Assembly (NCBI GenBank): GCA_030532575.1
Contig: JAUNKV010000013.1
Coordinates: forward strand, 1-63,699
Reading direction: 5' to 3'
Source of the DNA: Propionibacteriaceae bacterium
GTDB lineage: Bacteria > Actinomycetota > Actinomycetes > Propionibacteriales > Propionibacteriaceae
DNA: 63,699 nucleotides
Under the pieces are notes generated by a model. The model saw only the letters and a list, made by a program, of their open reading frames with translations. It was not told the DNA's origin and made no database searches. Positions within the stretch are counted from its first letter, which is position 1. Each line of letters opens with the position of its first letter. The translations under genes were made by a program, and so were the position numbers. Shown one piece after another: positions 1-63,699 of the stretch.

Positions 1-2
1 GG

Positions 3-317
3 ATCCTGCTGCACCCCGGCCTGACGGCGGTGGAGGCCCGGTGCGTCCTTGCCCATGAGATCGTGCACGCCGAGCGCGGCCCGTCCCCGGAGTGGGCGAG
101 GTCCAGGGAGGAGCGGATCGCCGACGCCGAGGCCGCCCGCCGCCTGATCCCGCTCGACGATCTCGCTGACGCCCTGGTGTGGTCGCACCATCCCGGGGAG
201 CTGGCCGAGCTCCTCGGGGTCGATCGCCCCACCCTGCTCGCGAGACTGGAGGGGCTCACGGAGCTCGAGCGGGGGCTGGTCCTCGACAGGCTGGCCGGGC
301 TCCCTGAGAGGACATGA
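3..317 (+). CDS. ImmA/IrrE-like metallopeptidase, 5'-truncated by window edge
   Basis: Only the C-terminal 104 residues lie in the window; the reading frame is open to the left edge, so the true start is upstream. The motif AHEIVHAERG is the HExxH zinc site of the ImmA/IrrE family, proteases that cleave phage or ICE repressors. The tail after it is acidic and rich in Leu and Glu, with a small helical segment near DLADALVWSHHPGELAELL typical of this family. It lies 24 bases upstream of a tyrosine integrase on the same strand, a pairing common at the ends of prophages and integrative elements. Family is clear from the motif and context; the substrate is inferred. Confidence 0.7.
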   Translation: MLLHPGLTAVEARCVLAHEIVHAERGPSPEWARSREERIADAEAARRLIPLDDLADALVWSHHPGELAELLGVDRPTLLARLEGLTELERGLVLDRLAGLPERT

Positions 318-341
318 CGGCCCCTGTCGGATCCTGCTGCG

Positions 342-1508
342 ATGATGGGTCGCATGGGGCATGTCAGGGACCGGTGGATGGTGCGCAACCCGGAGACGGG
401 CAGGAAGGTGCGCGGCCCGCGCTGGGGGAAGGGGCTGCGTTGGCAGGCCCGTGTCCAGCGCCCCGACGGCACCGTCCGCGCCAAGGCGTTCGCCTTCGAG
501 GCCGAGGCGAAACGCTGGCTCGCAGTTTCCGAGACGGGTCCCCAACTCACCGCACCCCGCGTCACCGTCGCCGCGGTCGCCGATCAGTGGCTGTCCGGGC
601 AGCTGCACTACCGGAACTCCACCCGCCGCTCCACGGAGCTCCGAGTGGAGTCGATGCTGAAACCCGCCCTGGGCGGGGTGCTGCTCGAGGACCTGACCAG
701 GGCGAGACTCCAGAAGGTCGTCTCCGACTGGGCGGCCACCCATGCGCCGTCCACGGTCCGGGTGGCCTGGAGTCATCTCACCTCGATCCTCAGGCAGGCG
801 CGCCTGGATGGGCTGCTCGCAGGCAACCCGGCCGAGGGGGTTCGCCTGCCCCCGAAGCCGGGGGAGCGCATCCGGCCGCTGAGCGATGAGCAGGTGACGG
901 CCCTACTGGAGGCGGTGAGCGCCCCGCTGCGGGGCATGGTGTTGCTCGGGGCTGCCTCGGGGCTGCGCCCGTCCGAGCTGGTGGGCCTGACTTGGGACCG
1001 GGTGATCGGCACCCGGCTGCGCATCGACCGACAGCTGACCTCCACCAGCCCGGCAACTCCCCGATGGGGCCCACCCAAGACCAGGGCAGGGGTGCGCACG
1101 GTCGGCGTCGGGCAAGGCGTGATCGAGGTGCTGCAGCGGCACCGCCTGGAGCACGGCGAGGGCCCGGAGGGGCTGCTGTTCGTCGCCCCTCGGGGCGGGG
1201 TGTGGACCCGCGGGAGGCTGTCGGAGACGTGGCGACGGTACCGTGAGGTGGTTGGTGGGGGCAGAGGGCAGGGGTGGCATGCGCTGCGCCACTACCATGC
1301 CTCCCGGTTGATCGCGGCGGGCCTGTCGCCGGTGGCGGTGGCCGCTCGGCTGGGGCACGCGGATGCCTCGGAGACGCTGGCGACGTACAGCCATCTGTGG
1401 GCCACCGATGAGGATCGAATGGAGGCCGCTGCGGAGGCGATCAGGGGCACCCTGCTGGGGCGCTCAGGCCCCGAGCAGGCCCCAACGGAGGGGTCAACTG
1501 TCGTTTGA
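342..1508 (+). CDS. tyrosine site-specific recombinase (phage-type integrase)
   Basis: A full-length 388-residue integrase. The N-terminal part (about 1-65) is an AP2-like arm-binding region, followed by a SAM-like core-binding domain (about 70-165) and the catalytic domain. All catalytic residues are present: Arg209 in GLRPSE, Lys246 in PPKTRAG, His313 and Arg316 in HALRH, His339 in LGHAD and the nucleophile Tyr349 in ATYSHL. It should cut and rejoin an att site to integrate or excise the element to which it belongs. Three ATGs lie close together (342, 345, 354) and no strong ribosome site is visible, so the exact start is uncertain. No tRNA gene or obvious direct repeat is visible next to it to mark attL or attR. 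The element extends off the left edge. Confidence 0.92.
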   Translation: MMGRMGHVRDRWMVRNPETGRKVRGPRWGKGLRWQARVQRPDGTVRAKAFAFEAEAKRWLAVSETGPQLTAPRVTVAAVADQWLSGQLHYRNSTRRSTELRVESMLKPALGGVLLEDLTRARLQKVVSDWAATHAPSTVRVAWSHLTSILRQARLDGLLAGNPAEGVRLPPKPGERIRPLSDEQVTALLEAVSAPLRGMVLLGAASGLRPSELVGLTWDRVIGTRLRIDRQLTSTSPATPRWGPPKTRAGVRTVGVGQGVIEVLQRHRLEHGEGPEGLLFVAPRGGVWTRGRLSETWRRYREVVGGGRGQGWHALRHYHASRLIAAGLSPVAVAARLGHADASETLATYSHLWATDEDRMEAAAEAIRGTLLGRSGPEQAPTEGSTVV

Positions 1509-1792
1509 CAAGGGCCTTTCGCAGGTTACAGGGAGTCTCCGGCTTACAGGCCGACTCATCCACCTGCAATCCGGCGTAGCGGCTTGTCAAGAGCGCAATG
1601 GTGGTTTGGGCAGGGGGCCACTTCGGCTCTCGATGGCACCAGAGCGTCCTGTTTTTCAGGCCCCGAGAGGCCCCGGGGCCTGAAGGTATGTGGACCGTGA
1701 TGAGGAACCTGGCTCGGGATGTGTGAGGATTGGGCGTGAAGCCTGAGAAGCAGGACTGTGTGCGATCAGATGTTGGAGAGCAGGATGGCGAA
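1509..1792. other. intergenic stretch downstream of integrase
   Basis: These 284 bases hold no convincing gene. The only structure seen is the hairpin at 1655-1684. The integrase attachment core may lie here, but it cannot be recognised without the other element end. Confidence 0.4.
1655..1684. other. perfect 10-bp inverted repeat
   Basis: TTCAGGCCCC and GGGGCCTGAA flank a 10-base loop. Neither strand has a T-run after the stem, so a canonical intrinsic terminator is not supported; it could be an att-site arm or a factor-dependent terminator. Confidence 0.4.
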
Positions 1793-2083
1793 ATGATTCC
1801 CAAGCGAAGCGACATCAAGCACTTCCTGCTCGTGTTCGACCGCGAGGTGGGGCATCTGATTCAGCAGCGTGACTTCGGTACGAAGATGGACGAGGCCATC
1901 GCCGCGTACCAGCGCCTCGAGCGGGAGCATTTCGGTGACCCGCGCTACGACATCCTTCTCGTCGGATCGGACTCCATCGAGACCGTCAAGGTCACCCACG
2001 CCTCCTACTTCCGCGAAGGTTTGGAGGACTTGGAGCAGTACCTGCGCTCGGTGATGGAGGATGCTGGCGTCACCATCGACTGA
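1793..2083 (+). CDS. small conserved-looking hypothetical protein
   Basis: A 96-residue protein beginning MIPKRSDIKHFLLVFD. I chose this ATG over the upstream GTG at 1730 because an AG-rich ribosome site (ttggagagcagg) precedes it and the extra N-terminal residues are low in structure. The sequence reads like a compact alpha/beta protein: a beta strand (HFLLVFD), a helix (DEAIAAYQRLERE), a strand (YDILLVGSDS) ending in a short turn, a strand (TVKVTHASYF) and a final helix (LEDLEQYLRSVM). No catalytic motif is recognised and no function is proposed. It stands alone, with a strong terminator 7 bases after its stop codon. It may be the first chromosomal gene beside the integrated element. Confidence 0.65.
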   Translation: MIPKRSDIKHFLLVFDREVGHLIQQRDFGTKMDEAIAAYQRLEREHFGDPRYDILLVGSDSIETVKVTHASYFREGLEDLEQYLRSVMEDAGVTID

Positions 2084-2090
2084 GCAAGCA

Positions 2091-2127
2091 CACAAAGCCC
2101 CCTCATCCAACGCGAGGGGGCTTTGTG
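2091..2127. terminator. bidirectional intrinsic terminator
   Basis: CACAAAGCCCCCTC (2091-2104) pairs perfectly with GAGGGGGCTTTGTG (2114-2127) around a 9-base loop. It lies between convergent genes ending at 2083 and 2163 and can serve both. Confidence 0.85.
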
Positions 2128-2162
2128 TCGTTCCCTTCCCAGAGGTCTTGGACGGTCGCTCC

Positions 2163-2858
2163 TCAGCCCGGGGCTCGTAGAGGACGGAACCTGATGGTCT
2201 GCTCCCATTCGAGGTCCGGGTGCCAGTCGTCGAGGAATGAGGGATGGACCCCGGCCTGCACCACCATGTGGACCCGGGTGGCGTGCGGGGCCTGCGGGGT
2301 CTCGAGTGTACGGCACAGGGTCCCGTCGATGTACCAGCGCACCGTCGTCTCAGTCACCTCGACGGCGTAGCGGTGCGGCGCGGTCACATCGACCGGGACC
2401 ATCACCGGGTCGTGGGCAGGGGCGCCGGTTGCGGGATCGGCCCAGTGCAGGTTGGTCATGGTCTCACCCGTTTTGACGCGGCCCTCCATGAGATTGATCT
2501 CCCCACTCGGCCAGGCCTGGTCGTCGTCCGGCCAGAGCATGGCCACCATCTCCACCCGGTCCGTGTCCGGGGCCTGGAGTTCCATCTCCCAGATCCCTCG
2601 CGCCGCCGCGCTGTGCAACCCGGCCCACGACGGGCACAGCAGCGCGTTGTGCAGGGCCTGCTCGTGCTCGACCCCGGCCTCACGGTAGAGCTGGTACGCG
2701 GCACGATCCAATCTCAACCGCAGCTCGAAGACCCCCTCGCGCGACAGCTGGGTCATGTCCGGGCTGTACCGGCCGAGCGTGCCGTGCTCCGGGCGCTGCA
2801 CGGACCAGCCACCGTAGGTGCGGTGACGCAGCAGGTCGCCGGGTGAGGCCTCGGACAT
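2163..2858 (-). CDS. glycoside hydrolase family 16-like protein with altered active-site motif
   Basis: A 231-residue protein with the jelly-roll pattern of laminarinase-like GH16 enzymes: GLHSAAARGIWEMELQAP, then MVAMLWPDDDQAWPSGEINL, then VRWYIDGTLCRTLETP, each in family order. The catalytic motif should read E-[IVL]-D-x-x-E; here it is SGEINLMEG, so the nucleophile and acid/base glutamates are kept but the bridging aspartate is asparagine. There is no signal peptide, so it is probably cytoplasmic. The start ATG overlaps the stop of map (ATGA). Family members hydrolyse or transglycosylate beta-1,3 or beta-1,4 glucans and galactans; the substrate here is unknown and activity may be weak. Confidence 0.7.
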   Translation of the reverse strand: MSEASPGDLLRHRTYGGWSVQRPEHGTLGRYSPDMTQLSREGVFELRLRLDRAAYQLYREAGVEHEQALHNALLCPSWAGLHSAAARGIWEMELQAPDTDRVEMVAMLWPDDDQAWPSGEINLMEGRVKTGETMTNLHWADPATGAPAHDPVMVPVDVTAPHRYAVEVTETTVRWYIDGTLCRTLETPQAPHATRVHMVVQAGVHPSFLDDWHPDLEWEQTIRFRPLRAPG

Positions 2859-3715
2859 CAGGTGTTGCGGGGAGCTGTGATGATCTCGGCGCCGGTGGTG
2901 GTCACGACAATGGTCTGCTCGAACTGGGCCGCGCGGGAACGATCCCGGGTGACCACCGTCCAACCGTCGTCCCAGACCTCGGAGTCCTGCTCGCCCAGGG
3001 TGAGCATCGGCTCGATGGTGAAGGTCATCCCCGGCCTGAGCAGGGTCTCGTAGCGGGGCTCGTCGTAGTGCAGGATCACCAGGCCCGAGTGGAAGGCGGT
3101 GTGCACGCCGTGCCCGGTGTAGTCCCGCACCACCCCGTAGCCGAAACGCTTCGCGTAGGACTCGATGACGGTGCCGATCACCGAGGTGGTACGCCCCGGT
3201 TTCACCGCGCGGATCGCACGGTTCATCGCCTCCTGGGTGCGCTCGGTCAACAACCGCGACGCCTCATCCACCTCACCGCACAAGAAGGTGTGGCAGTTGT
3301 CCCCGTGGACCCCGTTCTTGAAGGCCGTCACATCGATCTTGACGATGTCGCCGTCCTCCAGCGGCCGGGCATCCGGGATGCCGTGGCAGATCACCTCGTT
3401 GACCGATGTGCAGCACGACTTCGGGAAGCCCCGATACCCAAGCGTGGAGGGATAGGCCCCATGATCCAGGATGTACTCGTGGACGATCCGGTCCAGCTGG
3501 TCCGTGGTCACCCCCGGCGCGACGGCGCGGCCCGCCTCGTGCATCGCCTCGCAGGCGATGGCCCCGGCCTCACGCATCGCCTCGATGACCTCCGCGGTCT
3601 GCACGTCGTCCCCTGTGTAGCGTTCCGGCGCACGCCTGCCGACGTAGGAGGGGCGGGTGATTCGCGAGGGGACGTCCAGCCGGGGCGAGACGGGATACGG
3701 GGTAACGGGACTCAC
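2858..3715 (-). CDS. map: methionine aminopeptidase type I
   Basis: A 285-residue enzyme that removes the N-terminal methionine from new cytosolic proteins. The pita-bread fold motifs are in order: [11 protein letters not shown], the metal-binding aspartate in [12 protein letters not shown] and the second in HGDNCHTF, the histidine in [11 protein letters not shown], the glutamate in FTIEPML and the last glutamate near the C-terminus in AQFEQTIVV. The N-terminal extension ending in RAPERYTG is typical of the actinobacterial MapB-like form. The gene overlaps the kinase upstream by 4 bases and the GH16-like gene downstream by ATGA, so the three are translationally coupled. Housekeeping function is certain; the reason for this operon arrangement is not. 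Confidence 0.95.
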
Positions 3716-4617
3716 GCCGTCACAGTGTAGTGGTCCGTGACCGTACGCAGGGGAGAGCCGGGCGCGAGCCCCGGCAGCAGGGCCGCTCCCAGCAGGGCGT
3801 TGCCGACTGGTTCCCGCAGCTGGATGCCGGGAACCAGCCGGTCCAGCTCGGTGGCGAAGGCCGAGGCGATCAGGGGGTTGCGGAACACGTTGCCCACCCG
3901 GCTGGCCACATGATCAGCCCCGGCCCCCCGGAGTCCAGCTGCGACGGAGGCGGCCAAGGCGGCCCCGGCACGCTGTGAGATCTCCGCGCTCACCGCGTCG
4001 CTGGGGGCGTGTTCTGCCACATGACGACCCCAGGCCGCCACCCGGGACACCCGGTTGGGGTCGGACTGGACCACGAGGTAGAGCCCTGACAGGTCGCCGA
4101 ACTCGGCGCGGGCCACCTCGGTCAGGGAAGTGGCCGGGCCACGCCCGTCGTGGGCCTTGAGCACGGCGGCCAGGGCCTCCCGACCGATCCAGAAACCAGC
4201 TCCCTCATCGCCCAGCAGATGCCCCCAGCCATCGACGCGGCGCACCCCGCCCGGTCCGGCGGCCAAGGTCACCGCCCCGGTCCCGGCCGCGACGACCGCA
4301 CCGGAGACATCCCCCAGCGCGCCCAGATAGCTGGTCACCGAGTCATGCGCGATGAGCACCTCCGTCACCTGCTGACCGAGTAGACCCGCCAGGGCCTTGG
4401 CGGAGTCCTCCTCCCCGAGCCCTGATGCACCGACGGCCAGGGCCGTGGCCGGGCGGCCGTCGAGGAGGGAGACGACATGGGCGGCGATCTGCGGCAGCAG
4501 CGGCTGGGAGGCGAGGATGCCCGGCAGCTCGGGACCCTCAACACTGTTCCCGGCGGTGCAGATGGTGGAGCGAACCCCGGTCTGCCCCACGTCGAGAGCC
4601 AGTACGTCAATCATCAT
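3712..4617 (-). CDS. BadF/BadG-type sugar kinase, probable N-acetylglucosamine kinase
   Basis: A 301-residue ASKHA-fold kinase. The phosphate-1 motif [12 protein letters not shown] lies at the N-terminus, the phosphate-2 region is [13 protein letters not shown], and the family signature [16 protein letters not shown] follows at about residues 130-146; this signature is characteristic of N-acetylglucosamine and glucosamine kinases of the BadF/BadG/BcrA/BcrD family. It should phosphorylate an amino sugar with ATP in the cytoplasm. A strong AGGAGG lies just upstream of the paired ATG ATG start. It heads an overlapping reverse-strand group with map and the GH16-like gene. It could serve the GH20 hexosaminidase at 44 kb, whose product would be GlcNAc; that link is inference. 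Confidence 0.8.
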
Positions 4618-4752
4618 GTTCTCCTCCTGGGCCCGTGCCCCATCGGGCCATCACGGCCAGGCTCATCTTGCCACTGCGGCGAGCCGACATGGCGTGAGGG
4701 AGCGTCCGGGTTGCGCAGGTGAGCAGCGTGGCGGACGTGTCCGCGCACCACC

Positions 4753-5586
4753 TCAGGCGCGTTGGAAGGATTCCAGGCAGGCGGCGACGAGCTGCTTGCG
4801 CTGCGGGTCCTCGATGGGGGCCTGGGTGTGGAAGAGGGTGAAATGCCCCTCGGTGCCGACCTCTGCCATGAGAACGACGACCTCATCGCCGCTGACCGCC
4901 TGGGTGCCTGGCTCATTCCAGAAGTTGGCACGGATCAGCCAACCCTTGACCCCGTCCTTGGTCACGTGCTCGCGATCCTCCAGCACGTCGAAGTGGCTCA
5001 GGGTGTTGTAGTAGTACGACGTCCTCATGCAGGAGATCAGCTGCTGGGCCGCGGTCCTGGTGTTGTCCGAGAAGTTCTTCTGATCGATCTGCCCGATGGC
5101 GGTGACCGCCACCCAGTTCTTCACCACCCGATCCTGCTGGCCGGAGCGTTCCGTGGCGAAGTCGATGGACCAGGCCCCGTCATCGACCCAGCCGGGCACT
5201 CCCTGGTACTTCATTCCGCCGGAGGAGTACCAGCCTCCCTGCGGCTGCCGGACGTCTCGTTCCGCGATGGGGCAGTTCACCGGACGTCCCTGGCCGTCGG
5301 TGGGCTGCGGTGAGGTCGGGGGTTCGGAGGGCTCCAGCTCGTCCCACTGCCTACCCGAGGGCATCGCGGAGTTGCTGTCCGTGGGCAGCGCCCACGGGTT
5401 GGTGCGCCAGGGCTGCCACACCATCGCGACGACCAGGAGGGTGGCTGCCAGGACCGCTGCGATGAGCAACCACAACGGTGCGCGGGCAGGTTCCCTGGTG
5501 CTGTCGGCGTCCTGCCAGGCCGTCCCGTCCCAATATCTGGGCTCGCCGGAACCCTCCGGGTCCGGGTACCAACCTGGTTGTGCCAT
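4753..5586 (-). CDS. DUF2510 single-pass membrane protein
   Basis: A 277-residue protein starting AQPGWYPDPEGSGEPRYWDG, the DUF2510 (WYPDP...RYWDG.W) motif found at the N-terminus of many actinobacterial envelope proteins. One transmembrane helix follows at about residues 35-57 (LWLLIAAVLAATLLVVAMVW), then a Pro/Ser/Thr-rich linker and a C-terminal extracytoplasmic domain of about 165 residues with two conserved-looking cysteines (NCPI and SCMRTSYYY). That outer domain resembles the DUF4245-like and septum-associated solute domains, but I cannot name it. The start was placed at 5586 because CATAAT lies exactly 7 bases upstream, giving a leaderless mRNA. Function unknown. Confidence 0.75.
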   Translation of the reverse strand: MAQPGWYPDPEGSGEPRYWDGTAWQDADSTREPARAPLWLLIAAVLAATLLVVAMVWQPWRTNPWALPTDSNSAMPSGRQWDELEPSEPPTSPQPTDGQGRPVNCPIAERDVRQPQGGWYSSGGMKYQGVPGWVDDGAWSIDFATERSGQQDRVVKNWVAVTAIGQIDQKNFSDNTRTAAQQLISCMRTSYYYNTLSHFDVLEDREHVTKDGVKGWLIRANFWNEPGTQAVSGDEVVVLMAEVGTEGHFTLFHTQAPIEDPQRKQLVAACLESFQRA

Positions 5587-5593
5587 GAGGCCC

Positions 5594-5599
5594 ATTATG
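5594..5599 (-). promoter_or_regulatory. -10 box CATAAT for leaderless DUF2510 mRNA
   Basis: Seven bases separate this hexamer from the ATG at 5586, so transcription is expected to begin at the start codon. Confidence 0.55.
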
Positions 5600-5666
5600 G
5601 GGCCTGTGGGGGTAGCCTTCGTGGGCCACGCACCGTCGGTGGGTTCACCTGGGGCACACTAGGGGC

Positions 5667-6992
5667 ATGGACAGGCAGACTGAGTTCGTGCTGCGCTCGA
5701 TGGAGGAGCGGGACATCCAATTCGTGCGTCTCTGGTTCACCGACGTGCTGGGCTCACTCAAATCGGTGGCGATCGCCTCGGCGGAGGTGGAGGGGGCCAT
5801 CGCCGAGGGGGTTGGTTTCGACGGGTCTGCCATCGAGGGTTTCGCGCGTGTCTACGAGTCGGACATGGTGGCTCATCCGGACCCTGCGACCTTCCAGGTG
5901 CTGCCCTGGCGGCAGAGCCAACGTGGCACTGCGCGGATGCTGTGCGACATCAAGCTGCCTGATGCCTCTCCCAGCTTCGCGGACCCGCGCTACGTGCTGA
6001 AGCGGGCGTTGAAGAAGGCGGCAGACATGGGCTTCACCTTCTACATCCACCCGGAGATCGAGTTCTTCCTGCTGAGCCAGCTCAACCCGCCGGTTCCCCT
6101 CGACGACGGCGGCTACTTCGACCACACCACGCTGGGGGTCGGCACCGATTTCCGGCGGGACGCCATCACGATGCTGGAGCAGATGGGCATCTCGGTGGAG
6201 TTCAGCCACCACGAGGCCGCCCCGGGGCAGCACGAGATCGACCTGCGTTACGCCGATGCATTGACGATGGCCGACAACATCATGACCTTCCGGGTGGTGA
6301 TCCGGGAGGTGGCGGTCTCCCAGGGCATTCATGCAACCTTCATGCCGAAGCCTTTCTCCGAGCAGCCCGGCTCCGGGATGCACACCCACATGTCGCTGTT
6401 CGAGGGGGACACCAACGTCTTCCACGACGGTGCCGACGAGTACCGGTTGTCGCGCACCGCCCGCCAGTTCGTCGCGGGGCTGCTGCGGCACGCCCCCGAG
6501 ATCACGGCGGTGACCAACCAGTGGGTGAACTCCTACAAGCGCTTGATGCGCGGCTCCGAGGCCCCCACCTACGCCTGTTGGGGCCGCTCCAACCGCTCCG
6601 CGCTGATCCGGGTGCCCCAGTTCTCCCCGGCCAAGTCCAGTTCGGCCCGGATCGAGTACCGGGCCACGGACTCGGCCTGCAACCCCTACCTGACCTTCGC
6701 GCTGCTGCTGAACGCGGGGCTGGCCGGGATCGAGCACGAGTACCCGCTGCCGGAGGAGACCGAGGACGCGGTGTGGCGGCTCACGGACCGGGAACGCCGC
6801 TCGCTGGGCATCGAGGCGTTGCCGCGCAGTCTCGATTCGGCGTTGCGCTTGATGGAGAACTCCGAACTGGCGGCCGAGACGCTGGGGGAACACGTCTTCG
6901 AGTACTTCATGCGCAACAAACGCGCCGAGTTCGAGGCCTACCGTCAACAGGTGACCCCATGGGAGGTCGAGCGCCACATCACGGTGCTGTGA
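5667..6992 (+). CDS. glnA2: type I glutamine synthetase, GlnA2-like paralog
   Basis: A 441-residue GSI family enzyme. The beta-grasp N-terminal domain contains the substrate loop VGFDGSAIEGF; the catalytic barrel carries HPEIEFFLL, HHEAAPGQHEIDLRY, the KPFSEQPGSGMHTHMSL nucleotide/glutamate motif, the flexible-loop region VNSYKRL and the arginine motif RIEYRATDSACNPYL. The position where GlnA1 has its adenylylated tyrosine reads AVWRLTDRERRSL with no tyrosine, so unlike GlnA1 (16164-17585) it should not be switched by GlnE even though it lies beside glnE. GlnA2 next to glnE is the order known from Mycobacterium. A CACACT hexamer 6 bases before the ATG suggests a weak leaderless promoter. It ends 14 bases inside the convergent SCP-like gene. 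Confidence 0.92.
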   Translation: MDRQTEFVLRSMEERDIQFVRLWFTDVLGSLKSVAIASAEVEGAIAEGVGFDGSAIEGFARVYESDMVAHPDPATFQVLPWRQSQRGTARMLCDIKLPDASPSFADPRYVLKRALKKAADMGFTFYIHPEIEFFLLSQLNPPVPLDDGGYFDHTTLGVGTDFRRDAITMLEQMGISVEFSHHEAAPGQHEIDLRYADALTMADNIMTFRVVIREVAVSQGIHATFMPKPFSEQPGSGMHTHMSLFEGDTNVFHDGADEYRLSRTARQFVAGLLRHAPEITAVTNQWVNSYKRLMRGSEAPTYACWGRSNRSALIRVPQFSPAKSSSARIEYRATDSACNPYLTFALLLNAGLAGIEHEYPLPEETEDAVWRLTDRERRSLGIEALPRSLDSALRLMENSELAAETLGEHVFEYFMRNKRAEFEAYRQQVTPWEVERHITVL

Positions 6993-7443
6993 CGGGGAAC
7001 AGTTCGGCCACTCGTTCGGCATGAACCCCTGAGGCCGAGACGGTGGCCTGATCCCAGCCGATCCGTCCCGTTGCCAGGTCCAGCAACACCTCGCCGGACA
7101 TCTCCACCACGTTGGGTGGGGTGCCCCGGGTGTGCCGGGGGCCGTCGCCGAAGCCCAGCTGTACAGCGACAAAGGGTGGCACCCGCAGTTCGACGGTGCC
7201 ACCCGGGCGACGACTGGCCAGCCGGGCCGCTGTGGCCCGACATGCCGCCGCGCACAGCACCCGATCCAGCTCGGGGCTGAGCCGGGCTGCGAGCAGCAGG
7301 GCATCGGTCAGGTCTGGGCGGGAAGCGTCGAGTGTGGCCTGCACAGCCGAGCGCAACCGTGTGGCCGAGGCCCCGGGGAGGCGCTCCGCCAGAGCCTCCA
7401 GGGCGGCAAGGGTGCGTGGGTCGGGACGGAACATGGCATTCAT
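6979..7443 (-). CDS. SCP2-like (sterol carrier family) protein
   Basis: A 154-residue protein whose C-terminal half (about 75-154) matches the bacterial sterol-carrier ortholog fold: VELRVPPFVAVQLGFGDG, GTPPNVVEMSGEVLLDLATG and IGWDQATVSASGVHA, the pattern of the maleylpyruvate isomerase/SCP_3 C-terminal domain. The N-terminal half is a helical region. It lacks the DinB-like metal histidines expected of a mycothiol-dependent isomerase, so it is probably a binding or scaffold protein. It starts 15 bases from divergent glnE and its end overlaps the tail of glnA2 by 14 bases. The two ATG codons at 7443 and 7434 are both possible starts. Function is not established. Confidence 0.7.
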   Translation of the reverse strand: MNAMFRPDPRTLAALEALAERLPGASATRLRSAVQATLDASRPDLTDALLLAARLSPELDRVLCAAACRATAARLASRRPGGTVELRVPPFVAVQLGFGDGPRHTRGTPPNVVEMSGEVLLDLATGRIGWDQATVSASGVHAERVAELFPVTAP

Positions 7444-7445
7444 CG

Positions 7446-7451
7446 TAGGCT
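7446..7451 (+). promoter_or_regulatory. -10 box TAGGCT for leaderless glnE mRNA
   Basis: It lies 7 bases before the GTG at 7459; this spacing recurs before many genes in the window and supports that start. Confidence 0.55.
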
Positions 7452-7458
7452 TGCTGCC

Positions 7459-10383
7459 GTGAGCAGGGTCAACACCACCGCAGGTGAGTTCGCTCGCCGT
7501 GGTTTCGAGTCCCCGAGCGCGGCGGCGCGGATGTGGGAGAGCTGGACTGAGCGTCTGGGGGCGGTGCCGCCGGTGCCGCTGACGGCCTTCGATGCGTCCG
7601 CCGACCGGGACCAGGCGCTGGAGACCCTGATTCGGATCGATGAAGCTGAGCCCGAGCTGCTGCGGCAGGTGGTTGCGAATCCCGACTGGCTCATCCGAGT
7701 GCTGACGGTGCTCGGTGGGTCCTCGGTCCTGGCCCGGTTCCTGGCGCGTCACCGCGACGAGATTCGCGCCCTCGAGGCGACTCCCGCGCTGAAGGGAACG
7801 AAACGGCTGGTTGAGCTGCGGCAACGCTCGCAGCGTCCCGGCGGTGGCATCGATGCTGACCTGGTGCGTCGAGGCAACCTGGCGGCGCTGGTGGAGATCG
7901 CGGCCTTCGACCTCACCCACCCCCACCCGGAGCAGGTGGTGGATCAGGTGGCCCAGGAACTCGCCCACCTGGCCGATGCCGTGCTGGAGTGCGCCCTGGA
8001 GGCTGCCCGTGCCGAGGTTCCGGGGGCCGAGCAGGTCAGGCTCGCCGTCGTGGCGATGGGCAAGACCGGTGCGGGGGAACTCAACTACGTCTCCGATGTC
8101 GACGTCATCCACATCGCCGAGCCCGCCGAGGGGGTCGAGATGGATGAGGCGATGCGGGTCGGTGCCCTCGTGGCGGCCGCTCTGGCCCGGATCTGCTCCG
8201 CCCACACCGTCGAGGGCACCATCTGGCCTCTCGATGCGGCCCTGCGACCGGAGGGAAAGGCCGGGCCGTTGGTACGCAGCCTCGCCTCCTGCGAGACCTA
8301 CTACCGCACCTGGGCGAAGAACTGGGAATTCCAGGCCCTCCTCAAGGCACGACCAGCGGCTGGGGACAAGGAGCTGGGGCAGGCCTTCTGCGACATGGTG
8401 GCACCCCTGATCTGGCAGGCCGCCGGGCGTGACGGCTTCCTGGCCGATGCGCGCTCGATGCGGCAGCGGGTGATCTCCCACATCCCGGCCAAGGAGGCGG
8501 GCCGGGAGATCAAGCTCGCGGCAGGCGGGTTGCGGGACACCGAGTTCACCGTGCAGATGTTGCAGCTCGTCCACGGCCGCGGGGATGAACGCCTCCGGGT
8601 GCGAGGCACCTTCGAGGCGCTGCAGGTGTTGACCGATCACGGCTACATCGGGCGTGCCGACGGCGCCGCGATGGTGGAGGCCTATCGCGCCCAGCGGGTG
8701 CTGGAACACCGGGTGCAGCTGCGACGCCTGCGCCGCACCCATCTGGTCCCCGACGACGAGACGGGCTGGGTGCACCTGGCTCGTGGGCTGGGGCGCAGCC
8801 CCGCCGAGGTGCAGGAGACCTGGCGGTCGTCGTTGCGTGCGGTGCAGCGGCTCCAGCAGCGCATCTTCTTCTCGCCGCTGCTGGATGCGGTCAGCGCGAT
8901 CTCCTCGGAGGAACTCCGACTGTCCACCGCTGCGGCCCAGGAGCGTCTGGGGGCGCTCGGCTTCGAGGACCCCAGGGCGGCGCTGGGGCACATCCAGGCC
9001 CTCACCAACGGTGTCTCGCGCACCGTCGAGATTCAGCGTCAACTCATGCCCGCCATGCTCGGTTGGTTTGCCGAGGGGCCGAACCCGGATTTCGGGCTGC
9101 TGGCCTTCCGGCAGCTCTCCGATGCGCTCGGGGCGACCTCGTGGTACCTGAGGGCCTTGCGGGATGAGGGATGGATGGCGCAACGGCTGGCACACATCGC
9201 CTCCTCCAGCCGCCACGTGGTGAACCTGCTGATGCGTGCCCCGGAGATGGTTCAGCTGCTGGCCAGCACCGAGAATCTCGAGCTTCGCTCCCGGGAGCTG
9301 CTGGCCCAGAACATGGGGCGTGCCATCGGGCGGGCTGTCGATCATGCCTCGGCGATCACCTCGGTCAGGGCGTTGCGTCGCTCGGAGCTGTGTCGTATCG
9401 CCCTGGCCGATGTGCTCGGCACCGTTGATGTGGTCACGGTGGGGCGGGCGTTGTCCGATCTGGCCGAGGCGACGCTGGACGCCGGACTGCAGCTGGCGCG
9501 CTTGGAGATCGAGGCACCAGCGGTCGGGGTGATAGGTCTGGGACGCCTCGGTGGGGGAGAGCTCAGCCATTCCTCCGACGCCGATGTCATGTTCGTGATT
9601 CCCGACGATGTCGGCCCTGAAGGGCAGGAGGCTGCCACCCGGCTGGTGCGGCTGGCCTGTGACATCGTCGGCAAGCCCGGCTCGGACCCAGCGCTGGTGG
9701 TGGATGCCGATCTACGCCCGGAGGGCAAGGGCGGTCCGCTGGTACGCAGCGTCTCGTCCTACCTGGCCTACTACGAGCGGTGGGCTGCGGTGTGGGAGGC
9801 GCAGGCCTTGCTTCGGGCTCGTCCCGTGGCGGGGGATTTCGGGTTGGCGCGGGGCGTGCTCGATGGGGTTGCAGGGCTCCGGTACCCGGCAGGAGGGCTG
9901 AGCACTGCTCAGCTGGCGGAGATTCGACGGTTGAAGTCGCGGATGGAGAACGAGCGGATTCCTGCGGGAGTGGACCGGAGTCGACATCTCAAGCTCGGTA
10001 CGGGGGGGCTGTCGGATGTGGAGTGGAGCGTGCAGTTGTTGCAGCTGCAGCACGCCGAAGCACATCCCGTGTTGCGCACCCCGGTCACCTTGGATGCTCT
10101 CGAGGCCGCAGGTGGGCTCGGGCTGTTGCCGCCGGAGCAGAGCACTGCGTTGCGGGAGGCCTGGTTGCACATCAGCCGGGTCCGCAACGCGATCATGCTG
10201 GTGCGGGGCCGGGCCAGCGACACCCTGCCGGTGGACTACCGGGAACTCGCGGCCGTGGCCGGGCTCCTCGGTTACCGGCACGATCAGCATTCCCAGCTGG
10301 TCGATGACACCAGGCGGTTGATGAGGTTGGCGGCGCGTGTCGTCGATGTGGTGTTCTGGGGCTTGGGTGATGAGCAGCGGTGA
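7459..10383 (+). CDS. glnE: bifunctional glutamine synthetase adenylyltransferase/deadenylase
   Basis: A 974-residue protein with the duplicated nucleotidyltransferase architecture of GlnE. The N-terminal deadenylase domain has GKTGAGELNYVSDVDVIHI at about residues 200-220, and the C-terminal adenylylase domain has GRLGGGELSHSSDADVMFV at about 695-712; both carry the G-x-E-L-x-x-x-S-D-x-D metal motif. Each is followed by its PII-uridylyltransferase-type helical domain, with DxxLRPEGKGGPLVRS in both halves. It adds or removes AMP on the tyrosine of GlnA1, tuning ammonium assimilation. The GTG start follows a TAGGCT box at leaderless spacing. Upstream in-frame sequence overlaps the SCP-like gene and is not used. 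Confidence 0.95.
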   Translation: MSRVNTTAGEFARRGFESPSAAARMWESWTERLGAVPPVPLTAFDASADRDQALETLIRIDEAEPELLRQVVANPDWLIRVLTVLGGSSVLARFLARHRDEIRALEATPALKGTKRLVELRQRSQRPGGGIDADLVRRGNLAALVEIAAFDLTHPHPEQVVDQVAQELAHLADAVLECALEAARAEVPGAEQVRLAVVAMGKTGAGELNYVSDVDVIHIAEPAEGVEMDEAMRVGALVAAALARICSAHTVEGTIWPLDAALRPEGKAGPLVRSLASCETYYRTWAKNWEFQALLKARPAAGDKELGQAFCDMVAPLIWQAAGRDGFLADARSMRQRVISHIPAKEAGREIKLAAGGLRDTEFTVQMLQLVHGRGDERLRVRGTFEALQVLTDHGYIGRADGAAMVEAYRAQRVLEHRVQLRRLRRTHLVPDDETGWVHLARGLGRSPAEVQETWRSSLRAVQRLQQRIFFSPLLDAVSAISSEELRLSTAAAQERLGALGFEDPRAALGHIQALTNGVSRTVEIQRQLMPAMLGWFAEGPNPDFGLLAFRQLSDALGATSWYLRALRDEGWMAQRLAHIASSSRHVVNLLMRAPEMVQLLASTENLELRSRELLAQNMGRAIGRAVDHASAITSVRALRRSELCRIALADVLGTVDVVTVGRALSDLAEATLDAGLQLARLEIEAPAVGVIGLGRLGGGELSHSSDADVMFVIPDDVGPEGQEAATRLVRLACDIVGKPGSDPALVVDADLRPEGKGGPLVRSVSSYLAYYERWAAVWEAQALLRARPVAGDFGLARGVLDGVAGLRYPAGGLSTAQLAEIRRLKSRMENERIPAGVDRSRHLKLGTGGLSDVEWSVQLLQLQHAEAHPVLRTPVTLDALEAAGGLGLLPPEQSTALREAWLHISRVRNAIMLVRGRASDTLPVDYRELAAVAGLLGYRHDQHSQLVDDTRRLMRLAARVVDVVFWGLGDEQR

Positions 10384-10392
10384 CGGATCGGG

Positions 10393-10398
10393 TAGAGT
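10393..10398 (+). promoter_or_regulatory. -10 box TAGAGT upstream of FMN riboswitch
   Basis: The predicted start 7 bases downstream falls on the first base of riboswitch helix P1 (10404), which supports both calls. Confidence 0.55.
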
Positions 10399-10403
10399 GC
10401 GAG

Positions 10404-10544
10404 GCGACGCATCCGGGGTCGGTGAAAGTCCGAACCGGCGGTGACAGCCCGCGACCCTGAGGGCTCCGCATCCGCGGGGCCTGATGGTTGATCTGGTGGA
10501 ATTCCAGAGCCGACAGTCAAAGTCTGGATGGGAGGCTGCGTCGC
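10404..10544 (+). ncRNA. FMN riboswitch (RFN element)
   Basis: The outer helix is GCGACGC (10404-10410) with GCGTCGC (10538-10544). Inside it are the conserved RFN blocks: ATCCGGGGTCGGTGAAAGTC, CCGGCGGTGACAGCCCGCGA, the variable P3 arm with CTGATGG, GGTGGAATTCCAGAGCCGAC and AGTCAAAGTCTGGATGGGAG. Spacing and order match the family. It precedes the RibX/RibY-like pair, so riboflavin uptake should be repressed when FMN is plentiful. Confidence 0.95.
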
Positions 10545-10580
10545 GGGTACCCCCGTCGCGGGTGTGCCTGCCGCTGCACC

Positions 10581-10606
10581 CCGGACTCCTTGAGGGAAAG
10601 GACCGG
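10581..10606 (+). promoter_or_regulatory. likely riboswitch expression platform hairpin
   Basis: CCGG-AC-TCCTT pairs with AAGGA-CCGG around a gaggga loop. The 3' arm contains the AAAGGA ribosome site of the permease and is followed by GTTTT, so it could either hide the ribosome site or end transcription when FMN binds. Confidence 0.5.
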
Positions 10607-10612
10607 GTTTTC

Positions 10613-11452
10613 GTGACTGCCGAACGCACCAGGCGAGGTCGGCTCGTCGCCAGGATCGGGCTGTGGTCGGCCTATCCGGCACGTACCAGACCACTTGGTC
10701 TGCTGGCTCGCTGGGTGCCGCCGCTGGTGGCTCTGTTCCTGGGGCTGCTGGCCTGGTGGCTGGTGGCCCAGCAGGTGCCCGCCAGCATCGTTGCGGACCC
10801 GACCCAGGTGGGGCGTCGACTGCTGCGTTGGATCAGCACCGGGGTGGCCTGGCGTTATCTGTTGCCAACGCTGGGGGCAGCGCTGCTGGGATCCTTGATC
10901 GCCGTCGTCACAGCCCTGCCGCTGGGCTACGCCATCGCGCATTCCCGGCTGTTGGGTGCTGTGGCCGAGCCGTTCATCGCGTTCTCCCAGACGGTGCCGC
11001 TGGTGGCTGTGGCCCCACTGCTGGTGCTGTGGGTGGGTTACGGCACCTTTCCCATCGCGCTGCTGTGCGCTGTGATCGCGTTCTTCCCGATGGTGACCAC
11101 GACGGTTCTCGGGTTCAGGGGGCTTGACATGCGCACCATCGAGACCGCGTGGCTGGACGGCGCGAACGGCTGGCAGCGGCTGATCCACGTGGAAGCCCCG
11201 GTGGCTGCCCCAGCCGTGCTGGCTGGGGTCAGGGCTGGTGTGGTGCTGTCGATGATGGGGGCCATCGTCGGGGAGTTCGTCATGGGAGGGCAGGGGCTCG
11301 GCACGCTGCTCACCATCTCCCGGGAGGCCGCCGACACCACCGGGGTCTTTGCCGCCGTGATCCTGATCTCCCTGGCGGCAGCAGGGCTTGCGGCTGTGCT
11401 GCCCTTCGCCGAACGATCCAGTGCCCGCCGTGTGGAAGGAACCACCTCATGA
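10613..11452 (+). CDS. ribX: ABC transporter permease, RibX-like riboflavin uptake
   Basis: A 279-residue membrane protein of the binding-protein-dependent permease family with about six helices. The first spans residues 33-53; the conserved EAA loop reads ETAWLDGANGWQRLIHVEAP near residue 180. The family is that of SsuC/TauC/ThiX permeases. The FMN riboswitch directly upstream and the coupled NMT1-type binding lipoprotein downstream identify it as the permease of a RibXY system, a predicted riboflavin transporter. The GTG start at 10613 is chosen because the AAAGGA ribosome site precedes it; sequence upstream in the same frame is riboswitch. No ATPase gene follows, so a shared ATPase must be recruited. 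Symbol is by context. Confidence 0.8.
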   Translation: MTAERTRRGRLVARIGLWSAYPARTRPLGLLARWVPPLVALFLGLLAWWLVAQQVPASIVADPTQVGRRLLRWISTGVAWRYLLPTLGAALLGSLIAVVTALPLGYAIAHSRLLGAVAEPFIAFSQTVPLVAVAPLLVLWVGYGTFPIALLCAVIAFFPMVTTTVLGFRGLDMRTIETAWLDGANGWQRLIHVEAPVAAPAVLAGVRAGVVLSMMGAIVGEFVMGGQGLGTLLTISREAADTTGVFAAVILISLAAAGLAAVLPFAERSSARRVEGTTS

Positions 11453-12414
11453 GACTCAACCGTCGCTCCCTGCTCCTGGGGGGAGCCCTCGCCGGGACTG
11501 CGTTCACAGGATGTACCGCCACACCGGGTACGCGGACCGTCATCGGGTTGACGTACATCCCCAATGTCCAGTTCTGTGCCTTCTACCACGCGATTGACGC
11601 GGGGTTGTTCAGCAGGGCCGGGCTTGATGTGGAGCTTCGCCACCACGGCGCCCAGGAGGGACTGTTCACCGCTTTGGAGGCGGGACAGGAGCAGGTGGTG
11701 CTGGCCTCCGTCGACGAAGCGGTACTGGCTGCTGCCGAGGGACTGGGCGGGCTTCGGGTCTTCGCGTCCTGTTACCGCTCCTATCCCGGGCACGTGCTGG
11801 GTGGCCCCGTGGTCCGCGACCTGTCGGAGCTTGCGGGGCGTCGGCTGGGGGTGCCCGGCCGGTACGGTTCCTCCTGGCTCACCGCCTTGGCGGCCCTGGA
11901 CCGGGCGGGGTTGGCGGTGACGGATGTGGAGATCGTGGAGATCGGTTGGACCCAGGTGGCAGCCCTCACCTCCGGCAAGGTCGATGCCGTGGTCGGTTTC
12001 GTCAACAACGAGGCGGTTCAGCTGGAGCAGCTGGGATTCGACGCGGCGGTGCTCGAGGTGGTGGACCCGGAAGCGCCCGAGCTGCTGGGGCCGGGGCTGA
12101 TGACCCTGGCCGACCGGGTGGACTCCGCCACCCTGGCAAGGATCGTCGAGGTGGTCACCGAGGCGGAGCAGCAGATCGCGGCCGACCCGTCGAAGGGCAT
12201 GGAGGCCACCCTTGCCCGTGTCCCGACCCTGACGGAACCAGCACAGCGTGCCACTGCTGAACGGGTGTTGGCCGCCACCATCGCGCTGTGGCAGGGGGCA
12301 GCGGGGATCGACCTCACGGTTCCGGCCGGAGCCCTGGCGCGGATGGGTGAATTCCTGAACGAGGCTGGAGTCATCCAGCAGGTCCCGGAGCAGCTGCTGC
12401 TCGAGCTGCCCTGA
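11449..12414 (+). CDS. ribY: RibY-like riboflavin-binding lipoprotein (NMT1/THI5 family)
   Basis: A 321-residue extracytoplasmic binding protein. It has twin arginines (RLNRRSLLLGG), a hydrophobic stretch and the lipobox AFTGC with Cys22, so it is lipid-anchored. The mature part shows the NMT1/THI5-like fold: GLTYIPNVQFCAFYHAIDAGLF at the start, then LASVDEAVLAAAEGLGGLRVFA, GVPGRYGSSWLTALAALDRAGL and VGFVNNEAVQLE, as in ThiY and RibY. Its ATG overlaps the stop of the permease (ATGA) with GGAAGGA in front, so the two are coupled. With the FMN riboswitch this makes riboflavin the best ligand guess; a thiamine precursor ligand is the alternative. Confidence 0.82.
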   Translation: MRLNRRSLLLGGALAGTAFTGCTATPGTRTVIGLTYIPNVQFCAFYHAIDAGLFSRAGLDVELRHHGAQEGLFTALEAGQEQVVLASVDEAVLAAAEGLGGLRVFASCYRSYPGHVLGGPVVRDLSELAGRRLGVPGRYGSSWLTALAALDRAGLAVTDVEIVEIGWTQVAALTSGKVDAVVGFVNNEAVQLEQLGFDAAVLEVVDPEAPELLGPGLMTLADRVDSATLARIVEVVTEAEQQIAADPSKGMEATLARVPTLTEPAQRATAERVLAATIALWQGAAGIDLTVPAGALARMGEFLNEAGVIQQVPEQLLLELP

Positions 12415-12460
12415 ACGGGTGATTTTCCGGCCCGGCGCTCGAGCAGTGCGCTCTGCCGAT

Positions 12461-12489
12461 TTGGATTCGTCCCGCAGGCGAGCTATGTT
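12461..12489 (+). promoter_or_regulatory. putative promoter of DAACS symporter gene
   Basis: TTGGAT (-35) and TATGTT (-10) are 17 bases apart, about 120 bases before the start codon, leaving a long 5' leader. Confidence 0.45.
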
Positions 12490-12551
12490 TCCCTCCATGC
12501 CTCTGCTCCTGGTCACCCGCGCCTGGGTCGATCTGCGTCTGCAGGCGAGCT
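12474..12551 (+). repeat. 11-base direct repeat in symporter leader
   Basis: GCAGGCGAGCT occurs at 12474-12484 and again at 12541-12551. The first copy overlaps the promoter spacer; an imperfect CTGTTG/CAACAG inverted repeat follows at about 12556-12580. It may be an operator pair or a leader structure. Confidence 0.35.
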
Positions 12552-12612
12552 GCACCTGTTGTTGAACCGTCGTCCAACAGTTCCCAGTTCGTCCATCCAA
12601 CAGGAGTGGTCC

Positions 12613-13968
12613 ATGTCAACAACCCATGTCGCATCCCCGCGCGCTGCGAAGAAGAATCAGAAGAACCATCCGCTCGGCCGGTTCAGCACCCAGATCGTGA
12701 TCGGCCTCGTCGTCGGTGTGCTGCTCGGCTGGGCGGCTGCTGTCCTCGGCCCCGACGGGGATCAGCCGAACTGGCTGACCGCAACACTGAAGCAGACCGG
12801 CAGCGCCTACGTCGGGCTGTTGAAGCTCTTGGTCGTGCCGCTGGTCTTCACCGCCGTCATCTCCTCCATCGCCCGGCTGCGGGAGGTGACCAACGCCGCC
12901 CGGCTGGCCGTCTCCACCCTGCTGTGGTTCGGGATCACCGCGCTGGCCGCCGTGCTCATCGGGCTGCTCGTCGGGCTCGTCGCCAGCCCGTGGCTGACCG
13001 CAGGGGTGAGCGGTGAGGCGGCGAAGATGCCCGGGAACACCGGTTCCTGGACCGCCTTTTTGACCGGACTGATCCCCACCAACTTCCTCGGACTCGAGGT
13101 TGCAACCAAGACCGCTGGGGATGCGGTCACCGCAACCCCGGGGTTCAACGTGCTCCAGATCCTGGTGCTGTCCATCGCCTTGGGCATCGCTGCGCTCAAG
13201 GTGGGCAAGCAGGCCGATCCCTTCGTGTCCTTCACCGAGTCCGCCCTGGCGGTGGTGCAGAAGGTGCTGTGGTGGGTGATCCGGCTGGCCCCCATCGGAA
13301 CAGCCGCGCTCGTCGGCAACGCTGTCGCGGCCTACGGTTGGCGCTCCATTGCCTCGCTCGGTGTGTTCGTCGCTGCGCTTCACGTCGGCCTCCTGCTGGT
13401 GTGGTTGGTCGTCTACCCGCTGATCCTCAGGACGCACGGACTCGGGGTCAGGCAGTTCTACCGCAACATCTGGCCCGTCATCACCCTGGGATTGGTCACT
13501 CGCTCCTCAATGGGCGTGATGCCCGTCACCGAGCAGGTCACCGAGCGCAACCTGGGGGTGCCGCGCAGCTACGCGGCCTTCGCGGTGCCGCTCGGGGCCA
13601 CCACCAAGATGGATGGCTGCGCTGCGGTCTACCCGGCCTTGGCCGCCATCTTCGTAGCGCAGTTCTACGGGGTGGAGCTGGGGATCACCCACTACCTGCT
13701 CATCGTGGTGGTCTCAGTGCTCGGCTCCGCCGCCACGGCAGGTACGACGGGGGCGACGGTGATGCTCACCCTCACCCTCTCGACGCTGGGGCTGCCCCTG
13801 GAAGGGGTGGGGTTGCTCATGGCGGTGGACTCCATCGTGGACATGAGCCGCACCGCGCTCAACGTCACCGGTCAGGCCCTGGTGCCGACGGTGGTCGCGA
13901 AGCGGGCGGGCATCCTGGAGCAGGAGATCTTCGACGCCGCGCCCAGCTTTGATGGGGTCAAGGTCTGA
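12613..13968 (+). CDS. dicarboxylate/amino acid:cation symporter (DAACS family)
   Basis: A 451-residue secondary transporter with eight predicted helices and two re-entrant loops. The first hairpin loop carries SSMGVMPVTEQV in place of the usual serine-rich tip, and helix 7 reads GATTKMDGCAAVYPAL, equivalent to the family motif NMDGTA. The second serine-rich re-entrant loop appears as GSAATAGTTGA. Members take up glutamate, aspartate or C4-dicarboxylates with Na+ or H+. The ATG at 12613 follows CAGGAG at good spacing; the in-frame TTG further upstream is not needed. Its position between glnE and glnA1 would suit glutamate uptake, but the substrate is not shown by sequence. It converges on the MMPL gene with a 10-base gap. 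Confidence 0.88.
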   Translation: MSTTHVASPRAAKKNQKNHPLGRFSTQIVIGLVVGVLLGWAAAVLGPDGDQPNWLTATLKQTGSAYVGLLKLLVVPLVFTAVISSIARLREVTNAARLAVSTLLWFGITALAAVLIGLLVGLVASPWLTAGVSGEAAKMPGNTGSWTAFLTGLIPTNFLGLEVATKTAGDAVTATPGFNVLQILVLSIALGIAALKVGKQADPFVSFTESALAVVQKVLWWVIRLAPIGTAALVGNAVAAYGWRSIASLGVFVAALHVGLLLVWLVVYPLILRTHGLGVRQFYRNIWPVITLGLVTRSSMGVMPVTEQVTERNLGVPRSYAAFAVPLGATTKMDGCAAVYPALAAIFVAQFYGVELGITHYLLIVVVSVLGSAATAGTTGATVMLTLTLSTLGLPLEGVGLLMAVDSIVDMSRTALNVTGQALVPTVVAKRAGILEQEIFDAAPSFDGVKV

Positions 13969-13978
13969 GCCTGCCTCA

Positions 13979-16093
13979 TCAGGGCTTCCCGCGGCCGAGT
14001 CGGCTGGGCCACCAGATGGCCCGGCCGATGTCGAGGCCGAGGGCTGGGACCAGCAGTGTGCGCACCAGGAAGGTGTCCAGCAGCACCCCGAAGGCGACGA
14101 TGAAGGCGATCTGGAGCAGGAACAGGATCGGCAGCACCGCCAGTGCCGCGAATGTCGCCGCCAGGACGATACCGGCAGAGGTGATGACCCCACCGGTCAC
14201 CGACAGCCCACGCAGGATGCCCTCCCGGGTGCCATGACTCAGGGCCTCCTCACGCACCCGGGTCATCAGGAAGATGTTGTAGTCGATCCCCAGGGCCACG
14301 AGGAAGACGAAGCCGAACAGCGGCACGGACGGGTCAGCCCCGGGCAGCTGCAGCACGTGGTTGAAAACCAGGGCTGAGACTCCGAGCGCGGTCCCGAAGC
14401 TGAGGGCCGTCGTCGCCACGAGCAGGACAGGGGCGAGCACGCAACGCAGCAGCAGGATGAGGATGGCGAGGATCACGCCCAGTACCAGCGGGATGATGAC
14501 GGCGCGGTCGCGCTGTGAGGTGGTTCGGGTGTCCAGATCGACGGCGGAGGCCCCGCCCACCTTGGCCGTGCCGCTGAGTTCGCCGCGAAGCCGGGAGATC
14601 GTCTCCAGCGCGGCATCGCTGTCCGGGAGGTCGGTCAGGGTGGCGAGCAGCATCACCTCACCGTCGAGAACCGTCGGGGATGGCGCAGGGGTCCCGGGTG
14701 GACCGAGGGGCTGGATCCCCTCCGAGGTGACCGGCGCGTTTCCCGAGGGGGAATCGGCAGATATCACGGAGACGGAGTCGATCCCGGGGTCGGCCAACAG
14801 ATCCCCGGTGACTCCCTGCAGATCGGCTTCGGCCGTCAGGACGTACGCGGGAGAGCCAGAGCCACCGGGGAAATGCTCGGCCAGGCGTTGCTGCGCCTCT
14901 CGGGCCTGCGAGGTGCCCAGCACGAATTCACTGACCGGGACTCCTTGTGCTTTCAGGCTCGGGGCGAAGACGGCTCCGAAGACCAAGAGGGCGATGCAGC
15001 CGAGCCACACCGCGCGGGGACGAGCCGCGACCCATGAGCCGATCCGGGCGTAACCGCCCGTGGCCGAGGTGCTCTCGTCAGCGTCGCGACGTGGTGATCT
15101 CGGCCAGTAGGCGAGGCGACCCAGCAGGAGTCCGAAGGCGGGCAGCAGGGTCAGGGCGGCGAGCATGGCGAAGGCGATACCGATGGCGGTCACCGGACCG
15201 AGGGAACGATTCGACCCGAGGTCGCTGAGCAACAGGCACAGCAGACCGGCGATCACGGTGCCTCCTGAGGCCAGGATCGGCTCAACCGTCCCCAGCCAGG
15301 CCGCCCGGGTGGCGGCCAGCTTGTCGGGCTGGCGTTTCAGCTCCTCGTGGTAACGCGCTGTGTACAGCAGGCTGTAGTCCGTGGCGGCCCCGATCACGAG
15401 GATGAACAGGATGCCCTGGGTCTGGCCCGTGATGGTCAGCAGTTCCCACTTGGCCAGCCACCAGTTCACCAGCAGCGCCGCAGCCAGGGCGAGGACGCTG
15501 GTCATCAGCACCAGGAAGGGCAGGATCAGGGCACGGTAGACCAGTACCAGGATGATGAGGACCACGGCCAGGGTGACGGCCAGCAGCAGGCCGTCTATGC
15601 CGCTGAAGGCGGCCGCCAGGTCGCTGGAGAGCGCGGCTGGGCCGGCGATACCGAAGGTCACGTCCTCGGGTAGCTGCTGGGTGAGCTCAGCCCGAAGGAG
15701 TTCCACCGAGTCGGAGACGTCCGCTGCCTGGTTCAGCCCGACGAACACCTGCACGGCCAGCCCATCCTCGGAGGGGATGGGTGGAGAGACCGAGGTGACT
15801 CCTGCCACCTCCTCCAGAGCAGCGGTGGCCGTGGTGATCTCCTGCAGGACCCCGGGGGTGAGGGCCTGCTCGCCATGGATCACGACGAAGGCGGGAATCT
15901 GGTCATCACCCACGAATTCGCGGTGCCGTTGTCCCACCACGGTCGCCTCGGCGCTCAAGGGGAGGAAGGCGGCCTGACTGTTCTCCGCCACCTCGGAGAC
16001 CCGCCCGAAGTAGGGGCCACCGATCCCGCCAGCGGTCAGCCAGAGCAGCACGACGAGCAGTGGGAGCAGAACGCGAAGGCCGAGTGAACGCAT
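13979..16093 (-). CDS. MMPL-type RND superfamily transporter
   Basis: A 704-residue membrane protein with the two-fold RND/MMPL plan: one helix, a large extracytoplasmic domain (about 35-170), five helices, a second such domain, then five helices. The GxxxDY-type proton-relay motifs are visible as GAATDYSLLYTARYHEEL in the first half and LGIDYNIFLMTRVREEAL in the second. Members export lipids, peptides or drugs across the membrane of actinobacteria using the proton gradient. Its length fits the single-gene Gram-positive subgroup (YdfJ-like) rather than the longer mycobacterial MmpL3 class. It stands alone and converges on the symporter. Substrate unknown. Confidence 0.88.
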   Translation of the reverse strand: MRSLGLRVLLPLLVVLLWLTAGGIGGPYFGRVSEVAENSQAAFLPLSAEATVVGQRHREFVGDDQIPAFVVIHGEQALTPGVLQEITTATAALEEVAGVTSVSPPIPSEDGLAVQVFVGLNQAADVSDSVELLRAELTQQLPEDVTFGIAGPAALSSDLAAAFSGIDGLLLAVTLAVVLIILVLVYRALILPFLVLMTSVLALAAALLVNWWLAKWELLTITGQTQGILFILVIGAATDYSLLYTARYHEELKRQPDKLAATRAAWLGTVEPILASGGTVIAGLLCLLLSDLGSNRSLGPVTAIGIAFAMLAALTLLPAFGLLLGRLAYWPRSPRRDADESTSATGGYARIGSWVAARPRAVWLGCIALLVFGAVFAPSLKAQGVPVSEFVLGTSQAREAQQRLAEHFPGGSGSPAYVLTAEADLQGVTGDLLADPGIDSVSVISADSPSGNAPVTSEGIQPLGPPGTPAPSPTVLDGEVMLLATLTDLPDSDAALETISRLRGELSGTAKVGGASAVDLDTRTTSQRDRAVIIPLVLGVILAILILLLRCVLAPVLLVATTALSFGTALGVSALVFNHVLQLPGADPSVPLFGFVFLVALGIDYNIFLMTRVREEALSHGTREGILRGLSVTGGVITSAGIVLAATFAALAVLPILFLLQIAFIVAFGVLLDTFLVRTLLVPALGLDIGRAIWWPSRLGRGKP

Positions 16094-16163
16094 GGGTGGA
16101 GCCTACTGAAGATTTGGCGACCGTGTGTCGCAGCCCATTCAGTGGCCAGTGCCCTGATTGGGG

Positions 16164-17585
16164 TCAGAGCGCGTAGTAGAGCTCGAACTCGTAGGGGTGT
16201 GGCCTGACCGCGATGGCCTGGATCTCGGAACGTTTCAGGTCGATCCAGGTCTGGATCAGGTCGGGGGTGAAGACGTCACCGGCCAGCAGGAACTCGTGGT
16301 CGGCCTCCAGTGCGTCCAGCACGGCTCCCAGATCCCCGGGCACCGTTGCCACCTGGGCGTGCTCCTCGGGCGGCAACTCGTAGAGGTCCTTGTCGATGGG
16401 CTCTGGGGGCTCGATGCGGTTCTGGATGCCGTCGAGCCCGGCCAGCAGGATTGCGGCGAAGGCCAGGTAGGGGTTGCTGGATGGGTCTGGGCAGCGGAAC
16501 TCGATGCGTTTGGCCTTCGGGTTCGATCCCGTGATCGGGATGCGGATGCAGGCTGAGCGGTTGCGCTGCGAGTACACCAGATTGACCGGGGCCTCGAACC
16601 CCGGCACCAGCCGGTGGTAGGAGTTCACGCTCGGGTTGGTGAAGGCCAGCAGCGCCGGGGCGTGCCTGAGGATGCCACCGATGTACCACCGGGCCAGGTC
16701 GGACAACCCGGCGTAGCCGCTCTCGTCATGGAACAGGGGACGACCGTCGCGCCACAGTGAGGAGTGGCAGTGCATACCGGAACCGTTGTCCCCGAAGATC
16801 GGCTTCGGCATGAAGGTGGCGGTCTTGCCCGCTTCCCAGGCGGTGTTCTTCACCAGGTACTTGAACTTCATCACGTCGTCGGCAGCCCTCAACATGGTGT
16901 CGAAACGCCAGTTGATCTCGGCCTGCCCGGCGGTGCCACACTCGTGGTGGGCGCGTTCGACGATCAGCCCGGCGTTCTCCATGTGACGCACGATGTCGTC
17001 ACGCAGGTCCCCGAAGTGGTCCACGGGGGCGACGGGGAAGTACCCGCCCTTGTACTTCACCTTGTAGCCACGGTTGCCACCGTCCTCGATCCGGCCGGTG
17101 TTCCAGGCGCCAGCCTCGGAGTCGATGTGGTAGTAGGAGGAGTTCGAGGTGGTGTCGAAGCGGATGTCGTCGAAGACGTAGAACTCGGCCTCCGGGGCGA
17201 AGAAGGCGGTGTCCGCGATCCCGGTCGAGGCCAGGTAGGCCTCCGCCTTGCGGGCGATGTTGCGGGGGTCGCGGCTGTAGGGCTCCTTCGTCAGCGGGTC
17301 GTGGACGAAGAAATTGACGTTGAGGGTCTTGGACCTGCGGAAGGGATCGACGAAGGCCGTGGTGGGATCGGGCAGCAACGCCATGTCCGACTCATGGATC
17401 TTCTGGAAACCGGTGATCGAGGAGCCGTCGAAGCTCAGGCCCTCGGTGAAGACCTCCGGGCCGAAGGACCCTGCGGGGACGGTGAAGTGCTGCATCACCC
17501 CCGGCAGGTCGCAGAAGCGGCAGTCGATGGTCTCGATGCCCTCCTCCTTGACGTAGGCCAGGAATTCCTCGGCGCTTTGGAACAT
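16164..17585 (-). CDS. glnA1: glutamine synthetase type I, adenylylatable
   Basis: A 473-residue dodecameric GSI-beta enzyme making glutamine from glutamate, ammonia and ATP. Motifs in order: [76 protein letters not shown] and [17 protein letters not shown]. The regulatory loop [12 protein letters not shown] keeps the tyrosine that GlnE adenylylates, unlike GlnA2 at 5667. A perfect ribosome site (TGGAGGAAAC) precedes the ATG. The upstream region carries a GTnAC-n6-GTnAC palindrome resembling a GlnR box. In mycobacteria glnA1, glnE and glnA2 are neighbours; here riboflavin uptake, a symporter and MMPL genes separate glnE from glnA1. Confidence 0.97.
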
Positions 17586-17668
17586 GTTTCCTCCAGGTCG
17601 GAATGGGTGACGGGCCGCTTCTCGGGCTGTACCTTAGGGCGGTCAGGTTGCCCGTTTCTTGCACCAGC

Positions 17669-17684
17669 GTAACGGGGGTGTTAC
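17669..17684. promoter_or_regulatory. GlnR-like palindrome upstream of glnA1
   Basis: GTAAC and GTTAC are separated by 6 bases, and a GTTTC lies 10 bases further towards glnA1. This resembles the GTnAC-n6-GAAAC operator of actinobacterial GlnR. The match is partial. Confidence 0.4.
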
Positions 17685-17729
17685 AGCTCGCCGGTGAGGA
17701 AACACCCGCCGGGGCCTCGAAGCCTCCAA

Positions 17730-17735
17730 TAGGGT
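17730..17735 (+). promoter_or_regulatory. -10 box TAGGGT for leaderless acetyltransferase mRNA
   Basis: Six bases separate the box from the ATG at 17742, favouring that start over the GTG inside the spacer. Confidence 0.5.
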
Positions 17736-17741
17736 GTGGGC

Positions 17742-18302
17742 ATGAGTGTGGAGGATTCCCGAGGAGGCGCCAGGACCGAGCCTCACCTGCGATCCCTGAG
17801 AATGAGTGACGCAGCGCGTGTGCTGGAGGCCTTCGCCGAGCCCGACATGTCCCGCCAGGGGGATGTCACCGATCTGGCCGGGGCGACGCGCTACGTCGAG
17901 CGAATGACCGATCCCGAGGCAGGATGTCGGGCCTTCGCACTGGCCGGTGCCGAGGACGAGCTGCTCGGTCTGGTGGCCGTCGCCCTCGATGAGGAGAACC
18001 GGAACGGCTGGTTCTTCTACTGGACCCACCCCGAGGGGCGGGGGAGGGGGTGGACAGGACGGGCTGCCGCCACGGTCGCCCACCACGCCCTCCACGAGCT
18101 CGGGATGGAGCGTCTTGAACTGGGGTACCGCGCCAACAACCCGGCCTCGGGCGGGGTGGCCCGGGCAGCAGGTTTCGTGCAGGAGGGGCTGGAGCGAGGC
18201 AAGTTCCTGGTGGACGGGGTGCGCCTGGATGTCGTCACCTGCGCCCGCCTGCTGAATGACCCGGCCCCGACCACGCCACTGCTGCGGCTGAACGATCGGT
18301 GA
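17742..18302 (+). CDS. GNAT family N-acetyltransferase
   Basis: A 186-residue GNAT protein. After a short N-terminal extension the fold starts at LRSLRMSDAARVLEAF; the acetyl-CoA loop lies in TGRAAATVAHHALHELGM after the beta-4 strand NGWFFYWTHPEGRGRG, and the beta-5/helix region is MERLELGYRANNPASGGVARAAGFVQEG, the RimJ/RimL-like pattern in which an Asn and a Phe/Gly pair end the domain. Such enzymes acetylate protein N-termini, amino sugars or small amines; the acceptor cannot be read from sequence. It is divergent from glnA1 and separated by 55 bases from the zeta-toxin operon. An alternative start is the ATG at about 17802 (MSDAARV). Confidence 0.8.
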   Translation: MSVEDSRGGARTEPHLRSLRMSDAARVLEAFAEPDMSRQGDVTDLAGATRYVERMTDPEAGCRAFALAGAEDELLGLVAVALDEENRNGWFFYWTHPEGRGRGWTGRAAATVAHHALHELGMERLELGYRANNPASGGVARAAGFVQEGLERGKFLVDGVRLDVVTCARLLNDPAPTTPLLRLNDR

Positions 18303-18357
18303 TCCCAGACCGGCTGTGGCATGATTTCGAGCTGTCAGGAAGAGCGAGGAGGCATGG

Positions 18358-18807
18358 ATGAGTGGTCATGGTGGCCCGACCCCTGAGGAGCGGTTGGAGG
18401 AGTTGCGGGCTGATGCGGTGGAGGAGTTGGCTCTGATTGATCAGGATCGGGAGACGGTGCGGTTGATCGGGTTGGGGTGGGATGATCAGAGGATTGCTGA
18501 GCGGTTGGGGCAGCGGTTGGGTGTGGTGCGTGGGATTCGGGATCAGCTGGCCCAAGGGGAGGAGGTCCAGCCGCTGAGCCCTCATGAGGTGGGGCTACGG
18601 CGGTTCGTGGGGGAGATCAGTACGCAGGAGATGATGGAGCAGTTGCGGGCGTGGCCGTACACCTTTGGTGAGCTTCATCACGACTTCTACGACCGGGGTT
18701 CCTGGGACGATGTGGTGGGGTTGGCGTTGCTGGACCAGATCACCGAGGAGGAGTACCGGGAGCTTCTGGCGATTGCTGAGCAGCTGCCTGGCTACCAGAA
18801 TGACTGA
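18358..18807 (+). CDS. hypothetical partner of zeta toxin, candidate antitoxin
   Basis: A 149-residue acidic protein of unknown family. The N-terminal third contains a helix-turn-helix-like segment (TVRLIGLGWDDQRIAERLGQ), and the C-terminal half is helical and acidic (EISTQEMMEQLRAWPYTFGE, then a LLDQITEEEYRELLAI helix). A strong GAGGAGG precedes the ATG. Its end overlaps the zeta-toxin start by 8 bases, so the two are translationally coupled with the smaller gene first, the usual toxin-antitoxin order. It does not resemble the epsilon or PezA antitoxins I know. Codon use (many TTG leucines) is less GC-biased than neighbouring housekeeping genes, consistent with transfer. Confidence 0.6.
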   Translation: MSGHGGPTPEERLEELRADAVEELALIDQDRETVRLIGLGWDDQRIAERLGQRLGVVRGIRDQLAQGEEVQPLSPHEVGLRRFVGEISTQEMMEQLRAWPYTFGELHHDFYDRGSWDDVVGLALLDQITEEEYRELLAIAEQLPGYQND

Positions 18808-19913
18808 GGCTGGTGAGGTGAGGCTTCGACACGCGAAGGAGCAGGTCGGGGCTGCGGTTCGACGACTCGCTGGGCAGGAGTCGTTGCCGCGTGAACCTGC
18901 TGTGGGGTCCTTGTGGTGGCGCCTGGACAAGGCGATCGTTCAGGCGTACCTGGATCGTGCGAAGCGGGAGGCGGTGTGTGAGGGGCGGGCGATCATCATG
19001 GCGGGGGCTCCGGGGGCGGGGAAGAGTCAGGGGGTCGCGATGGTGCGGCAGGTGTTGGGGCCGCAGGAGTCGCAGCGGTTGGGTGTGGTGGAGGACGGGT
19101 TCGTCACGGTTGATGCTGATGATGTCAAGCAGGTGTTGCTCGGTAACCCGGTGGCGGGGTTGGAGGTGGATCCCGGGTTGCTTGATCAGGCTCGTCGTCA
19201 TTGGGACGGTGTGATCGCTGAACATGCGCCGGAGCGGTTGGCTGACGGGAGGCCGTTGTTGCGTGGGGAGTTGGCGACCTTGGTCCATCCCCTGTCCACT
19301 GCAACAGCTGACAAGGCGCGGAAGCGGCTCGTCGCGAAGGGGACCAACATCAAGATTGAGGGGACGTTGCAGTGGATGGAGCCCTCCGGGGTGGGGCAAG
19401 GGCCGAGGCTGATCGGGGAGCTCAGGGCCCGAAAGTATGTTCAGGTGAGCATTGTGGCGGTGGATGCGCCGAGGGGGGCTCTGTCTGGCCGGGGCGCACC
19501 ATCGGTGGGCTGAGCCCCGGAAGGTGGGGGATGTGACTGCCCGGTACACCCCGGCCGAGGCGGTGGAGTCGATGTTCCCACCCGGGCGGGCCAGTAGTCG
19601 GTGTGTTGACAATGCCCGGATCACCCATGACCTGGCTCGGGGAAGTGCCGGGTTCGAGGAGGTGAACCTGTTCATCGCGCATCGGGGAGAACGGCCTGTG
19701 GTGGAGCATGTTGACCGGGCGGGGAAGGCGCGGTTCCTCCCGGTTGAGGTGCAGCAGCCCAGGACACGGACAGCTTCTGCCGGGCTCAGACGCAGCCGTG
19801 GGATCGGACAGAACCAGTCCCGGAGGCACCCCCCCGAACCAGGGACGCTGAGCGCCGAGCTGGAGGTCAATCCTCGGCGGCCTCGAGCCAGGCGTCCTCC
19901 AGCTCGGACCTGA
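18800..19913 (+). pseudogene. zeta-toxin family P-loop kinase, frameshifted at a G6 run
   Basis: The first 238 codons contain the Walker A motif IIMAGAPGAGKSQG, the acidic motif VTVDADDVKQVLLG and IKIEGTLQW, the signature of zeta toxins/UDP-GlcNAc kinases. The frame then closes at 19513. Removing one G from the six at 19474-19479 rejoins the frame ending at 19913, restoring APRGLCLAGAHHRWAEPR, ARYTPAEAVESMFPPG and a C-terminal part ARITHDLARGSAGFEEVNLF that fits the family. The gene is therefore either a pseudogene, a slip-switched gene or a sequencing error. If intact it would make about 370 residues, its last 47 bases overlapping the ABC-F gene on the other strand. The toxin would phosphorylate UDP-GlcNAc or a similar nucleotide sugar, blocking wall synthesis. 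Confidence 0.8.
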
Positions 19914-21624
19914 GGGTCATCGCTGTTTTCAGTTCCGCATCGAGGGCCGCCAACCGCTCGTAGTCGGTGGCGGCCTCGGCCATCTGGGCGTGGAGCTCAT
20001 TGATCCGCTGCTCTGCCTTCGCCAGCTGCGACTCCAGCCGGGCCAGCTCCTTGCGCCGGGCGCGGTCCTTGGCCGCATCGGACTTCGGCTTGGCCGACGG
20101 TGCTGGCGCGGCCGGGGTCTCGGCCGCACGCCGTCGCCGCTCCAGGTATTCCTCCACCCCACCCGGGAGCAGCACGCAGGACCCGTCCCCGAGCAGGGCG
20201 TAGGAATGATCGGTCACCCGCTCCAGGAAGTAACGGTCATGGCTGACCACGATCAGGGTTCCCGGCCATGAATCGAGATGGTCCTCGATCACGGTCAGGG
20301 TGTCGATGTCCAGGTCGTTGGTCGGCTCGTCCAGGATCAGGACGTTCGGCTCCTCCAGCAGCAGCCGCAGGAACTGCAGGCGTCGCCGCTCCCCACCGGA
20401 CAGGTCTCCGATCCGGGCCATCAGCTTGTCCCCGGTGAAGCCGAACTCCTCCAGCAGGTTGCTGGCGGAGGCGTCACGTCCCGTCGCGAGTTTGGTCTGC
20501 TGCTTCAGCCGGGTCACCGACTGCAGCACCCTGTCCTGGTCGTCCAGCTCGCCCACGCTCTGCGACAGGTAGCCGACCCGCAGGGTCGTCCCCCGTTTGA
20601 TCTTGCCGCCCTGCACCTCGCGCACCCCGGCCAGCAGGTCCAGCAAGGTGGTCTTCCCGGCCCCGTTCACGCCGACCAGTCCGATCCGATCCCCCGGACC
20701 GATCGACCAGGTGAGCCGGTCCAGCAGCACCCGGTCGCCGACGGCGTGGCTCACGTTGACCAGGTCGAAGACATCCTTGCCCAGCCGGGAAACCGCGAAC
20801 TTCTCCAGCGCCAACTTGTCCCTGGGCGGTGGGACATCGCTGATGAGGGCCTCGGCGGCCTCGATGCGGAACTTCGGCTTCGAGGTTCTGGCCGGGGCTC
20901 CGCGACGCAGCCATGCCAGTTCCTTGCGGGCCAGGTTCTTCCGCCTGGCCTCCGTTGCCGCCGCCTGACGCTGCCGCTCCACCCGTGCCAGCACGTAGGC
21001 CGCGTAGCCACCGTCGTAGGCGTCCACCACACCGTCGTGCACCTCCCAGATCCGGGTGCACACGGCATCCAGGAACCACCGGTCGTGGCTGACCACCAGC
21101 ATCGCCAGGCCTGCCTTGATCCGGCCCTGCAGATGCTCGGCCAGGAAGGCGATGGCCTCCACGTCCAGATGGTTGGTCGGCTCATCCAGCACGATCAGGT
21201 CATGCTCGCCCAGCAGCACCTCCACCAGGCCGACACGGCGACGCTCCCCACCTGAGAGGGTCTCGATGGGGCGGTCGAGATCGACCCCGGCCAACAGCGC
21301 CTCGACGATGGCGCGGCGGTTCGCCTGGGCGGCGTAGACATGGTCGGCGGCCCCGTCGAGCACGACCTCACGGATCGTCTCGCCGGGCCGGGCGACCTGG
21401 TGCTGGGTCAGCACCCCGATGGAGGCGGAGTTCGCTGCTGTCACCCGGCCCTCATCGGGAACGAGCTCCCCGGTGAGAATCCGCAGCAGCGTGGTCTTGC
21501 CGTCGCCGTTGCGGCCGACGACGCCGATCACCTCGCCCGCACCCAGACCCAGACTCACACCGTCGAGCAGCGTGCGGGTGCCGAAGGCGTGGGAGACGTT
21601 CTCCAGGTTGACCAGGTTTGCCAC
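19867..21624 (-). CDS. ABC-F family ATPase (Uup/EttA-like translation factor)
   Basis: A 585-residue soluble protein with two ATP-binding cassettes and no membrane segment. First cassette: Walker A GVVGRNGDGKTTLL, signature LSGGERRRVGL, Walker B LIVLDEPTNHLD. Second: GLVGVNGAGKTTLL, LSGGERRRLQF, LILDEPTNDLD. Between them the basic P-site linker runs ARVERQRQAAATEARRKNLA. The C-terminal 70 residues form a Lys/Glu-rich coiled coil (RRKELARLESQLAKAEQRI), as in Uup. ABC-F proteins act on the ribosome E site or on branched DNA; some give antibiotic resistance, but the Uup-like tail argues for a housekeeping role. It is followed after 3 bases by the DUF4191 gene upstream on the reverse strand. Confidence 0.9.
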   Translation of the reverse strand: MANLVNLENVSHAFGTRTLLDGVSLGLGAGEVIGVVGRNGDGKTTLLRILTGELVPDEGRVTAANSASIGVLTQHQVARPGETIREVVLDGAADHVYAAQANRRAIVEALLAGVDLDRPIETLSGGERRRVGLVEVLLGEHDLIVLDEPTNHLDVEAIAFLAEHLQGRIKAGLAMLVVSHDRWFLDAVCTRIWEVHDGVVDAYDGGYAAYVLARVERQRQAAATEARRKNLARKELAWLRRGAPARTSKPKFRIEAAEALISDVPPPRDKLALEKFAVSRLGKDVFDLVNVSHAVGDRVLLDRLTWSIGPGDRIGLVGVNGAGKTTLLDLLAGVREVQGGKIKRGTTLRVGYLSQSVGELDDQDRVLQSVTRLKQQTKLATGRDASASNLLEEFGFTGDKLMARIGDLSGGERRRLQFLRLLLEEPNVLILDEPTNDLDIDTLTVIEDHLDSWPGTLIVVSHDRYFLERVTDHSYALLGDGSCVLLPGGVEEYLERRRRAAETPAAPAPSAKPKSDAAKDRARRKELARLESQLAKAEQRINELHAQMAEAATDYERLAALDAELKTAMTLRSELEDAWLEAAED

Positions 21625-21627
21625 GGC

Positions 21628-22413
21628 TCAGCGGCCACGCATCGCCTGGCGGGCACCCTTCATGCCGCCCTTGCCGGTGGGCATCGGCCCCTTCGGCATC
21701 GGCAGCTTCGGGCGCATCGCGTCGAGGGCCTTCAATCGGGCCTCCACCTCGACGATCTTCGCATCGTTCAGCGACTTCGGCAGCTTCTTGATCTCGTCGG
21801 CCAACTTGTCGAGCGGCACCTGGCCACCGCCCTTGCCGACGACGAAGGTCACCACGCTGACCCCGTAGGCCACCTGCTCGTGCTTCTTCTTCTCGGAGGC
21901 CAGCAGGGTCTTCAGGTGCTTCGGGTCACCTTCACCGATGAGCACGAGGCCGCCAGGCCCAACGGCCCGGTGCACCACATCCGCGCTGTCACGGTTGCGG
22001 GTGGCGGCGACGACGGGGGTGTACTTCCACTTCTTCCCCAGCATCTGCATCGCCAGCTCCGCCGAGCCGACCTGACCGTCGTAGCGCATGTAGGCTGCCC
22101 TCTTGGCGCGGCGCACGAAGAACCACATCGCCACCAGCAGGCCGACCATCACGCCCATGATTGCCCACATGATGGGGCTGTTCAGCACGAAGCCCAGCAC
22201 CAGGAAGGCCACGAAGGGGATCAGCCAGGCTGCCAGCAGGAGCCATGGCAGCTTCGGGTCGTGCTGCTTGGTGATCTTGTAGGTCTCACGGATCTGGCGC
22301 ATCTGCCCCCAGTCCGCGGGGTCGGTGGAGTTCTTGCGGCGGAGCTTCTCGGCCTTCGCCTGCTCCCTCTGCTTGCGTGCGAGCTCCTTGGCCCGTTCAC
22401 TTCGCGCCATCAC
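21628..22413 (-). CDS. DUF4191 membrane protein
   Basis: A 261-residue protein of the actinobacterial DUF4191 family. A charged Arg/Lys/Glu-rich N-terminus (about 1-50) precedes two transmembrane helices ([21 protein letters not shown] and [19 protein letters not shown]), and the cytoplasmic C-terminal domain contains [20 protein letters not shown]. The Lys/Gly/Met-rich C-terminus ([18 protein letters not shown]) is also typical. It overlaps lipA by 4 bases; DUF4191 beside lipA and lipB is a conserved actinobacterial arrangement. Its function is unknown; a link to lipoylation or membrane lipid metabolism is only inferred from the neighbourhood. Confidence 0.85.
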
Positions 22414-23363
22414 TTGTCCTCGGCCTTCCGTGCAGCCTTCCTGCGCTCTTCCATTGCGGTCCGGTACAGCCTCCCGGCGCGGTACGAGGAACGCACGAGC
22501 GGCCCGGACAGCACGCCAGAATATCCGATCTCCCGGGCCTCCTCGGCCAGCTCGTCGAACTCCTCGGGTGGTACCCAGCGCTCGATGGGGTGCAGGGTCG
22601 GTCCGGGACGCAGGTACTGCGTGATGGTGATGAGCTCGGTGCCGGCGTCGAACAGGTCCTGCAGGGCCTGGGAGATCTCCTCACGGGTCTCACCCATGCC
22701 GAGGATGAGGTTGGACTTGGTCACCAGCCCGGCGTCGCGGCTCATAGTGAGCACCTCCAGGGAACGCTCGTAGCGGAACCCCGGGCGAATCCGACGAAAG
22801 ATCCTCGGCACCGTCTCCACGTTGTGGGCGAACACCTCGGGTCGGGCATCCAGCACCTGTCCGACCAGCTCTGGTCTGCCGGAGAAGTCCGGGGCCAGCA
22901 TCTCCACCCCCACCCCCGGGTTGACGGCGTGGATCTGGCGGATGGTCTCGGCATACAGCCAGGCCCCCTCATCCGGCAGGTCGTCGCGGCACACCCCGGT
23001 GACGGTGGCGTAGCGCAGCCCCATCTTCTTCACCGAGGCCGCGACCCGAAGCGGTTCCGCCGGGTCGTAACCCTCCGGTTTGGCTGAGGTGATCTGGCAG
23101 AAGTCACAGCGACGGGTGCACTGATCACCGCCGATGAGGAAGGTGGACTCGCGGTCCTCCCAGCACTCGAAGATGTTCGGGCAGTTCGCCTCCCGGCACA
23201 CCGTGTGCAGGTCGGCGTCCTGGACGATCTGCTGCAGGTCCTTGTAGTTGGGGCCGGTGTGTGCAGTCGTGCGAATCCATGCGGGTTTGCGTTCAATGGG
23301 GGTCTCGGCGTTCTTCGCCTCGATCCTCAACAGGCGACGCCCCTCAGGCTGTACAGCAGTCAC
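22410..23363 (-). CDS. lipA: lipoyl synthase (radical SAM)
   Basis: A 317-residue enzyme that inserts two sulfurs into octanoyl groups bound to lipoyl domains. The auxiliary cluster cysteines are in [17 protein letters not shown], the radical SAM motif is RRCDFCQI, and the C-terminal serine motif is [14 protein letters not shown]; all eight expected ligands are present. It overlaps lipB (4 bases, upstream in the operon) and DUF4191 (4 bases, downstream). The product is needed by pyruvate and 2-oxoglutarate dehydrogenases and the glycine cleavage system. Confidence 0.97.
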
Positions 23364-24037
23364 CTGCCGGATACTACCTGCTCCAGCATGTCCTCAAGAT
23401 GTCCGCGCAGGTGGGGTTCCAGGTCGTGGGCCACCTGGGCGACGTCCCAGCTGCCGGGAAGTTCCTCGGCCAGCGAGGTCACGCCCGCGTCACTGATGCC
23501 GCACGGGATGATGTTGTTGAACGCGCCCGCGTTGGGCAGCACGTTGAGGGCGAAGCCGTGCATGGTGGTGCGGCGGGCCACCCGGATTCCGATGGCGCAG
23601 ATCTTGCGCTCCGGCCGCCCATTCGCTGCTGGCAACCACACCCCGGTGCGGCCCTCGACACGACGGGCGTCGAGGCCGAGCCCAGCCAGGTGGTCGATGA
23701 CGGCGGCCTCGAAACGACGCACCGGCTCCACCACGCCCACACCGTCGGGTAGGGGGAGGATGGGATAGCCGGTCAGCTGGCCGGGGCCATGCCAGGTGAT
23801 CTTCCCGCCCCGGTCCACGTCCACGACGGGGGTGCCGTCGAAGGGGCGCTCCAGTGGCAGCGTCGCCCGTCCCGCGGTGTAGACGGGGTGGTGTTCCAGC
23901 AGGATCACGTGCCCACCGCGCCTGCCGGTGACGACCGCCTCGTGGATCGTGCGCTGGTATTCCCAGGCCTCCTGGTAGTCGCTGAGGAAACGCTCCGGCC
24001 CCAGCCCTCGGTACTCAAAGGTCAGCACCCGCGTCAT
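23360..24037 (-). CDS. lipB: lipoyl(octanoyl) transferase
   Basis: A 225-residue enzyme moving octanoate from acyl carrier protein to lipoyl domains. Motifs: [31 protein letters not shown], the catalytic lysine in KICAIGIRV, and the nucleophilic cysteine in NNIIPCGI. The start was set at the ATG at 24037 ([12 protein letters not shown]), which matches the family N-terminus; an upstream in-frame ATG at 24097 would add an Arg-rich stretch not seen in the family. Its last 4 bases overlap lipA, so lipB-lipA-DUF4191 form one transcript. Confidence 0.95.
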
Positions 24038-24086
24038 GGTACGCCTGCTGCGGGGACCCCGGCATCGCCGGCTGAATCGGCATGGG

Positions 24087-24092
24087 CACAAT
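24087..24092 (+). promoter_or_regulatory. -10-like box CACAAT before cobG
   Basis: Seven bases separate it from the ATG at 24100, the third of three close in-frame ATGs (24082, 24091, 24100). Confidence 0.4.
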
Positions 24093-24099
24093 GGCATCC

Positions 24100-25230
24100 A
24101 TGACCAGAATCGTTGAACGAGATCGCTGCCCGGGGCTGCTTAGGCCCTACCGCACCGTGGACGGCAACATGATCCGGCTCCGGCTCCCCGGCGGCCTGGT
24201 CAGTTCCGAACAGCTGTTGCGGGTGGCTGAGCTGGCCTGCCGGTTCGCGAATTCCGAGGTGCAGGTCACCAGCCGGAACAACCTGCAGATCAGGGCGTTG
24301 CCGGATCCGATCCCGTGTGAGTTCACCGAGGCGGCCTTCGCCACGGGGCTGATGCCCTCGACGGCCCATGAGCGGATTCGTACGGTGGTGTGCTCCCCGC
24401 TGACCTCCATCGCGCCCGTGCACGCCGACCTGTCCCGGCTGGTGCGTGAGCTGGATGCCGCAATCATCGCGGATGCGCAGCTGCCGAGGCTGCCGGGGCG
24501 TTTCCTGTTCGCCCTCGACGATGGTTCCGACGACGTGCTGGGGGAGGATTTCGACCTTGGCTACCGGGCGCTGCCGGGGGGGAAGGCCCTGGTCTTCGTG
24601 GGGGGGAGCGAGCAGGCCCAGCTCATCGATGCCGATGATGCGGTGCCGACGCTGCTGGAGCTGGCTCACCGGTTCCTCGCCGTCGCGGAGGCGGGGGAGA
24701 GGCCCGCCTGGCACATCCGGGAGCTGCCCGATCCGGCTGAGCTGTGCGCCGGTATCGGGCAGGAACACCAGTTCACCCGTCCCGCCACGGAGCAGCCCCT
24801 GGGGTTCGGTGCGGTTGCCGGGGCCGCCCACGTCGGGATTCCGCTGGGACTGCTGACCTTGGCCCAGGCCGAGGTGGTTCACGCAGTGGCCACCGCGTGC
24901 GGCGACGGTGGGATCGTGGTCACGCCGTGGCGTTCCCTCCTGATCCCCGGGGCTGCTGATCGCTTGGCGGAGCTGGCGGGAGCGGGGCTGGTCACCAGCA
25001 CCGGTTCGGTGTGGCAGACCCTCACCGCCTGTTACGGCAAACCGTGCAGCAATGCGCTGGTGGACACTCGCAGGATCGCGGAGGAGGTGGCCCGGGAGCA
25101 TCCGGGCGAGTTCCCGGAGCTGGTGCACCTGGCCGGCTGTGATCGGGTGTGCGGGGAGCCGGGAGGCGAACACCTGGGGTTGGTTGCGCCCCGCGATGCG
25201 GCAGCGGTGCTCGAGGCTGTCGTAAGGTGA
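24100..25230 (+). CDS. cobG: CobG-like precorrin-3B synthase (nitrite/sulfite reductase fold)
   Basis: A 376-residue protein of the nitrite/sulfite reductase family in its short CobG form: two ferredoxin-like half domains ([20 protein letters not shown] and [19 protein letters not shown]) and siroheme/Fe-S segments. The first half has [16 protein letters not shown], typical of the family. Cluster cysteines appear as CYGKPC and GCDRVCG; the first pair is C-x4-C, one residue shorter than the usual C-x5-C. CobG hydroxylates precorrin-3A using oxygen in the aerobic cobalamin route. It is directly followed by cobH and cobIJ. The start at 24100 is chosen for leaderless spacing; 24082 and 24091 are alternatives. 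A degraded or oxygen-independent function is possible. Confidence 0.8.
25223..25228 (+). promoter_or_regulatory. -10 box TAAGGT before cobH
   Basis: Located in the last codons of cobG, 7 bases before the ATG at 25236, so cobH may also have its own leaderless transcript. Confidence 0.4.
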
Positions 25231-25235
25231 CCCGC

Positions 25236-25886
25236 ATGATCACGCGCCCCACCCGTCGATACGAGTACGAGACGAATGGCTCTGCCATCTACACCGAGTC
25301 CTTCCGGCAGATCAGGCAAGGGGCCGATCTCGATGCCTTCACCTCGGAGCAGGCCCAGGTGGCGGTCAGGATGATCCATGCCGCCGGGGACCTCGACCTG
25401 CCCCGACACATCGTCTTCCACCCGGATGTGGTCCGGGCCGCGCGAGACGCACTGTGTGCGGGCGCGCCGATCTTCGTCGATGCCCACATGATCGACTCCG
25501 GTATCACCCGGCGTAGGCTGCCCGCTGCCAACCAGGTGCGGTGTCTGCTGCGCGACGAGCGGGCGACCCGGTTGGCGGCCGAGTGGGGGACCACGCGCTC
25601 GGCGGCGGCGGTCTCGCTGTGGGGTGATGACCTGGCGGGCGCGGTGGTGGCCATCGGCAACGCGCCCACAGCGTTGTTCCATCTGCTGGAGCTGATCGCC
25701 GACGGTGGGCCGAGACCTGCTGCGATCATCGGGGTGCCGGTTGGTTTCGTCGGCTCCGCCGAGTCGAAGCAGGCCTTGGTGGACAGTGATCTCGGGGTGC
25801 CCTGGCTGGTGGTTCACGGTCATCGAGGTGGATCGGCGATGGCAGCCTCGGCCATCAATGCCCTGGCCAGCGAGTCGGAGCTGTGA
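25236..25886 (+). CDS. cobH: precorrin-8X methylmutase
   Basis: A 216-residue CobH/CbiC enzyme moving a methyl from C-11 to C-12 to give hydrogenobyrinate. The catalytic histidine lies in VRMIHAAGD near residue 50, and the family segments IFVDAHMIDSGI, VAIGNAPTALFHLLELI and PAAIIGVPVGFVGSAESK are all present. A GTG at 25227 overlapping the cobG stop is the alternative start; the ATG was preferred for its spacing from TAAGGT and fit to the family N-terminus. Its stop overlaps the GTG of cobIJ. Confidence 0.95.
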   Translation: MITRPTRRYEYETNGSAIYTESFRQIRQGADLDAFTSEQAQVAVRMIHAAGDLDLPRHIVFHPDVVRAARDALCAGAPIFVDAHMIDSGITRRRLPAANQVRCLLRDERATRLAAEWGTTRSAAAVSLWGDDLAGAVVAIGNAPTALFHLLELIADGGPRPAAIIGVPVGFVGSAESKQALVDSDLGVPWLVVHGHRGGSAMAASAINALASESEL

Positions 25887-27376
25887 GCGGCATCCTGTGG
25901 GCCGTGGGGGTGGGGCCGGGGGACCCGGAGCTGTTGACCCTCAAGGCTGCCCGGCTGCTGCGGGAGGCCACTGCGGTGGCCTGTTTCAGTGGTCCCGGTC
26001 GTCCCTCGAACGCCCTCGCCATCGCTGCTGAACACGTCACAGCCCCGGTGGTGACCTTCGAGTATCCGGTCACCACCGGGGTCACCGATCATCCCGGCGG
26101 TTACGACGGCGCGATGCGGGACTTCTACGACTCCTCGGCAGCTCAGCTGCGCGACCTGCTGGCGGTCGGCGACGTGGTGCTGCTGGCGGAGGGGGACCCG
26201 TTGTTCTACTCCACGAACATGTACCTGTTGGATCGGTTGGCCGATCTCGACTGCCGGGTCGTGCCCGGGGTCACCTCCATCCAGGGGGCCACCTCGGCGG
26301 CGGCGAGTGCGCTGTGCCGTCATGAGGACGTCGTGACGATCCTGCCGGGCACCCTGCCCGAGGAGGAGCTGGCGTGGCGGCTGGCCAGCACTGATGCCGC
26401 CGTGGTGATGAAGCTCGGCCGTACCTTCCCGAAGGTGCGGGCCGCGCTGGCCTCCGCGGGATTGCTGGAGCGGGCGCTCTACGTCGAGCGGGCCACCTGG
26501 GAGGGGCAGCGGGTGCTACCGGTGGCGGAGGTGGACCCGCAGACGGTGCCGTACTTCTCGTTGATCGTGGTCCCCGGTGCTGACCGGCGCGCCGACGACG
26601 CGGGCCGCCACATGGCCGCGCCGAAGACGATGGCTGCGGGGGCCGGGAGCGCGGTTGTCCACGTCGTCGGGTTGGGTCCGGGACCGGACAGATGGCTGAG
26701 CCCAGAGGCGGCGGAGGTGCTGGGGCGGGCCGATGCGGTCTACGGCTATGCGCCCTACGTGCGTCGGGTGCCGGTCCGGGAGGGGGTGGAGCTCCACCCG
26801 TCGGGAAACACGGTGGAGGTGGAGCGGGCCCGGGAGGCCCTCGATGCGGCGCTGGCAGGTCGTTGCGTGGCCATCGTCTCCGGGGGTGATGCCGGGGTGT
26901 TCGCGATGGCCTCCGCCACCTTCGAGGCCGCCGAGGATGAGCGCTATGCGGGCGTGGAGATTCGCGTGGTTCCGGGGATCACGGCCGCCCAGGCCGCCGC
27001 GGCGCTGGCTGGTGCGCCCCTGGGCGGGGACTTCGCCTGCGTGTCGTTGTCGGATCGGCTCAAGCCGTGGGAGGTGGTGGCTGAACGGCTGCGGCACCTC
27101 AGCCGGGCCGACATGGCGGTGGCGATCTACAACCCCCGTTCCAACGCCCGGCCGCATCAGCTGCACGAGGCGCGGCGGGTGTTGCTGGAGGAGCGCTCCC
27201 CGAAGACGGTGGTGGTGCTGGCCCGTGATGTCGGCCGGGCGGAGGAATCGCTCACGGTGACCAGCCTCGGGCAGTTCGATCCCGATCAGGTGGACATGAA
27301 GACGTTGGTCATCGTCGGTTCCTCCCTCACCCGGCGGACCCGGGACGGAAAGGCGTGGACCCCGCGTTTCGTGTAG
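25883..27376 (+). CDS. cobIJ: CobI-CobJ fusion: precorrin-2 C20- / precorrin-3B C17-methyltransferase
   Basis: A 497-residue fusion of two tetrapyrrole methylases. The N-terminal unit (about 1-240) begins [19 protein letters not shown] and has [11 protein letters not shown] and [15 protein letters not shown], the CobI pattern. The C-terminal unit (about 255-497) begins [19 protein letters not shown] and has [28 protein letters not shown] and [13 protein letters not shown], the CobJ pattern. Both use S-adenosylmethionine. The same fusion is known in Mycobacterium. The GTG start overlaps the TGA of cobH. It closes the cobG-cobH-cobIJ operon; a cobalamin riboswitch and cobalt transporter genes follow. 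Confidence 0.95.
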
Positions 27377-27447
27377 GTGCGTTCCCCGGGAACCCTCCGG
27401 TGGGCAGTGGGGGACGACGGGGCGTCGCGGCCTGGGGGCAGGTGTGC

Positions 27448-27453
27448 TACGTT
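27448..27453 (+). promoter_or_regulatory. -10 box TACGTT upstream of cobalamin riboswitch
   Basis: The predicted transcript starts about 7 bases later, at the first base of riboswitch helix P1 (27461). Confidence 0.5.
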
Positions 27454-27460
27454 CGCCTCA

Positions 27461-27551
27461 GCGTGGGTTTGTCACGAGGAACACCGGTGTGAATCCGGGG
27501 CTGTCGCGCAACTGTGAGCCAATCCGGGCGAGCCAGGAACTCGTCCCACGC
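27461..27551 (+). ncRNA. cobalamin riboswitch
   Basis: GCGTGGG (27461-27467) pairs with CCCACGC (27545-27551), stacked on ACGAG (27474-27478) with CTCGT (27540-27544). Inside are the B12 box elements GGAACACCGGTGTGAATCC, GGGGCTGTCGCGCAACTGTG and AGCCAATCCGGGCGAGCCAGG, matching the family core. It precedes cbiMNQO and should shut off cobalt import when adenosylcobalamin is abundant. A GCGAGG/CCTCGC hairpin (27558-27576) next to the AGAAGGAG ribosome site is the likely expression platform. Confidence 0.92.
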
Positions 27552-27590
27552 CCCCAGGCGAGGCGCTCGACCTCGCAGAAGGAGTGCATG

Positions 27591-28268
27591 ATGCACATTG
27601 CCGAGGGGTTCCTTCCCCCGATCCAGGCAGCCGCATGGTTCGCGGCCGCCGCTCCCTTCGTCGTCCACGGTGCGATGGCGGTGATCAAGCAGGTTCGCAA
27701 GGACCCTGATTCCAAGCTGTTGCTGGCGGCGGCGGGGGCCTTCACCTTCGCCCTGTCGGCGGTGAAGCTGCCGTCGGTGACCGGTTCCTCCTCCCATCCG
27801 ACGGGGACCGGGGCCGCGGCGATCCTGTTCCGGCCCCCGGTCGTGGCCTTCATCGGCACGATCGTGCTGATCTTCCAGGCCATCCTGCTGGCCCACGGTG
27901 GGCTCACCACGCTGGGGGCCAACGTCTTCTCCATGGCGATTGCCGGACCTTGGTGCGGCTATGCCATGTGGGTGCTGTTCCGCAAGGTCAACAAGATGCT
28001 GGCGGTGTTCCTGGCGATGGCCGTTGCGGACCTCAGCACCTATGTGGTCACCTCTTTCCAGCTGGCCATCGCCTACCCGGGTGCGGATGGGAGCTTCGGG
28101 GCGTCGCTGGCGAAGTTCGCCTCGGTGTTCGCCGTCACCCAGATTCCCCTGGCCATCGCGGAGGGCGTGCTGGGCGTGCTGCTGTTCGCCTTCCTCACCA
28201 AGGTGGCAGGGCCTGAGCTGACCCGGCTCGGGGTGTTCTCGAAGCAGGAAGTGGAGGCAGCGGCATGA
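27591..28268 (+). CDS. cbiM: cobalt ECF transporter S component CbiM
   Basis: A 225-residue integral membrane protein with about seven helices. The mature N-terminus HIAEGFLPP after Met1 is the CbiM metal-site signature in which Met1 amine and His2 bind Co2+; for this reason the second of two adjacent ATGs (27591, not 27588) is called, and it also lies 7 bases from AAGGAG. The other metal-site histidine is in [18 protein letters not shown] sequence ([11 protein letters not shown]) near residue 65. [22 protein letters not shown] is a further family block. It starts the overlapping cbiMNQO operon under the cobalamin riboswitch and supplies cobalt to the adjacent corrin genes. Confidence 0.95.
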
Positions 28269-28576
28269 GGCTCAACAAGTGGGGTGTCGTGATCGGCATC
28301 GTGATCCTGGTCCTGCTGTTCTGCATTCCCTTCTACACCGCCCCGAAGGACTCCGAGTTCGGGGGCACCGACGCCGCGGTGACCGAGTACCTGGAGGAGA
28401 ACGGCGCTGAGCCGTGGTTCGAGCCGATCGCACCGCCTGCCGGTGGGGAGATCGAGTCCGGGCTGTTCGCGATGCAGGCGGCTCTCGGGGCGGGCATCTT
28501 CTGCTACGCACTGGGCCGGATGTCCGGGAAGCGCAGGGCGCAGCAGGAAGCCGCTGTGGGTGGCGCTCAGGGTTAG
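28265..28576 (+). CDS. cbiN: cobalt transporter small membrane component CbiN
   Basis: A 103-residue protein with two transmembrane helices (about residues 7-24 and 63-80) bracketing an extracytoplasmic loop containing [24 protein letters not shown], cut here as [15 protein letters not shown], the CbiN signature. CbiN assists cobalt loading of CbiM. Its ATG overlaps the cbiM stop and its end overlaps cbiQ by 17 bases. The C-terminus is a short basic tail ([10 protein letters not shown]). Confidence 0.92.
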
Positions 28577-29324
28577 CGGTGTCGACGACGCCGCGTGGGC
28601 CAGCCCGTGGCGTGGGGTCCCGGTGGGGGCCAAGGTCGCCTTCTCGGTCACGCTCATCGTCGTGGCGTTGCTGGCGCGGCCTTGGCCCACGGCGCTGTTC
28701 GTGACGGCGCTGGCCCTGGGGGTGCTGGCCGCGGCCAGGATTCCGGCCCGTTTCGTCGCCGTCGCGTTCAGCGCCCCGGCGGCCTTCATCGTGCTCGGGG
28801 CGGCGTCGGCGACGGTGACCCTCGGCGAGTTCGCCGGGGAGGGCTGGCGCTGGGGGATCATCGGGGTCAGGAAGGCCGATGTTGCCCTGGGAGCAGGGTT
28901 GTTGCTGCGTTCGGTGGCTGGCACCAGTGCCATCTTCGTGCTGGCGATGACCACCCCGATGGTGGATCTGTTGGCCTGGTTGCGGCGGCTCAGGGTCCCG
29001 GCTCCGTTGATCGAGGTGGCCTCCTTGATGTATCGGATGATCTTCACCGCCTGGAACTCGCTGCTCCAGGTGAGGCAGGCCCAGCAGCAGCGGCTGGGCG
29101 GTGCGGGCTCCTGGGGGGAGAGGTTCTCGGAGACGGGGCGGCTGGTCGGGGCCGTCGCGGTGCGGACCTGGCTGGCCTCGGCTCGGCTGGCGGATGGGTT
29201 GGCGATTCGTGGCCATGAGAGCAGCCTGGCCACGCTGCCGTCGCGCCGCTCGGCGCATCGGTTCCCGGCCTGGGCGTTGGCGGGTGTGGTGCTGATCGTG
29301 GGGGTGGCGGTGTGGAGCAGGTGA
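28560..29324 (+). CDS. cbiQ: cobalt transporter energy-coupling membrane protein CbiQ (EcfT)
   Basis: A 254-residue EcfT-family protein with about five helices. The coupling-helix motifs typical of CbiQ are present around RLRVPAPLIEVASLMYRMIF and in the AARTWL/SARLADGLAIRG region near residue 205. It links CbiM to the ATPase CbiO. The GTG at 28560 is chosen because AGGAAG lies 9 bases upstream; this start overlaps cbiN by 17 bases. Its end overlaps cbiO by 13 bases. Confidence 0.88.
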   Translation: MALRVSGVDDAAWASPWRGVPVGAKVAFSVTLIVVALLARPWPTALFVTALALGVLAAARIPARFVAVAFSAPAAFIVLGAASATVTLGEFAGEGWRWGIIGVRKADVALGAGLLLRSVAGTSAIFVLAMTTPMVDLLAWLRRLRVPAPLIEVASLMYRMIFTAWNSLLQVRQAQQQRLGGAGSWGERFSETGRLVGAVAVRTWLASARLADGLAIRGHESSLATLPSRRSAHRFPAWALAGVVLIVGVAVWSR

Positions 29325-30172
29325 GGTTGCAGGCGCGCGGGCTGTGCGCTGAGTACGACGGACAGCAGGTGCTGCGGAGGCTGGATCTGGCGGTGCCCTC
29401 GGGGGCACGGCTGGCGCTGCTGGGGGCGAACGGCTCGGGCAAGACCACACTGCTTCGCGCCCTGGCCGGGGCGCATCGACCAAAGCACGGCGAGGTGTTG
29501 CTCGACGGGGTGCCGGTGGCCTTCGACCGGGCTGGGCTGAGGGCGCACCGTCGGCGGGTGCAGCTGGTGCTGCAGGACCCGGACGATCAGTTGTTCTCCG
29601 CCGATGTGCGCCAGGACGTGAGTTTTGGGCCGTTGAATCTGGGGCTCAGTGCATCGGAGGCGGCGGCTGCCACGGATGCGGCCTTGGCTGCGCTCGGTAT
29701 CGAGCACCTGGCGGAGCGTCCCACCCATCAGCTGAGCTATGGGGAGCGCAAACGGGTGGTCATCGCCGGGGCGTTGGCCATGAACGTGGATGTGCTGCTG
29801 CTGGACGAACCGACAGCGGGTCTCGACCCGGCCGGGGTGGATGCCCTGCTGGCGACGCTGCGGCAGGTGAATCAGGCGGGGACGACGGTGGTCTTCGCCA
29901 CACACGAGGTGGACGTGGCGCTGTCCTTCGCCACCCACGCCGCGGTCATGACCGACGGGACGGTGCGGCAGGGGAGTGTCGTCGAGTTGCTGGGGGACCA
30001 GGAGCTGTTGCAGCAGGCCCACCTGAGGCAGCCGATCCTGTTGGCGTTGGCGCATGAGCTGGGTTGGGAACAGCCGCCGCTCACCGTCGCCGAGGCGGCG
30101 GCCCGATACCTGGCGCAGGGAACGCATCGCCCAGGGGGCCATGCCCCGAAGGCTGATCGCAACGACACCTGA
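29312..30172 (+). CDS. cbiO: cobalt transporter ATPase CbiO
   Basis: A 286-residue cytoplasmic ABC ATPase. Walker A LGANGSGKTTLLRA is near residue 40, the Q-loop QLVLQDPDDQLFSADV near 90, signature LSYGERKRVVIAGAL near 140, Walker B VLLLDEPTAGLDPAG near 170 and the switch histidine in VVFATHEVDVAL. The QDPDDQLF segment is characteristic of ECF transporter ATPases. The GTG start lies inside the end of cbiQ. It ends the riboswitch-controlled operon, 3 bases from the convergent secreted-protein gene. Confidence 0.94.
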   Translation: MEQVRLQARGLCAEYDGQQVLRRLDLAVPSGARLALLGANGSGKTTLLRALAGAHRPKHGEVLLDGVPVAFDRAGLRAHRRRVQLVLQDPDDQLFSADVRQDVSFGPLNLGLSASEAAAATDAALAALGIEHLAERPTHQLSYGERKRVVIAGALAMNVDVLLLDEPTAGLDPAGVDALLATLRQVNQAGTTVVFATHEVDVALSFATHAAVMTDGTVRQGSVVELLGDQELLQQAHLRQPILLALAHELGWEQPPLTVAEAAARYLAQGTHRPGGHAPKADRNDT

Positions 30173-30175
30173 GCC

Positions 30176-31048
30176 TCATTTCTTCTTGATGGGGGTGTTG
30201 AGCATGTGGGCTTCTGCGACGTGGAGGTGGGCGGTGTTGGTGGTGGTGGCGGTGAGGGTGCCGTGGGCTGTGGGGGCGTGCCAGGTGATGGTCCAGTGGG
30301 TGGTGGCGGTGATGAGGTATTCGCCGTCCTTTGTGTAGAGGTATCCGCAGGTGGGGGAGGGTTCGTTGTGGGTGTAGCGGGTGTTCCAGGGTGTGGTGGT
30401 GGTGCAGGTGACAGAGCCCCCGTCGCCCATGTCCCACACGATCTTGTTGATTGTGGCGGTGGCGGTGACGGTGTAGGTGCCTGCGGTGGCGGTTTGGGTG
30501 ATGGGTCCGGTGCTGGCGGGGTCGGTGTTGCTGTTCCACAGCCAGGTGTTCCAGTGCACGTAGGCCAGGGCGTTGGGGTCTTGTTCCACAGTTTTGGGGC
30601 TGGTGGCGATGGTGATGGGCTGGAGGTGCATGTGTTCGACAGCGGTGTGGGCGAGTTGCCCGGGGTCGGGAAGCTCGGCCTCTGTTTGGGTGGGTGGGAT
30701 GCGTCGGGGGAAGAGGATGGTTCCGGGGGTGGCGATGGGGAGGTCTGTGCACCAGCCTCCGGTGGAGTTGCGGGTGATGATGTAGCAGTGGTGGGTGTGG
30801 CTCCAGGTGCCCCGGTGGGTGGTGCAGGGGATGGTGATGGTGTCGTAAGCGATGCAGTGGGTTGGGCCGGTGGAGATGCTGGGTTTGCGGTGGCTCTTGC
30901 TGCCGGGGGACCCAGGATCACGGGCAACGACCACCACTTCTGCGTTCTCGTTGATGCTGACTGGTGGATCGTCGCTCCAAGCCGCCGGGGTGCTCCCCAG
31001 CAGGATAAGGAGAGCGAGCAGCAGGATGCTGGGAAGTTTCATGCGCAT
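30176..31048 (-). CDS. secreted Thr/His-rich protein with PKD-like segment
   Basis: A 290-residue protein with a clear signal peptide (KLPSILLLALLILLGSTPAAWS, cleaved near residue 25). The mature part is unusually rich in Thr and His and has six cysteines. A segment near residue 200 reads INKIVWDMGDGGSVTC, which resembles the WDFGDG motif of PKD domains, followed by the YLYTKDGEYLIT turn that often closes such domains. It therefore may carry an Ig-like extracellular fold. It is downstream of, and overlaps by 10 bases, a lipoprotein gene, so the two are probably co-expressed and act together outside the membrane. The start may also be the ATG at 31042. No function is assigned. Confidence 0.65.
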   Translation of the reverse strand: MRMKLPSILLLALLILLGSTPAAWSDDPPVSINENAEVVVVARDPGSPGSKSHRKPSISTGPTHCIAYDTITIPCTTHRGTWSHTHHCYIITRNSTGGWCTDLPIATPGTILFPRRIPPTQTEAELPDPGQLAHTAVEHMHLQPITIATSPKTVEQDPNALAYVHWNTWLWNSNTDPASTGPITQTATAGTYTVTATATINKIVWDMGDGGSVTCTTTTPWNTRYTHNEPSPTCGYLYTKDGEYLITATTHWTITWHAPTAHGTLTATTTNTAHLHVAEAHMLNTPIKKK

Positions 31049-31599
31049 GGCTCACCTGCTTGGGAGGTGAAGTCAGCGATACGCCAGTGCTCGCCGAAAC
31101 GAACCACAATGATGACCCATGAGACGTAGCGTGGCCGATCTGGGTCCGAGACGAGCTCGTCTGTTTCCGAGTCCTTGAGCTCCACTCCGGTGGCATCGGT
31201 GCAAGCGGTGACCTCGACCCGGGCTTCCTCCAGCAGGCGTGAGTCGGTGACGAAGGCTGTCACATCGCCAACCTGAACGATGGCTGTGTCACGCTTCTCC
31301 TGAAGCATCTCCACTTCACGCAGTGGCTTTTCACCATCAACGATCTTCTCCAGAGGGTCGAGGCTGAGGGATGGGTTCTTCCGAAGCTCGTTCTTCAGTC
31401 GGAAGTACTCCCTCACAGCCTTCTCTGCTGCTTGGCGTTCCAGCGACTTCACCGGGGTGTAGGACTGCGGGGCGGTTGGTGTGGGGATGGAGTAGGTCGT
31501 CGGTGGTGGGATCAGGGGTTCCCTGGGCTGCTCCTGTTTCGGGGCGCAGCCCAGCAGCATGGCTGTCGTCAGCACCGCCAGTACCGTCACACGTTTCAT
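31039..31599 (-). CDS. lipoprotein of unknown function
   Basis: A 186-residue lipoprotein. Signal peptide and lipobox LLGC put the lipid-modified cysteine at about residue 18. A Pro/Thr-rich linker follows (about 19-50), then a helical stretch LERQAAEKAVREYFRLKNELR, and a compact domain ending WVIIVVRFGEHWRIADFTSQ, reminiscent of the NTF2-like and mammalian-cell-entry-type small domains used in actinobacterial envelope lipoproteins. AAGGAG lies 5 bases upstream of the ATG at 31599, which rules out the in-frame GTG at 31605. It overlaps the following secreted-protein gene by 10 bases. The helical/NTF2 reading is an impression, not proof. Confidence 0.65.
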   Translation of the reverse strand: MKRVTVLAVLTTAMLLGCAPKQEQPREPLIPPPTTYSIPTPTAPQSYTPVKSLERQAAEKAVREYFRLKNELRKNPSLSLDPLEKIVDGEKPLREVEMLQEKRDTAIVQVGDVTAFVTDSRLLEEARVEVTACTDATGVELKDSETDELVSDPDRPRYVSWVIIVVRFGEHWRIADFTSQAGEPCA

Positions 31600-31695
31600 G
31601 GCCACTCCTTCGTGATCCCGACCAACACCCCCTACTTCACCACGAAACCACTGCGCGCGCTGCCGTTTCGAAGATTTCCCGGAGAGACGGCGGGC

Positions 31696-32235
31696 TCAGG
31701 GGCCGCTGACCGGGCGGAATCCGGTCAGCTGGGTGAGCGGGTTCTCCCCGGAGGCGCCCCGGTGACACCTGAGCGCATCCAGCGCGGTCAGCACCAGCCA
31801 TGCTATGGCCCACAGCTTCGCCGGGAGGCCGAACCCGACCATCGCCATCATGGTGGTCACGATGAACACGGGGACCGCCAACAGCTGGAAGTTGAGCGCC
31901 TTCGTCGCCTCCCTGCGCGCCGGGCTTCCCGGCTGTGCTGCCACAAAGGCCAGGCCGGGCAGGATCGGCCCTGAGATGAGGGCGGACAGGTGGATCAGTG
32001 CTCCCGCCTCACTGCGACCCCCAGCGCGCTGCGGCACAGCCCTGTCGACGGAGGCCGGGCTGGTGGAGGCCGGCAGGTCGGCGATGGCCAACCTGATCTG
32101 GGCCGGGGCCTTTGCCGTCAGGATGAGGTCCAGCCGGTGCTCCAGCTCCGACTCACCGAGCCGCCCCTCGGCGTAGGCGCGCTGAACGCGGTCGATGGCC
32201 TGGTCGAGGGTGGCTCTCGGGATGGTGACAGACAT
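31696..32235 (-). CDS. DUF1707/DUF4870-type membrane protein
   Basis: A 179-residue protein. The N-terminal 50 residues (RATLDQAIDRVQRAYAEGRLGESELEHRLD, shown here as RVQRAYAEGRLGESELEHRL) match DUF1707, a short helical domain common in actinobacterial envelope proteins. After a Pro/Ser linker come three hydrophobic segments: HLSALISGPILPGLAFVAA, ALNFQLLAVPVFIVTTMMAMVGF and WAIAWLVLTALDAL, arranged like the DUF4870 domain of small membrane proteins. No catalytic site is seen. It stands alone between the lipoprotein and the TadG-like gene. Confidence 0.75.
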   Translation of the reverse strand: MSVTIPRATLDQAIDRVQRAYAEGRLGESELEHRLDLILTAKAPAQIRLAIADLPASTSPASVDRAVPQRAGGRSEAGALIHLSALISGPILPGLAFVAAQPGSPARREATKALNFQLLAVPVFIVTTMMAMVGFGLPAKLWAIAWLVLTALDALRCHRGASGENPLTQLTGFRPVSGP

Positions 32236-32313
32236 GCCATCATCCTGTCCCCGATGTGGCCTGGCGGGTATCGGGGATCAGCCCTGAACCATCCCGGAAT
32301 CACCCCGGAGCCG

Positions 32314-32724
32314 TCATCGCGGGCGACCGTCGATGGCCGAGGTCAGGTCAGCTGCCGCCTCGGCCTCCACCGGAATGCTCGTGATCCCGATGATGCCGAG
32401 GAACATCGTGTCGTAGCGGCTGGTCGCCGTCACCGTGACGGAGGTGGGGGAGGTGACCCGCATCGTTCCGGACATCCCTGCGGCGGCGAGGTAGTTGCTG
32501 GCAGCCCGGTGAGCCCTGGGTGCATCCAGGGTGAGACGGCCCTGCCCCAGCACCACCTGCTGCCCGGCGGATCGGGCCGCCTGTGCTGCGACGGCGCGGG
32601 CCTCGGCCTGCTTGCCCGCGTGTCCGGCGAAGTCCACGCCGAGCCCGACGGCCACGATGAATCCGATCAGCGAGGCCGCCGCCCACACGGTGATCGACCC
32701 CCGCTGGTCCATCCTGGCTGCCAT
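32314..32724 (-). CDS. TadE/TadG-like secreted protein
   Basis: A 136-residue protein with the pilus-assembly N-terminus QRGSITVWAAASLIGFIVAV, a hydrophobic helix preceded by the Gly-Ser cleavage-like motif of TadG/TadE pseudopilins, then a helical region rich in Ala (KQAEARAVAAQAARSAGQQ). It is short compared with full TadG. No Tad ATPase or prepilin peptidase genes are nearby, so the rest of the system must be elsewhere or absent. A TAGGGT box 6 bases upstream of the ATG at 32724 supports the start. Confidence 0.65.
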   Translation of the reverse strand: MAARMDQRGSITVWAAASLIGFIVAVGLGVDFAGHAGKQAEARAVAAQAARSAGQQVVLGQGRLTLDAPRAHRAASNYLAAAGMSGTMRVTSPTSVTVTATSRYDTMFLGIIGITSIPVEAEAAADLTSAIDGRPR

Positions 32725-32730
32725 GACGGC

Positions 32731-32736
32731 ACCCTA
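32731..32736 (-). promoter_or_regulatory. -10 box TAGGGT for leaderless TadG-like mRNA
   Basis: Six bases lie between the box and the ATG at 32724 on the reverse strand. Confidence 0.5.
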
Positions 32737-32822
32737 ATCCTCATGGTGCGGCTCAGCAAGGGGAACCAGGTGGATTCGTGGACATGCCTGCTGCGGGTCC
32801 AGGAGCGTGGGCTGCGCGCCCG

Positions 32823-32828
32823 TAGGAT
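32823..32828 (+). promoter_or_regulatory. -10 box TAGGAT for leaderless ftsY mRNA
   Basis: Six bases separate it from the GTG at 32835. Confidence 0.5.
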
Positions 32829-32834
32829 GGCACC

Positions 32835-33986
32835 GTGGATTGGTTGTTCTGGTTGATCGTCGCCCTCGTCGGCGCCGCACTCATCATCGCTTCGGTCATC
32901 ATCGTCAAGGGCAACAAACAGCTGCCCCCGCCCCCGGAGGCTGAGGCCATTGAGGCCCCGGAGCCGGGTGAAGCCCCGCAGGAGGCCGAACCGGAGGCCG
33001 GACCTGAGGGCGCCGCCGAGTCGGCGGAGACGGCCCCTCCTGCCCCGCAGCTCGACCAGCCGGAGGCTCCGCGCTCCCGCTTCGCCCGGCTTAGGCGACG
33101 CCTCGCCAGCAGCAACAATGCCCTGGCCCGGGCGCTCGGGGACCTGCTGAGCCGTGACCGGATCGATTCCGAGACCTGGGATGACTTCGAGGCCACCCTC
33201 ATCTCCTCCGACCTGGGGGTCGGCCCCACCACGGAGCTCACCGAGGCGTTGCGCAAGGAGCTCAGCATCGACGGCGTGGGCGACCCCGAGAAGGCCCGCC
33301 AGGTGCTGCGCGCCGAGCTGCTGCGGCTGGTCGATCCCACGATGGACCGTGGCCTCAACCTGGAGGCCGCCGAGGGGGATCCGGCCGTGGTGATGGTGGT
33401 CGGGGTCAACGGCACCGGCAAGACCACGACGGTGGGCAAACTCGCCCGTGTGCTGGTGGCCGAGGACAAGACGGTCCTGCTGGGGGCCGCTGACACCTTC
33501 CGGGCCGCTGCCGCCGAGCAGCTGGCCACGTGGGGGGAGCGCGTCGGGGTCGAGGCCGTGCGTGGCGAGGAGGGGGCCGACCCCGCGTCGGTGGCCTTCG
33601 ACGCCGTCGCGCGCGGCTGCGAGGACGGCGTGGATGTCGTGCTGGTGGACACCGCAGGTCGCCTCCACACCAAGGTGGGGCTGATGGATGAGCTGGGCAA
33701 GGTCAAGCGCGTCATCGAGAAGAAGGCCCCCGTCAGCGAGGTGCTGCTGGTGCTGGATGCCACCACTGGCCAGAACGGCATGACCCAGGCCCGCATCTTC
33801 GCCGAGGTGGTGGATGTCACCGGCATCGTGCTGACCAAGCTCGACGGCTCCGCCAAGGGAGGCATCGTGATCCAGGTGCAGCGTGAGCTGGGCGTCCCCG
33901 TCAAACTGATCGGCCTGGGTGAGGGAGTTGACGACCTGGCTCCCTTCGACCCCGAGGGCTTCGTCGCAGGAATCCTGGGGGAGTGA
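32835..33986 (+). CDS. ftsY: signal recognition particle receptor FtsY
   Basis: A 383-residue GTPase that docks ribosome-SRP complexes at the membrane. An N-terminal transmembrane helix (LFWLIVALVGAALIIASVIIV) is followed by an acidic Pro/Glu/Ala-rich linker (about 30-80), the N domain, and the G domain with the P-loop VVGVNGTGKTTTVGKLA, the DTFRAAAAEQL motif, DTAGRLHTKVGLMDE and TKLDGSAKGG. It starts with GTG placed 6 bases after TAGGAT. In relatives ftsY and ffh are close; here a repeat element and the peptide-kinase-regulator system lie between them. Confidence 0.96.
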   Translation: MDWLFWLIVALVGAALIIASVIIVKGNKQLPPPPEAEAIEAPEPGEAPQEAEPEAGPEGAAESAETAPPAPQLDQPEAPRSRFARLRRRLASSNNALARALGDLLSRDRIDSETWDDFEATLISSDLGVGPTTELTEALRKELSIDGVGDPEKARQVLRAELLRLVDPTMDRGLNLEAAEGDPAVVMVVGVNGTGKTTTVGKLARVLVAEDKTVLLGAADTFRAAAAEQLATWGERVGVEAVRGEEGADPASVAFDAVARGCEDGVDVVLVDTAGRLHTKVGLMDELGKVKRVIEKKAPVSEVLLVLDATTGQNGMTQARIFAEVVDVTGIVLTKLDGSAKGGIVIQVQRELGVPVKLIGLGEGVDDLAPFDPEGFVAGILGE

Positions 33987-33998
33987 TCGGGGAGTAAT

Positions 33999-34177
33999 CC
34001 GCTGGTCGAGCCGGTTCCGGAGCTCTGCGGAGGAACCGTGTCGAGACCCCTGGCATCCGGTGCTGGGGCTTGGGCTCTGAGTGGGGATGGTCTGGCCCCA
34101 AGTCCCTGCGCAAGGTCACCAGGTCTCGAGCCGGGATTCCCTGGCTGTCGCATCGGGACTCCCGGCTCGACCAGCGG
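33999..34177. repeat. dispersed palindromic repeat, copy A
   Basis: The 179-base unit is bounded by perfect 14-base terminal inverted repeats, CCGCTGGTCGAGCC (33999-34012) and GGCTCGACCAGCGG (34164-34177). The interior matches copies B and C at the right end of the window, including the block around GGTGCTGG, the GTGGGGATGGTCTGG block and TTCCC-TGTCGCATCGGGA. No transposase is encoded. Confidence 0.85.
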
Positions 34178-34231
34178 GGAAGAAAACCCCTGGCGCCCGG
34201 TGCTGGGACTCGAGGCGAGCGGAGAAAAGAG

Positions 34232-34296
34232 ACCCCGGCCTGAGCCGGGGTGGGGAAAGGACGCCGCTTGGCCAGTGGTGGGGAAGGGACCACTGG
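34232..34296. terminator. two GC-rich hairpins near the 3' end of the response regulator gene
   Basis: ACCCCGGC/GCCGGGGT (34232-34251) and CCAGTGGT/ACCACTGG (34272-34296). No T-run follows on either strand, so termination is only probable. A third hairpin, GGCCCCGG/CCGGGGTC (34306-34329), overlaps the gene end. Confidence 0.4.
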
Positions 34297-34327
34297 GCGG
34301 AAAGAGGCCCCGGGTGGGACGCCGGGG

Positions 34328-35014
34328 TCAGCCTCGGGAGCGGGGGGTCATCAGGGCCGGATCGACCAGGCCCAGCTGGATGGCCCGGACCAGGATCTGG
34401 GTGCGGGACTTCAGGCCGAGCTTGTCACCGATGTGGGACAGGTACTGCTTGACCGATCCCTCCGAAATGAACATCTTGGTTGCAATCTGGGCGTTGGTCA
34501 TGCCCTGGCCCAGCCACAGCAGCAGCTCCTTCTCGCGCGGCGCGAGGGAGTCGGTCACGTGCTGATCCGCCGGGCCGCGACGGTTGCCCGAGATCAGGTC
34601 GCTGACCAGCTCACGGCGGACTCCCGGGGCCAGCGGCATCTCCCCGGCCAGGGCCTGCTGGATGCCCGTCAGCAGGGCCGGGCCACCGCAGTCCTTCATC
34701 AAGTACCCGGCCGCGCCAGCGCGCAGCGCCGAGACGATGTACTCTTGGGTGCCAAAAGTGGTCAGTGCGACGATACAGGCGTTCTTGTGCTTGCCGCAGA
34801 TCTCACGGATGGCATCGACCCCGGACATCTCAGGCATCTGGAGATCCATGAGCACCACATCGGGCAACAGCTCGTCGTAGGCCTCCACAGCTTCCCGACC
34901 GTTGCGGGCGTCGGCGACCACGGTGTGGTCCTCGTGACGGGACAGGAACATGCGGTAGGCCTCACGGACCATCGGGTCGTCGTCCACGACCAAAACGCGA
35001 CAAGCTTCACTCAT
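34328..35014 (-). CDS. NarL/FixJ-type response regulator
   Basis: A 228-residue two-component regulator. The receiver domain (1-120) has the acidic pocket VLVVDDDP, the phospho-acceptor Asp57 in VVLMDLQMP, the threonine in IVALTTFG and the lysine in GYLMKD. The C-terminal LuxR-type helix-turn-helix (about 160-225) reads LAPREKELLLWLGQGMTNAQ and IATKMFISEGSVKQYLSHI. It should bind DNA as a dimer when phosphorylated by the histidine kinase encoded divergently at 35359. The start at 35014 is supported by TATTAT exactly 7 bases upstream and TTGACA further up, indicating a leaderless mRNA; a start at 35023 would overlap this box. Confidence 0.92.
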   Translation of the reverse strand: MSEACRVLVVDDDPMVREAYRMFLSRHEDHTVVADARNGREAVEAYDELLPDVVLMDLQMPEMSGVDAIREICGKHKNACIVALTTFGTQEYIVSALRAGAAGYLMKDCGGPALLTGIQQALAGEMPLAPGVRRELVSDLISGNRRGPADQHVTDSLAPREKELLLWLGQGMTNAQIATKMFISEGSVKQYLSHIGDKLGLKSRTQILVRAIQLGLVDPALMTPRSRG

Positions 35015-35021
35015 GAGAGAC

Positions 35022-35053
35022 ATAATAAATGAACGTGTCATCCGGAGTGTCAA
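35022..35053 (-). promoter_or_regulatory. leaderless promoter of the response regulator
   Basis: On the reverse strand TTGACA (35048-35053) is followed by ATTTAT (17-base spacer) and TATTAT (20-base spacer), the latter 7 bases before the ATG at 35014. The strong -35 suggests good basal expression. Confidence 0.55.
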
Positions 35054-35078
35054 TGGTGAACTACGTGTCGGCCCCTGC

Positions 35079-35084
35079 TAGCAT
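35079..35084 (+). promoter_or_regulatory. possible -10 (TAGCAT) for peptide gene
   Basis: The only TAnnnT hexamer in the short divergent gap on this strand; a TGGTGA 19 bases upstream is a poor -35, so activation by the regulator would fit. Confidence 0.3.
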
Positions 35085-35134
35085 CCTGATAGTCTCGAAT
35101 CCGCCCTAGTTTCTCCCTGTTCAGGAGAAGTCCC

Positions 35135-35317
35135 ATGAAGATCCGAATCGCGGCCGCTGCCTTGACGATGGCGGCCGGTCTTTCTGTTGCGGCTGTCCCT
35201 TCGGCTGTCGCGGCTGAGCCCGCGGTGACTTCGGCAGCGGCGTCGGCGTCACAGGCGAAGCCCAGCGGCTTCTGGTGCCTGTTCCGCGTCCCTCGGATGT
35301 GTGGTTGGATTCGCTGA
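35135..35317 (+). CDS. small secreted peptide, candidate signal or bacteriocin-like peptide
   Basis: A 60-residue product. Residues 1-26 form a signal peptide: basic start, a long Ala-rich hydrophobic core and the cleavage motif AVA after a Pro-Ser turn, giving a mature peptide of about 34 residues. Its N-terminal half is Ala/Ser-rich and bland; the C-terminal 17 residues are aromatic and basic (SGFWCLFRVPRMCGWIR) with Cys48 and Cys56, which could close a nine-residue disulfide ring. CAGGAGAAG sits 6 bases before the ATG, a strong ribosome site. The gene lies between a divergent response regulator and, 41 bases downstream on the same strand, the histidine kinase, the classic place for a cognate signal peptide. 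Function is inferred from context; no homolog is recognised. Confidence 0.7.
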   Translation: MKIRIAAAALTMAAGLSVAAVPSAVAAEPAVTSAAASASQAKPSGFWCLFRVPRMCGWIR

Positions 35318-35358
35318 CCAAGATCGGAGCTTTGGGGAACTGAGAGAGGGGGGCTCTC

Positions 35359-37671
35359 GTGGGGGGGAAAACTGGGTTCGGTCCTCGCCGGTCCGTTGAC
35401 CGCTGGGTGGCGATCGGGCGACCCCTGCTGGTGGTGCTGCTGACGGCGCTCTACGTGCTGGGCATCATCGACTGGTGGGGGCACCCGGATCGTCCCGCCA
35501 TCTTCCTACTTGCGCAGCTGGCAGAGCTGGCAGCCTGCGTGGTACTGCTGTGGCGCCCCGTGCGGGGCGCCCTTCTGGCCGTGATCCCGGCCGTCATGAC
35601 CCTGATCCAAGGGTTTTTGGATGCCGATGGCATGTTGACCTGGCTGCTTCCCGCCGTCTTTGCCGCCGTCGGCAGCTTGCGCCAGGTGCTTTTGATTCAA
35701 GGAATCATCATTTCCTATGCCGTGATGCGTGTTCTCGCGCTCGGAGAAGAGTGGGCTTTCCTCTGGTTCTATCCTCTCGGAAGTGTGGCAGGTATCGCTC
35801 TTGGTTATGTCGTAAGGATATTAACTAATAGCCTAAGGCGCGGTGAGATTCAGCTCTCTGTGCTCAGTCAGGACGGCAATGCCATTCGCGGTGCGGAGCG
35901 ATTCCGGCTGGCCGGGGAACTCCGGCTGTTGGTGAGTGACCGGCTGGTGCAATCCTCTCGAATGCTCAAGGACGCCAGCGCTGAGGAGGGGGTTGCTCAG
36001 CTGCGCTCCCGGCTGGAAGGCATCCGGACCAACTGCCTGGATGCCGTAACCCGGGTGCGTGGACTGGTGGGGATGCTGCGTGAGGACCACGTGGCGCATG
36101 GGGCCGACGAGGCGATGGCCGCCCCCGTGGCCTCCCAGGTGCTGGAAGGACTGGCCAAGAAGCTGCGCTCCCAGGGCATCCAGGTGCTGCTCACCATCTC
36201 GCCGGAGGTGGACTCCCGAAACCTGGTCACCCAGCTGACCATCGCCAGGGCAGCCGAGCAGGTCTCGAGCATCGCGGCCGGGCTCCACCCGCACCACGCA
36301 GCCATCCAGCTGACCTGCGAGAAGGGCAGGACGAGGCTGCAGGTCATCGTGACCGACCCGCTGGAGGAGAAGCTGGACGAGAAGCAGAACCTGCTGCGCA
36401 TCGCCCAGCGGGCCGAGGCCCTGGGCGGGAGCGTCAGCATCAATCGGGGTGAGACCGCCTGGATGCTGGAGCTGAGCCTGCCGGACCAGCCGACCCCCAC
36501 CCCGGTCAGCCCCGAGGAGGGAAAACCCCGGGTGCGTCGCTGGGGCAGCATCATCGAGCCCATGGTGGTCTCGCTGGCCACGATGGCGGTGTTCTTCCAC
36601 AGCATCTGGTTCCGCCCCACCTCCTGGGAATACCTCTGGGAGCCCGTGGCCTACCTGGCGGTGCTGGTGCTCTACTGGTATCCCCCGGTGGGTGTGGTGC
36701 CCGCCACCTTGGCCTTCGGTGGGCTGGTGTTCTCGCCCGAGCCGCACCTGCTGCCGCTGGTGCTGGTGGTGCTCATGGGCACCTGGCGCGCGGTGCGGGC
36801 CAAGCAACCCGCCAAGCGGATCGGCCTGGGGGTGGCGGCTCTCGCCACCTTGGTGCTGCTGTGCGCCGGGACGATACTGCGCACCTTCGAGGCGGTGATC
36901 GCCATCGGCTTCCTGAGTTTCGGGATGCTCGGCTTCGCAGCCCTGGGGCACTTCATGACCCTGCGTACGGCACAGCGTGCCAGGAGCAACGAGCTGATGG
37001 AGGAGGCGCGGCGCGCCCGCATTGAGGAGCGCAACCTGCTGGCCCGGGAGCTGCACGACGTGCTGGCCCACCACCTGTCGGTGATCCTGCTGCAGTGCAT
37101 GGCCTATGGCGAGAGCGACGACCCCGCGGAGCTGATGGAGGCCCTGGAGCGCATCCAGAAATCCATCACCAGCGCCGAACAGGAACTGGTGCTGCTGACC
37201 AATGTCATGTCCGAGGAGGAGGTGGTGGAAGCGCCCGCACTGGTGCGCCCCACCTCCATCAGCAGCCAGCTGGAACGCAATCTCCTGGATGCCGGGTTCC
37301 GGCCCCGGATGCAGGTGGCCCCGGCCTGCGACGACCTGCCGCCCATCACCCAGCGCACCCTCACCCGGGTGATGCAGGAGGGGGCCACCAACATCATGCG
37401 CTACGCCCGGCGCGGCACCTCCTGCTCCTTCGACCTGCAGGTCACCCCGGCAATGGTCACCCTCGAGGTCAGCAGCTTGTTGCCCAAGCAGCAGCGCAGC
37501 TCCCAGCTCTCACTGGGTTACGGGTTGACCGGCATCCGGGAACGGGTGGACCTGTCAGGTGGGCTCTTCCACGCTGGGCCCCACAACGGGAATTGGGTGG
37601 TGCGGGTGGAGCTCCCACCCGGCGCCAGGGAAGCCGAGGTCGTCGGCGGACCCAGTCACCACAGCCGCTGA
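35359..37671 (+). CDS. fused double histidine kinase with degenerate first module
   Basis: A 770-residue protein that contains two consecutive copies of the membrane sensor plus HisKA_3/HATPase layout of NarL-type kinases. Module 1 (about 1-375): five or six helices, then a dimerisation helix where FRLAGELRLLVSDRL has Arg189 in place of the phospho-acceptor histidine, and an ATPase-like domain lacking the N-box asparagine. Module 2 (about 390-765): five or six helices, then EERNLLARELHDVLAHHLSV with His566 intact, the N-box QEGATNIMRYA and the G-box GYGLTGIRERV. So only the second half can be phosphorylated, and the first may act as built-in regulatory partner. The GTG start follows GAGAGGGGGG. 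It is 41 bases after the peptide gene and divergent from the regulator. Bases 35690-35840 are markedly AT-richer. Confidence 0.88.
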   Translation: MGGKTGFGPRRSVDRWVAIGRPLLVVLLTALYVLGIIDWWGHPDRPAIFLLAQLAELAACVVLLWRPVRGALLAVIPAVMTLIQGFLDADGMLTWLLPAVFAAVGSLRQVLLIQGIIISYAVMRVLALGEEWAFLWFYPLGSVAGIALGYVVRILTNSLRRGEIQLSVLSQDGNAIRGAERFRLAGELRLLVSDRLVQSSRMLKDASAEEGVAQLRSRLEGIRTNCLDAVTRVRGLVGMLREDHVAHGADEAMAAPVASQVLEGLAKKLRSQGIQVLLTISPEVDSRNLVTQLTIARAAEQVSSIAAGLHPHHAAIQLTCEKGRTRLQVIVTDPLEEKLDEKQNLLRIAQRAEALGGSVSINRGETAWMLELSLPDQPTPTPVSPEEGKPRVRRWGSIIEPMVVSLATMAVFFHSIWFRPTSWEYLWEPVAYLAVLVLYWYPPVGVVPATLAFGGLVFSPEPHLLPLVLVVLMGTWRAVRAKQPAKRIGLGVAALATLVLLCAGTILRTFEAVIAIGFLSFGMLGFAALGHFMTLRTAQRARSNELMEEARRARIEERNLLARELHDVLAHHLSVILLQCMAYGESDDPAELMEALERIQKSITSAEQELVLLTNVMSEEEVVEAPALVRPTSISSQLERNLLDAGFRPRMQVAPACDDLPPITQRTLTRVMQEGATNIMRYARRGTSCSFDLQVTPAMVTLEVSSLLPKQQRSSQLSLGYGLTGIRERVDLSGGLFHAGPHNGNWVVRVELPPGAREAEVVGGPSHHSR

Positions 37672-37706
37672 CGCAACAGCACAACGGCGCAGCAGACACT
37701 TCGCTG

Positions 37707-37712
37707 TATCCT
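37707..37712 (+). promoter_or_regulatory. -10 box TATCCT upstream of ffh
   Basis: Placed 36 bases before the TTG start of ffh, leaving a short leader with the GAGGGG ribosome site. Confidence 0.4.
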
Positions 37713-37748
37713 TGGCGGGCAACCGACCAACCATGAGGGGCAACTGAC

Positions 37749-39299
37749 TTGTTCGACACGCTGCAGGACCGCCTGGCCAATGTGTTCAAGGGGCTCCGCG
37801 CCAAGGGGCGCCTCACCTCGGCCGACATCGAAGCCACCACTCGCGAGATCCGGATCGCGCTGCTCGAGGCAGACGTGAACCTCGGTGTGGTCAAGGAATT
37901 CATCACCGCCATCAAGGACCGCTGCCAGGGGCTGGAGGTCAGCAAGGCGCTGAACCCGTCCCAGCAGATCATCAAGATCGTCAACGAGGAGCTCATCGCC
38001 ATCCTCGGCGGTCAGGCCCGTCCCATCCGCTTCGCCAAGAAGCCGCCAACGGTGATCATGTTGGCTGGTCTCCAGGGTGCGGGAAAGACCACCTTGGCTG
38101 GCAAGCTGGCGCAGTGGCTCAAGGAACGTAGGCACAGCCCACTGCTCGTGGCCTGTGACCTGCAGCGCCCCAACGCGGTCAACCAGCTGCAGATCGTGGG
38201 GGAGCGCGCCGGGGTGCACGTGTTCGCCCCCGAACCCGGCAACGGTGTGGGGGACCCGGTGCAGGTGGCCAGGCAGGCCATCGCCCACGCCGAGCGCAAC
38301 CTCTACGACGTCGTGGTGGTGGACACTGCCGGACGCCTCGGCATCGATGAGGTGCTGATGCAGCAGGCCGCCGACATCAAGGCCGCCGTCAGCCCCGACG
38401 AGGTGCTGTTCGTCGTCGATGCGATGATCGGCCAGGATGCGGTCAACACCGCCAAGGCTTTCGAGGAGGGCATCGGCTTCGACGGTGTGGTGCTGACCAA
38501 GCTGGACGGCGACGCCCGAGGTGGTGCCGCCCTGTCCATCGCCAGGGTCATCGGCAGGCCCATCATGTTCGCCTCCAACGGCGAGGGGCTGGGAGACTTC
38601 GACGCCTTCCACCCCGACCGGATGGCCAGCCGCATCCTCGGCATGGGCGATGTGCTCACTCTCATCGAGCAGGCCGAGCGCACCTTCGACGCCGAGGAGT
38701 CCCGCAAGGCCGCCGAGAAACTGAGCGAGGGCAAGGGGCAGTTCGGGCTGCAGGACTTCCTCGGCCAGATGCAGCAGCTGCGCAAGATGGGGCCGCTGTC
38801 CAAGATCATCGGGATGCTGCCCGGGGCCGGGCAGTTCAAGGACGCCATCAACGCCATCGACGAGAAGGAGGTGGACCGCATCGAGGCGATCATCTGCTCC
38901 ATGACCCCGGCAGAGCGTGACGACGTGGCCATCCTCAACGGTTCCCGCCGCTCCCGGATCGCCAAGGGCGCGGGCGTGGAGGTCTCGGATGTCAACAACC
39001 TGGTCAACCGCTTCGTCGAGGCCCGCACGATGATGGAGAAGATGGCAGGTGGCATGATGCCGGGAATGCCAGGCCTGCCGGGAATGCCCGGGGCAGGTCG
39101 CTCCGCCCGCAAGCAGCAGAAGCAGGGCAAACAGAACAAGCGGGGATCGAAGGTCTCCGGCAACCCTGCCAAGCGCAAGCAGCAGGCGGTGGAGCGGGCC
39201 CTCGGCAAACCCGCCCCGGCTCAGCCCCAGGTGAGCAGGCAGGAGATGGAGAACTTCGAGCTGCCCTCCGAGCTGCAGAAGATGCTCAACCAGCAGTGA
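37749..39299 (+). CDS. ffh: signal recognition particle protein Ffh (SRP54)
   Basis: A 516-residue GTPase that binds signal peptides and SRP RNA. The N domain begins FDTLQDRLANVFKGLRAKG; the G domain has LAGLQGAGKTTLAGKLA, DLQRPNAVNQL, DTAGRLGIDE and TKLDGDARGGAAL; the Met-rich M domain (about 300-430) has MQQLRKMGPLSKIIGMLPG and the SRP-RNA motif SRRSRIAKGAG. The C-terminal tail after MMPGMPGLPGMPG is basic and Gln/Lys-rich, common in actinobacteria. The start is a TTG; GAGGGG lies 8 bases upstream and no ATG or GTG fits the family N-terminus. Confidence 0.96.
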   Translation: MFDTLQDRLANVFKGLRAKGRLTSADIEATTREIRIALLEADVNLGVVKEFITAIKDRCQGLEVSKALNPSQQIIKIVNEELIAILGGQARPIRFAKKPPTVIMLAGLQGAGKTTLAGKLAQWLKERRHSPLLVACDLQRPNAVNQLQIVGERAGVHVFAPEPGNGVGDPVQVARQAIAHAERNLYDVVVVDTAGRLGIDEVLMQQAADIKAAVSPDEVLFVVDAMIGQDAVNTAKAFEEGIGFDGVVLTKLDGDARGGAALSIARVIGRPIMFASNGEGLGDFDAFHPDRMASRILGMGDVLTLIEQAERTFDAEESRKAAEKLSEGKGQFGLQDFLGQMQQLRKMGPLSKIIGMLPGAGQFKDAINAIDEKEVDRIEAIICSMTPAERDDVAILNGSRRSRIAKGAGVEVSDVNNLVNRFVEARTMMEKMAGGMMPGMPGLPGMPGAGRSARKQQKQGKQNKRGSKVSGNPAKRKQQAVERALGKPAPAQPQVSRQEMENFELPSELQKMLNQQ

Positions 39300-39485
39300 T
39301 CGGTTAAGAGGGTGCGCGAATAGGCGGAATCTACTGCGGTCGCCCTGGTGACCCCCTGGCTGCGTTGTCCTCCTCGAACGCACGCTCCAGTGCGATCTTC
39401 GTCGTCTGCCTTGCCAGGAACCCACCATGACGATCCTCGTGACGATCCCACCTCACCGCGCACCCTCCAAGGGCACGCTCGGGCG

Positions 39486-39491
39486 TAGGCT
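39486..39491 (+). promoter_or_regulatory. -10 box TAGGCT for leaderless amidohydrolase mRNA
   Basis: Seven bases lie between it and the ATG at 39499. Confidence 0.5.
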
Positions 39492-39498
39492 GTCAGGC

Positions 39499-40572
39499 AT
39501 GGCAACGCAGTCCCTACACATCCACGGCACCTTCATCCCGGAGAACGAACCACGCGAGATGTGGATTCGCGACGGTGTGCTCACCGACACCCCGCAGCCC
39601 GAGGCCCGAACCGTGGCGCGAAACGCCTTCATCGTCCCTGGCCTGGTGGACGCCCACTGCCACATCGGGCTGGGAGAACAGGGGGAGGTCAGCCGCGAGG
39701 TGATCCTGGCCCAGGCCCGGGCCGACCTGGCAGCGGGCACCATGCTGGTGCGAGATGCCGGATCGGCTTCCGACACGCGCTGGGTGCAGCAGGACGAGAC
39801 CCTGCCCAGGCTGGTGCGCTCCGGCCGTCACGTTGCCCGGACCAGGCGCTACATCCGGCACCTGGCCGTGGAGGTGGAGCCGGAACAGCTCGTCGAGCAG
39901 GTGCGCCACGAGGCCCGTGACGGTGACGGCTGGGTCAAGCTGGTGGGGGACTGGATCGACCGCACAACGGGAGACCTCGAGCCCTCGTTCCCGGTAGCGG
40001 TGGCGGCCCGGGCCATCCAGGCTGCCCACGAGGAGGGAGCCCGGGTGACGGCCCACTGCTTCGGGGAGCAGGCGGTGGCTGAGCTGGTGGCCGCCGGGAT
40101 CGACTGCATCGAACACGGTACCGGGATGAGCGACGAGGTGATCACCGAGATGGTGCGGCGCGGCACCGCGTTGGTGCCGACCATCATCAACCTCAACCGG
40201 TTCCCGCAGTACGCCGAACCGGGCCGGGAGAAGTACCCTCGGTTCGCCGCCCACCTGATGGAGCTCTATCACAGGAGGTACGAGACCATCGGCAAGGCCA
40301 TCGAGGCCGGGGTCCCGGTGTGGTCCGGGACGGATGCCGGAACCGTCGTGCCCCACGGGCAGATCCTCTCCGAGGTGGGGGAGCTGGCCCGCCTCGGGGG
40401 AGCCGAGTTCGCGGTCAAGGCCTCCAGCTGGGGAGCCAGGCAGTGGCTGGGGGCGAGCGGGCTGGAAGTCGGCGCCAGTGCTGACCTCATCGTGATGCAC
40501 GCCGACCCCAGGGCGGACCTGGCCGAGCTGCGACGACCCATCGCCCGCATCCTACGCGGCAGGGTGCTGTGA
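39499..40572 (+). CDS. amidohydrolase superfamily protein
   Basis: A 357-residue TIM-barrel metal hydrolase. Motifs: the metal-binding HxH in VPGLVDAHCHIGLG (about residues 46-60), the strand-5 histidine in ARVTAHCFGE, the strand-6 histidine in GIDCIEHGTG and the catalytic aspartate in PVWSGTDAGTVVPHG. The C-terminal strand GASADLIVMHADPRAD is the closing beta-sandwich motif. The lysine that would be carboxylated is possibly K138 in WVKLVGDW. This resembles the imidazolonepropionase/prolidase-like subgroup (Xaa-Pro or cyclic amide hydrolases); the substrate is unknown. The start was chosen for the TAGGCT box and family length; an ATG at 39427 would overlap the promoter. Confidence 0.85.
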   Translation: MATQSLHIHGTFIPENEPREMWIRDGVLTDTPQPEARTVARNAFIVPGLVDAHCHIGLGEQGEVSREVILAQARADLAAGTMLVRDAGSASDTRWVQQDETLPRLVRSGRHVARTRRYIRHLAVEVEPEQLVEQVRHEARDGDGWVKLVGDWIDRTTGDLEPSFPVAVAARAIQAAHEEGARVTAHCFGEQAVAELVAAGIDCIEHGTGMSDEVITEMVRRGTALVPTIINLNRFPQYAEPGREKYPRFAAHLMELYHRRYETIGKAIEAGVPVWSGTDAGTVVPHGQILSEVGELARLGGAEFAVKASSWGARQWLGASGLEVGASADLIVMHADPRADLAELRRPIARILRGRVL

Positions 40573-40654
40573 GGTGCCAGGTTGCGGTGATGTGTCGAAA
40601 AATGAGGAGGCGAGCTTGTTGACAAACATCATCGATCACGGGATTCTTGGCTCT

Positions 40655-40668
40655 TGGGAGCGCTCTCA
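40655..40668. promoter_or_regulatory. LacI-family operator palindrome
   Basis: TGGGAGCGCTCTCA is a 14-base near-perfect palindrome with a central CG, the standard LacI/GalR operator shape. It lies 20 bases before the lacI-type start, consistent with autoregulation of the operon. Confidence 0.7.
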
Positions 40669-40688
40669 CACCTTGGACGGAGGATGCA

Positions 40689-41729
40689 ATGGCTGCGAAC
40701 AATCCGGCCCCCACGCTGGATGACGTCGCCCGCGTGGCGGGTGTCTCCCGCGCCACCGTCTCCCGGGCGGTGCGCGGCGGACACCGCGTGAGCAACCAGG
40801 CCCAGCAGGCCATCGAGGCCGCCATCCAGCAGCTCGGCTACGTGCCGAACCAGGCAGCCAGGTCCTTGGCCCTCAGGCGCTCCAACACCATCGCCGTCAT
40901 CGTCTCCGAGCCCCACCGCAGGGTCTTCCACGACCCCTTCTTCTCCAACTCCGTGGCGGCCATCGCCGAGCGCCTGGAGGAGACCGACCAGCACATGGCG
41001 CTCTACCTGTCCTACGGGAGCTTTCGCCGCAAGCTGGAGGAATACCTCGTGGGTGGGCATGTCGATGCGGTGCTGGTGGTCTCCCACCACGACGAGGACC
41101 GCCTGCCCAGCCTGCTGGAACGGGTGGGCCGCCCCTGCATGTTCCTCGGCCGCCCCGCAGCCGAGCCACGCACCGACGGTGGCTTCTCCGTGGCGCAACG
41201 TTTCGTGGACGTGGACAACGTCGCAGGTGGTCGGGCCGCAGGGGAACACCTGGTGGCCCAGGGCTGCCGTCGCATCGCCACCATCTCCGGCCACATGGAC
41301 ATCGCCTCCGCCAGGGAACGCCACAAGGGATTCTCGGCCGCGTTGGCCGAGGCCGGGCTGGAGCCGGTCGCGGTGCTCCACGGCAACTATGAGCCGGAAT
41401 CCGGTAGCTCATGTGCCCGGGAACTGCTCACCTCAGGGGTGAACTTCGACGGCCTGTTCGTGGCCTCCGACCACATGGCGGCAGCCGCGCTGTCGGTGCT
41501 GAACGAGCACGGCGTCCAGGTGCCGCGCGACGTCAAGCTCATCGGCTTCGACGACGCCGCGATCTCCCGGATGACCACCCCCTCCCTGACCACCGTGACC
41601 AACCCGTGGCGCGACCTGGCGACCGCCGCCACCGAACGCATCCTCGCCGAGATCGACGGGGCGCCACCGGCAGGACCCCTCATCCTGCAACCCGAACTGA
41701 TCGTCCGGGGCTCCACCCGCACGATCTGA
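40689..41729 (+). CDS. LacI family transcriptional regulator
   Basis: A 346-residue repressor. The N-terminal helix-turn-helix and hinge read TLDDVARVAGVSRATVSRAV and RVSNQAQQAIEAAIQQLGYV ending with the hinge PNQAARSLALRRSN; the periplasmic-binding-protein-like domain starts TIAVIVSEPHRR and has the ligand and dimer segments LIGFDDAAISRMTTPSLTTV. GGAGGA lies 6 bases before the ATG at 40689; an upstream in-frame ATG at 40647 would overlap the operator. It is followed at 31 bases by a GH36 gene and then a GH20 gene and should repress them until a sugar inducer binds. Confidence 0.93.
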   Translation: MAANNPAPTLDDVARVAGVSRATVSRAVRGGHRVSNQAQQAIEAAIQQLGYVPNQAARSLALRRSNTIAVIVSEPHRRVFHDPFFSNSVAAIAERLEETDQHMALYLSYGSFRRKLEEYLVGGHVDAVLVVSHHDEDRLPSLLERVGRPCMFLGRPAAEPRTDGGFSVAQRFVDVDNVAGGRAAGEHLVAQGCRRIATISGHMDIASARERHKGFSAALAEAGLEPVAVLHGNYEPESGSSCARELLTSGVNFDGLFVASDHMAAAALSVLNEHGVQVPRDVKLIGFDDAAISRMTTPSLTTVTNPWRDLATAATERILAEIDGAPPAGPLILQPELIVRGSTRTI

Positions 41730-41760
41730 GAACCACCACAACCACATCGAAGGAGGCCTG

Positions 41761-43950
41761 ATGGCCCACACCTGGAGCGTCCACCTGCGTGACGGGGGCA
41801 CCGCAGCCCTCATCGTCGTGGGGGACTCAGGGCTCCCCGCCGTGCTGCACTGGGGCGCGGACTGGGGAGATATGGGGCCCCAGGACCTCGAGACGGCAGG
41901 GCAACTCCTGGCCCGCGTCTACGTGGACAACGTGCCGGATGTGCCGCTGGAGGCCGGGGTGCTGCCCGCGCAGTGGACGGGCTGGACCGGACAGCCGGGG
42001 ATCATCGGGCACCGCGACGACGGCACCGGCTGGTCACCCCGCCTCAGCACCCGCAGCGTGCAGGTGGACGGCAAACAGCTGTCCGCAGGTGAGGTGGTCA
42101 CGAATGCCACGGAGGCGGTCTTCGAGCTGGCCGACCCGCACGTCGGGCTCGAGGCCACACTCACCCTGAGGATCGCCGCTGGGGGAGTGCTCGAGGTCCG
42201 GGCCGTGCTCCGCAACACCGGCACCACCCCCTACTGGCTGAACGGGCTCAACCTCGCCCTGCCGGTGCCCCTCGAGGCTGATGAAATCCTCGACTTCACC
42301 GGGCGCTGGGCCCACGAGCGCGCCCCCCAACGCCGTCGTGTGGTCAACGGGGCACACCTCAGGGAGCAGCGTCGAGGCCGCCCCGGCTTCGACTCCCCGA
42401 CGGTGATGCTGTGCGGCCGGGCCGGGTTCGGCTTCCGCGACGGCGCGGTGTGGGGAGTGCACGTCGCCACCGGGGGCAACTCCCGGACCTACCTCGAGCG
42501 CCTGCCCAGCGGCAACCAGGTGCTGGGCGGCGGCGAGGCCCTGACCTCGGGTGAGGTGAGCATCCCGGCGGGAGGCCACCACACCGGGGCCACGCTGTAC
42601 TACACCCACGGCACCGGGCTGGACGAGGCCGCGCGGCGCTACCACGCCTGGGTCAGGGACCAGCCCGGGGTGCCAGGGGTGGATCGTCCCATCACCTTGA
42701 ACGTCTGGGAGGCCGTCGGGTTCGACCACAGCCTGCCGAAGCTGAAGCGCCTGGCCGAGATCGCCCACGACATCGGGGTGGAGCGCTACGTGCTGGATGA
42801 CGGCTGGTTCCTCGGCCGACGCGACGACACCGCAGGGCTCGGGGACTGGGAGGTGGACCCCGAGGTCTGGCCCGAAGGTCTGCACCCCCTGGTGGACCAC
42901 GTGCGTGGGCTGGGGATGCAGTTCGGACTGTGGTTCGAGCCGGAGATGGTCAACCCGAACTCCCGCCTGGCCAAGGAGCACCCCGAGTGGATCCTTGCCG
43001 CCCACGAGGACTGGCCGGTGGCCTGGCGCAACCAGCAGGTGCTGGACCTGACCGTCCCCGAGGCGAAGGAGCTGGTGTTCTCCCGCATGGAGGCCCTGGT
43101 TCGGGAGTACCGGCTGGACTACATCAAGTGGGACCACAACCGCGACACCTTCGACGCCGGACACCAGGCGGCGGGCGGACGCGCCGTGAACGGCGCCCAG
43201 GTCGCCGCGGCCCTGGAGATCATCGACCGGCTGCGGAGCGCGCACCCCGGCCTGGAGATCGAGAGCTGCTCCTCGGGCGGCGGCAGGATCGACCTGGAGA
43301 TGGCCCGGCACGTTCAGCGATTCTGGGTCTCCGACTGCATCGACCCGCTGGAGCGCCAACACATGCTGCGCTGGACCCTGCAGCTGATGCCCCCGGAGGT
43401 GCTGGGCAGTCACGTGGCCTCCGGACGCAACCAGACCACCTCGAGGCAGCACGATCTCAGCTTCAGGGCGGGCACCGCCGTGTGGGGACACCTCGGGGTG
43501 GAGTGGGACCTCACCGAGGCCACTGCGGAGGAACTGGCCGACCTGAAGGCCTGGTTCGCGTGGTTCAAGGCCGAACGTGCTCTGCTGCTCAGCGGGGACA
43601 TGGTGCGCGACGTCGTCGCCCAGGGGCCGCTGTGGCTGCACGGCGTGGTGGCCAAGGACCGCAGGCGGGCGCTGTACGCGCTGGCCAGCATCGGAACCGG
43701 ACCGGACGAGGTGCCGGGCCGGGTGAGGCTTCCCGGCCTCGAGGCGGGGGAGCGCTACCGCGTCCGGGCGGTCAACCCCGGACGTCCCCCCGCAGGTCTC
43801 ATCGCCCCGCCGTGGCTGGCGGCGGGGATCGAGGCCACAGGTGGCGCACTGGCAGCGGTGGGCCTGACCGCTCCCTCGCTGCACCCCGAACAGGTACTGA
43901 TCCTCGAAGTCACCGCAACCCCCCTCAACGCTGAAGGAGCCGCATCATGA
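41761..43950 (+). CDS. GH36 alpha-galactosidase or alpha-N-acetylgalactosaminidase
   Basis: A 729-residue cytosolic (no signal peptide) GH36 enzyme. The N-terminal beta-supersandwich (about 1-320) precedes the barrel beginning ITLNVWEAVGFDHSLPKLK. The barrel motifs are YVLDDGWFLGRRDD, LWFEPEMVNPNSRL, the nucleophile Asp458 in YIKWDHNRD, SCSSGGGRIDLEM and the acid/base Asp525 in WVSDCIDPLERQ. GAAGGAGG precedes the ATG. It hydrolyses alpha-linked galactosides; specificity for galactose or N-acetylgalactosamine is set by residues I cannot judge without alignment. Its TGA overlaps the ATG of the GH20 gene. Confidence 0.93.
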   Translation: MAHTWSVHLRDGGTAALIVVGDSGLPAVLHWGADWGDMGPQDLETAGQLLARVYVDNVPDVPLEAGVLPAQWTGWTGQPGIIGHRDDGTGWSPRLSTRSVQVDGKQLSAGEVVTNATEAVFELADPHVGLEATLTLRIAAGGVLEVRAVLRNTGTTPYWLNGLNLALPVPLEADEILDFTGRWAHERAPQRRRVVNGAHLREQRRGRPGFDSPTVMLCGRAGFGFRDGAVWGVHVATGGNSRTYLERLPSGNQVLGGGEALTSGEVSIPAGGHHTGATLYYTHGTGLDEAARRYHAWVRDQPGVPGVDRPITLNVWEAVGFDHSLPKLKRLAEIAHDIGVERYVLDDGWFLGRRDDTAGLGDWEVDPEVWPEGLHPLVDHVRGLGMQFGLWFEPEMVNPNSRLAKEHPEWILAAHEDWPVAWRNQQVLDLTVPEAKELVFSRMEALVREYRLDYIKWDHNRDTFDAGHQAAGGRAVNGAQVAAALEIIDRLRSAHPGLEIESCSSGGGRIDLEMARHVQRFWVSDCIDPLERQHMLRWTLQLMPPEVLGSHVASGRNQTTSRQHDLSFRAGTAVWGHLGVEWDLTEATAEELADLKAWFAWFKAERALLLSGDMVRDVVAQGPLWLHGVVAKDRRRALYALASIGTGPDEVPGRVRLPGLEAGERYRVRAVNPGRPPAGLIAPPWLAAGIEATGGALAAVGLTAPSLHPEQVLILEVTATPLNAEGAAS

Positions 43951-45530
43951 CCGCACTGCTGCCCGCCCCGCTCTCCGCCGACATCGGTGGTGCGGGCCTC
44001 ACCCTCGACCGCGCCACGGCGATCACCGCCGCCAGCCCTGACGCCGAGGCCGCAGCCCGGGCCGTCCAGCGGGTGCTGGCCCTGACCACCGGGTTGCCGC
44101 TGCCCATCGAGGGCTCCGGGGCCATCCAGGTCGCGCTGGATGCCGAGCTGCCCGAGGAGGGCTACCGGCTCGTGGTCGAGGCCGACCGGGTGGAGATCGT
44201 CGCCGGGTCCCCGCGCGGGGCCGGGTGGGCTGCCCAGACCCTGCTCCAGCTGGCCCCGGCCCAGATCTACACCGCCCCGCTCGGGGTGCCCGTGCCGCTG
44301 GGCGGCGCCAGGATCGAGGATGCCCCCCGCTTCGCCTGGCGCGGCGCGATGCTGGACCCGTCGCGCCACTTCGTGCCGCTGCACGACGTGATTGACTTCA
44401 TCAACTGGATGGCCCGCCACAAGCTCAACGTCTTCCACTGGCACCTCACCGACGACCACGGCTGGCGGGTGGCCTGGGACAAGTACCCGCGCCTGGCCGA
44501 GGTGGCCTCGTGGCGCACCAAGACCTCCAACCGGTTCTGGGGCGACGACGGCACCCCCCACGGCGGCTACTACACCCTGGACCAGATCAAGGCGGTGGCC
44601 GACTACGCGCGCTCGCTCGGCATCGAGACGGTGCCGGAGCTGGACTTCCCCGGGCACGTGACGGCGCTGCTGGCGGCCTACCCCGAGTTCGCCACCGACC
44701 CCAGCGCCCTCGACGGGGTGGCGCACTACCCGGAGATCCACCACAACGTGCTGAACTTCTCCGACGAGGCGATGGAATTCGTGCACGGCATCTGGGAACA
44801 GGTGATCGAGGCCACCGGGGCCCGGCATGTCCACATCGGCGGCGACGAGGTGCCCACCACGCACTGGGTGGCCTCCAAGGAGGTCGCGGAGCGGGCCAAG
44901 GACTTCGGGGTGGAGGACGTCTCCAAGGTCCAGCGCTGGTTCACCCTGCACATGAGGGACTGGCTGAACGAGCGCGGCGTCACCCCCATCGGCTGGGACG
45001 AGGTGGTCGATGACGGTGTGATCGAGAGCATGATCTGCCAGTGCTGGCGTGAGGCGGACAAGGGCGGGCGGGCCGCCGAGGGGGGGATGGAGGTCATCAT
45101 GAGTCCCCTGAGTCACACCTACTACGACTTCTACCAGTCCGCCGACCCTGAGGAGCCCTATGCCCAGGGCGACATCACCACCTGGGAGAAGGCCTACTCC
45201 TTCGACCCCACCGAGGGCCTGTCCCCGGAGGCGGCCGGGCGGGTGCTCGGCACCCAGTTCCAGCTGTGGTCGGAGTTCCTGCAGAACTACCGGCACGTGC
45301 AGTACTCGGCCTGGCCGCGCGGCTGCGCCCTGGCCGAGGTGGCCTGGAGCGATCCGGCGGGCCGCGACGTCGCGGAGTTCAGGGGAAGGCTCGAGGGGCA
45401 TCTCGAGCGACTGGCCGCAGGCGGGGTGAACTACCGGCCGCTGGAGGGCTCCCATCCGTGGCAGCTCGGCGGCCAGGGCTGGCGCAGGCGTCCCCCGGGC
45501 GACGGCGAGAACCCGCCGACCGAGGGCTGA
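43947..45530 (+). CDS. GH20 beta-N-acetylhexosaminidase
   Basis: A 527-residue enzyme without signal peptide. The N-terminal GH20b domain (about 1-130) leads to the barrel at RFAWRGAMLDPSRHFVPLHD with the family segments KLNVFHWHLTDDHGWRV and ETVPELDFPGH, and the catalytic pair Asp300-Glu301 in HIGGDEVP, which work by substrate assistance of the N-acetyl group. WREADKGG and LGTQFQLWSE are later barrel strands. It releases terminal GlcNAc or GalNAc. ATGA overlap with GH36 and the LacI-type gene ahead indicate a three-gene operon. Cytoplasmic location implies that oligosaccharides must be imported first. Confidence 0.94.
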   Translation: MTALLPAPLSADIGGAGLTLDRATAITAASPDAEAAARAVQRVLALTTGLPLPIEGSGAIQVALDAELPEEGYRLVVEADRVEIVAGSPRGAGWAAQTLLQLAPAQIYTAPLGVPVPLGGARIEDAPRFAWRGAMLDPSRHFVPLHDVIDFINWMARHKLNVFHWHLTDDHGWRVAWDKYPRLAEVASWRTKTSNRFWGDDGTPHGGYYTLDQIKAVADYARSLGIETVPELDFPGHVTALLAAYPEFATDPSALDGVAHYPEIHHNVLNFSDEAMEFVHGIWEQVIEATGARHVHIGGDEVPTTHWVASKEVAERAKDFGVEDVSKVQRWFTLHMRDWLNERGVTPIGWDEVVDDGVIESMICQCWREADKGGRAAEGGMEVIMSPLSHTYYDFYQSADPEEPYAQGDITTWEKAYSFDPTEGLSPEAAGRVLGTQFQLWSEFLQNYRHVQYSAWPRGCALAEVAWSDPAGRDVAEFRGRLEGHLERLAAGGVNYRPLEGSHPWQLGGQGWRRRPPGDGENPPTEG

Positions 45531-45600
45531 GCGGGCCACGGCAAGGCGCGCGCTGGACGGTTGCCAGAAACTGTCGGCCGGGCATGGTTGACTGGTGGGC

Positions 45601-46770
45601 ATGACCCAACCAGACGACGCCCAGCCCGCAGCTCCCTACTACCCGCCCCCGGTGGTACCGCCCGCGCCGAGGTCTGAGAACCCCAGGCCGGGTTTCCGCA
45701 ACGGCCTGGGGGTCGGCACCGGGATCGGACTCGGCCTGATGGCAGGGGTGATCGTGCTCAGCACGATCTCCGGGCTCTTCATGCTGATCGCCGTCGGGCT
45801 GCTGACACGAGACATCACCTCTGCCGGGGCCAGCACCTCCCTGAGCACGGTGTGGGGCTCGCCCACGGCCACGGGCAGGCTGCGCGCCATCTCGATCAGC
45901 GGGACCATCCTCACCGATGCGGGGGACGGCAACCTGCTCTCGGCGGGCACCTACGGCTACGAGATCGCGGCCCAGTTGGACGAGCTGACCAAGGAGGACG
46001 CCGCTGGTGTGGTGCTGCTGGTCAACACACCCGGCGGGTCGATCACCGGGTCGCGGGCGATCAGTGACGCCGTGACGAGGTACAAGGAGCGCACCGGGCA
46101 GCCCGTGCTGGTGCACGTGGAGGGAATCTCGGCCTCCGGCGGGGTGCACTCCACCGCCACGGCCACCGAGATCATCGCCGACCACGGGGCGATGATCGGC
46201 AGCATTGGGGTCATCATGGGTCCCCTGGTGGAGTACCGCGACGTCGTGGCCACCGGCAGCACCGTGTTCACCCCCGGGGTGACCACCACCGGGGGCATCA
46301 CCCAGCGCTACCTCACCGCGGGCACCGGCAAGGACTTCGGCAACCCGTACCGGGCGGCCACCGAGGAGGAGAATGCCCGGATGCAGGCCATCATCGACGG
46401 CAACTACCAGGCCTTCGTCAGCCATGTCGCCACCAATCGGGGCATCCCTGAGGAGACGATTCGCAACGAGCTCGGGGCCCACATCTTCAGCGCCGAGGAG
46501 GCCGTGGCCAACGGCCTGGCGGACAAGGTGATGGGGCGCGAGGAGTTCTTCCAACATGCGGCCACCACCGCAGGGCTCGACCCGTCGAACACCGTGGTGG
46601 AGAGCGTGGGCAAGCCCACCGCCCTGCAGACACTGCTGGGTGCCAAGCGGGCCTGGGGAGTCTCCCAGCCACTGGCCGAGCTCGGTCAGGGTGCCGTGGT
46701 CTCCCCGACGCTGTGTTCGGCCACCCGCCCGATGGTCTTCGCCGGGGACGTCCGCGCGGTCTGCGGCTGA
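45601..46770 (+). CDS. S49 family signal peptide peptidase-like membrane protease
   Basis: A 389-residue SppA-like protease. A Pro-rich cytoplasmic N-terminus precedes one membrane helix (about 42-70, MAGVIVLSTISGLFMLIAVGL); the protease domain has GVVLLVNTPGGSITGSRAI, the nucleophile serine in EGISASGGV and IGSIGVIMG, and the lysine of the Ser/Lys pair probably in LADKVMGREEF. It cleaves leftover signal peptides or damaged membrane proteins. An A instead of G/S at the ASGGYY position (ISASGGVH) departs from E. coli SppA but the Ser-Gly-Gly core is kept. It is not coupled to neighbours. Confidence 0.85.
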   Translation: MTQPDDAQPAAPYYPPPVVPPAPRSENPRPGFRNGLGVGTGIGLGLMAGVIVLSTISGLFMLIAVGLLTRDITSAGASTSLSTVWGSPTATGRLRAISISGTILTDAGDGNLLSAGTYGYEIAAQLDELTKEDAAGVVLLVNTPGGSITGSRAISDAVTRYKERTGQPVLVHVEGISASGGVHSTATATEIIADHGAMIGSIGVIMGPLVEYRDVVATGSTVFTPGVTTTGGITQRYLTAGTGKDFGNPYRAATEEENARMQAIIDGNYQAFVSHVATNRGIPEETIRNELGAHIFSAEEAVANGLADKVMGREEFFQHAATTAGLDPSNTVVESVGKPTALQTLLGAKRAWGVSQPLAELGQGAVVSPTLCSATRPMVFAGDVRAVCG

Positions 46771-46796
46771 CCACCAGGGTGCGGAGTTGGCCTGGA

Positions 46797-47159
46797 TCAG
46801 CCCCAGCCGAGCTCGTGGAGGCGGTCCTCGTCGATGCCGTGGAAGTGGCCGATCTCGTGGACCAGGGTGATGGCGATCTCCTCGAAGAGTTCGTCCTCGT
46901 CCTGACACATGCGCGACAACGGGCCACGGAACAACACCACACGATCCGGTAGGGAACCGAACCACGACGAATCACGCTCGGTCAGGGCCGTGCCCTCGTA
47001 GACGCCCAGGGTGTCGGAACCGTCCTCCGGCTCGTCCTCCGTCACGAGGACGACGTTGTCGAGCCCGTCCAACAGCTCAGGAGGAAGAGCCTCCAGTGCC
47101 TCTGTCACCAGAGCCTCAAAATCGTCCGCACTGATCTCCACCCGCTCGATGATACGCAT
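46797..47159 (-). CDS. zincin-like metallopeptidase (DUF1025/PF06262 family)
   Basis: A 120-residue protein with the signature [19 protein letters not shown], a HExxHxxG-type zinc site plus the family-specific D-E-D-R-L ending. The N-terminus ([20 protein letters not shown]) and the [19 protein letters not shown] segment are typical. Its biological role is not known. It is divergent from rpsP, its start lying in front of the rpsP promoter. Confidence 0.9.
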
Positions 47160-47164
47160 CCGGC

Positions 47165-47194
47165 TTGGGAAGCAGCCGCCTCATCTGGCAGAAT
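47165..47194 (+). promoter_or_regulatory. promoter of the rpsP operon
   Basis: TTGGGA (47165-47170) and CAGAAT (47189-47194) are 18 bases apart. The predicted leader of about 135 bases before rpsP could fold, but no known leader is recognised. Confidence 0.45.
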
Positions 47195-47335
47195 GGCCCA
47201 GCACCTGTCGCTGGCGCCCTCTCACCCCGGCGAGCATGGTTGAACCCGGTGAACCGTCTGTGTGCCCCACACGCCGACGGCCAGCCATCCAACTCGTCTG
47301 GACCCAGACTTCACACAACAGGAGAACCCACACCC

Positions 47336-47797
47336 GTGGCTACCAAGATTCGTCTGAAGCGACTCGGCAAGATCCGCTCGCCCCACTACCGCATCGTCGT
47401 GATGGACGCCCGCGTCAAGCGGGACGGCCAGGCGATCGAGGAGATCGGCATCTACCACCCGAAGAACGACCCCTCGGTGATCCGCGTCAACTCCGAGCGC
47501 GCCCAGTACTGGCTGTCCGTGGGCGCCCAGCCGACTGAGGCCGTCGTGGCCATCCTCAAGCGCTCCGGTGACTGGCAGAAGTTCACCGGCGACACCACCC
47601 CCGCCGGGATCGACCCGCAGCCCGAGCCCCGCGACCGCGAGGCCGAGTTCGCCAAGGCCCTGGCCGAGGACAGCGACGCCGTTGCCCCCGCCATCTCGAA
47701 GGCCCGCAAGAAGGCTGAGGAAGAGGCCGCCAAGAAGGTCGAGGCCCCCGCTGAGGAGGCTGCTGAGGAAGCAGCCGATGAGGCCGCCGAGGCGTGA
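47336..47797 (+). CDS. rpsP: 30S ribosomal protein bS16
   Basis: A 153-residue S16 protein. The conserved core [20 protein letters not shown] to [17 protein letters not shown] occupies the first 80 residues; the remaining tail, starting [13 protein letters not shown], is an Ala/Glu/Lys-rich extension common in actinobacteria. GTG start with CAGGAGAACC upstream. It heads the rpsP-khpA-rimM-trmD operon, with a 4-base overlap to khpA. Confidence 0.97.
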
Positions 47798-48051
47798 GTG
47801 CCATGCTGGCCGATGCCCTGGAGCACCTCGTCGCCGGGATTGTCGCCAACCCTGACGACGTGACCGTGCGTGACAAGGACCTGCGTCGTGGTCGTCTCCT
47901 CGAGGTGCGCGTGAACCCCGAGGACATCGGCAAGGTCATCGGTCGGCAGGGACGAACCGCAACCGCCCTGCGCACCGTTGTCTCCGCACTGGCCGGGAAC
48001 GAGCAGGTCCGGGTCGACTTCGTCGACGTCGACCGGCCCCGTCGCCGCTGA
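47794..48051 (+). CDS. khpA: KH-domain RNA-binding protein KhpA
   Basis: An 85-residue KH protein. [17 protein letters not shown] starts the fold, and the RNA-binding loop is [16 protein letters not shown], followed by the acidic C-terminus [14 protein letters not shown]. It binds RNA and with KhpB affects cell-wall and ribosome assembly in other species. The GTG start at 47794 matches the family N-terminus; ATG 47803 is possible. It lies between rpsP and rimM as in other actinobacteria. Confidence 0.95.
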
Positions 48052-48059
48052 GACCAGCC

Positions 48060-48575
48060 TTGGCCGATCTGGTTGAGGTGATCGTGGGTGTCGTGGGCAG
48101 GCCCCACGGCATCCGCGGCGACGTGCACATCGATCTGCGCACCGACGAGCCCGGGCGCCGGTTCACGCCGGGGTCCGGGCTCCGTCTCGCCTCCGGCCGG
48201 ATGATCCACATCGAGCGACTGCGCTGGGACCGGGGGCGTCTCATCGTGGCCTTCACTGAACATCCGGACCGCACCGCCGTTGAAACCCTGCGCGGTCAGA
48301 AGCTGATGGTGGACGTCCCCGCCGATGAGCTGCCGAGCGAACCGGAGGAGTACTTCGACCGCCAGCTGGTGGGGCTGAGGGTCCGCGACGCCGCTGGTGC
48401 GGAGGTCGGGACCATCACCGAGGTGCTGCACCTGCCCGCCCAGGACTGCCTGTCGGTGCGAACCCCGGATGGTGATGTGTTGATCCCCTTCGTCAAGGCC
48501 CTCGTTCCGGTGGTGGACCTGGCAGAGGGCTTCGTCCAGGTGGCTGAGGTGGCCGGACTGCTGGAGCAGGGATGA
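48060..48575 (+). CDS. rimM: 16S rRNA processing protein RimM
   Basis: A 171-residue ribosome maturation factor. The N-terminal domain contains [20 protein letters not shown] with the family motif [13 protein letters not shown]; the C-terminal PRC-barrel domain starts [19 protein letters not shown] and has [14 protein letters not shown]. It binds S19 and helps 30S head assembly. Start codon TTG at 48060, 8 bases after khpA; a GTG at 48075 is an alternative. It overlaps trmD by 4 bases. Confidence 0.96.
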
Positions 48576-49282
48576 GACTCGACGTCGTCACCATCTTTCC
48601 CGACTACCTGGAACCCCTGCGGCTGTCGCTGGTGGGCAAGGCCGTCAGCTCCGGCATCGTTGACCTGGCGGTCCACGACCTGAGGGACTGGACCCACGAC
48701 CGCCACCACACCACTGACGACACCCCTTACGGTGGGGGAGCGGGCATGGTGATGAAGCCCGAACCCTGGGGTGAGGCCCTCGATCATCTTGCCCGGGTTC
48801 ATCCGGAGCCGATGTGTGTCGTCGTTCCCACCCCGACCGGGACCCCCTTCAGCCAGGCGCTGGCCCATGACCTGGCGGCCCGCCCCCGGCTGGTGTTCGC
48901 CTGCGGGCGCTACGAGGGCATTGATCAGCGGGTGCTGGACCACTGCGCCGACTCCCACGAGCTGATCGAGATCAGCCTCGGCGACTACGTGCTCAACGGC
49001 GGTGAGGTCGCGGTGTTGGCGATCACCGAGGCTGTCGTGAGACTGCTGCCCGGAGTGATCGGGAACCCACAGTCGCTGGTGGAGGAGTCCCACGCCCTGG
49101 GGCACCGACTGCTGGAATACCCGAACTACACCAAGCCCCCCGTGTGGCGAGGCCGAGAGGTACCCGAAATCCTGCTCAGCGGCAACCACGGGGCCATCGC
49201 GAAGTGGCGTCACGAACAAGCCCTGGAGCGCACCCGGGTCAGGCGTCCTGACCTGCTCGAGGACAAGCCCCAGCACAGCTAA
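48572..49282 (+). CDS. trmD: tRNA (guanine-37-N1)-methyltransferase
   Basis: A 236-residue SPOUT methyltransferase. The knot region carries [31 protein letters not shown] and [18 protein letters not shown]; the N-terminal motif [20 protein letters not shown] is also in place. It methylates G37 of tRNAs to stop frameshifting. ATG overlaps the rimM stop. The gene ends 125 bases before the sdh operon. Confidence 0.97.
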
Positions 49283-49325
49283 TTTCGCGCTCTTCGGATT
49301 GCATAAATGCCCTAGAAGGAGGCGA

Positions 49326-49359
49326 TTTCGCGCAGTTTCGCGACACTGCGTGACGAAAT
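49326..49359. promoter_or_regulatory. possible operator upstream of sdhCAB
   Basis: ATTTCG-CGCAG (49325-49335) faces CTGCG-tga-CGAAAT (49346-49359). The motif TTTCGCG also occurs at 49283, 49326 and 49336. This repeated element just before the sdhC promoter suggests a regulator site. Confidence 0.45.
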
Positions 49360-49394
49360 ACCCGACCCCCGCGACGAGAGCGGGAACGGGGGGC

Positions 49395-49400
49395 TAGAGT
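49395..49400 (+). promoter_or_regulatory. -10 box TAGAGT for leaderless sdhC mRNA
   Basis: Seven bases lie between it and the GTG at 49408; the GTG at 49399 lies within the box and is therefore less likely. Confidence 0.55.
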
Positions 49401-49407
49401 GAGCTTC

Positions 49408-50118
49408 GTGGCAACAACACTTACGACCCATCAGCGGGCAGTGCGCTCCACGGTCACCCGGAAGGCCATCATGGCTGTGACGGGCCTGATCCTGATCGCG
49501 TTCCTGCTCGTGCACATGTACGGCAACCTCAAGATGTTCCTGAGCTATGAGGCCTTCGACCACTATGCGCACTGGTTGAAGGGTGCCTCTGAGGATGGGG
49601 GTCTGATGTACCCCATCCTGCCTGCCGGGACCTTCATCTGGATCTTCCGCTTCGCGCTGCTCGCGGCCATCGGCCTGCACATCTGGTCGGCCGCGACGCT
49701 GTCGGCCAAGACCGTCAAGAACCGTGGTGACAAGTACCAGGTGACCAAGCGTCGGGCCCAGACCTACTCCGCGCGCACCATGCGTTGGGGTGGCGTCATC
49801 ATCCTGTGCTTCGTGATCTTCCACCTGATCCAGTTCACCATCGTCCCAGGTAGCCTCGGCGGCAACGGCGACCACCCCCACACGATGGTGCTGGCCGGAT
49901 TCCAGCAGTGGTGGATCCTCGCCTTCTACGCCGTGTGCATGGTGCTGATCTGCATGCACATCCGGCACGGTCTGTGGAGCGCATTCGCGACCCTCGGGGC
50001 CAACGTCTCCGCCAAGGGCCGCACGTGGCTCAACTACATCGCGATCTTCGTCGCCGTCGTCCTGTACATCGGCTTCATGATCATGCCCCTGGCCGTTGCC
50101 TTCGGAATCCTGAAGTGA
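49408..50118 (+). CDS. sdhC: succinate dehydrogenase cytochrome b subunit
   Basis: A 236-residue membrane anchor of the fused SdhC type (no separate SdhD), with five helices. Helix 1 [19 protein letters not shown] carries a heme-ligand histidine; other candidate histidines are in [17 protein letters not shown] and CMHIRHGLW, consistent with two b hemes. It joins SdhA/B to menaquinone. The GTG at 49408 is used because TAGAGT is 7 bases upstream. It precedes sdhA by 8 bases, in an sdhCAB operon. Confidence 0.92.
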
Positions 50119-50126
50119 GTACCACC

Positions 50127-52127
50127 ATGACGACCCCCACCATTGAGAACATGTACTGGGCCGACGGCGGAGACATCGCCGACACCAAGGCCCCCCAGGT
50201 CGAGATCGACAAGGTCTGGAAGACCCGCCAGTTCCAGGCGAAGCTGGTCAACCCGGCCAACCGCCGCAAGCTGAGCGTCATCATCGTCGGCACCGGCCTG
50301 GCCGGTGGTGCTGCAGCCGCCACCCTCGGCGAGGCGGGCTACAACGTCCTCAACTTCTGCTACCAGGACAGCCCCCGCCGCGCCCACTCCATCGCCGCCC
50401 AGGGTGGCATCAATGCGGCGAAGAACTACCGCAATGACAACGACTCCACCCACCGGCTGTTCTACGACACGGTCAAGGGTGGCGACTACCGCGCCCGTGA
50501 GACCAACGTCTACCGCCTGGCCGAGGTGTCGGCGAACATCATCGACCAGTGCGTGGCCCAGGGCGTGCCCTTCGCCCGCGAGTACGGCGGCCTGCTGGAC
50601 ACCCGTTCCTTCGGTGGCGTGCAGGTGCAGCGCACCTTCTACGCCCGTGGCCAGACCGGCCAGCAGCTCCTGATCGGCTGCTACCAGCAGCTGGAGCGCC
50701 AGGTCGAGGCGGGTACGGTGAAGATGTACCCGCGCCACGAGATGATCGAGCTGATCGTCGTCGACGGTCGGGCGCGTGGCATCGTGACCCGCAACATGGT
50801 CAACGGCAAGGTGGAGGCCTGGACCGCTGATGCGGTGGTGCTGGCCACCGGCGGCTACGGCAACGTGTTCTTCCTGTCCACCAACGCCATGGGCTGCAAC
50901 GCCACCGCCGTGTGGCGTGCCCACCGCAAGGGGGCCTACTTCGGCAACCCCTGCTACACGCAGATCCACCCGACCTGCATCCCGGTGCACGGCGACACCC
51001 AGTCCAAGCTGACCCTGATGTCCGAGTCGCTGCGAAACGATGGCCGGATCTGGGTGCCGAAGAAGGCCGAGGACTGCTCGAAGGACCCCCGCCAGATCCC
51101 GGAGGAGGCGCGCGACTACTACCTGGAGCGCATCTACCCGGCGTTCGGCAACCTGGTGCCCCGGGACATCGCCTCGCGCCAGGCCAAGAACATGTGCGAC
51201 GAGGGTCGCGGCGTCGGCCCCGCCGTCGCCGAGAAGCAGCCCGACGGCACCACCAAGCAGGTGCGGCGCGGTGTCTACCTGGATTTCTCCGATGCCATCA
51301 ACCGGATGGGCAAGGACGCCGTCGAGAAGAAGTACGGCAACCTGTTCGACATGTACCAGCAGATCACCGGTGAGAACCCCTACGAGGTGCCGATGCGCAT
51401 CTACCCGGCGGTTCACTACACGATGGGTGGGCTGTGGGTGGACTACGACCTGCAGTCCTCCATCACCGGCCTGTACGTCTGCGGTGAGGCCAACTTCTCC
51501 GACCACGGCGCGAACCGGCTCGGGGCCTCGGCCCTGATGCAGGGCCTGGCCGACGGCTACTTCGTGCTGCCGAACACCATCAACGACTACCTGGCGTCGG
51601 CGCCGTTCGAGAAGCTGGGCAACGACCACCCCGAGGTGGTCGCCGCCGTGGCCTCGGCCAAGGAACGGATCAACCGTCTGCTCAGCATCCAGGGCACCCG
51701 CTCGGTCGACTCCTTCCACAAGGAGCTGGGCCAGATCATGTGGGAGTACTGCGGCATGGAGCGTACGGAGGCCGGGCTGAAGAAGGCCATCGAGCTGATC
51801 CGCAGGCTGCGTGAGGACTACTGGAACAACGTGCGTGTCACCGGCGTCAACGAGGACTTCAACCAGGCCCTCGAACGTGCCGGCCGTGTCGCCGACTTCA
51901 TGGAGCTGGGCGAGCTGATGTGCATCGACGCCCTGCACCGCCGTGAGTCCTGCGGTGGTCACTTCCGCGCCGAGTCCCAGACGGAGGAGGGCGAGGCCCT
52001 GCGGCACGACGACGAGTTCCTCTACGTGGCCGCGTGGGAGTGGACCGGTGAGGGGGCCAAACCGGTGCTGCACCGCGAGCCCCTCGTCTACAAGGCAATC
52101 GAACTGAAGCAACGGAGTTACAAGTGA
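50127..52127 (+). CDS. sdhA: succinate dehydrogenase flavoprotein subunit
   Basis: A 666-residue flavoprotein. FAD-binding Rossmann motif [19 protein letters not shown], covalent FAD motif [14 protein letters not shown], substrate-site segments [21 protein letters not shown], and the catalytic-arginine region RGVGPAV, then [21 protein letters not shown] near 470. It is of the longer actinobacterial/Bacteroidetes fumarate-reductase-like type. ATG at 50127 is used; an in-frame GTG at 50115 overlaps the sdhC stop and would add four residues. It overlaps sdhB by 4 bases. Confidence 0.96.
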
Positions 52128-52873
52128 AGCTCAAGCTGCGCATCTGGCGCCAGGCCGGTCCCAACGCGACCGGCCAGATGGTCGACTACCACCTCGACAA
52201 CGTCTCCGAGGACATGTCCTTCCTCGAGATGCTGGACATGCTCAACGAGCAGCTCACCGCGGAGAACAAGGAGCCCGTGGCCTTCGATCACGACTGCCGC
52301 GAGGGCATCTGCGGCATGTGTGGCGTGGTCATCAACGGGGTTGCCCATGGCGGCTCCGCCACCACCACCTGTCAGCTGCACATGCGCTCCTTCGCCGACG
52401 GTGCCACCATCGAGATCGAGCCCTGGCGGGCCGGGGCCTTCCCGGTCATCAAGGACCTCGCGGTGGACCGCACGGCCCTCGACCGGATCATCGCCTCCGG
52501 CGGTTACATCTCGTCGAACACGGGGTCCGCTCCCGATGCCCATGCCACCCCCGCCCCGAAGCGGGAGGCCGACAAGGCGTTCGACAACGCCACCTGCATC
52601 GGCTGTGGCGCCTGCGTGGCGGCCTGCCCGAACTCCTCGGGAATGCTGTTCACCGCTGCCAAGATCACGCACCTGGCGATGCTGCCCCAGGGGCAGCCGG
52701 AGCGCTACCGCCGGGTCAAGGCGATGGTCGCCCAGCACGACGAGGAGGGCTTCGGCAACTGCACCAACATCGGTGAGTGCGCGGCGGTCTGCCCGAAGGG
52801 CATCCCGCTGGAGTCCATCTCCCAGCTGAACCGCGACCTCATCAAGTCGCTGTTCAAGGGCGACGGGAAGTAA
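52124..52873 (+). CDS. sdhB: succinate dehydrogenase iron-sulfur subunit
   Basis: A 249-residue protein with an N-terminal plant-type ferredoxin domain ([15 protein letters not shown] and CQLHM) and a C-terminal bacterial ferredoxin domain ([16 protein letters not shown] and [15 protein letters not shown]), which carry [2Fe-2S], [4Fe-4S] and [3Fe-4S] clusters. The motif [11 protein letters not shown] and the middle region [13 protein letters not shown] are as in the Gram-positive group. It passes electrons from FAD to quinone. A terminator follows. Confidence 0.97.
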
Positions 52874-52896
52874 GAGGGTCACCCACCCAGCCACCC

Positions 52897-52929
52897 ACGC
52901 GGGGCGTCGGATCATCCGACGCCCCGCGT
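52897..52929 (+). terminator. terminator of sdhCAB
   Basis: ACGCGGGGCGTCGGA and its perfect complement TCCGACGCCCCGCGT enclose TCA, a 15-bp stem 23 bases after the sdhB stop. The tail is T-poor (tggcttt). Confidence 0.75.
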
Positions 52930-52959
52930 TGGCTTTCCCCGGCACCCAACTGGCATACT
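52929..52959 (+). promoter_or_regulatory. rplS promoter
   Basis: TTGGCT and CATACT are separated by 19 bases. A hairpin of GCCACAG (53005-53011) with CTGTGGC (53055-53061) lies in the leader; it may be a ribosomal-protein leader but matches no motif known to me. Confidence 0.4.
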
Positions 52960-53078
52960 TGGGTGCTGTTGCCCGCAAGGGCAGCCCACCGCGCATCGAC
53001 TCCTGCCACAGGGGGATCGCTCGGGGCGTGGCGGACCACAACTACCGCAGTGTCCTGTGGCACTGACGAGGACAGATC

Positions 53079-53429
53079 ATGACCAACCCGATCATCAAGG
53101 CCATCGACGAGGCCTCCCTGCGCACCGATCTGCCGGAGTTCCGCGCCGGTGACTCCGTGCGTGTCCACGTGCGAGTCATCGAGGGCAGCCGCTCCCGTAT
53201 CCAGGTGTTCGCCGGCGTCGTCATCGCCCGCAACGCCGGTGGCGTGCAGGAGGCCTTCACCGTCCGCAAGGTCAGCTTCGGCGTCGGCGTCGAGCGGACC
53301 TTCCCGCTGCACAGCCCCATCATCGAGAAGATCGAGGTGGAGCGTCGCGGTGACGTCCGCCGTGCGAAGCTCTACTACCTGCGTGGGCTGCGTGGCAAGG
53401 CCGCAAAGATCAAGGAGAAGCGCGTCTGA
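53079..53429 (+). CDS. rplS: 50S ribosomal protein bL19
   Basis: A 116-residue L19. Core: [60 protein letters not shown] and the tail [20 protein letters not shown], an essentially complete family sequence. GAGGACAG lies upstream. A hairpin terminator follows the stop. Confidence 0.98.
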
Positions 53430-53442
53430 GTGTCGGCTTCTT

Positions 53443-53480
53443 GGCCCGCGCCGGTAGGGTGTGTCCCGACGGCGCGGGCC
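53443..53480 (+). terminator. rplS terminator with lepB -10 box in its loop
   Basis: GGCCCGCGCC (53443-53452) pairs with GGCGCGGGCC (53471-53480), followed by GTTTTC. The loop holds TAGGGT (53455-53460), a likely -10 for lepB with its start near 53467. Confidence 0.65.
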
Positions 53481-53505
53481 GTTTTCGTCGTGTGAAGGAG
53501 AGAGC

Positions 53506-54294
53506 GTGACCGAGGCCACGGAGAACGCACAGGCCAAGGGCGAGAGCAAAGCCCCCCGGTCGCTTGGCCGTAGGGTGCTCGGCGGGGTGGGGGAGATCGC
53601 GGTCATCATCATCGGGGCCCTTGTCATCTCGACGCTGCTGCGCAGCTTCGTCGCCCAGATGTTCGTGATTCCCAGCGGATCGATGGAGAACACCCTCCAG
53701 ATCGGGGATCGCGTCCTGGTGTCGAAGTTCGGTGGGTTCCAGCGTGGGGATGTGGTTGTCTTCGCTGACCCCGGGACCTGGCTGCCGGAGAACACCAAGG
53801 AGTCCACTGCGCTGGAGCAGACCCTCGAGTTCATCGGTGTGCTGCCCAATTCCGGGGAGGAATACCTCATCAAGCGCGTGGTCGGGATGCCCGGGGACCG
53901 GGTGAAGTGCTGCACCACGGAGGGAGAGGTGACGGTCAACGGTGCCGCACTGGAGGAATCCAGCTACCTCTACACCGAGTCGGGGGTGCAGGTTGCCCCC
54001 TCCAGCGTCACCTTCGACGTGGTGGTGCCGAAGGATCACGTGTTCGTCATGGGCGATCACCGCAACTCCTCGGCAGATTCGCGCTGCAGGCTGGAGCAGG
54101 AGGGGCCGGACGGCAATCAGGGGTCAGGAGCCTTCGTACCGACGAAGAAGGTGGTGGGCGCGGCAGTGGCCATCGTCGCACCGCTCAACCGTTTGGCGAC
54201 GTTCCAGGTGCCGAAGGCCTACGAGAACGTCCCGGCGCCGGAGGACTCACCGCCGGAGAAGGCCATCATCATCGAGGCCCCGCCCGGGTGCTGA
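53506..54294 (+). CDS. lepB: type I signal peptidase
   Basis: A 262-residue membrane protease that cleaves Sec signal peptides. One N-terminal helix (EIAVIIIGALVISTLL) precedes the catalytic box B with the serine in VIPSGSMENTL, the box C LVSKFGGFQRGDVVVF, the general-base lysine in YLIKRVVGMPGD, and box E DHVFVMGDHRNSSADSR. GTG start with AAGGAGAG ahead. It overlaps rnhB by 7 bases (GTG at 54288 for rnhB before the lepB stop at 54294). Confidence 0.95.
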   Translation: MTEATENAQAKGESKAPRSLGRRVLGGVGEIAVIIIGALVISTLLRSFVAQMFVIPSGSMENTLQIGDRVLVSKFGGFQRGDVVVFADPGTWLPENTKESTALEQTLEFIGVLPNSGEEYLIKRVVGMPGDRVKCCTTEGEVTVNGAALEESSYLYTESGVQVAPSSVTFDVVVPKDHVFVMGDHRNSSADSRCRLEQEGPDGNQGSGAFVPTKKVVGAAVAIVAPLNRLATFQVPKAYENVPAPEDSPPEKAIIIEAPPGC

Positions 54295-54908
54295 CCCCGG
54301 ACCACTACGAGACGCTGCTGGGGCAGGCCGGACTGGCCCCCGTGGCAGGCGTTGACGAGGCGGGGCGGGGGGCCTGCGCGGGTCCCCTCGTCGCGGCGGC
54401 GGTGATCCTCGACCCCGCCCGACCGATCCCGGGGCTGGACGACTCCAAGGCGCTCTCGGCCACCCGCCGGAAGGCCCTGTACGAGGCGATTGTCGAGCAG
54501 GCCCTGGCGGTGTCCTGGGTGCGGGTGGAACCCGCCGAGTGTGACGCGCTCGGGATGCACGAGGCCGACATCCAGGGGATGCGTCGCGCTGTCGCCAGGC
54601 TGGCGGTGCGGCCCGCGTTCGTGCTCACCGACGGCTTCCCCGTCGATGGCCTGGGGGTGCCGGGGCTGGGTGTGTGGAAGGGGGACCAGGTGGCGGCCTG
54701 CGTCAGTGCTGCCTCCATCGTCGCGAAGGTGACGCGGGACGCCATCATGGTGGCCTATGACGCCGACCACCCCGGTTACGGGCTGGCCGGGCACAAGGGC
54801 TACTGCACCCGGGCGCACCTGCAGGCGCTGGCCGAGCTCGGCCCCAGCGACATCCACCGGTTGAGCTACTCGTGCGTGGCGGATGCGGCTAAGGTAGGGG
54901 GATCATGA
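54288..54908 (+). CDS. rnhB: ribonuclease HII
   Basis: A 206-residue enzyme nicking RNA-DNA hybrids. Catalytic acids: Asp in VAGVDEAGRGACAGPLVAAA and its adjacent Glu, Asp in GLDDSKALS, and the later aspartate in AFVLTDGFPV. It has the KGDQVAACVSAASIVAKVTRD segment and ends LSYSCVAD. The start is the GTG at 54288, which overlaps the lepB end. It is followed with a 4-base overlap by DUF2469, a conserved actinobacterial order. Confidence 0.94.
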   Translation: MLTPDHYETLLGQAGLAPVAGVDEAGRGACAGPLVAAAVILDPARPIPGLDDSKALSATRRKALYEAIVEQALAVSWVRVEPAECDALGMHEADIQGMRRAVARLAVRPAFVLTDGFPVDGLGVPGLGVWKGDQVAACVSAASIVAKVTRDAIMVAYDADHPGYGLAGHKGYCTRAHLQALAELGPSDIHRLSYSCVADAAKVGGS

Positions 54909-55216
54909 GCGCCGAAGACCTTGAGCAGTACGAGAGCAAGCTGGAGCTTGACCTCTACCACGAGTACAAGGACGTCATCAGCATCTTCACCTACGCGGTG
55001 GAGACCGAACGTCGCTTCTACCTGTGCAACGCCGTGGACCTGAAGGTCCGCACCGAGGGCGGCGACGTCTACTACGAGGTGTCGATGGGGGACGCCTGGG
55101 TGTGGGACATGTACCGCCCGGCCCGGTTCGTGAAGTCCGCGAAGGTACTGACCTTCCGGGACGTCTCCATCGAGGAGATCGTCCACTCCGACCTGCAGGT
55201 GCCGGACCAGCGCTGA
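54905..55216 (+). CDS. DUF2469 protein
   Basis: A 103-residue acidic protein conserved in actinobacteria as DUF2469: MSAEDLEQYESKLELDLYHE with the family sequence SAEDLEKYE...ELxLYREYRDV, then YAVETERRFYLCNAVDLKVR and VSMGDAWVWDMYRPARFVKS. Its function is unknown, but it is nearly always beside rnhB. ATG overlaps rnhB. The 5' TAAGGT about 9 bases ahead may be an internal promoter. Confidence 0.9.
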   Translation: MSAEDLEQYESKLELDLYHEYKDVISIFTYAVETERRFYLCNAVDLKVRTEGGDVYYEVSMGDAWVWDMYRPARFVKSAKVLTFRDVSIEEIVHSDLQVPDQR

Positions 55217-55228
55217 GCCCGGGCAAAC

Positions 55229-57157
55229 TCACACCGGCAGCTTTTCAGCCCAGAAGGCCATGACCGCCTCGAAGCGCTGACGCCGGTGCCACGGGGTGCC
55301 GCTGCGGGTCAGCTCGTGGTCCTCACCGGGGAAGACCAACATTTCGGCCTCGACCCCAGCCTGTTTGAGCAGTGCGTGGTACTGCAGGCCTTGGTGCAGC
55401 GGGCAGCGCAGGTCCTGCTCGGAGTGGATGACCAGCGTCGGGGTGCGTACCTGGTCGATGTGGGTGATGGGGGACTGACGGTCGGCCTCGGTGCGGTCGT
55501 GGCTGGTGTACTGCTGGGGGAAGAACCAGCCGATGTCGGAGGAGCCGATGAAGCTCCAGGTGTCGAGGAAGGCGCGCTCCACGATGGCACCGGAGAAGCG
55601 GTGGTCGTGGGCGATGATCCAGGCCGTCAGGTAGCCGCCGTAGGAGCCTCCCATGATGCCCAGCCGGGTGCGGTCCAGGCCGGGGTGCTGGTCCAGACAG
55701 TGGTCCAGGAAGGCCAACACGTCAGCCATGTCGAGGTTGCCCAGGTCCCCCTTGATGGCTCGGCCGTGCTCGGTGCCGTAGCCCCAGGAGCCCCGGGGGT
55801 TGCACATCACCACCGCGTAGCCCGCTTCGAGTGCAACCTGGGCCTCGTCGAAGAAGGTACGGCGGTAGCCGTGGTAGGGACCGCCGTGGATCATGAGCAG
55901 CACCGGGTGTGGGCCGTTGCCTGCGGGCTGCAGCAGCCAGCCATGGACCGGGTGGCCGTCCGGGGCGGTGGCGGTGACCTCGAGGGGCTGGGCCACGGTC
56001 GGCAGGTCGGCGGAGAAATCGGTGAGCACCTCCCAGCGATCCTCACGTAGCACGGCGAGTTCCCCGCTGCTGGTGGCGCTGGTCACCGTCGCGACGATCA
56101 CCTCACCGGCGGCAGCCACGGACTCGACATCCCAGACCGGGTCCGTGATGGCCCGGGTGTCGTCTGGGCCAACGATCACGGCGTGCTGTGAGCCGCGGTG
56201 CACCACCGGGACGATCACCTGGCCGCTCGGGATGGGAGCGGCGGGACCGGCGACGGTGACATCGGCGAGTTCGCGGGCCGGGGTTCCGGCCAGCCAGACG
56301 GTGCCGTGGTGGCCGACGAAGTCCACGCCGTCGCCCACCCTCCCGGCAGTGAAGTAGAGGTTGTCCTCGGCGCGGGTGGGGGCGGCTGCGTCCAGGTCGA
56401 GGCCTGCGGTCAGCGACTCCGGAGCTGCATCCCGGCGCAGCCGCCACAGCTCGGTCTCCAGGGTCTCGTCTCCTGCGAGGTTGGCCGTGGTCAGCACGGA
56501 ACCGTCGGCATCGAAGATGGGCCAGGACCAGTCCACATCGGTGTGGGTGAGCTGGGTCGGCTCCGGGAATCGGGGCGGGACGGCGACGTCGTGGGCCTTG
56601 CCCTGGCCGCGTACCTCGAGGGAGGGTTCGGCCTGCGGGTCTGGGACCGCGACGGTGAAGACCTGGGCGGGGCGGTCCCGGAACCAGCCGAGCCCGTTGT
56701 GCCGGGTCTGGAACTCGCGGAAGGCGCGGGGGCTCTCGTGGGCGGCGTCGATGTCCTCGGCCGTGCCGTAGCGCCCTGTGGCGGGGACCCGGGAGATGAA
56801 GACCAGCTGGCTGGAGTCGTCGGAGAAGGAGAAGGCCGAGACCCCCAGCTTCTGGTCGGTGACCTGGATGGCCTCCCCGCCGTCCCAAGGGGTGATGAAC
56901 AGCTGTGGGGGAGCCCCGGCCTCGCGTCTGAGGAAGGCCAGCAGGGAACCGTCCGGTGAGAACTGCGGGGCGAAATCGTGATAGCCCCGGGTGATCCTGC
57001 GGGCGGGGCCACCGGCCAGAGGCACCCGCCAGAGCTGACCGATGTAGTCGTCCACCGCGAAGCTTGGGCGGGTCACGGCGACGACGGCGACGTCGCCGTC
57101 CGGGTGCACTGCCGGGCGGGAGAGGGTGCGGAGGGATTCGAGCTGGTCTGGACGCAT
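55229..57157 (-). CDS. S9 family prolyl oligopeptidase-like peptidase
   Basis: A 642-residue serine peptidase. An N-terminal beta-propeller (about 1-370, repeats such as RRITRGYHDFAPQFSPDGS) precedes the alpha/beta-hydrolase domain: HGWLLQPAGNGPHPVLLMIH, then GSWGYGTEHGRAIKGDLGN, the nucleophile Ser in GIMGGSYGGYLTAW, the Asp in IHSEQDLRCPLHQ and the His in EDHELTRSG. It cleaves short peptides, typically after proline or a dipeptide. No signal peptide, so probably cytosolic. The start at 57157 is chosen because TAACAT is 7 bases upstream; 57181 and 57166 are alternatives. Confidence 0.92.
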   Translation of the reverse strand: MRPDQLESLRTLSRPAVHPDGDVAVVAVTRPSFAVDDYIGQLWRVPLAGGPARRITRGYHDFAPQFSPDGSLLAFLRREAGAPPQLFITPWDGGEAIQVTDQKLGVSAFSFSDDSSQLVFISRVPATGRYGTAEDIDAAHESPRAFREFQTRHNGLGWFRDRPAQVFTVAVPDPQAEPSLEVRGQGKAHDVAVPPRFPEPTQLTHTDVDWSWPIFDADGSVLTTANLAGDETLETELWRLRRDAAPESLTAGLDLDAAAPTRAEDNLYFTAGRVGDGVDFVGHHGTVWLAGTPARELADVTVAGPAAPIPSGQVIVPVVHRGSQHAVIVGPDDTRAITDPVWDVESVAAAGEVIVATVTSATSSGELAVLREDRWEVLTDFSADLPTVAQPLEVTATAPDGHPVHGWLLQPAGNGPHPVLLMIHGGPYHGYRRTFFDEAQVALEAGYAVVMCNPRGSWGYGTEHGRAIKGDLGNLDMADVLAFLDHCLDQHPGLDRTRLGIMGGSYGGYLTAWIIAHDHRFSGAIVERAFLDTWSFIGSSDIGWFFPQQYTSHDRTEADRQSPITHIDQVRTPTLVIHSEQDLRCPLHQGLQYHALLKQAGVEAEMLVFPGEDHELTRSGTPWHRRQRFEAVMAFWAEKLPV

Positions 57158-57164
57158 GACCGAC

Positions 57165-57170
57165 ATGTTA
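57165..57170 (-). promoter_or_regulatory. -10 box TAACAT for leaderless S9 peptidase mRNA
   Basis: Seven bases separate it from the ATG at 57157 on the reverse strand. Confidence 0.5.
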
Positions 57171-57255
57171 TTACCGAGCATGCAGGTGGTGGGAGTGGGC
57201 GTTTGGGCCGGTCGCCTTTTTGGCCGAATCGGTGCTGCCGGGGAAACGGGGCCGC

Positions 57256-57261
57256 TACAGT
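57256..57261 (+). promoter_or_regulatory. -10 box TACAGT upstream of the type VII-like locus
   Basis: The transcript would start about 30 bases before the ATG at 57298; GAAGGAGG provides the ribosome site. Confidence 0.4.
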
Positions 57262-57297
57262 GGTGCCTGCAGTCAGCAGCGTGGCGAAGGAGGTGTG

Positions 57298-57636
57298 ATG
57301 TCGGAGCTCAGGTTCGACCGTGATGCGGTTGGCGTCAGTGCGAAGCGGGACTGGCATGATGCCGAGGTGATCGGAAGGATTGCGGGATTCGCCAGTTCGG
57401 TGGAGACGGCAGGCACGGCCACTGCCGTGGGGGAGCACCTCGATGCCGGGGCGGTCGCGCTGGAGGCCATGACTGCGCGCTGTGTCAGTGTGGTGCAGAT
57501 GATCGTGGCCGAGTGTTCGGATGCGGCGGCGGTGCTGGGCTCCGGGCAGGAGTCGGCCATCGCGGACATGGACACCACGGAGAGCACCACCACCGCGATG
57601 TATGACCAGATCTTTGCGCGGATGGAGGGCAAGTGA
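57298..57636 (+). CDS. small helical protein, WXG100/ESX-like
   Basis: A 112-residue, almost wholly helical protein without signal peptide. Two long amphipathic helices are visible: EVIGRIAGFASSVETAGTAT and ALEAMTARCVSVVQMIVAEC, separated by a loop, with a further helix at ESAIADMDTTESTTTAMYDQ. A Trp lies at DWHDAEV near residue 19. Length, lack of leader and arrangement resemble WXG100/ESAT-6-like proteins of type VII secretion, though a clear W-x-G is not present. Strong GAAGGAGG upstream. Its stop overlaps the start of the 931-residue gene by 4 bases, so the two are coupled, as ESX partners and their substrates often are. No EccC/EssC ATPase is in the window. Confidence 0.6.
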   Translation: MSELRFDRDAVGVSAKRDWHDAEVIGRIAGFASSVETAGTATAVGEHLDAGAVALEAMTARCVSVVQMIVAECSDAAAVLGSGQESAIADMDTTESTTTAMYDQIFARMEGK

Positions 57637-60428
57637 CCAGCGCAGTTGATGCGATGCCGCCGCCGGATGCGGTGAACAAGATGCGAGCGACTGAGGTTGC
57701 ACAAGCCTTGGAGGTGGTGGCGAGTCGGCTGTCGAGCTGCCAGGTGGCGGGGTTCTCCGGGCAGGTGCCGGGGTGGCTCGGTGAGGCTGCCGATGCGTAC
57801 ACGGAGTCGATCCGGGACCTGGGGAAGAAGGTGCGCTCCGTGGCGACCTCGGTGGGGGTGTGCGGGAGGAAACTGTACAACTGGGCCTCGGCGGTGGGGA
57901 ATGCGGTGGACTCCCGGATACCGAATCTGCACGCTCGCTGGGATGACCTGCAGTGGCAGTATGCGTGGAAGGTGAGGAGGGCCACGGAGGCACTGTCGGA
58001 CCCGAGGGACCCGATGACCCAGGAGGACTTCGACGCGAAGGTGCGGGAGTTCGCAGCGTATCGGGATGCAGAGCAGGAAGCTGTGCTGTGGGATTACAAG
58101 AACCTGATGACCGGGCTGGACGAACTGGCCGCGCAGGTGGCGCGGGAGATGTCGGCGGTGCTGGACGTCGAGATCGGGGTGGAGGGCTGGACTTCTGGCG
58201 GGGGTGGCCGTACTGAGCTGGCGACGTTGTTGTTCAACAACCTTCCGCTGGTGGACACGGTGGCGGAGTATGAGCTGGCCCAGCAGGAGGCCAAGGAGGC
58301 AGCTGAGTACCTCAACGGGGAGGAGCCGCTGAATGCTGAGCGGGTGCTCGAGTTCCATGAGAAGTACGGGGACCGGTTCGATGATCCATTCTTCCTGGCC
58401 GGGTTGAACGAGCAGGTGTCTCCGCAGCAGGTGCTGCAGTTCCTGTCTGACATCGATCACATGCGGTCTGGCCCTGTGGACGTGTTCGGGGCAGAGGCCA
58501 CGACCAACCGGTATCGGGATGTCGTGGAGGAGCTGGCTGCCGGATTTGGTCGCGGGTTCGTGTTGTCCGCGGGTGGGTTCGATGCTGGTATGGACTCGAA
58601 GCGGTGGGAGGCATTCCAGACAGCACGTGACGGTTTCCGAACTTCGGGCGGGCTGTCAATGACTGAGCTGTGGCAGCGGCGTGCTGAGGAGTGGAAGGCC
58701 GCAGGAAACGAGCGGCTGGACCTGGAGCGCTTCAATGTGGCCCATTCAGGACCAACAACCACTATATATCAGCAGGACCAAGGGTATGAATACTTCGGAT
58801 TCATGCTGGCTGCGGCTGCGAAGCGCTACCCGGGGCTGGCGCTGGGTGCGGACTACTTCGAAGCTCCAGAGGGTGGGCGCTCGGTCGCTGAGGACTTGCT
58901 CATCTTCGAGAAGAAGTACTATGCGGAGCTGGAGAAGGCCCAGGACAGCAGCGCGACGGTGACACCTGATCGACTGATGCCGGAGATCATGGTGGATGGG
59001 AAGCCAGTGAGAGCTGGGTTCGTGGAGGGGATGCTCGCGCTGATGGATACCCCGGAGCTTCCCGAGTACGGCCCGGGTCGGGTACCCAGGACTTGGTCAG
59101 GGTTCAAGGAGGCTGACGCGGAGCGCTTCGATGCGGTGCAGCGGTTCATGACCGGTGGGGTGCCTGAGGAGTTGGACGTGGACGGCATCAAGGGAGGCCC
59201 GATGACGATGACCCGCTATCTCACCGGGAATCGATGGAGCCCTTACCATATTCCACCGGATGGTGGGGATGCTCTGGGAAGACTGCTGGCCGAGTTGTCT
59301 TTGCCGCATTCTCGGCCCGATGCGCCTGGAGAGTCGGAAGCTTATCAGCGATGGTTGGATAGGGAATGGCGAAGTGCCACGGTGGCTGCTGAGTTTTTTG
59401 AAGGTTACCAGGACGGCTTGGAGCGCTCTGGCGTCCAGGGGGCGAGTGGGCGACATCCCTTCGGTGATGACAACAAGGTGCTCAGGAACTGGGCAGGTCG
59501 GATTATTTCCCCATATCTTGGGGGGCTCGCCGATGGAACAGCGATCGACATTGACGAGAGGGAAGGAGTGCATGTCGGCGAGGACGAATATCGTGGAGTC
59601 ACATTGAGCTTCAGTACTGATTTCTTGGCGAGGCTGCGGCGGGAGCACGGAGTGTTCAAGGACTTGGCTCTTGATGTTCGCGTGGACGTCAATGGTACGC
59701 CCACAGATCCTTATGATGATGTGAGTCCCCATCCCAATCCGCCAGCTATGGAGGTGCTGCTCGCTGAGGCGATGCGACAGTACGAAGACGATTTGGATTG
59801 GGCTTTTTCGGCCGAGGGGAACCGGAAGGCCAAGGTGGAGTCAGTCGTTGTCGACTGGGCCTCGAAGCTCGACCTTTTGGATGCATCTGCAACGGATGCA
59901 GCTGTGGCTCAAGGAGAGGCCAAGGATGAGGTGAACCGAAGGATCAAATCCTTGGCCAGTGCTCTTCTGGGTGGGGTCAAGATCGGTAAGGGGGTGACCT
60001 CGGACAAAGGGATGCAAGAGAAGGTGGATAAAGCCTTCAATGCCATCTCGGGAGGGGTTATTGAGGGGATCTTTGGTGAAGGAGCGGCGGCTCGAGAAAT
60101 TGCCGCGGGGAAGCAGAGGCACAACTCCCTTGAGCAAACCATGAAACAGCTCCTGATGGCGAAGTTCTATGAGGGAGCTGTGCTGGATGCGGGAAATGAG
60201 AATGACTTCAAGGCGTATGCCTTGGCGAAAGGGTATGGCCCAGAGGAAGTGCCCGAATCCTACTTTGACTTGATTCGAAGGGGTGATAAGCGCGAAGAGA
60301 AGTTGTTGGGTCTTTTTCTTGGGTATGTCAAGGATAGGGAGGGGATTGGTGAAGACTACAAGCTTCTACTGGCTGAAGTGGACAAGTCGCTGAATCTGAG
60401 TCAGCAGGAGGGGGATGAGGAAGAATGA
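57633..60428 (+). CDS. large type VII-like substrate or effector of unknown activity
   Basis: A 931-residue protein without signal peptide or membrane helix. The N-terminal 100 residues are helical and carry a W-x-G motif (VPGWLGEAADAYTESIRDLG), as in WXG100/LXG proteins exported by type VII systems. The rest is alpha-rich with repeated acidic segments, for example LFNNLPLVDTVAEYELAQQE, KKYYAELEKAQDSSATV and WAGRIISPYLGGLADGTAID. No nuclease, deaminase or NADase motif is recognised. The last third (from about 59,330) is AT-richer than neighbours, suggesting acquisition. It is coupled to the small helical protein and followed by four related envelope proteins. It may be a polymorphic toxin or a DUF6571-like structural protein; I cannot decide. 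Confidence 0.65.
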   Translation: MTSAVDAMPPPDAVNKMRATEVAQALEVVASRLSSCQVAGFSGQVPGWLGEAADAYTESIRDLGKKVRSVATSVGVCGRKLYNWASAVGNAVDSRIPNLHARWDDLQWQYAWKVRRATEALSDPRDPMTQEDFDAKVREFAAYRDAEQEAVLWDYKNLMTGLDELAAQVAREMSAVLDVEIGVEGWTSGGGGRTELATLLFNNLPLVDTVAEYELAQQEAKEAAEYLNGEEPLNAERVLEFHEKYGDRFDDPFFLAGLNEQVSPQQVLQFLSDIDHMRSGPVDVFGAEATTNRYRDVVEELAAGFGRGFVLSAGGFDAGMDSKRWEAFQTARDGFRTSGGLSMTELWQRRAEEWKAAGNERLDLERFNVAHSGPTTTIYQQDQGYEYFGFMLAAAAKRYPGLALGADYFEAPEGGRSVAEDLLIFEKKYYAELEKAQDSSATVTPDRLMPEIMVDGKPVRAGFVEGMLALMDTPELPEYGPGRVPRTWSGFKEADAERFDAVQRFMTGGVPEELDVDGIKGGPMTMTRYLTGNRWSPYHIPPDGGDALGRLLAELSLPHSRPDAPGESEAYQRWLDREWRSATVAAEFFEGYQDGLERSGVQGASGRHPFGDDNKVLRNWAGRIISPYLGGLADGTAIDIDEREGVHVGEDEYRGVTLSFSTDFLARLRREHGVFKDLALDVRVDVNGTPTDPYDDVSPHPNPPAMEVLLAEAMRQYEDDLDWAFSAEGNRKAKVESVVVDWASKLDLLDASATDAAVAQGEAKDEVNRRIKSLASALLGGVKIGKGVTSDKGMQEKVDKAFNAISGGVIEGIFGEGAAAREIAAGKQRHNSLEQTMKQLLMAKFYEGAVLDAGNENDFKAYALAKGYGPEEVPESYFDLIRRGDKREEKLLGLFLGYVKDREGIGEDYKLLLAEVDKSLNLSQQEGDEEE

Positions 60429-61083
60429 TCCAGGTGGCTGTTTCTGTGCTGCTGGAAGGCGGTGCGTCCTTGTGTTGACTGGAGTGTGGAGGCGTAGGCT
60501 CCTACTGCTTCTGTTCGTCGTGTTGCCGGTGTTCTTGGCGATTCCTTACGAGCAGCCCCTTCCGCGCCCGCTGCTCTGGGCTGACTGGAAGTTCAAGCGG
60601 CACAAGTTTGGTGAGGCGGTCGACAGGGTGGCGTTGAATGTTCCCGTAGGATATACGTTTGGCGTGCATTCCCGTGAGTTGGATGAAGAATTTCCGTTCT
60701 ATATTGTGCAGCGTGAAGGGGTGAGAGGGTCAGTGTATCACATTACGCCGTATGCTGAATTCTTGGGGAATGGTGCCAGGACCTATGAAGATTTCTGTGA
60801 GGAAAAATACTGGGAGAGTGTCGGGGCTCGTTGGCGGGTGGTGTCTTTTGAGGATCGGTTCATCGCTGGGGTGCGTGCCTGTGGGTTCAGCGTGCCGCAG
60901 GTTGACAGCAGCGATGCAATGTTCCAGCAGTGGGGGGTGTGCCGGGAGGATGGTTGCTGGGAGATCGCGGTTTACGGCGACAGTGGGGAAAACTGGCTGT
61001 CGGGAGAGCTGCTGGAGGTCTTGGATACCATTCGCTTTGTGCCATTGCCAAGTCCGGAGCCTGATTTCGTCTTGAGGAGGTGA
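60415..61083 (+). CDS. membrane-anchored member of the four-protein CRxDxCW family (paralog 1)
   Basis: A 222-residue protein. After a short basic start it has a hydrophobic segment (RRLLLLLFVVLPVFLAIP) that is a signal anchor, not a lipobox. The outer domain has the family landmarks: YEDFCEEKYW, ACGFSVPQ, and near the end VCREDGCWEIAVYG followed by LSGELLEVLDTIRFVPLP. It overlaps the 931-residue gene by 14 bases; alternative GTG starts lie at 60472 and 60484. With paralogs 2-4 it forms a tandem family sharing four cysteines. Function unknown; immunity or secretion-partner roles are inferred from position. Codon use is AT-richer than the housekeeping genes. Confidence 0.7.
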   Translation: MRKNDPGGCFCAAGRRCVLVLTGVWRRRLLLLLFVVLPVFLAIPYEQPLPRPLLWADWKFKRHKFGEAVDRVALNVPVGYTFGVHSRELDEEFPFYIVQREGVRGSVYHITPYAEFLGNGARTYEDFCEEKYWESVGARWRVVSFEDRFIAGVRACGFSVPQVDSSDAMFQQWGVCREDGCWEIAVYGDSGENWLSGELLEVLDTIRFVPLPSPEPDFVLRR

Positions 61084-61085
61084 AG

Positions 61086-61700
61086 ATGGGTTCTCCTGTG
61101 GGTTTCTTGGTTGGAGTAGTTGCCTTCCTGGGGCTGCTGGTTGGTTGCAGTGCCCCGCCGTCGCCGCCAGTTGATTTCGATGATGTGGTTGTCTTCGAGC
61201 CGCCGCCTGGCTATGAGACCCGTAGGGTTGATGGGGGCGGTGCGGAGCCGGACTGGCAGGTGGTTCAGTGGTTTCCGCCCAAGGAGAGAGGGCAGGGTGG
61301 CGAAGATGGTTCCGGGATGTTGATCCGCTCCGGCATGGAGGATCGCGACCCGCGAAAACCGTCGGTGGCGACCTTCGAGCAGTACTGCGCGGGTTTGTTG
61401 GCCGCGGTGGAGGCGGAGTCTGGAGTGTCCAAGGCCGAGGTGCTGAGGGATCGTCAAATCGATGACTCGACCGCCTGCGGAGTTGCCTGGCAGCAGGGTG
61501 AGGGAGATCAGCGGCAGGTGATGATGCGATGGGACCTGTGTCGTCGTGATGGCTGCTGGAGTTTTCAGGTCCACGGAGCGAGGGGGAGTGATGTCGTCAG
61601 TGGTAGTTTCCTGTCCTTTCTTCAGACGGTTCGGTTTGTACCGAAGCCGCCCCAGAGGTCAGACCTGGTGTTCCCCGAGCCCACCGCGACGAACAGCTAG
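61086..61700 (+). CDS. lipoprotein, CRxDxCW family paralog 2
   Basis: A 204-residue lipoprotein. Signal peptide VGFLVGVVAFLGLLVGC places the lipobox cysteine at residue 20. The mature domain has VVVFEPPPGYETR, the cysteines of FEQYCAGL and TACGVAWQQ, and LCRRDGCWSFQVHG, ending VSGSFLSFLQTVRFVPKP. GAGGAGG lies upstream of the ATG at 61086; the GTG at 61080 would be too close to it. It begins 2 bases after paralog 1. Confidence 0.75.
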   Translation: MGSPVGFLVGVVAFLGLLVGCSAPPSPPVDFDDVVVFEPPPGYETRRVDGGGAEPDWQVVQWFPPKERGQGGEDGSGMLIRSGMEDRDPRKPSVATFEQYCAGLLAAVEAESGVSKAEVLRDRQIDDSTACGVAWQQGEGDQRQVMMRWDLCRRDGCWSFQVHGARGSDVVSGSFLSFLQTVRFVPKPPQRSDLVFPEPTATNS

Positions 61701-61784
61701 GTGGTCTTCGATGTGTGCTGTGCTGATCGGAAGGGATCAGGTGTCAGGTGATGCGATGGCGTTCGACAAGCGGCAGGAGAAGTA

Positions 61785-62459
61785 ATGGGGATGAGGGTGG
61801 CCGTTCAGTGCTTGAAGGGGTTGGCTGTGAGTGTGCTTGCGGTCTTGGCGTGCATGTCTCTGCTGGGATGTCATCCTGCGTCCAGGAAGGAGCCTGAGCG
61901 GAAGCGGCCTTATGCGTGGGCGACGAATCTGGTGGTGAGGGATTTCGTGACTGGGGGTCGGCCGGTGTTGTCGCCTCCGGTTGGGTATGAGTTCTCCATC
62001 GTGAGTATTCCGGTTGAGGAGTTCAGGAACAATCGTCATTGGTTCGTGTCCTTCAAAGGGGACAGGGAGGGGCGTGGTATTGAGATTGAGGGGACGGCTT
62101 TGGGGACTCCTTCGCGTGGAATGACGATGGAGGATTACTGTGAGGAGGTGGAGAGGATTTGGGCGACGCCGCGTCCGCCTGTTGAGCGGTTGGAGCCTCG
62201 TTTGGTTGGTGATGAGCTGGCGTGTGGGTTCAGGGGAGTGGATGCTTGGGTTGGGATGTCTCCTCAGGAGCAGCGGGTGTTGTGTCGGTCGGACAACTGT
62301 TGGTGGTTCTCTGTCAAGGGTGACGATGGTTCCCTATGGGTTCCGGGGGAGTTGCTTGCTGTGTTGGACACGGTGCGGTTCATCTCGCCTGTGGAGGCAA
62401 AGCCGGACTTTCGGTTGGGGGAGTCGGGTGTGTCGCCGTCGGCGTCGCCCACGAAATGA
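61785..62459 (+). CDS. lipoprotein, CRxDxCW family paralog 3
   Basis: A 224-residue lipoprotein. VLAVLACMSLLGC gives the lipobox with Cys about residue 29. Family landmarks: MEDYCEEVER, ACGFRGVDA, LCRSDNCWWFSVKG, then VPGELLAVLDTVRFISPV. Its Pro/Ser-rich end is SPSASPTK, as in paralog 4. AGGAGAAG precedes the ATG. Bases 61701-61784 before it hold no gene. Confidence 0.75.
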   Translation: MGMRVAVQCLKGLAVSVLAVLACMSLLGCHPASRKEPERKRPYAWATNLVVRDFVTGGRPVLSPPVGYEFSIVSIPVEEFRNNRHWFVSFKGDREGRGIEIEGTALGTPSRGMTMEDYCEEVERIWATPRPPVERLEPRLVGDELACGFRGVDAWVGMSPQEQRVLCRSDNCWWFSVKGDDGSLWVPGELLAVLDTVRFISPVEAKPDFRLGESGVSPSASPTK

Positions 62460-63100
62460 GGGTCATGATGCGTGGTTTTCTGGTTGCTGTGTTGTGTTCA
62501 GGGGCGTTGCTGCTTTCTGGATGCTCTGATTCGGGTGCTTCGGAGGAGGGCACAAGCGCAAGTCAGGTCTTCGATGATGTGGTGGCTCTGGAGCCACCTC
62601 GTGGCTACGAGTTCGTCGTGTTGGGGGACAGCGAACCGGTTCGGGCCTGGGAGGTCAGGCGTGGGACCTTGTCCTCCCACAAGGTTGAGTATGACCCGGG
62701 GGTAGGGGCTGGGATGGTCATCCAGTCCGGGATGGAGGAGCGGGACCCGCTCAAGCCCAGCGTGGGGCGGTTTGATGAGTTCTGTGTCGAGGCGGCAGGG
62801 GTAGTGGAGAAGGAAGAAGGGGTGACGCGGTTGGAGAGGCTGCCCCGTCGGCTCATCGATGACGCTCCGGCCTGTGGCCTGGCCTGGCAGCTGGGTGAGG
62901 GGGAAACCGCCCAGGTGATGATGCGGTGGGACCTGTGCCGCCGGGACGGGTGTTGGAGGATCATCATCAAGGGGGCGGAGGGCCGTGATCACATCCGAGG
63001 TGAGTTCATGACCGCGCTGGAGACGGTGAGATTCGTACCACGGCCCGTCGTGGGAGAAGATGCCGAGGTTCCTCCCATGTCCCCATCGCCCACCAAGTGA
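62456..63100 (+). CDS. lipoprotein, CRxDxCW family paralog 4
   Basis: A 214-residue lipoprotein. Lipobox ALLLSGC puts the cysteine at about residue 23. Landmarks: VVALEPPRGYEFV, FDEFCVEAAG, PACGLAWQLG, LCRRDGCWRIIIKG, ending IRGEFMTALETVRFVPRP and the tail SPSPTK. It is closest to paralog 2 in the middle region (both share SGMEDRDP or SGMEERDP, then KPSV). The ATG overlaps the stop of paralog 3 (ATGA); ATGs at 62465 and 62468 are alternatives with GAGGG nearer. Confidence 0.75.
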   Translation: MRVMMRGFLVAVLCSGALLLSGCSDSGASEEGTSASQVFDDVVALEPPRGYEFVVLGDSEPVRAWEVRRGTLSSHKVEYDPGVGAGMVIQSGMEERDPLKPSVGRFDEFCVEAAGVVEKEEGVTRLERLPRRLIDDAPACGLAWQLGEGETAQVMMRWDLCRRDGCWRIIIKGAEGRDHIRGEFMTALETVRFVPRPVVGEDAEVPPMSPSPTK

Positions 63101-63193
63101 TAGCAGCCAAGCGGCATGTGCTGAAACAGACTCCTTGCTGCTGCTCACACCGAAGGCGGTCTGTGGTCTGGTAGTCGAGACCTTTCCCGCACT

Positions 63194-63359
63194 CCGCTGC
63201 TCACACCGAGGGCGCCCGGCACCTGACAGTCGAGACCCTGGCAGCCGGTGCTGGCGCTTGTCCCGAGTGGGGATGGTCTGGGGTTCGGGTCCCTGCGGAT
63301 GGTTGCGGGGTCTCGACACGGGCGTTCTCGCAAGCTCGCACGCCCGGCTCGACCAGCGG
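63194..63359. repeat. dispersed palindromic repeat, copy B
   Basis: The right terminal inverted repeat GGCTCGACCAGCGG (63346-63359) is intact; the left one is diverged. The interior matches copies A and C, with a changed block before the right end. Confidence 0.8.
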
Positions 63360-63444
63360 AGAAAAGGCCCAGCTCGATCAGCGGAGCACTCCCGTTGTTC
63401 ACGCTGAGGACCGTCTGCGGTCCGGTAGTCGAGACTTCCACCCC

Positions 63445-63616
63445 CCGCTGGTCGAGCCGAGGGCGCCCGGCGCCCGACAGTCGAGACCTCTGGCGCCCGG
63501 TGCTGGCGCTTGTGCTGAACGGGGATGGTCTGGGGGTCGGGTTCCTGCCCAGGGTTGCGGGGTCTCGACACGGGATTCCCTCGCTGTCGCATCGGGATTC
63601 CCGGCTCGACCAGCGG
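63445..63616. repeat. dispersed palindromic repeat, copy C
   Basis: A 172-base unit with perfect 14-base termini CCGCTGGTCGAGCC (63445-63458) and GGCTCGACCAGCGG (63603-63616), plus an inner TCGAGACC (63481) / GGTCTCGA (63561) inverted repeat. Confidence 0.85.
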
Positions 63617-63647
63617 AGAGAGTCCCCGTTGGTCGAGTTGAGGGGTG

Positions 63648-63699
63648 TTACCAGCGGTCGTTGTTGTCGGGGTTGGGGGGTAGGGGTTTGAGGGTGGTG
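63648..63699 (-). CDS. C-terminal fragment of an unidentified protein
   Basis: Reading the reverse strand from the right edge gives TTLKPLPPNPDNNDRW and then a TAA at 63648-63650. The Pro/Asn/Asp-rich ending looks like a coding tail and the repeats begin just beyond it. Too short to name; confidence is low. Confidence 0.35.
   Translation of the reverse strand, partial: TTLKPLPPNPDNNDRW

Follow-up and report, generated by a model that had tools for sequence, protein, structure and literature searches.

Several described signaling systems share parts of their organization with the locus analyzed here. In agr systems, a small ring peptide is sensed by the polytopic kinase AgrC; the thiolactone is made by AgrB, the kinase belongs to the HPK10 type, and the regulator is of the LytTR type. 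The regulators RamR and AmfR stand, to our knowledge, without an adjacent kinase or signal peptide, and DesK is not known to have a peptide partner or to contain a duplicated pseudokinase half. For ComQXPA, passages of a census (PMC4008528) place all four genes on one strand, stress the variability of ComX, and record no case outside the Firmicutes, and a passage of PMC8895600 places ComP/ComA in the NarL family. SapB and AmfS are called extracellular peptide signals in a section of PMC13380574.

The locus lies in a 63,699-nucleotide stretch of DNA from a Propionibacteriaceae bacterium (contig JAUNKV010000013.1), all of which is called the window here. The trio of the Arachnia genome, a regulator gene (positions 34328-35014, minus strand), a peptide gene (35135-35317, plus strand), and a kinase gene (35359-37671, plus strand), sits between ftsY (32835..33986, plus strand) and ffh (37749..39299, plus strand), with no other gene between these two in the window. 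Both flanking genes are outside the system, ftsY marking the insertion site, and are presumed to be ftsY and ffh from their sequence and position. An earlier note on this DNA had described a NarL-type regulator, a divergent gene for a 60-residue secreted peptide, and a 770-residue kinase; all three were present, with the peptide gene directly before the kinase gene. A search of plasmid DNA returned only short kinase matches.

As in ComQXPA, the gene of a secreted, variable peptide directly precedes that of a multi-pass HisKA_3 kinase of the NarL-partner class, and a NarL/GerE-type regulator gene is adjacent. Unlike in ComQXPA, there is no adjacent gene for a ComQ-type isoprenyl transferase (gene content from ftsY to ffh in the window), the regulator is divergent in the window, so that not all genes are on one strand, the peptide combines a Sec-type signal with a Cys pair, and the kinase is duplicated. 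The best reading by analogy is that the trio would work like ComX-ComP-ComA of Bacillus subtilis without being a member of that family. The locus differs from agr in its HisKA_3 kinase, in its regulator with a GerE helix-turn-helix (HTH) instead of a LytTR domain, and in having no adjacent AgrB processing membrane protease (no further gene lies from regulator to kinase, ftsY and ffh being outside). With DesK it shares the HisKA_3-type kinase. No report of such a peptide system was found in the open-access literature of one library.

The regulator is a NarL/FixJ-type response regulator (RR) of 228 amino acids (aa) with a receiver domain (Response_reg, 6e-27) and a GerE HTH (2.5e-16). An upstream TTG at 35053 (241 aa) was rejected as its start in favor of the conserved ATG at 35014, as alignments with homologues begin at residue 1 of the 228-aa version. 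Counted from this ATG, the distance to the peptide start is the 120 bases given previously. Regulator relatives that are 50 to 95% identical also adjoin a peptide and a kinase gene. The divergent promoter region (35015..35134) was aligned with that of relatives, and a 22-base block (35048..35069, plus strand), conserved between the divergent genes in the three nearest species, is a candidate operator. A pattern search of the own genome and two relatives detected one site per genome at ≤3 mismatches; since there was no second copy in these genomes, no regulon can be read from the motif. A promoter/terminator scan gave nothing convincing. One promoter-like site is located on the plus strand at 34997-35026, and one terminator-like stem lies within the peptide gene.

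The 770-aa membrane histidine kinase, which has a GTG start, consists of two homologous halves (HisKA_3, 1.4e-10; HATPase match weak, 0.17). On the plus strand, membrane domain 1 (residues 19-152, five hydropathy segments; 35413..35814) is followed by a kinase-like half (residues 166-395; 35854..36543), membrane domain 2 (about residues 398-545; 36550..36993), and the catalytic half with the HisKA_3 dimerization and ATPase domains (37000..37623). The kinase parts of the two halves were homologous with a probability of 99.3 in hhalign, which compared two profiles only and thus gave nominal E-values. At the position of the C-terminal His566 (37054-37056, plus strand), the N-terminal half has Arg189 (35923-35925, plus strand), which is invariant in 14 of 14 sequences. 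The protein is internally duplicated, with the phospho-histidine lost from the first half. The earlier description as a fused double kinase therefore holds as far as the homology of the halves is concerned, but the N-terminal one is a pseudokinase. In relatives, the peptide gene adjoins kinases with a single module (about 375-490 aa), so the duplicated architecture is not essential. The dN/dS values were 0.28-0.42 for the membrane domains, 0.23-0.43 for the pseudokinase half, and 0.10-0.25 for the catalytic half; fast evolution is common to the membrane domains and the pseudokinase half and not confined to the former.

The 60-aa peptide (35135..35317, plus strand) is conserved in relatives. 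It begins with a putative Sec signal peptide (residues 1-26; 35135..35212, plus strand), whose limits were judged from sequence and hydropathy without a dedicated predictor and which ends with A-V-A at residues 24-26; this A-x-A type site suggests release of the peptide. The C-terminal tail (residues 45-60; 35267..35314, plus strand), which we read as the signal, contains Cys48 (35276-35278, plus strand) and Cys56 (35300-35302, plus strand), predicted to form a disulfide. The 60-codon ORF is under purifying selection, a point on which the earlier note had let its proposal depend: dN/dS was 0.21-0.25 in comparisons of the window with two relatives. Constraint was strongest in the signal peptide (dN 0.04-0.16) and looser in the tail and linker, which offer few sites. 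Class III lanthipeptide precursors are marked by an LxLQ-type leader with a Ser/Cys core. The peptide was ruled out as such a precursor, as it carries an export signal and lacks an LxLQ leader.

The peptide was present in the same divergent place at 29 of 42 close RR loci, and a small secreted ORF is thus not consistently missing from homologues of the system. Since the other 13 loci lack it, 8 of them grouping together on an RR tree (one outgroup row of which is a fragment and the root of which is arbitrary), the RR family can work without the peptide. When 650,345 bases were scanned blindly for a signal peptide plus a C-terminal Cys pair, 22 candidates emerged, all of them divergent and 113-235 bases from the RR start. 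The window peptide and those of L040-L043, L050, and L057 were found by a relaxed look and not by the strict scan; L057 was counted among the 29 and left out of the peptide alignments, because its frame extends beyond the Cys pair and contains additional Cys. The kinase of L182 was identified by eye, its frame being truncated where the contig stops.

Furthermore, a peptide profile applied to 195 genomes of the family gave 33 matches (E<1e-3) that extend to the second Cys; 25 of them were rows of the profile itself. The 8 new matches, four of them from one genus, all adjoin an RR homologue 33-40% identical to that of the window and are followed by a kinase gene, recognized by Pfam (HisKA_3) in two cases and by tblastn in the remaining six. 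Both the RR and the kinase at these loci are thus only distant relatives of those in the window. Profile A3 matched in 81 of 384 genomes of the class at E<=1e-3; four listed matches reach the second Cys, namely, the own peptide and frames of 79 residues (G066), 1071 residues (G579), and 291 residues (G421), while the others end earlier. Among six A3 loci inspected, G579 and G066 included, only L258 (G066, same family) had both genes, RR (42.5%) and kinase (27%), beside the peptide, and none of the six represents a case outside the family. The one such case, L180, belongs to genome G400 from a different family of the order and was detected via an RR search. An RR search of 394 genomes of the class returned only the own genome at E<=1e-58. 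The control set of 1.40 Mb, made up of 80 named kinase loci and 6 loci of kinase paralogues from the own genome, contained four peptide candidates. Two of these, L065 and L066 of Arachnia, precede a kinase, and the other two (L079, L132) are located elsewhere. The third named Arachnia locus, L124, had no candidate. Across species, a small secreted peptide is linked to a kinase and a regulator, as in peptide-pheromone two-component systems.

The comparison of peptide tails with the kinase, suggested in the earlier note, was positive for both membrane domains. In 14 related Arachnia peptide-kinase pairs, and with catalytic-domain divergence removed first, tail divergence correlated with that of membrane domains 1 and 2 (r of 0.42 and 0.43). 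Within-clade permutations reached such values in 12 of 2000 (membrane domain 1) and 3 of 2000 cases (membrane domain 2), uncorrected for a total of 8 comparisons. In the same 14 pairs, the tail was not correlated with the pseudokinase parts (-0.09, 0.08), and the signal peptide of the same gene, used as a control, was uncorrelated with the membrane domains (-0.28, -0.14). Another version of the test, with different tail limits and no control, gave 0.46 for TM1, 0.33 for TM2, 0.26 for the pseudo-ATPase part (16/2000), and -0.05 for the pseudo-dimerization part.

We consider it probable that the locus encodes a peptide-pheromone two-component system, in which an autoinducing disulfide peptide is sensed by the kinase. 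The peptide would be the kinase ligand, and the circuit would be self-induced. The 60-aa prepeptide would be exported via Sec, the signal peptide removed, and the tail, closed by Cys48-Cys56, released. The tail may then bind the membrane domains of the neighboring kinase, with which the co-divergence is consistent. The C-terminal half would autophosphorylate on His566, and the N-terminal half, a copy without the histidine, may serve as an allosteric or dimerization module. As the regulator family and the divergent arrangement suggest, the phosphorylated NarL-type regulator would bind the shared promoter region and raise transcription of the peptide and kinase genes in a positive feedback, as well as that of output genes. 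In four relatives (L049, L054, L058, L061), genes for LanKC, precursor arrays, and ABC ATPases are adjacent to the RR gene and codirectional with it, and this set of class III lanthipeptide synthetase, precursor array, and ABC transporter is likely the output operon. These loci resemble the RamR/AmfR class III clusters of Streptomyces in having a NarL-type regulator beside LanKC, precursors, and an ABC transporter; the present system differs from those clusters in that the regulator is faced by an unmodified-looking peptide and a kinase. In the window genome, a RamC_N synthetase had no match, LanKC and precursor genes are not found next to the trio, and output genes are not adjacent to it.

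Alternatively, the peptide could be an effector, such as a small cyclic antimicrobial or bacteriocin, that is controlled or sensed by the kinase-regulator pair in the manner of self-inducing lantibiotics such as nisin. The tails are hydrophobic, aromatic, and Cys-paired, with a net charge of 0 to +4, and small disulfide antimicrobial peptides resemble such tails; however, the net charge is zero in 9 of 38 tails. The apparent joint diversification of tail and membrane domains in the 14 sequences would also suit an effector. In three Arachnia relatives (L044, L046, L048), the ABC ATPase gene beside the regulator could encode an immunity pump, but in the window there is no adjacent immunity or export gene between ftsY and ffh. 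Moreover, at loci where neighboring genes likely make a peptide product, this product comes from a separate class III lanthipeptide array. Altogether, we regard an effector role as unlikely.

Still less likely, in our judgment, is a cell-bound envelope accessory that tunes its own kinase without cell-cell signaling; it might sense thiols or envelope stress via the Cys pair. Consistent with an accessory, 28 of 29 close-RR loci have a kinase downstream of the peptide (the remaining locus stops at a contig edge), both Cys occur in all 38 of the 38 peptides aligned while the remainder is variable, and the closest kinase of known structure is the membrane sensor DesK (best PDB match, up to 3.9e-12 over residues 666-753). 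However, a peptide that only senses redox state or stress should need no variable tail, and in the 14 pairs the tail appears to co-diverge with the membrane domains; the A-x-A type end of the signal peptide also points to release. That the ORF is a chance frame or functionless leader of an ordinary two-component system is hardly credible: although it is short, and the family had no NCBIfam match (0/38) and a single, weak pilin match in Pfam (1/38) at E<=0.01, the 22/22 blind and 8/8 new profile matches at such loci, the dN/dS, and the invariant Cys pair led us to reject it.

Returning to the pheromone reading, a previously undescribed small secreted peptide with two cysteines in its tail seems to be present in Propionibacteriaceae together with a kinase and a regulator of its own, and the trio looks like a new bacterial signaling system. 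A wider account has, in our view, marginally better than an even chance of holding in full: an undescribed family of Sec-exported disulfide-ring pheromones, mainly in Propionibacteriaceae, each with a matched HisKA_3 kinase and NarL regulator, would switch on class III lanthipeptide clusters in some species; in Arachnia, the kinase would be duplicated with its first half a sensing pseudokinase, and the module would come and go at one fixed place in the chromosome, ftsY-ffh.

Actinobacterial cell-cell signaling is usually described through gamma-butyrolactones. In passages of a 2026 review (PMC13220807), these are named for Streptomyces, and Propionibacterium and Cutibacterium are not mentioned; peptide signals already known in actinobacteria include SapB and AmfS (PMC13380574). 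The linked, diversifying peptide-kinase-regulator module offers a concrete candidate ligand-receptor pair in Propionibacteriaceae. Where the module faces a lanthipeptide operon, a short synthetic peptide may provide a handle for waking silent clusters, and the duplicated kinase with one dead half would be a clean case for how a pseudokinase can sense.

The NarL-type regulator gene (34328-35014, minus strand; Pfam Response_reg, 6e-27, and GerE, 2.5e-16) is divergent from a secreted-peptide gene of 60 codons (35135-35317, plus strand), which was assigned to no family. The kinase gene of 770 codons (35359-37671, plus strand; Pfam HisKA_3, 1.4e-10) starts 41 bases after the peptide gene. This module, in a genome that is probably an Arachnia, is flanked by the genes at 32835-33986 and, on the other side, 37749-39299, which we take from sequence and position to be ftsY and ffh, respectively. 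Between the divergent regulator and peptide genes, a 22-base block is kept in the three nearest species; no second copy of it was found at up to 3 mismatches. A G-rich segment that resembles a Shine-Dalgarno sequence, ahead of the GTG start of the kinase (35342-35361), sits within the loop of a short inverted repeat (GAGAG/CTCTC); a similar stretch is present in the homologous locus L037. Elsewhere in the window, a stretch of lower G+C content (down to 0.58-0.60) carries three codirectional ORFs of 931, 222, and 206 aa (57633-61700), none with a Pfam match at E≤0.01.

The earlier note had proposed that peptide, kinase, and regulator form a candidate peptide-sensing system, in which case a small secreted ORF should not be missing throughout from homologous loci and should be under purifying selection. 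At E≤1e-40, 29 of the 198 genomes searched from the family had a kinase homologue; at E≤1e-60, 34 of 391 order genomes had a regulator homologue (33 from the same family and one, G400, from another). The window's own genome is included in both counts. When 650,345 bases around the kinase and regulator matches were scanned blind for an export signal together with a C-terminal Cys pair, 22 candidates emerged, all on the strand opposite to the regulator, with start-to-start distances of 113-235 bases. The window peptide was not caught by this strict scan; in a relaxed look, a peptide was present at 29 of 42 regulator loci and absent at 13, eight of which group together on the regulator tree. The peptide was followed by a kinase at 27 of the 29 loci according to tblastn and at L182 by eye, while L185 ends at a contig edge. 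Furthermore, among the window, L037, and L038, the peptide had a dN/dS of 0.21-0.25, above the values of the regulator (0.06-0.12) and ffh (0.08-0.09) and below that of the kinase (0.28-0.31). Within the peptide, the signal was most constrained (dN 0.04-0.16; linker, 0.37-0.61; tail, 0.13-0.33, from few sites). Both expectations were thus borne out.

A profile of 30 peptides (A2), run over 195 family genomes, gave 38 matches at E<1e-3. Of these, 33 reached the second Cys, and the other five, in frames of 183-516 residues, ended earlier. Twenty-five of the 33 were rows of the profile and eight were new, four of them from one genus. All eight new peptides adjoin a regulator homologue only 33-40% identical to that of the window. 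Each also precedes a kinase, recognised by Pfam (HisKA_3) at L246 and L252 and by tblastn at the remaining six loci, so that the peptide has a two-component partner even when this partner is distant. The order is divergent in six of these loci and co-directional, peptide-kinase-regulator, in L247 and L248. A class-wide profile search (384 genomes) added one case from the same family, L258, among six opened loci.

Both Cys residues are present in 38 of 38 aligned peptides; the scan had itself required the pair in the rows that it supplied, while no such rule applied to the eight profile-found rows. Their spacing is 4-11 residues (6 in 15 peptides, 8 in 8, and 7 in 6), and 37 of 38 peptides have 0-4 residues after the second Cys. 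The putative ring contains Pro in 25 peptides, an aromatic residue or His in 37, and an acidic residue in 2, and the Cys pair probably forms a disulfide. The tails of the window and L056 peptides are GFWCLFRVPRMCGWIR and FRDAICWWLPIACA, respectively. The putative export signal was called by hydropathy and A-x-A ends rather than by a dedicated predictor. None of the 38 peptides matched NCBIfam, and one weakly matched a Pfam pilin model.

The kinase had been described as a fused double kinase. Indeed, it is duplicated, with one half lacking the histidine: hhalign gives a probability of 99.3 that the kinase parts of the two halves are homologous, and of 99.7 when the membrane parts are included, and Arg189 of the first half, invariant in 14 of 14 sequences, aligns to His566 of the second. 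The nearest solved kinase is DesK. Relatives carry the peptide beside a single kinase of about 375-490 aa or beside tandem kinases, which suggests that the fused pseudokinase is the derived form. Between L012-L015 and the window, the kinase is 38-40% identical, the regulator 82-85%, and ffh about 83%.

The suggested comparison of peptide tail and kinase pointed to both membrane domains. In 14 related Arachnia pairs, with the catalytic-domain distance removed, tail distances correlated with membrane domain 1 (r = 0.42; 12 of 2000 within-clade permutations as high) and membrane domain 2 (r = 0.43; 3 of 2000). The values were -0.09 and 0.08 for the pseudokinase parts and -0.28 and -0.14 for the control, the peptide's own signal sequence. 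With other tail limits, the membrane domains gave 0.46 and 0.33 and the pseudo-ATPase part 0.26. The membrane domains (dN/dS 0.28-0.42; catalytic half, 0.10-0.25) do not stand out by their rate of evolution alone, because the pseudokinase half also shows 0.23-0.43. These data, from a small and related set, suggest that the peptide tail and the kinase membrane domains diversify together.

Up to 1.5 kb downstream of ftsY was surveyed at 30 loci, out of 39 genus genomes with ftsY. ffh followed directly (64-408 bases) at 11 loci, and the regulator lay after ftsY at 10; three were cut by contig ends, and six had neither gene within the stretch. In two of these six, G014 and G018, the module is present farther along. 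Either it is an accessory insert or it has been lost repeatedly. In another Arachnia clade, NAD(P) transhydrogenase subunit genes lie between kinase and ffh (L044, 4873-7831, by Pfam; same place in L045-L047, by BLAST grouping).

Lanthipeptide neighbours occur in four relatives. In L049 (1824-5404), L054 (401-4818), L058 (12153-16067), and L061 (2742-6210), genes for a RamC-type synthetase (RamC_N, 2e-63 to 1.5e-59), for 3-6 short precursors whose leaders are of the LxLQ type and whose cores are Ser/Cys, and for an ABC ATPase run in the same direction as the regulator. These are class III clusters, each with this one LanKC and its set of divergent precursors; L054, L058, and L061 also have an FtsX-like permease. 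The window module has no lanthipeptide neighbour, and no RamC_N match was found in its own genome. One family of FtsX-like permeases (about 470 aa) turns up repeatedly in the vicinity of the regulator family (L051, L052, L054, L058, L060, L061, and L064), with or without a peptide at the locus. Three Arachnia relatives have an ABC ATPase gene in the interval from ftsY to the regulator (L044, 11224-12147; L046, 5305-6150; L048, 11557-12474), which may represent output, immunity, or chance. A further peptide-kinase pair in [Pseudopropionibacterium] massiliense, an Arachnia (Propionibacteriaceae) in NCBI taxonomy, adjoins ketoacyl synthase and ornithine cyclodeaminase-type genes and, by eye, an apparent MFS transporter (L066, peptide at 8307-8468, equal to L254, 8372-8533); the same pair follows an ornithine cyclodeaminase-type gene in A. 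propionica (L065).

Among the papers listed by our search of an open-access library, we recognised no earlier description of this peptide-kinase-regulator system. It would work in a similar way to ComX-ComP-ComA; however, because the window locus lacks an adjacent ComQ and its genes are not all on one strand, we do not file it under that system. In summary, the peptide gene is conserved, under selection, and linked with two-component genes in genomes across a bacterial family; the peptide would be cleaved, closed by a disulfide, and bound, with autoinduction and, in Arachnia, a regulated output.
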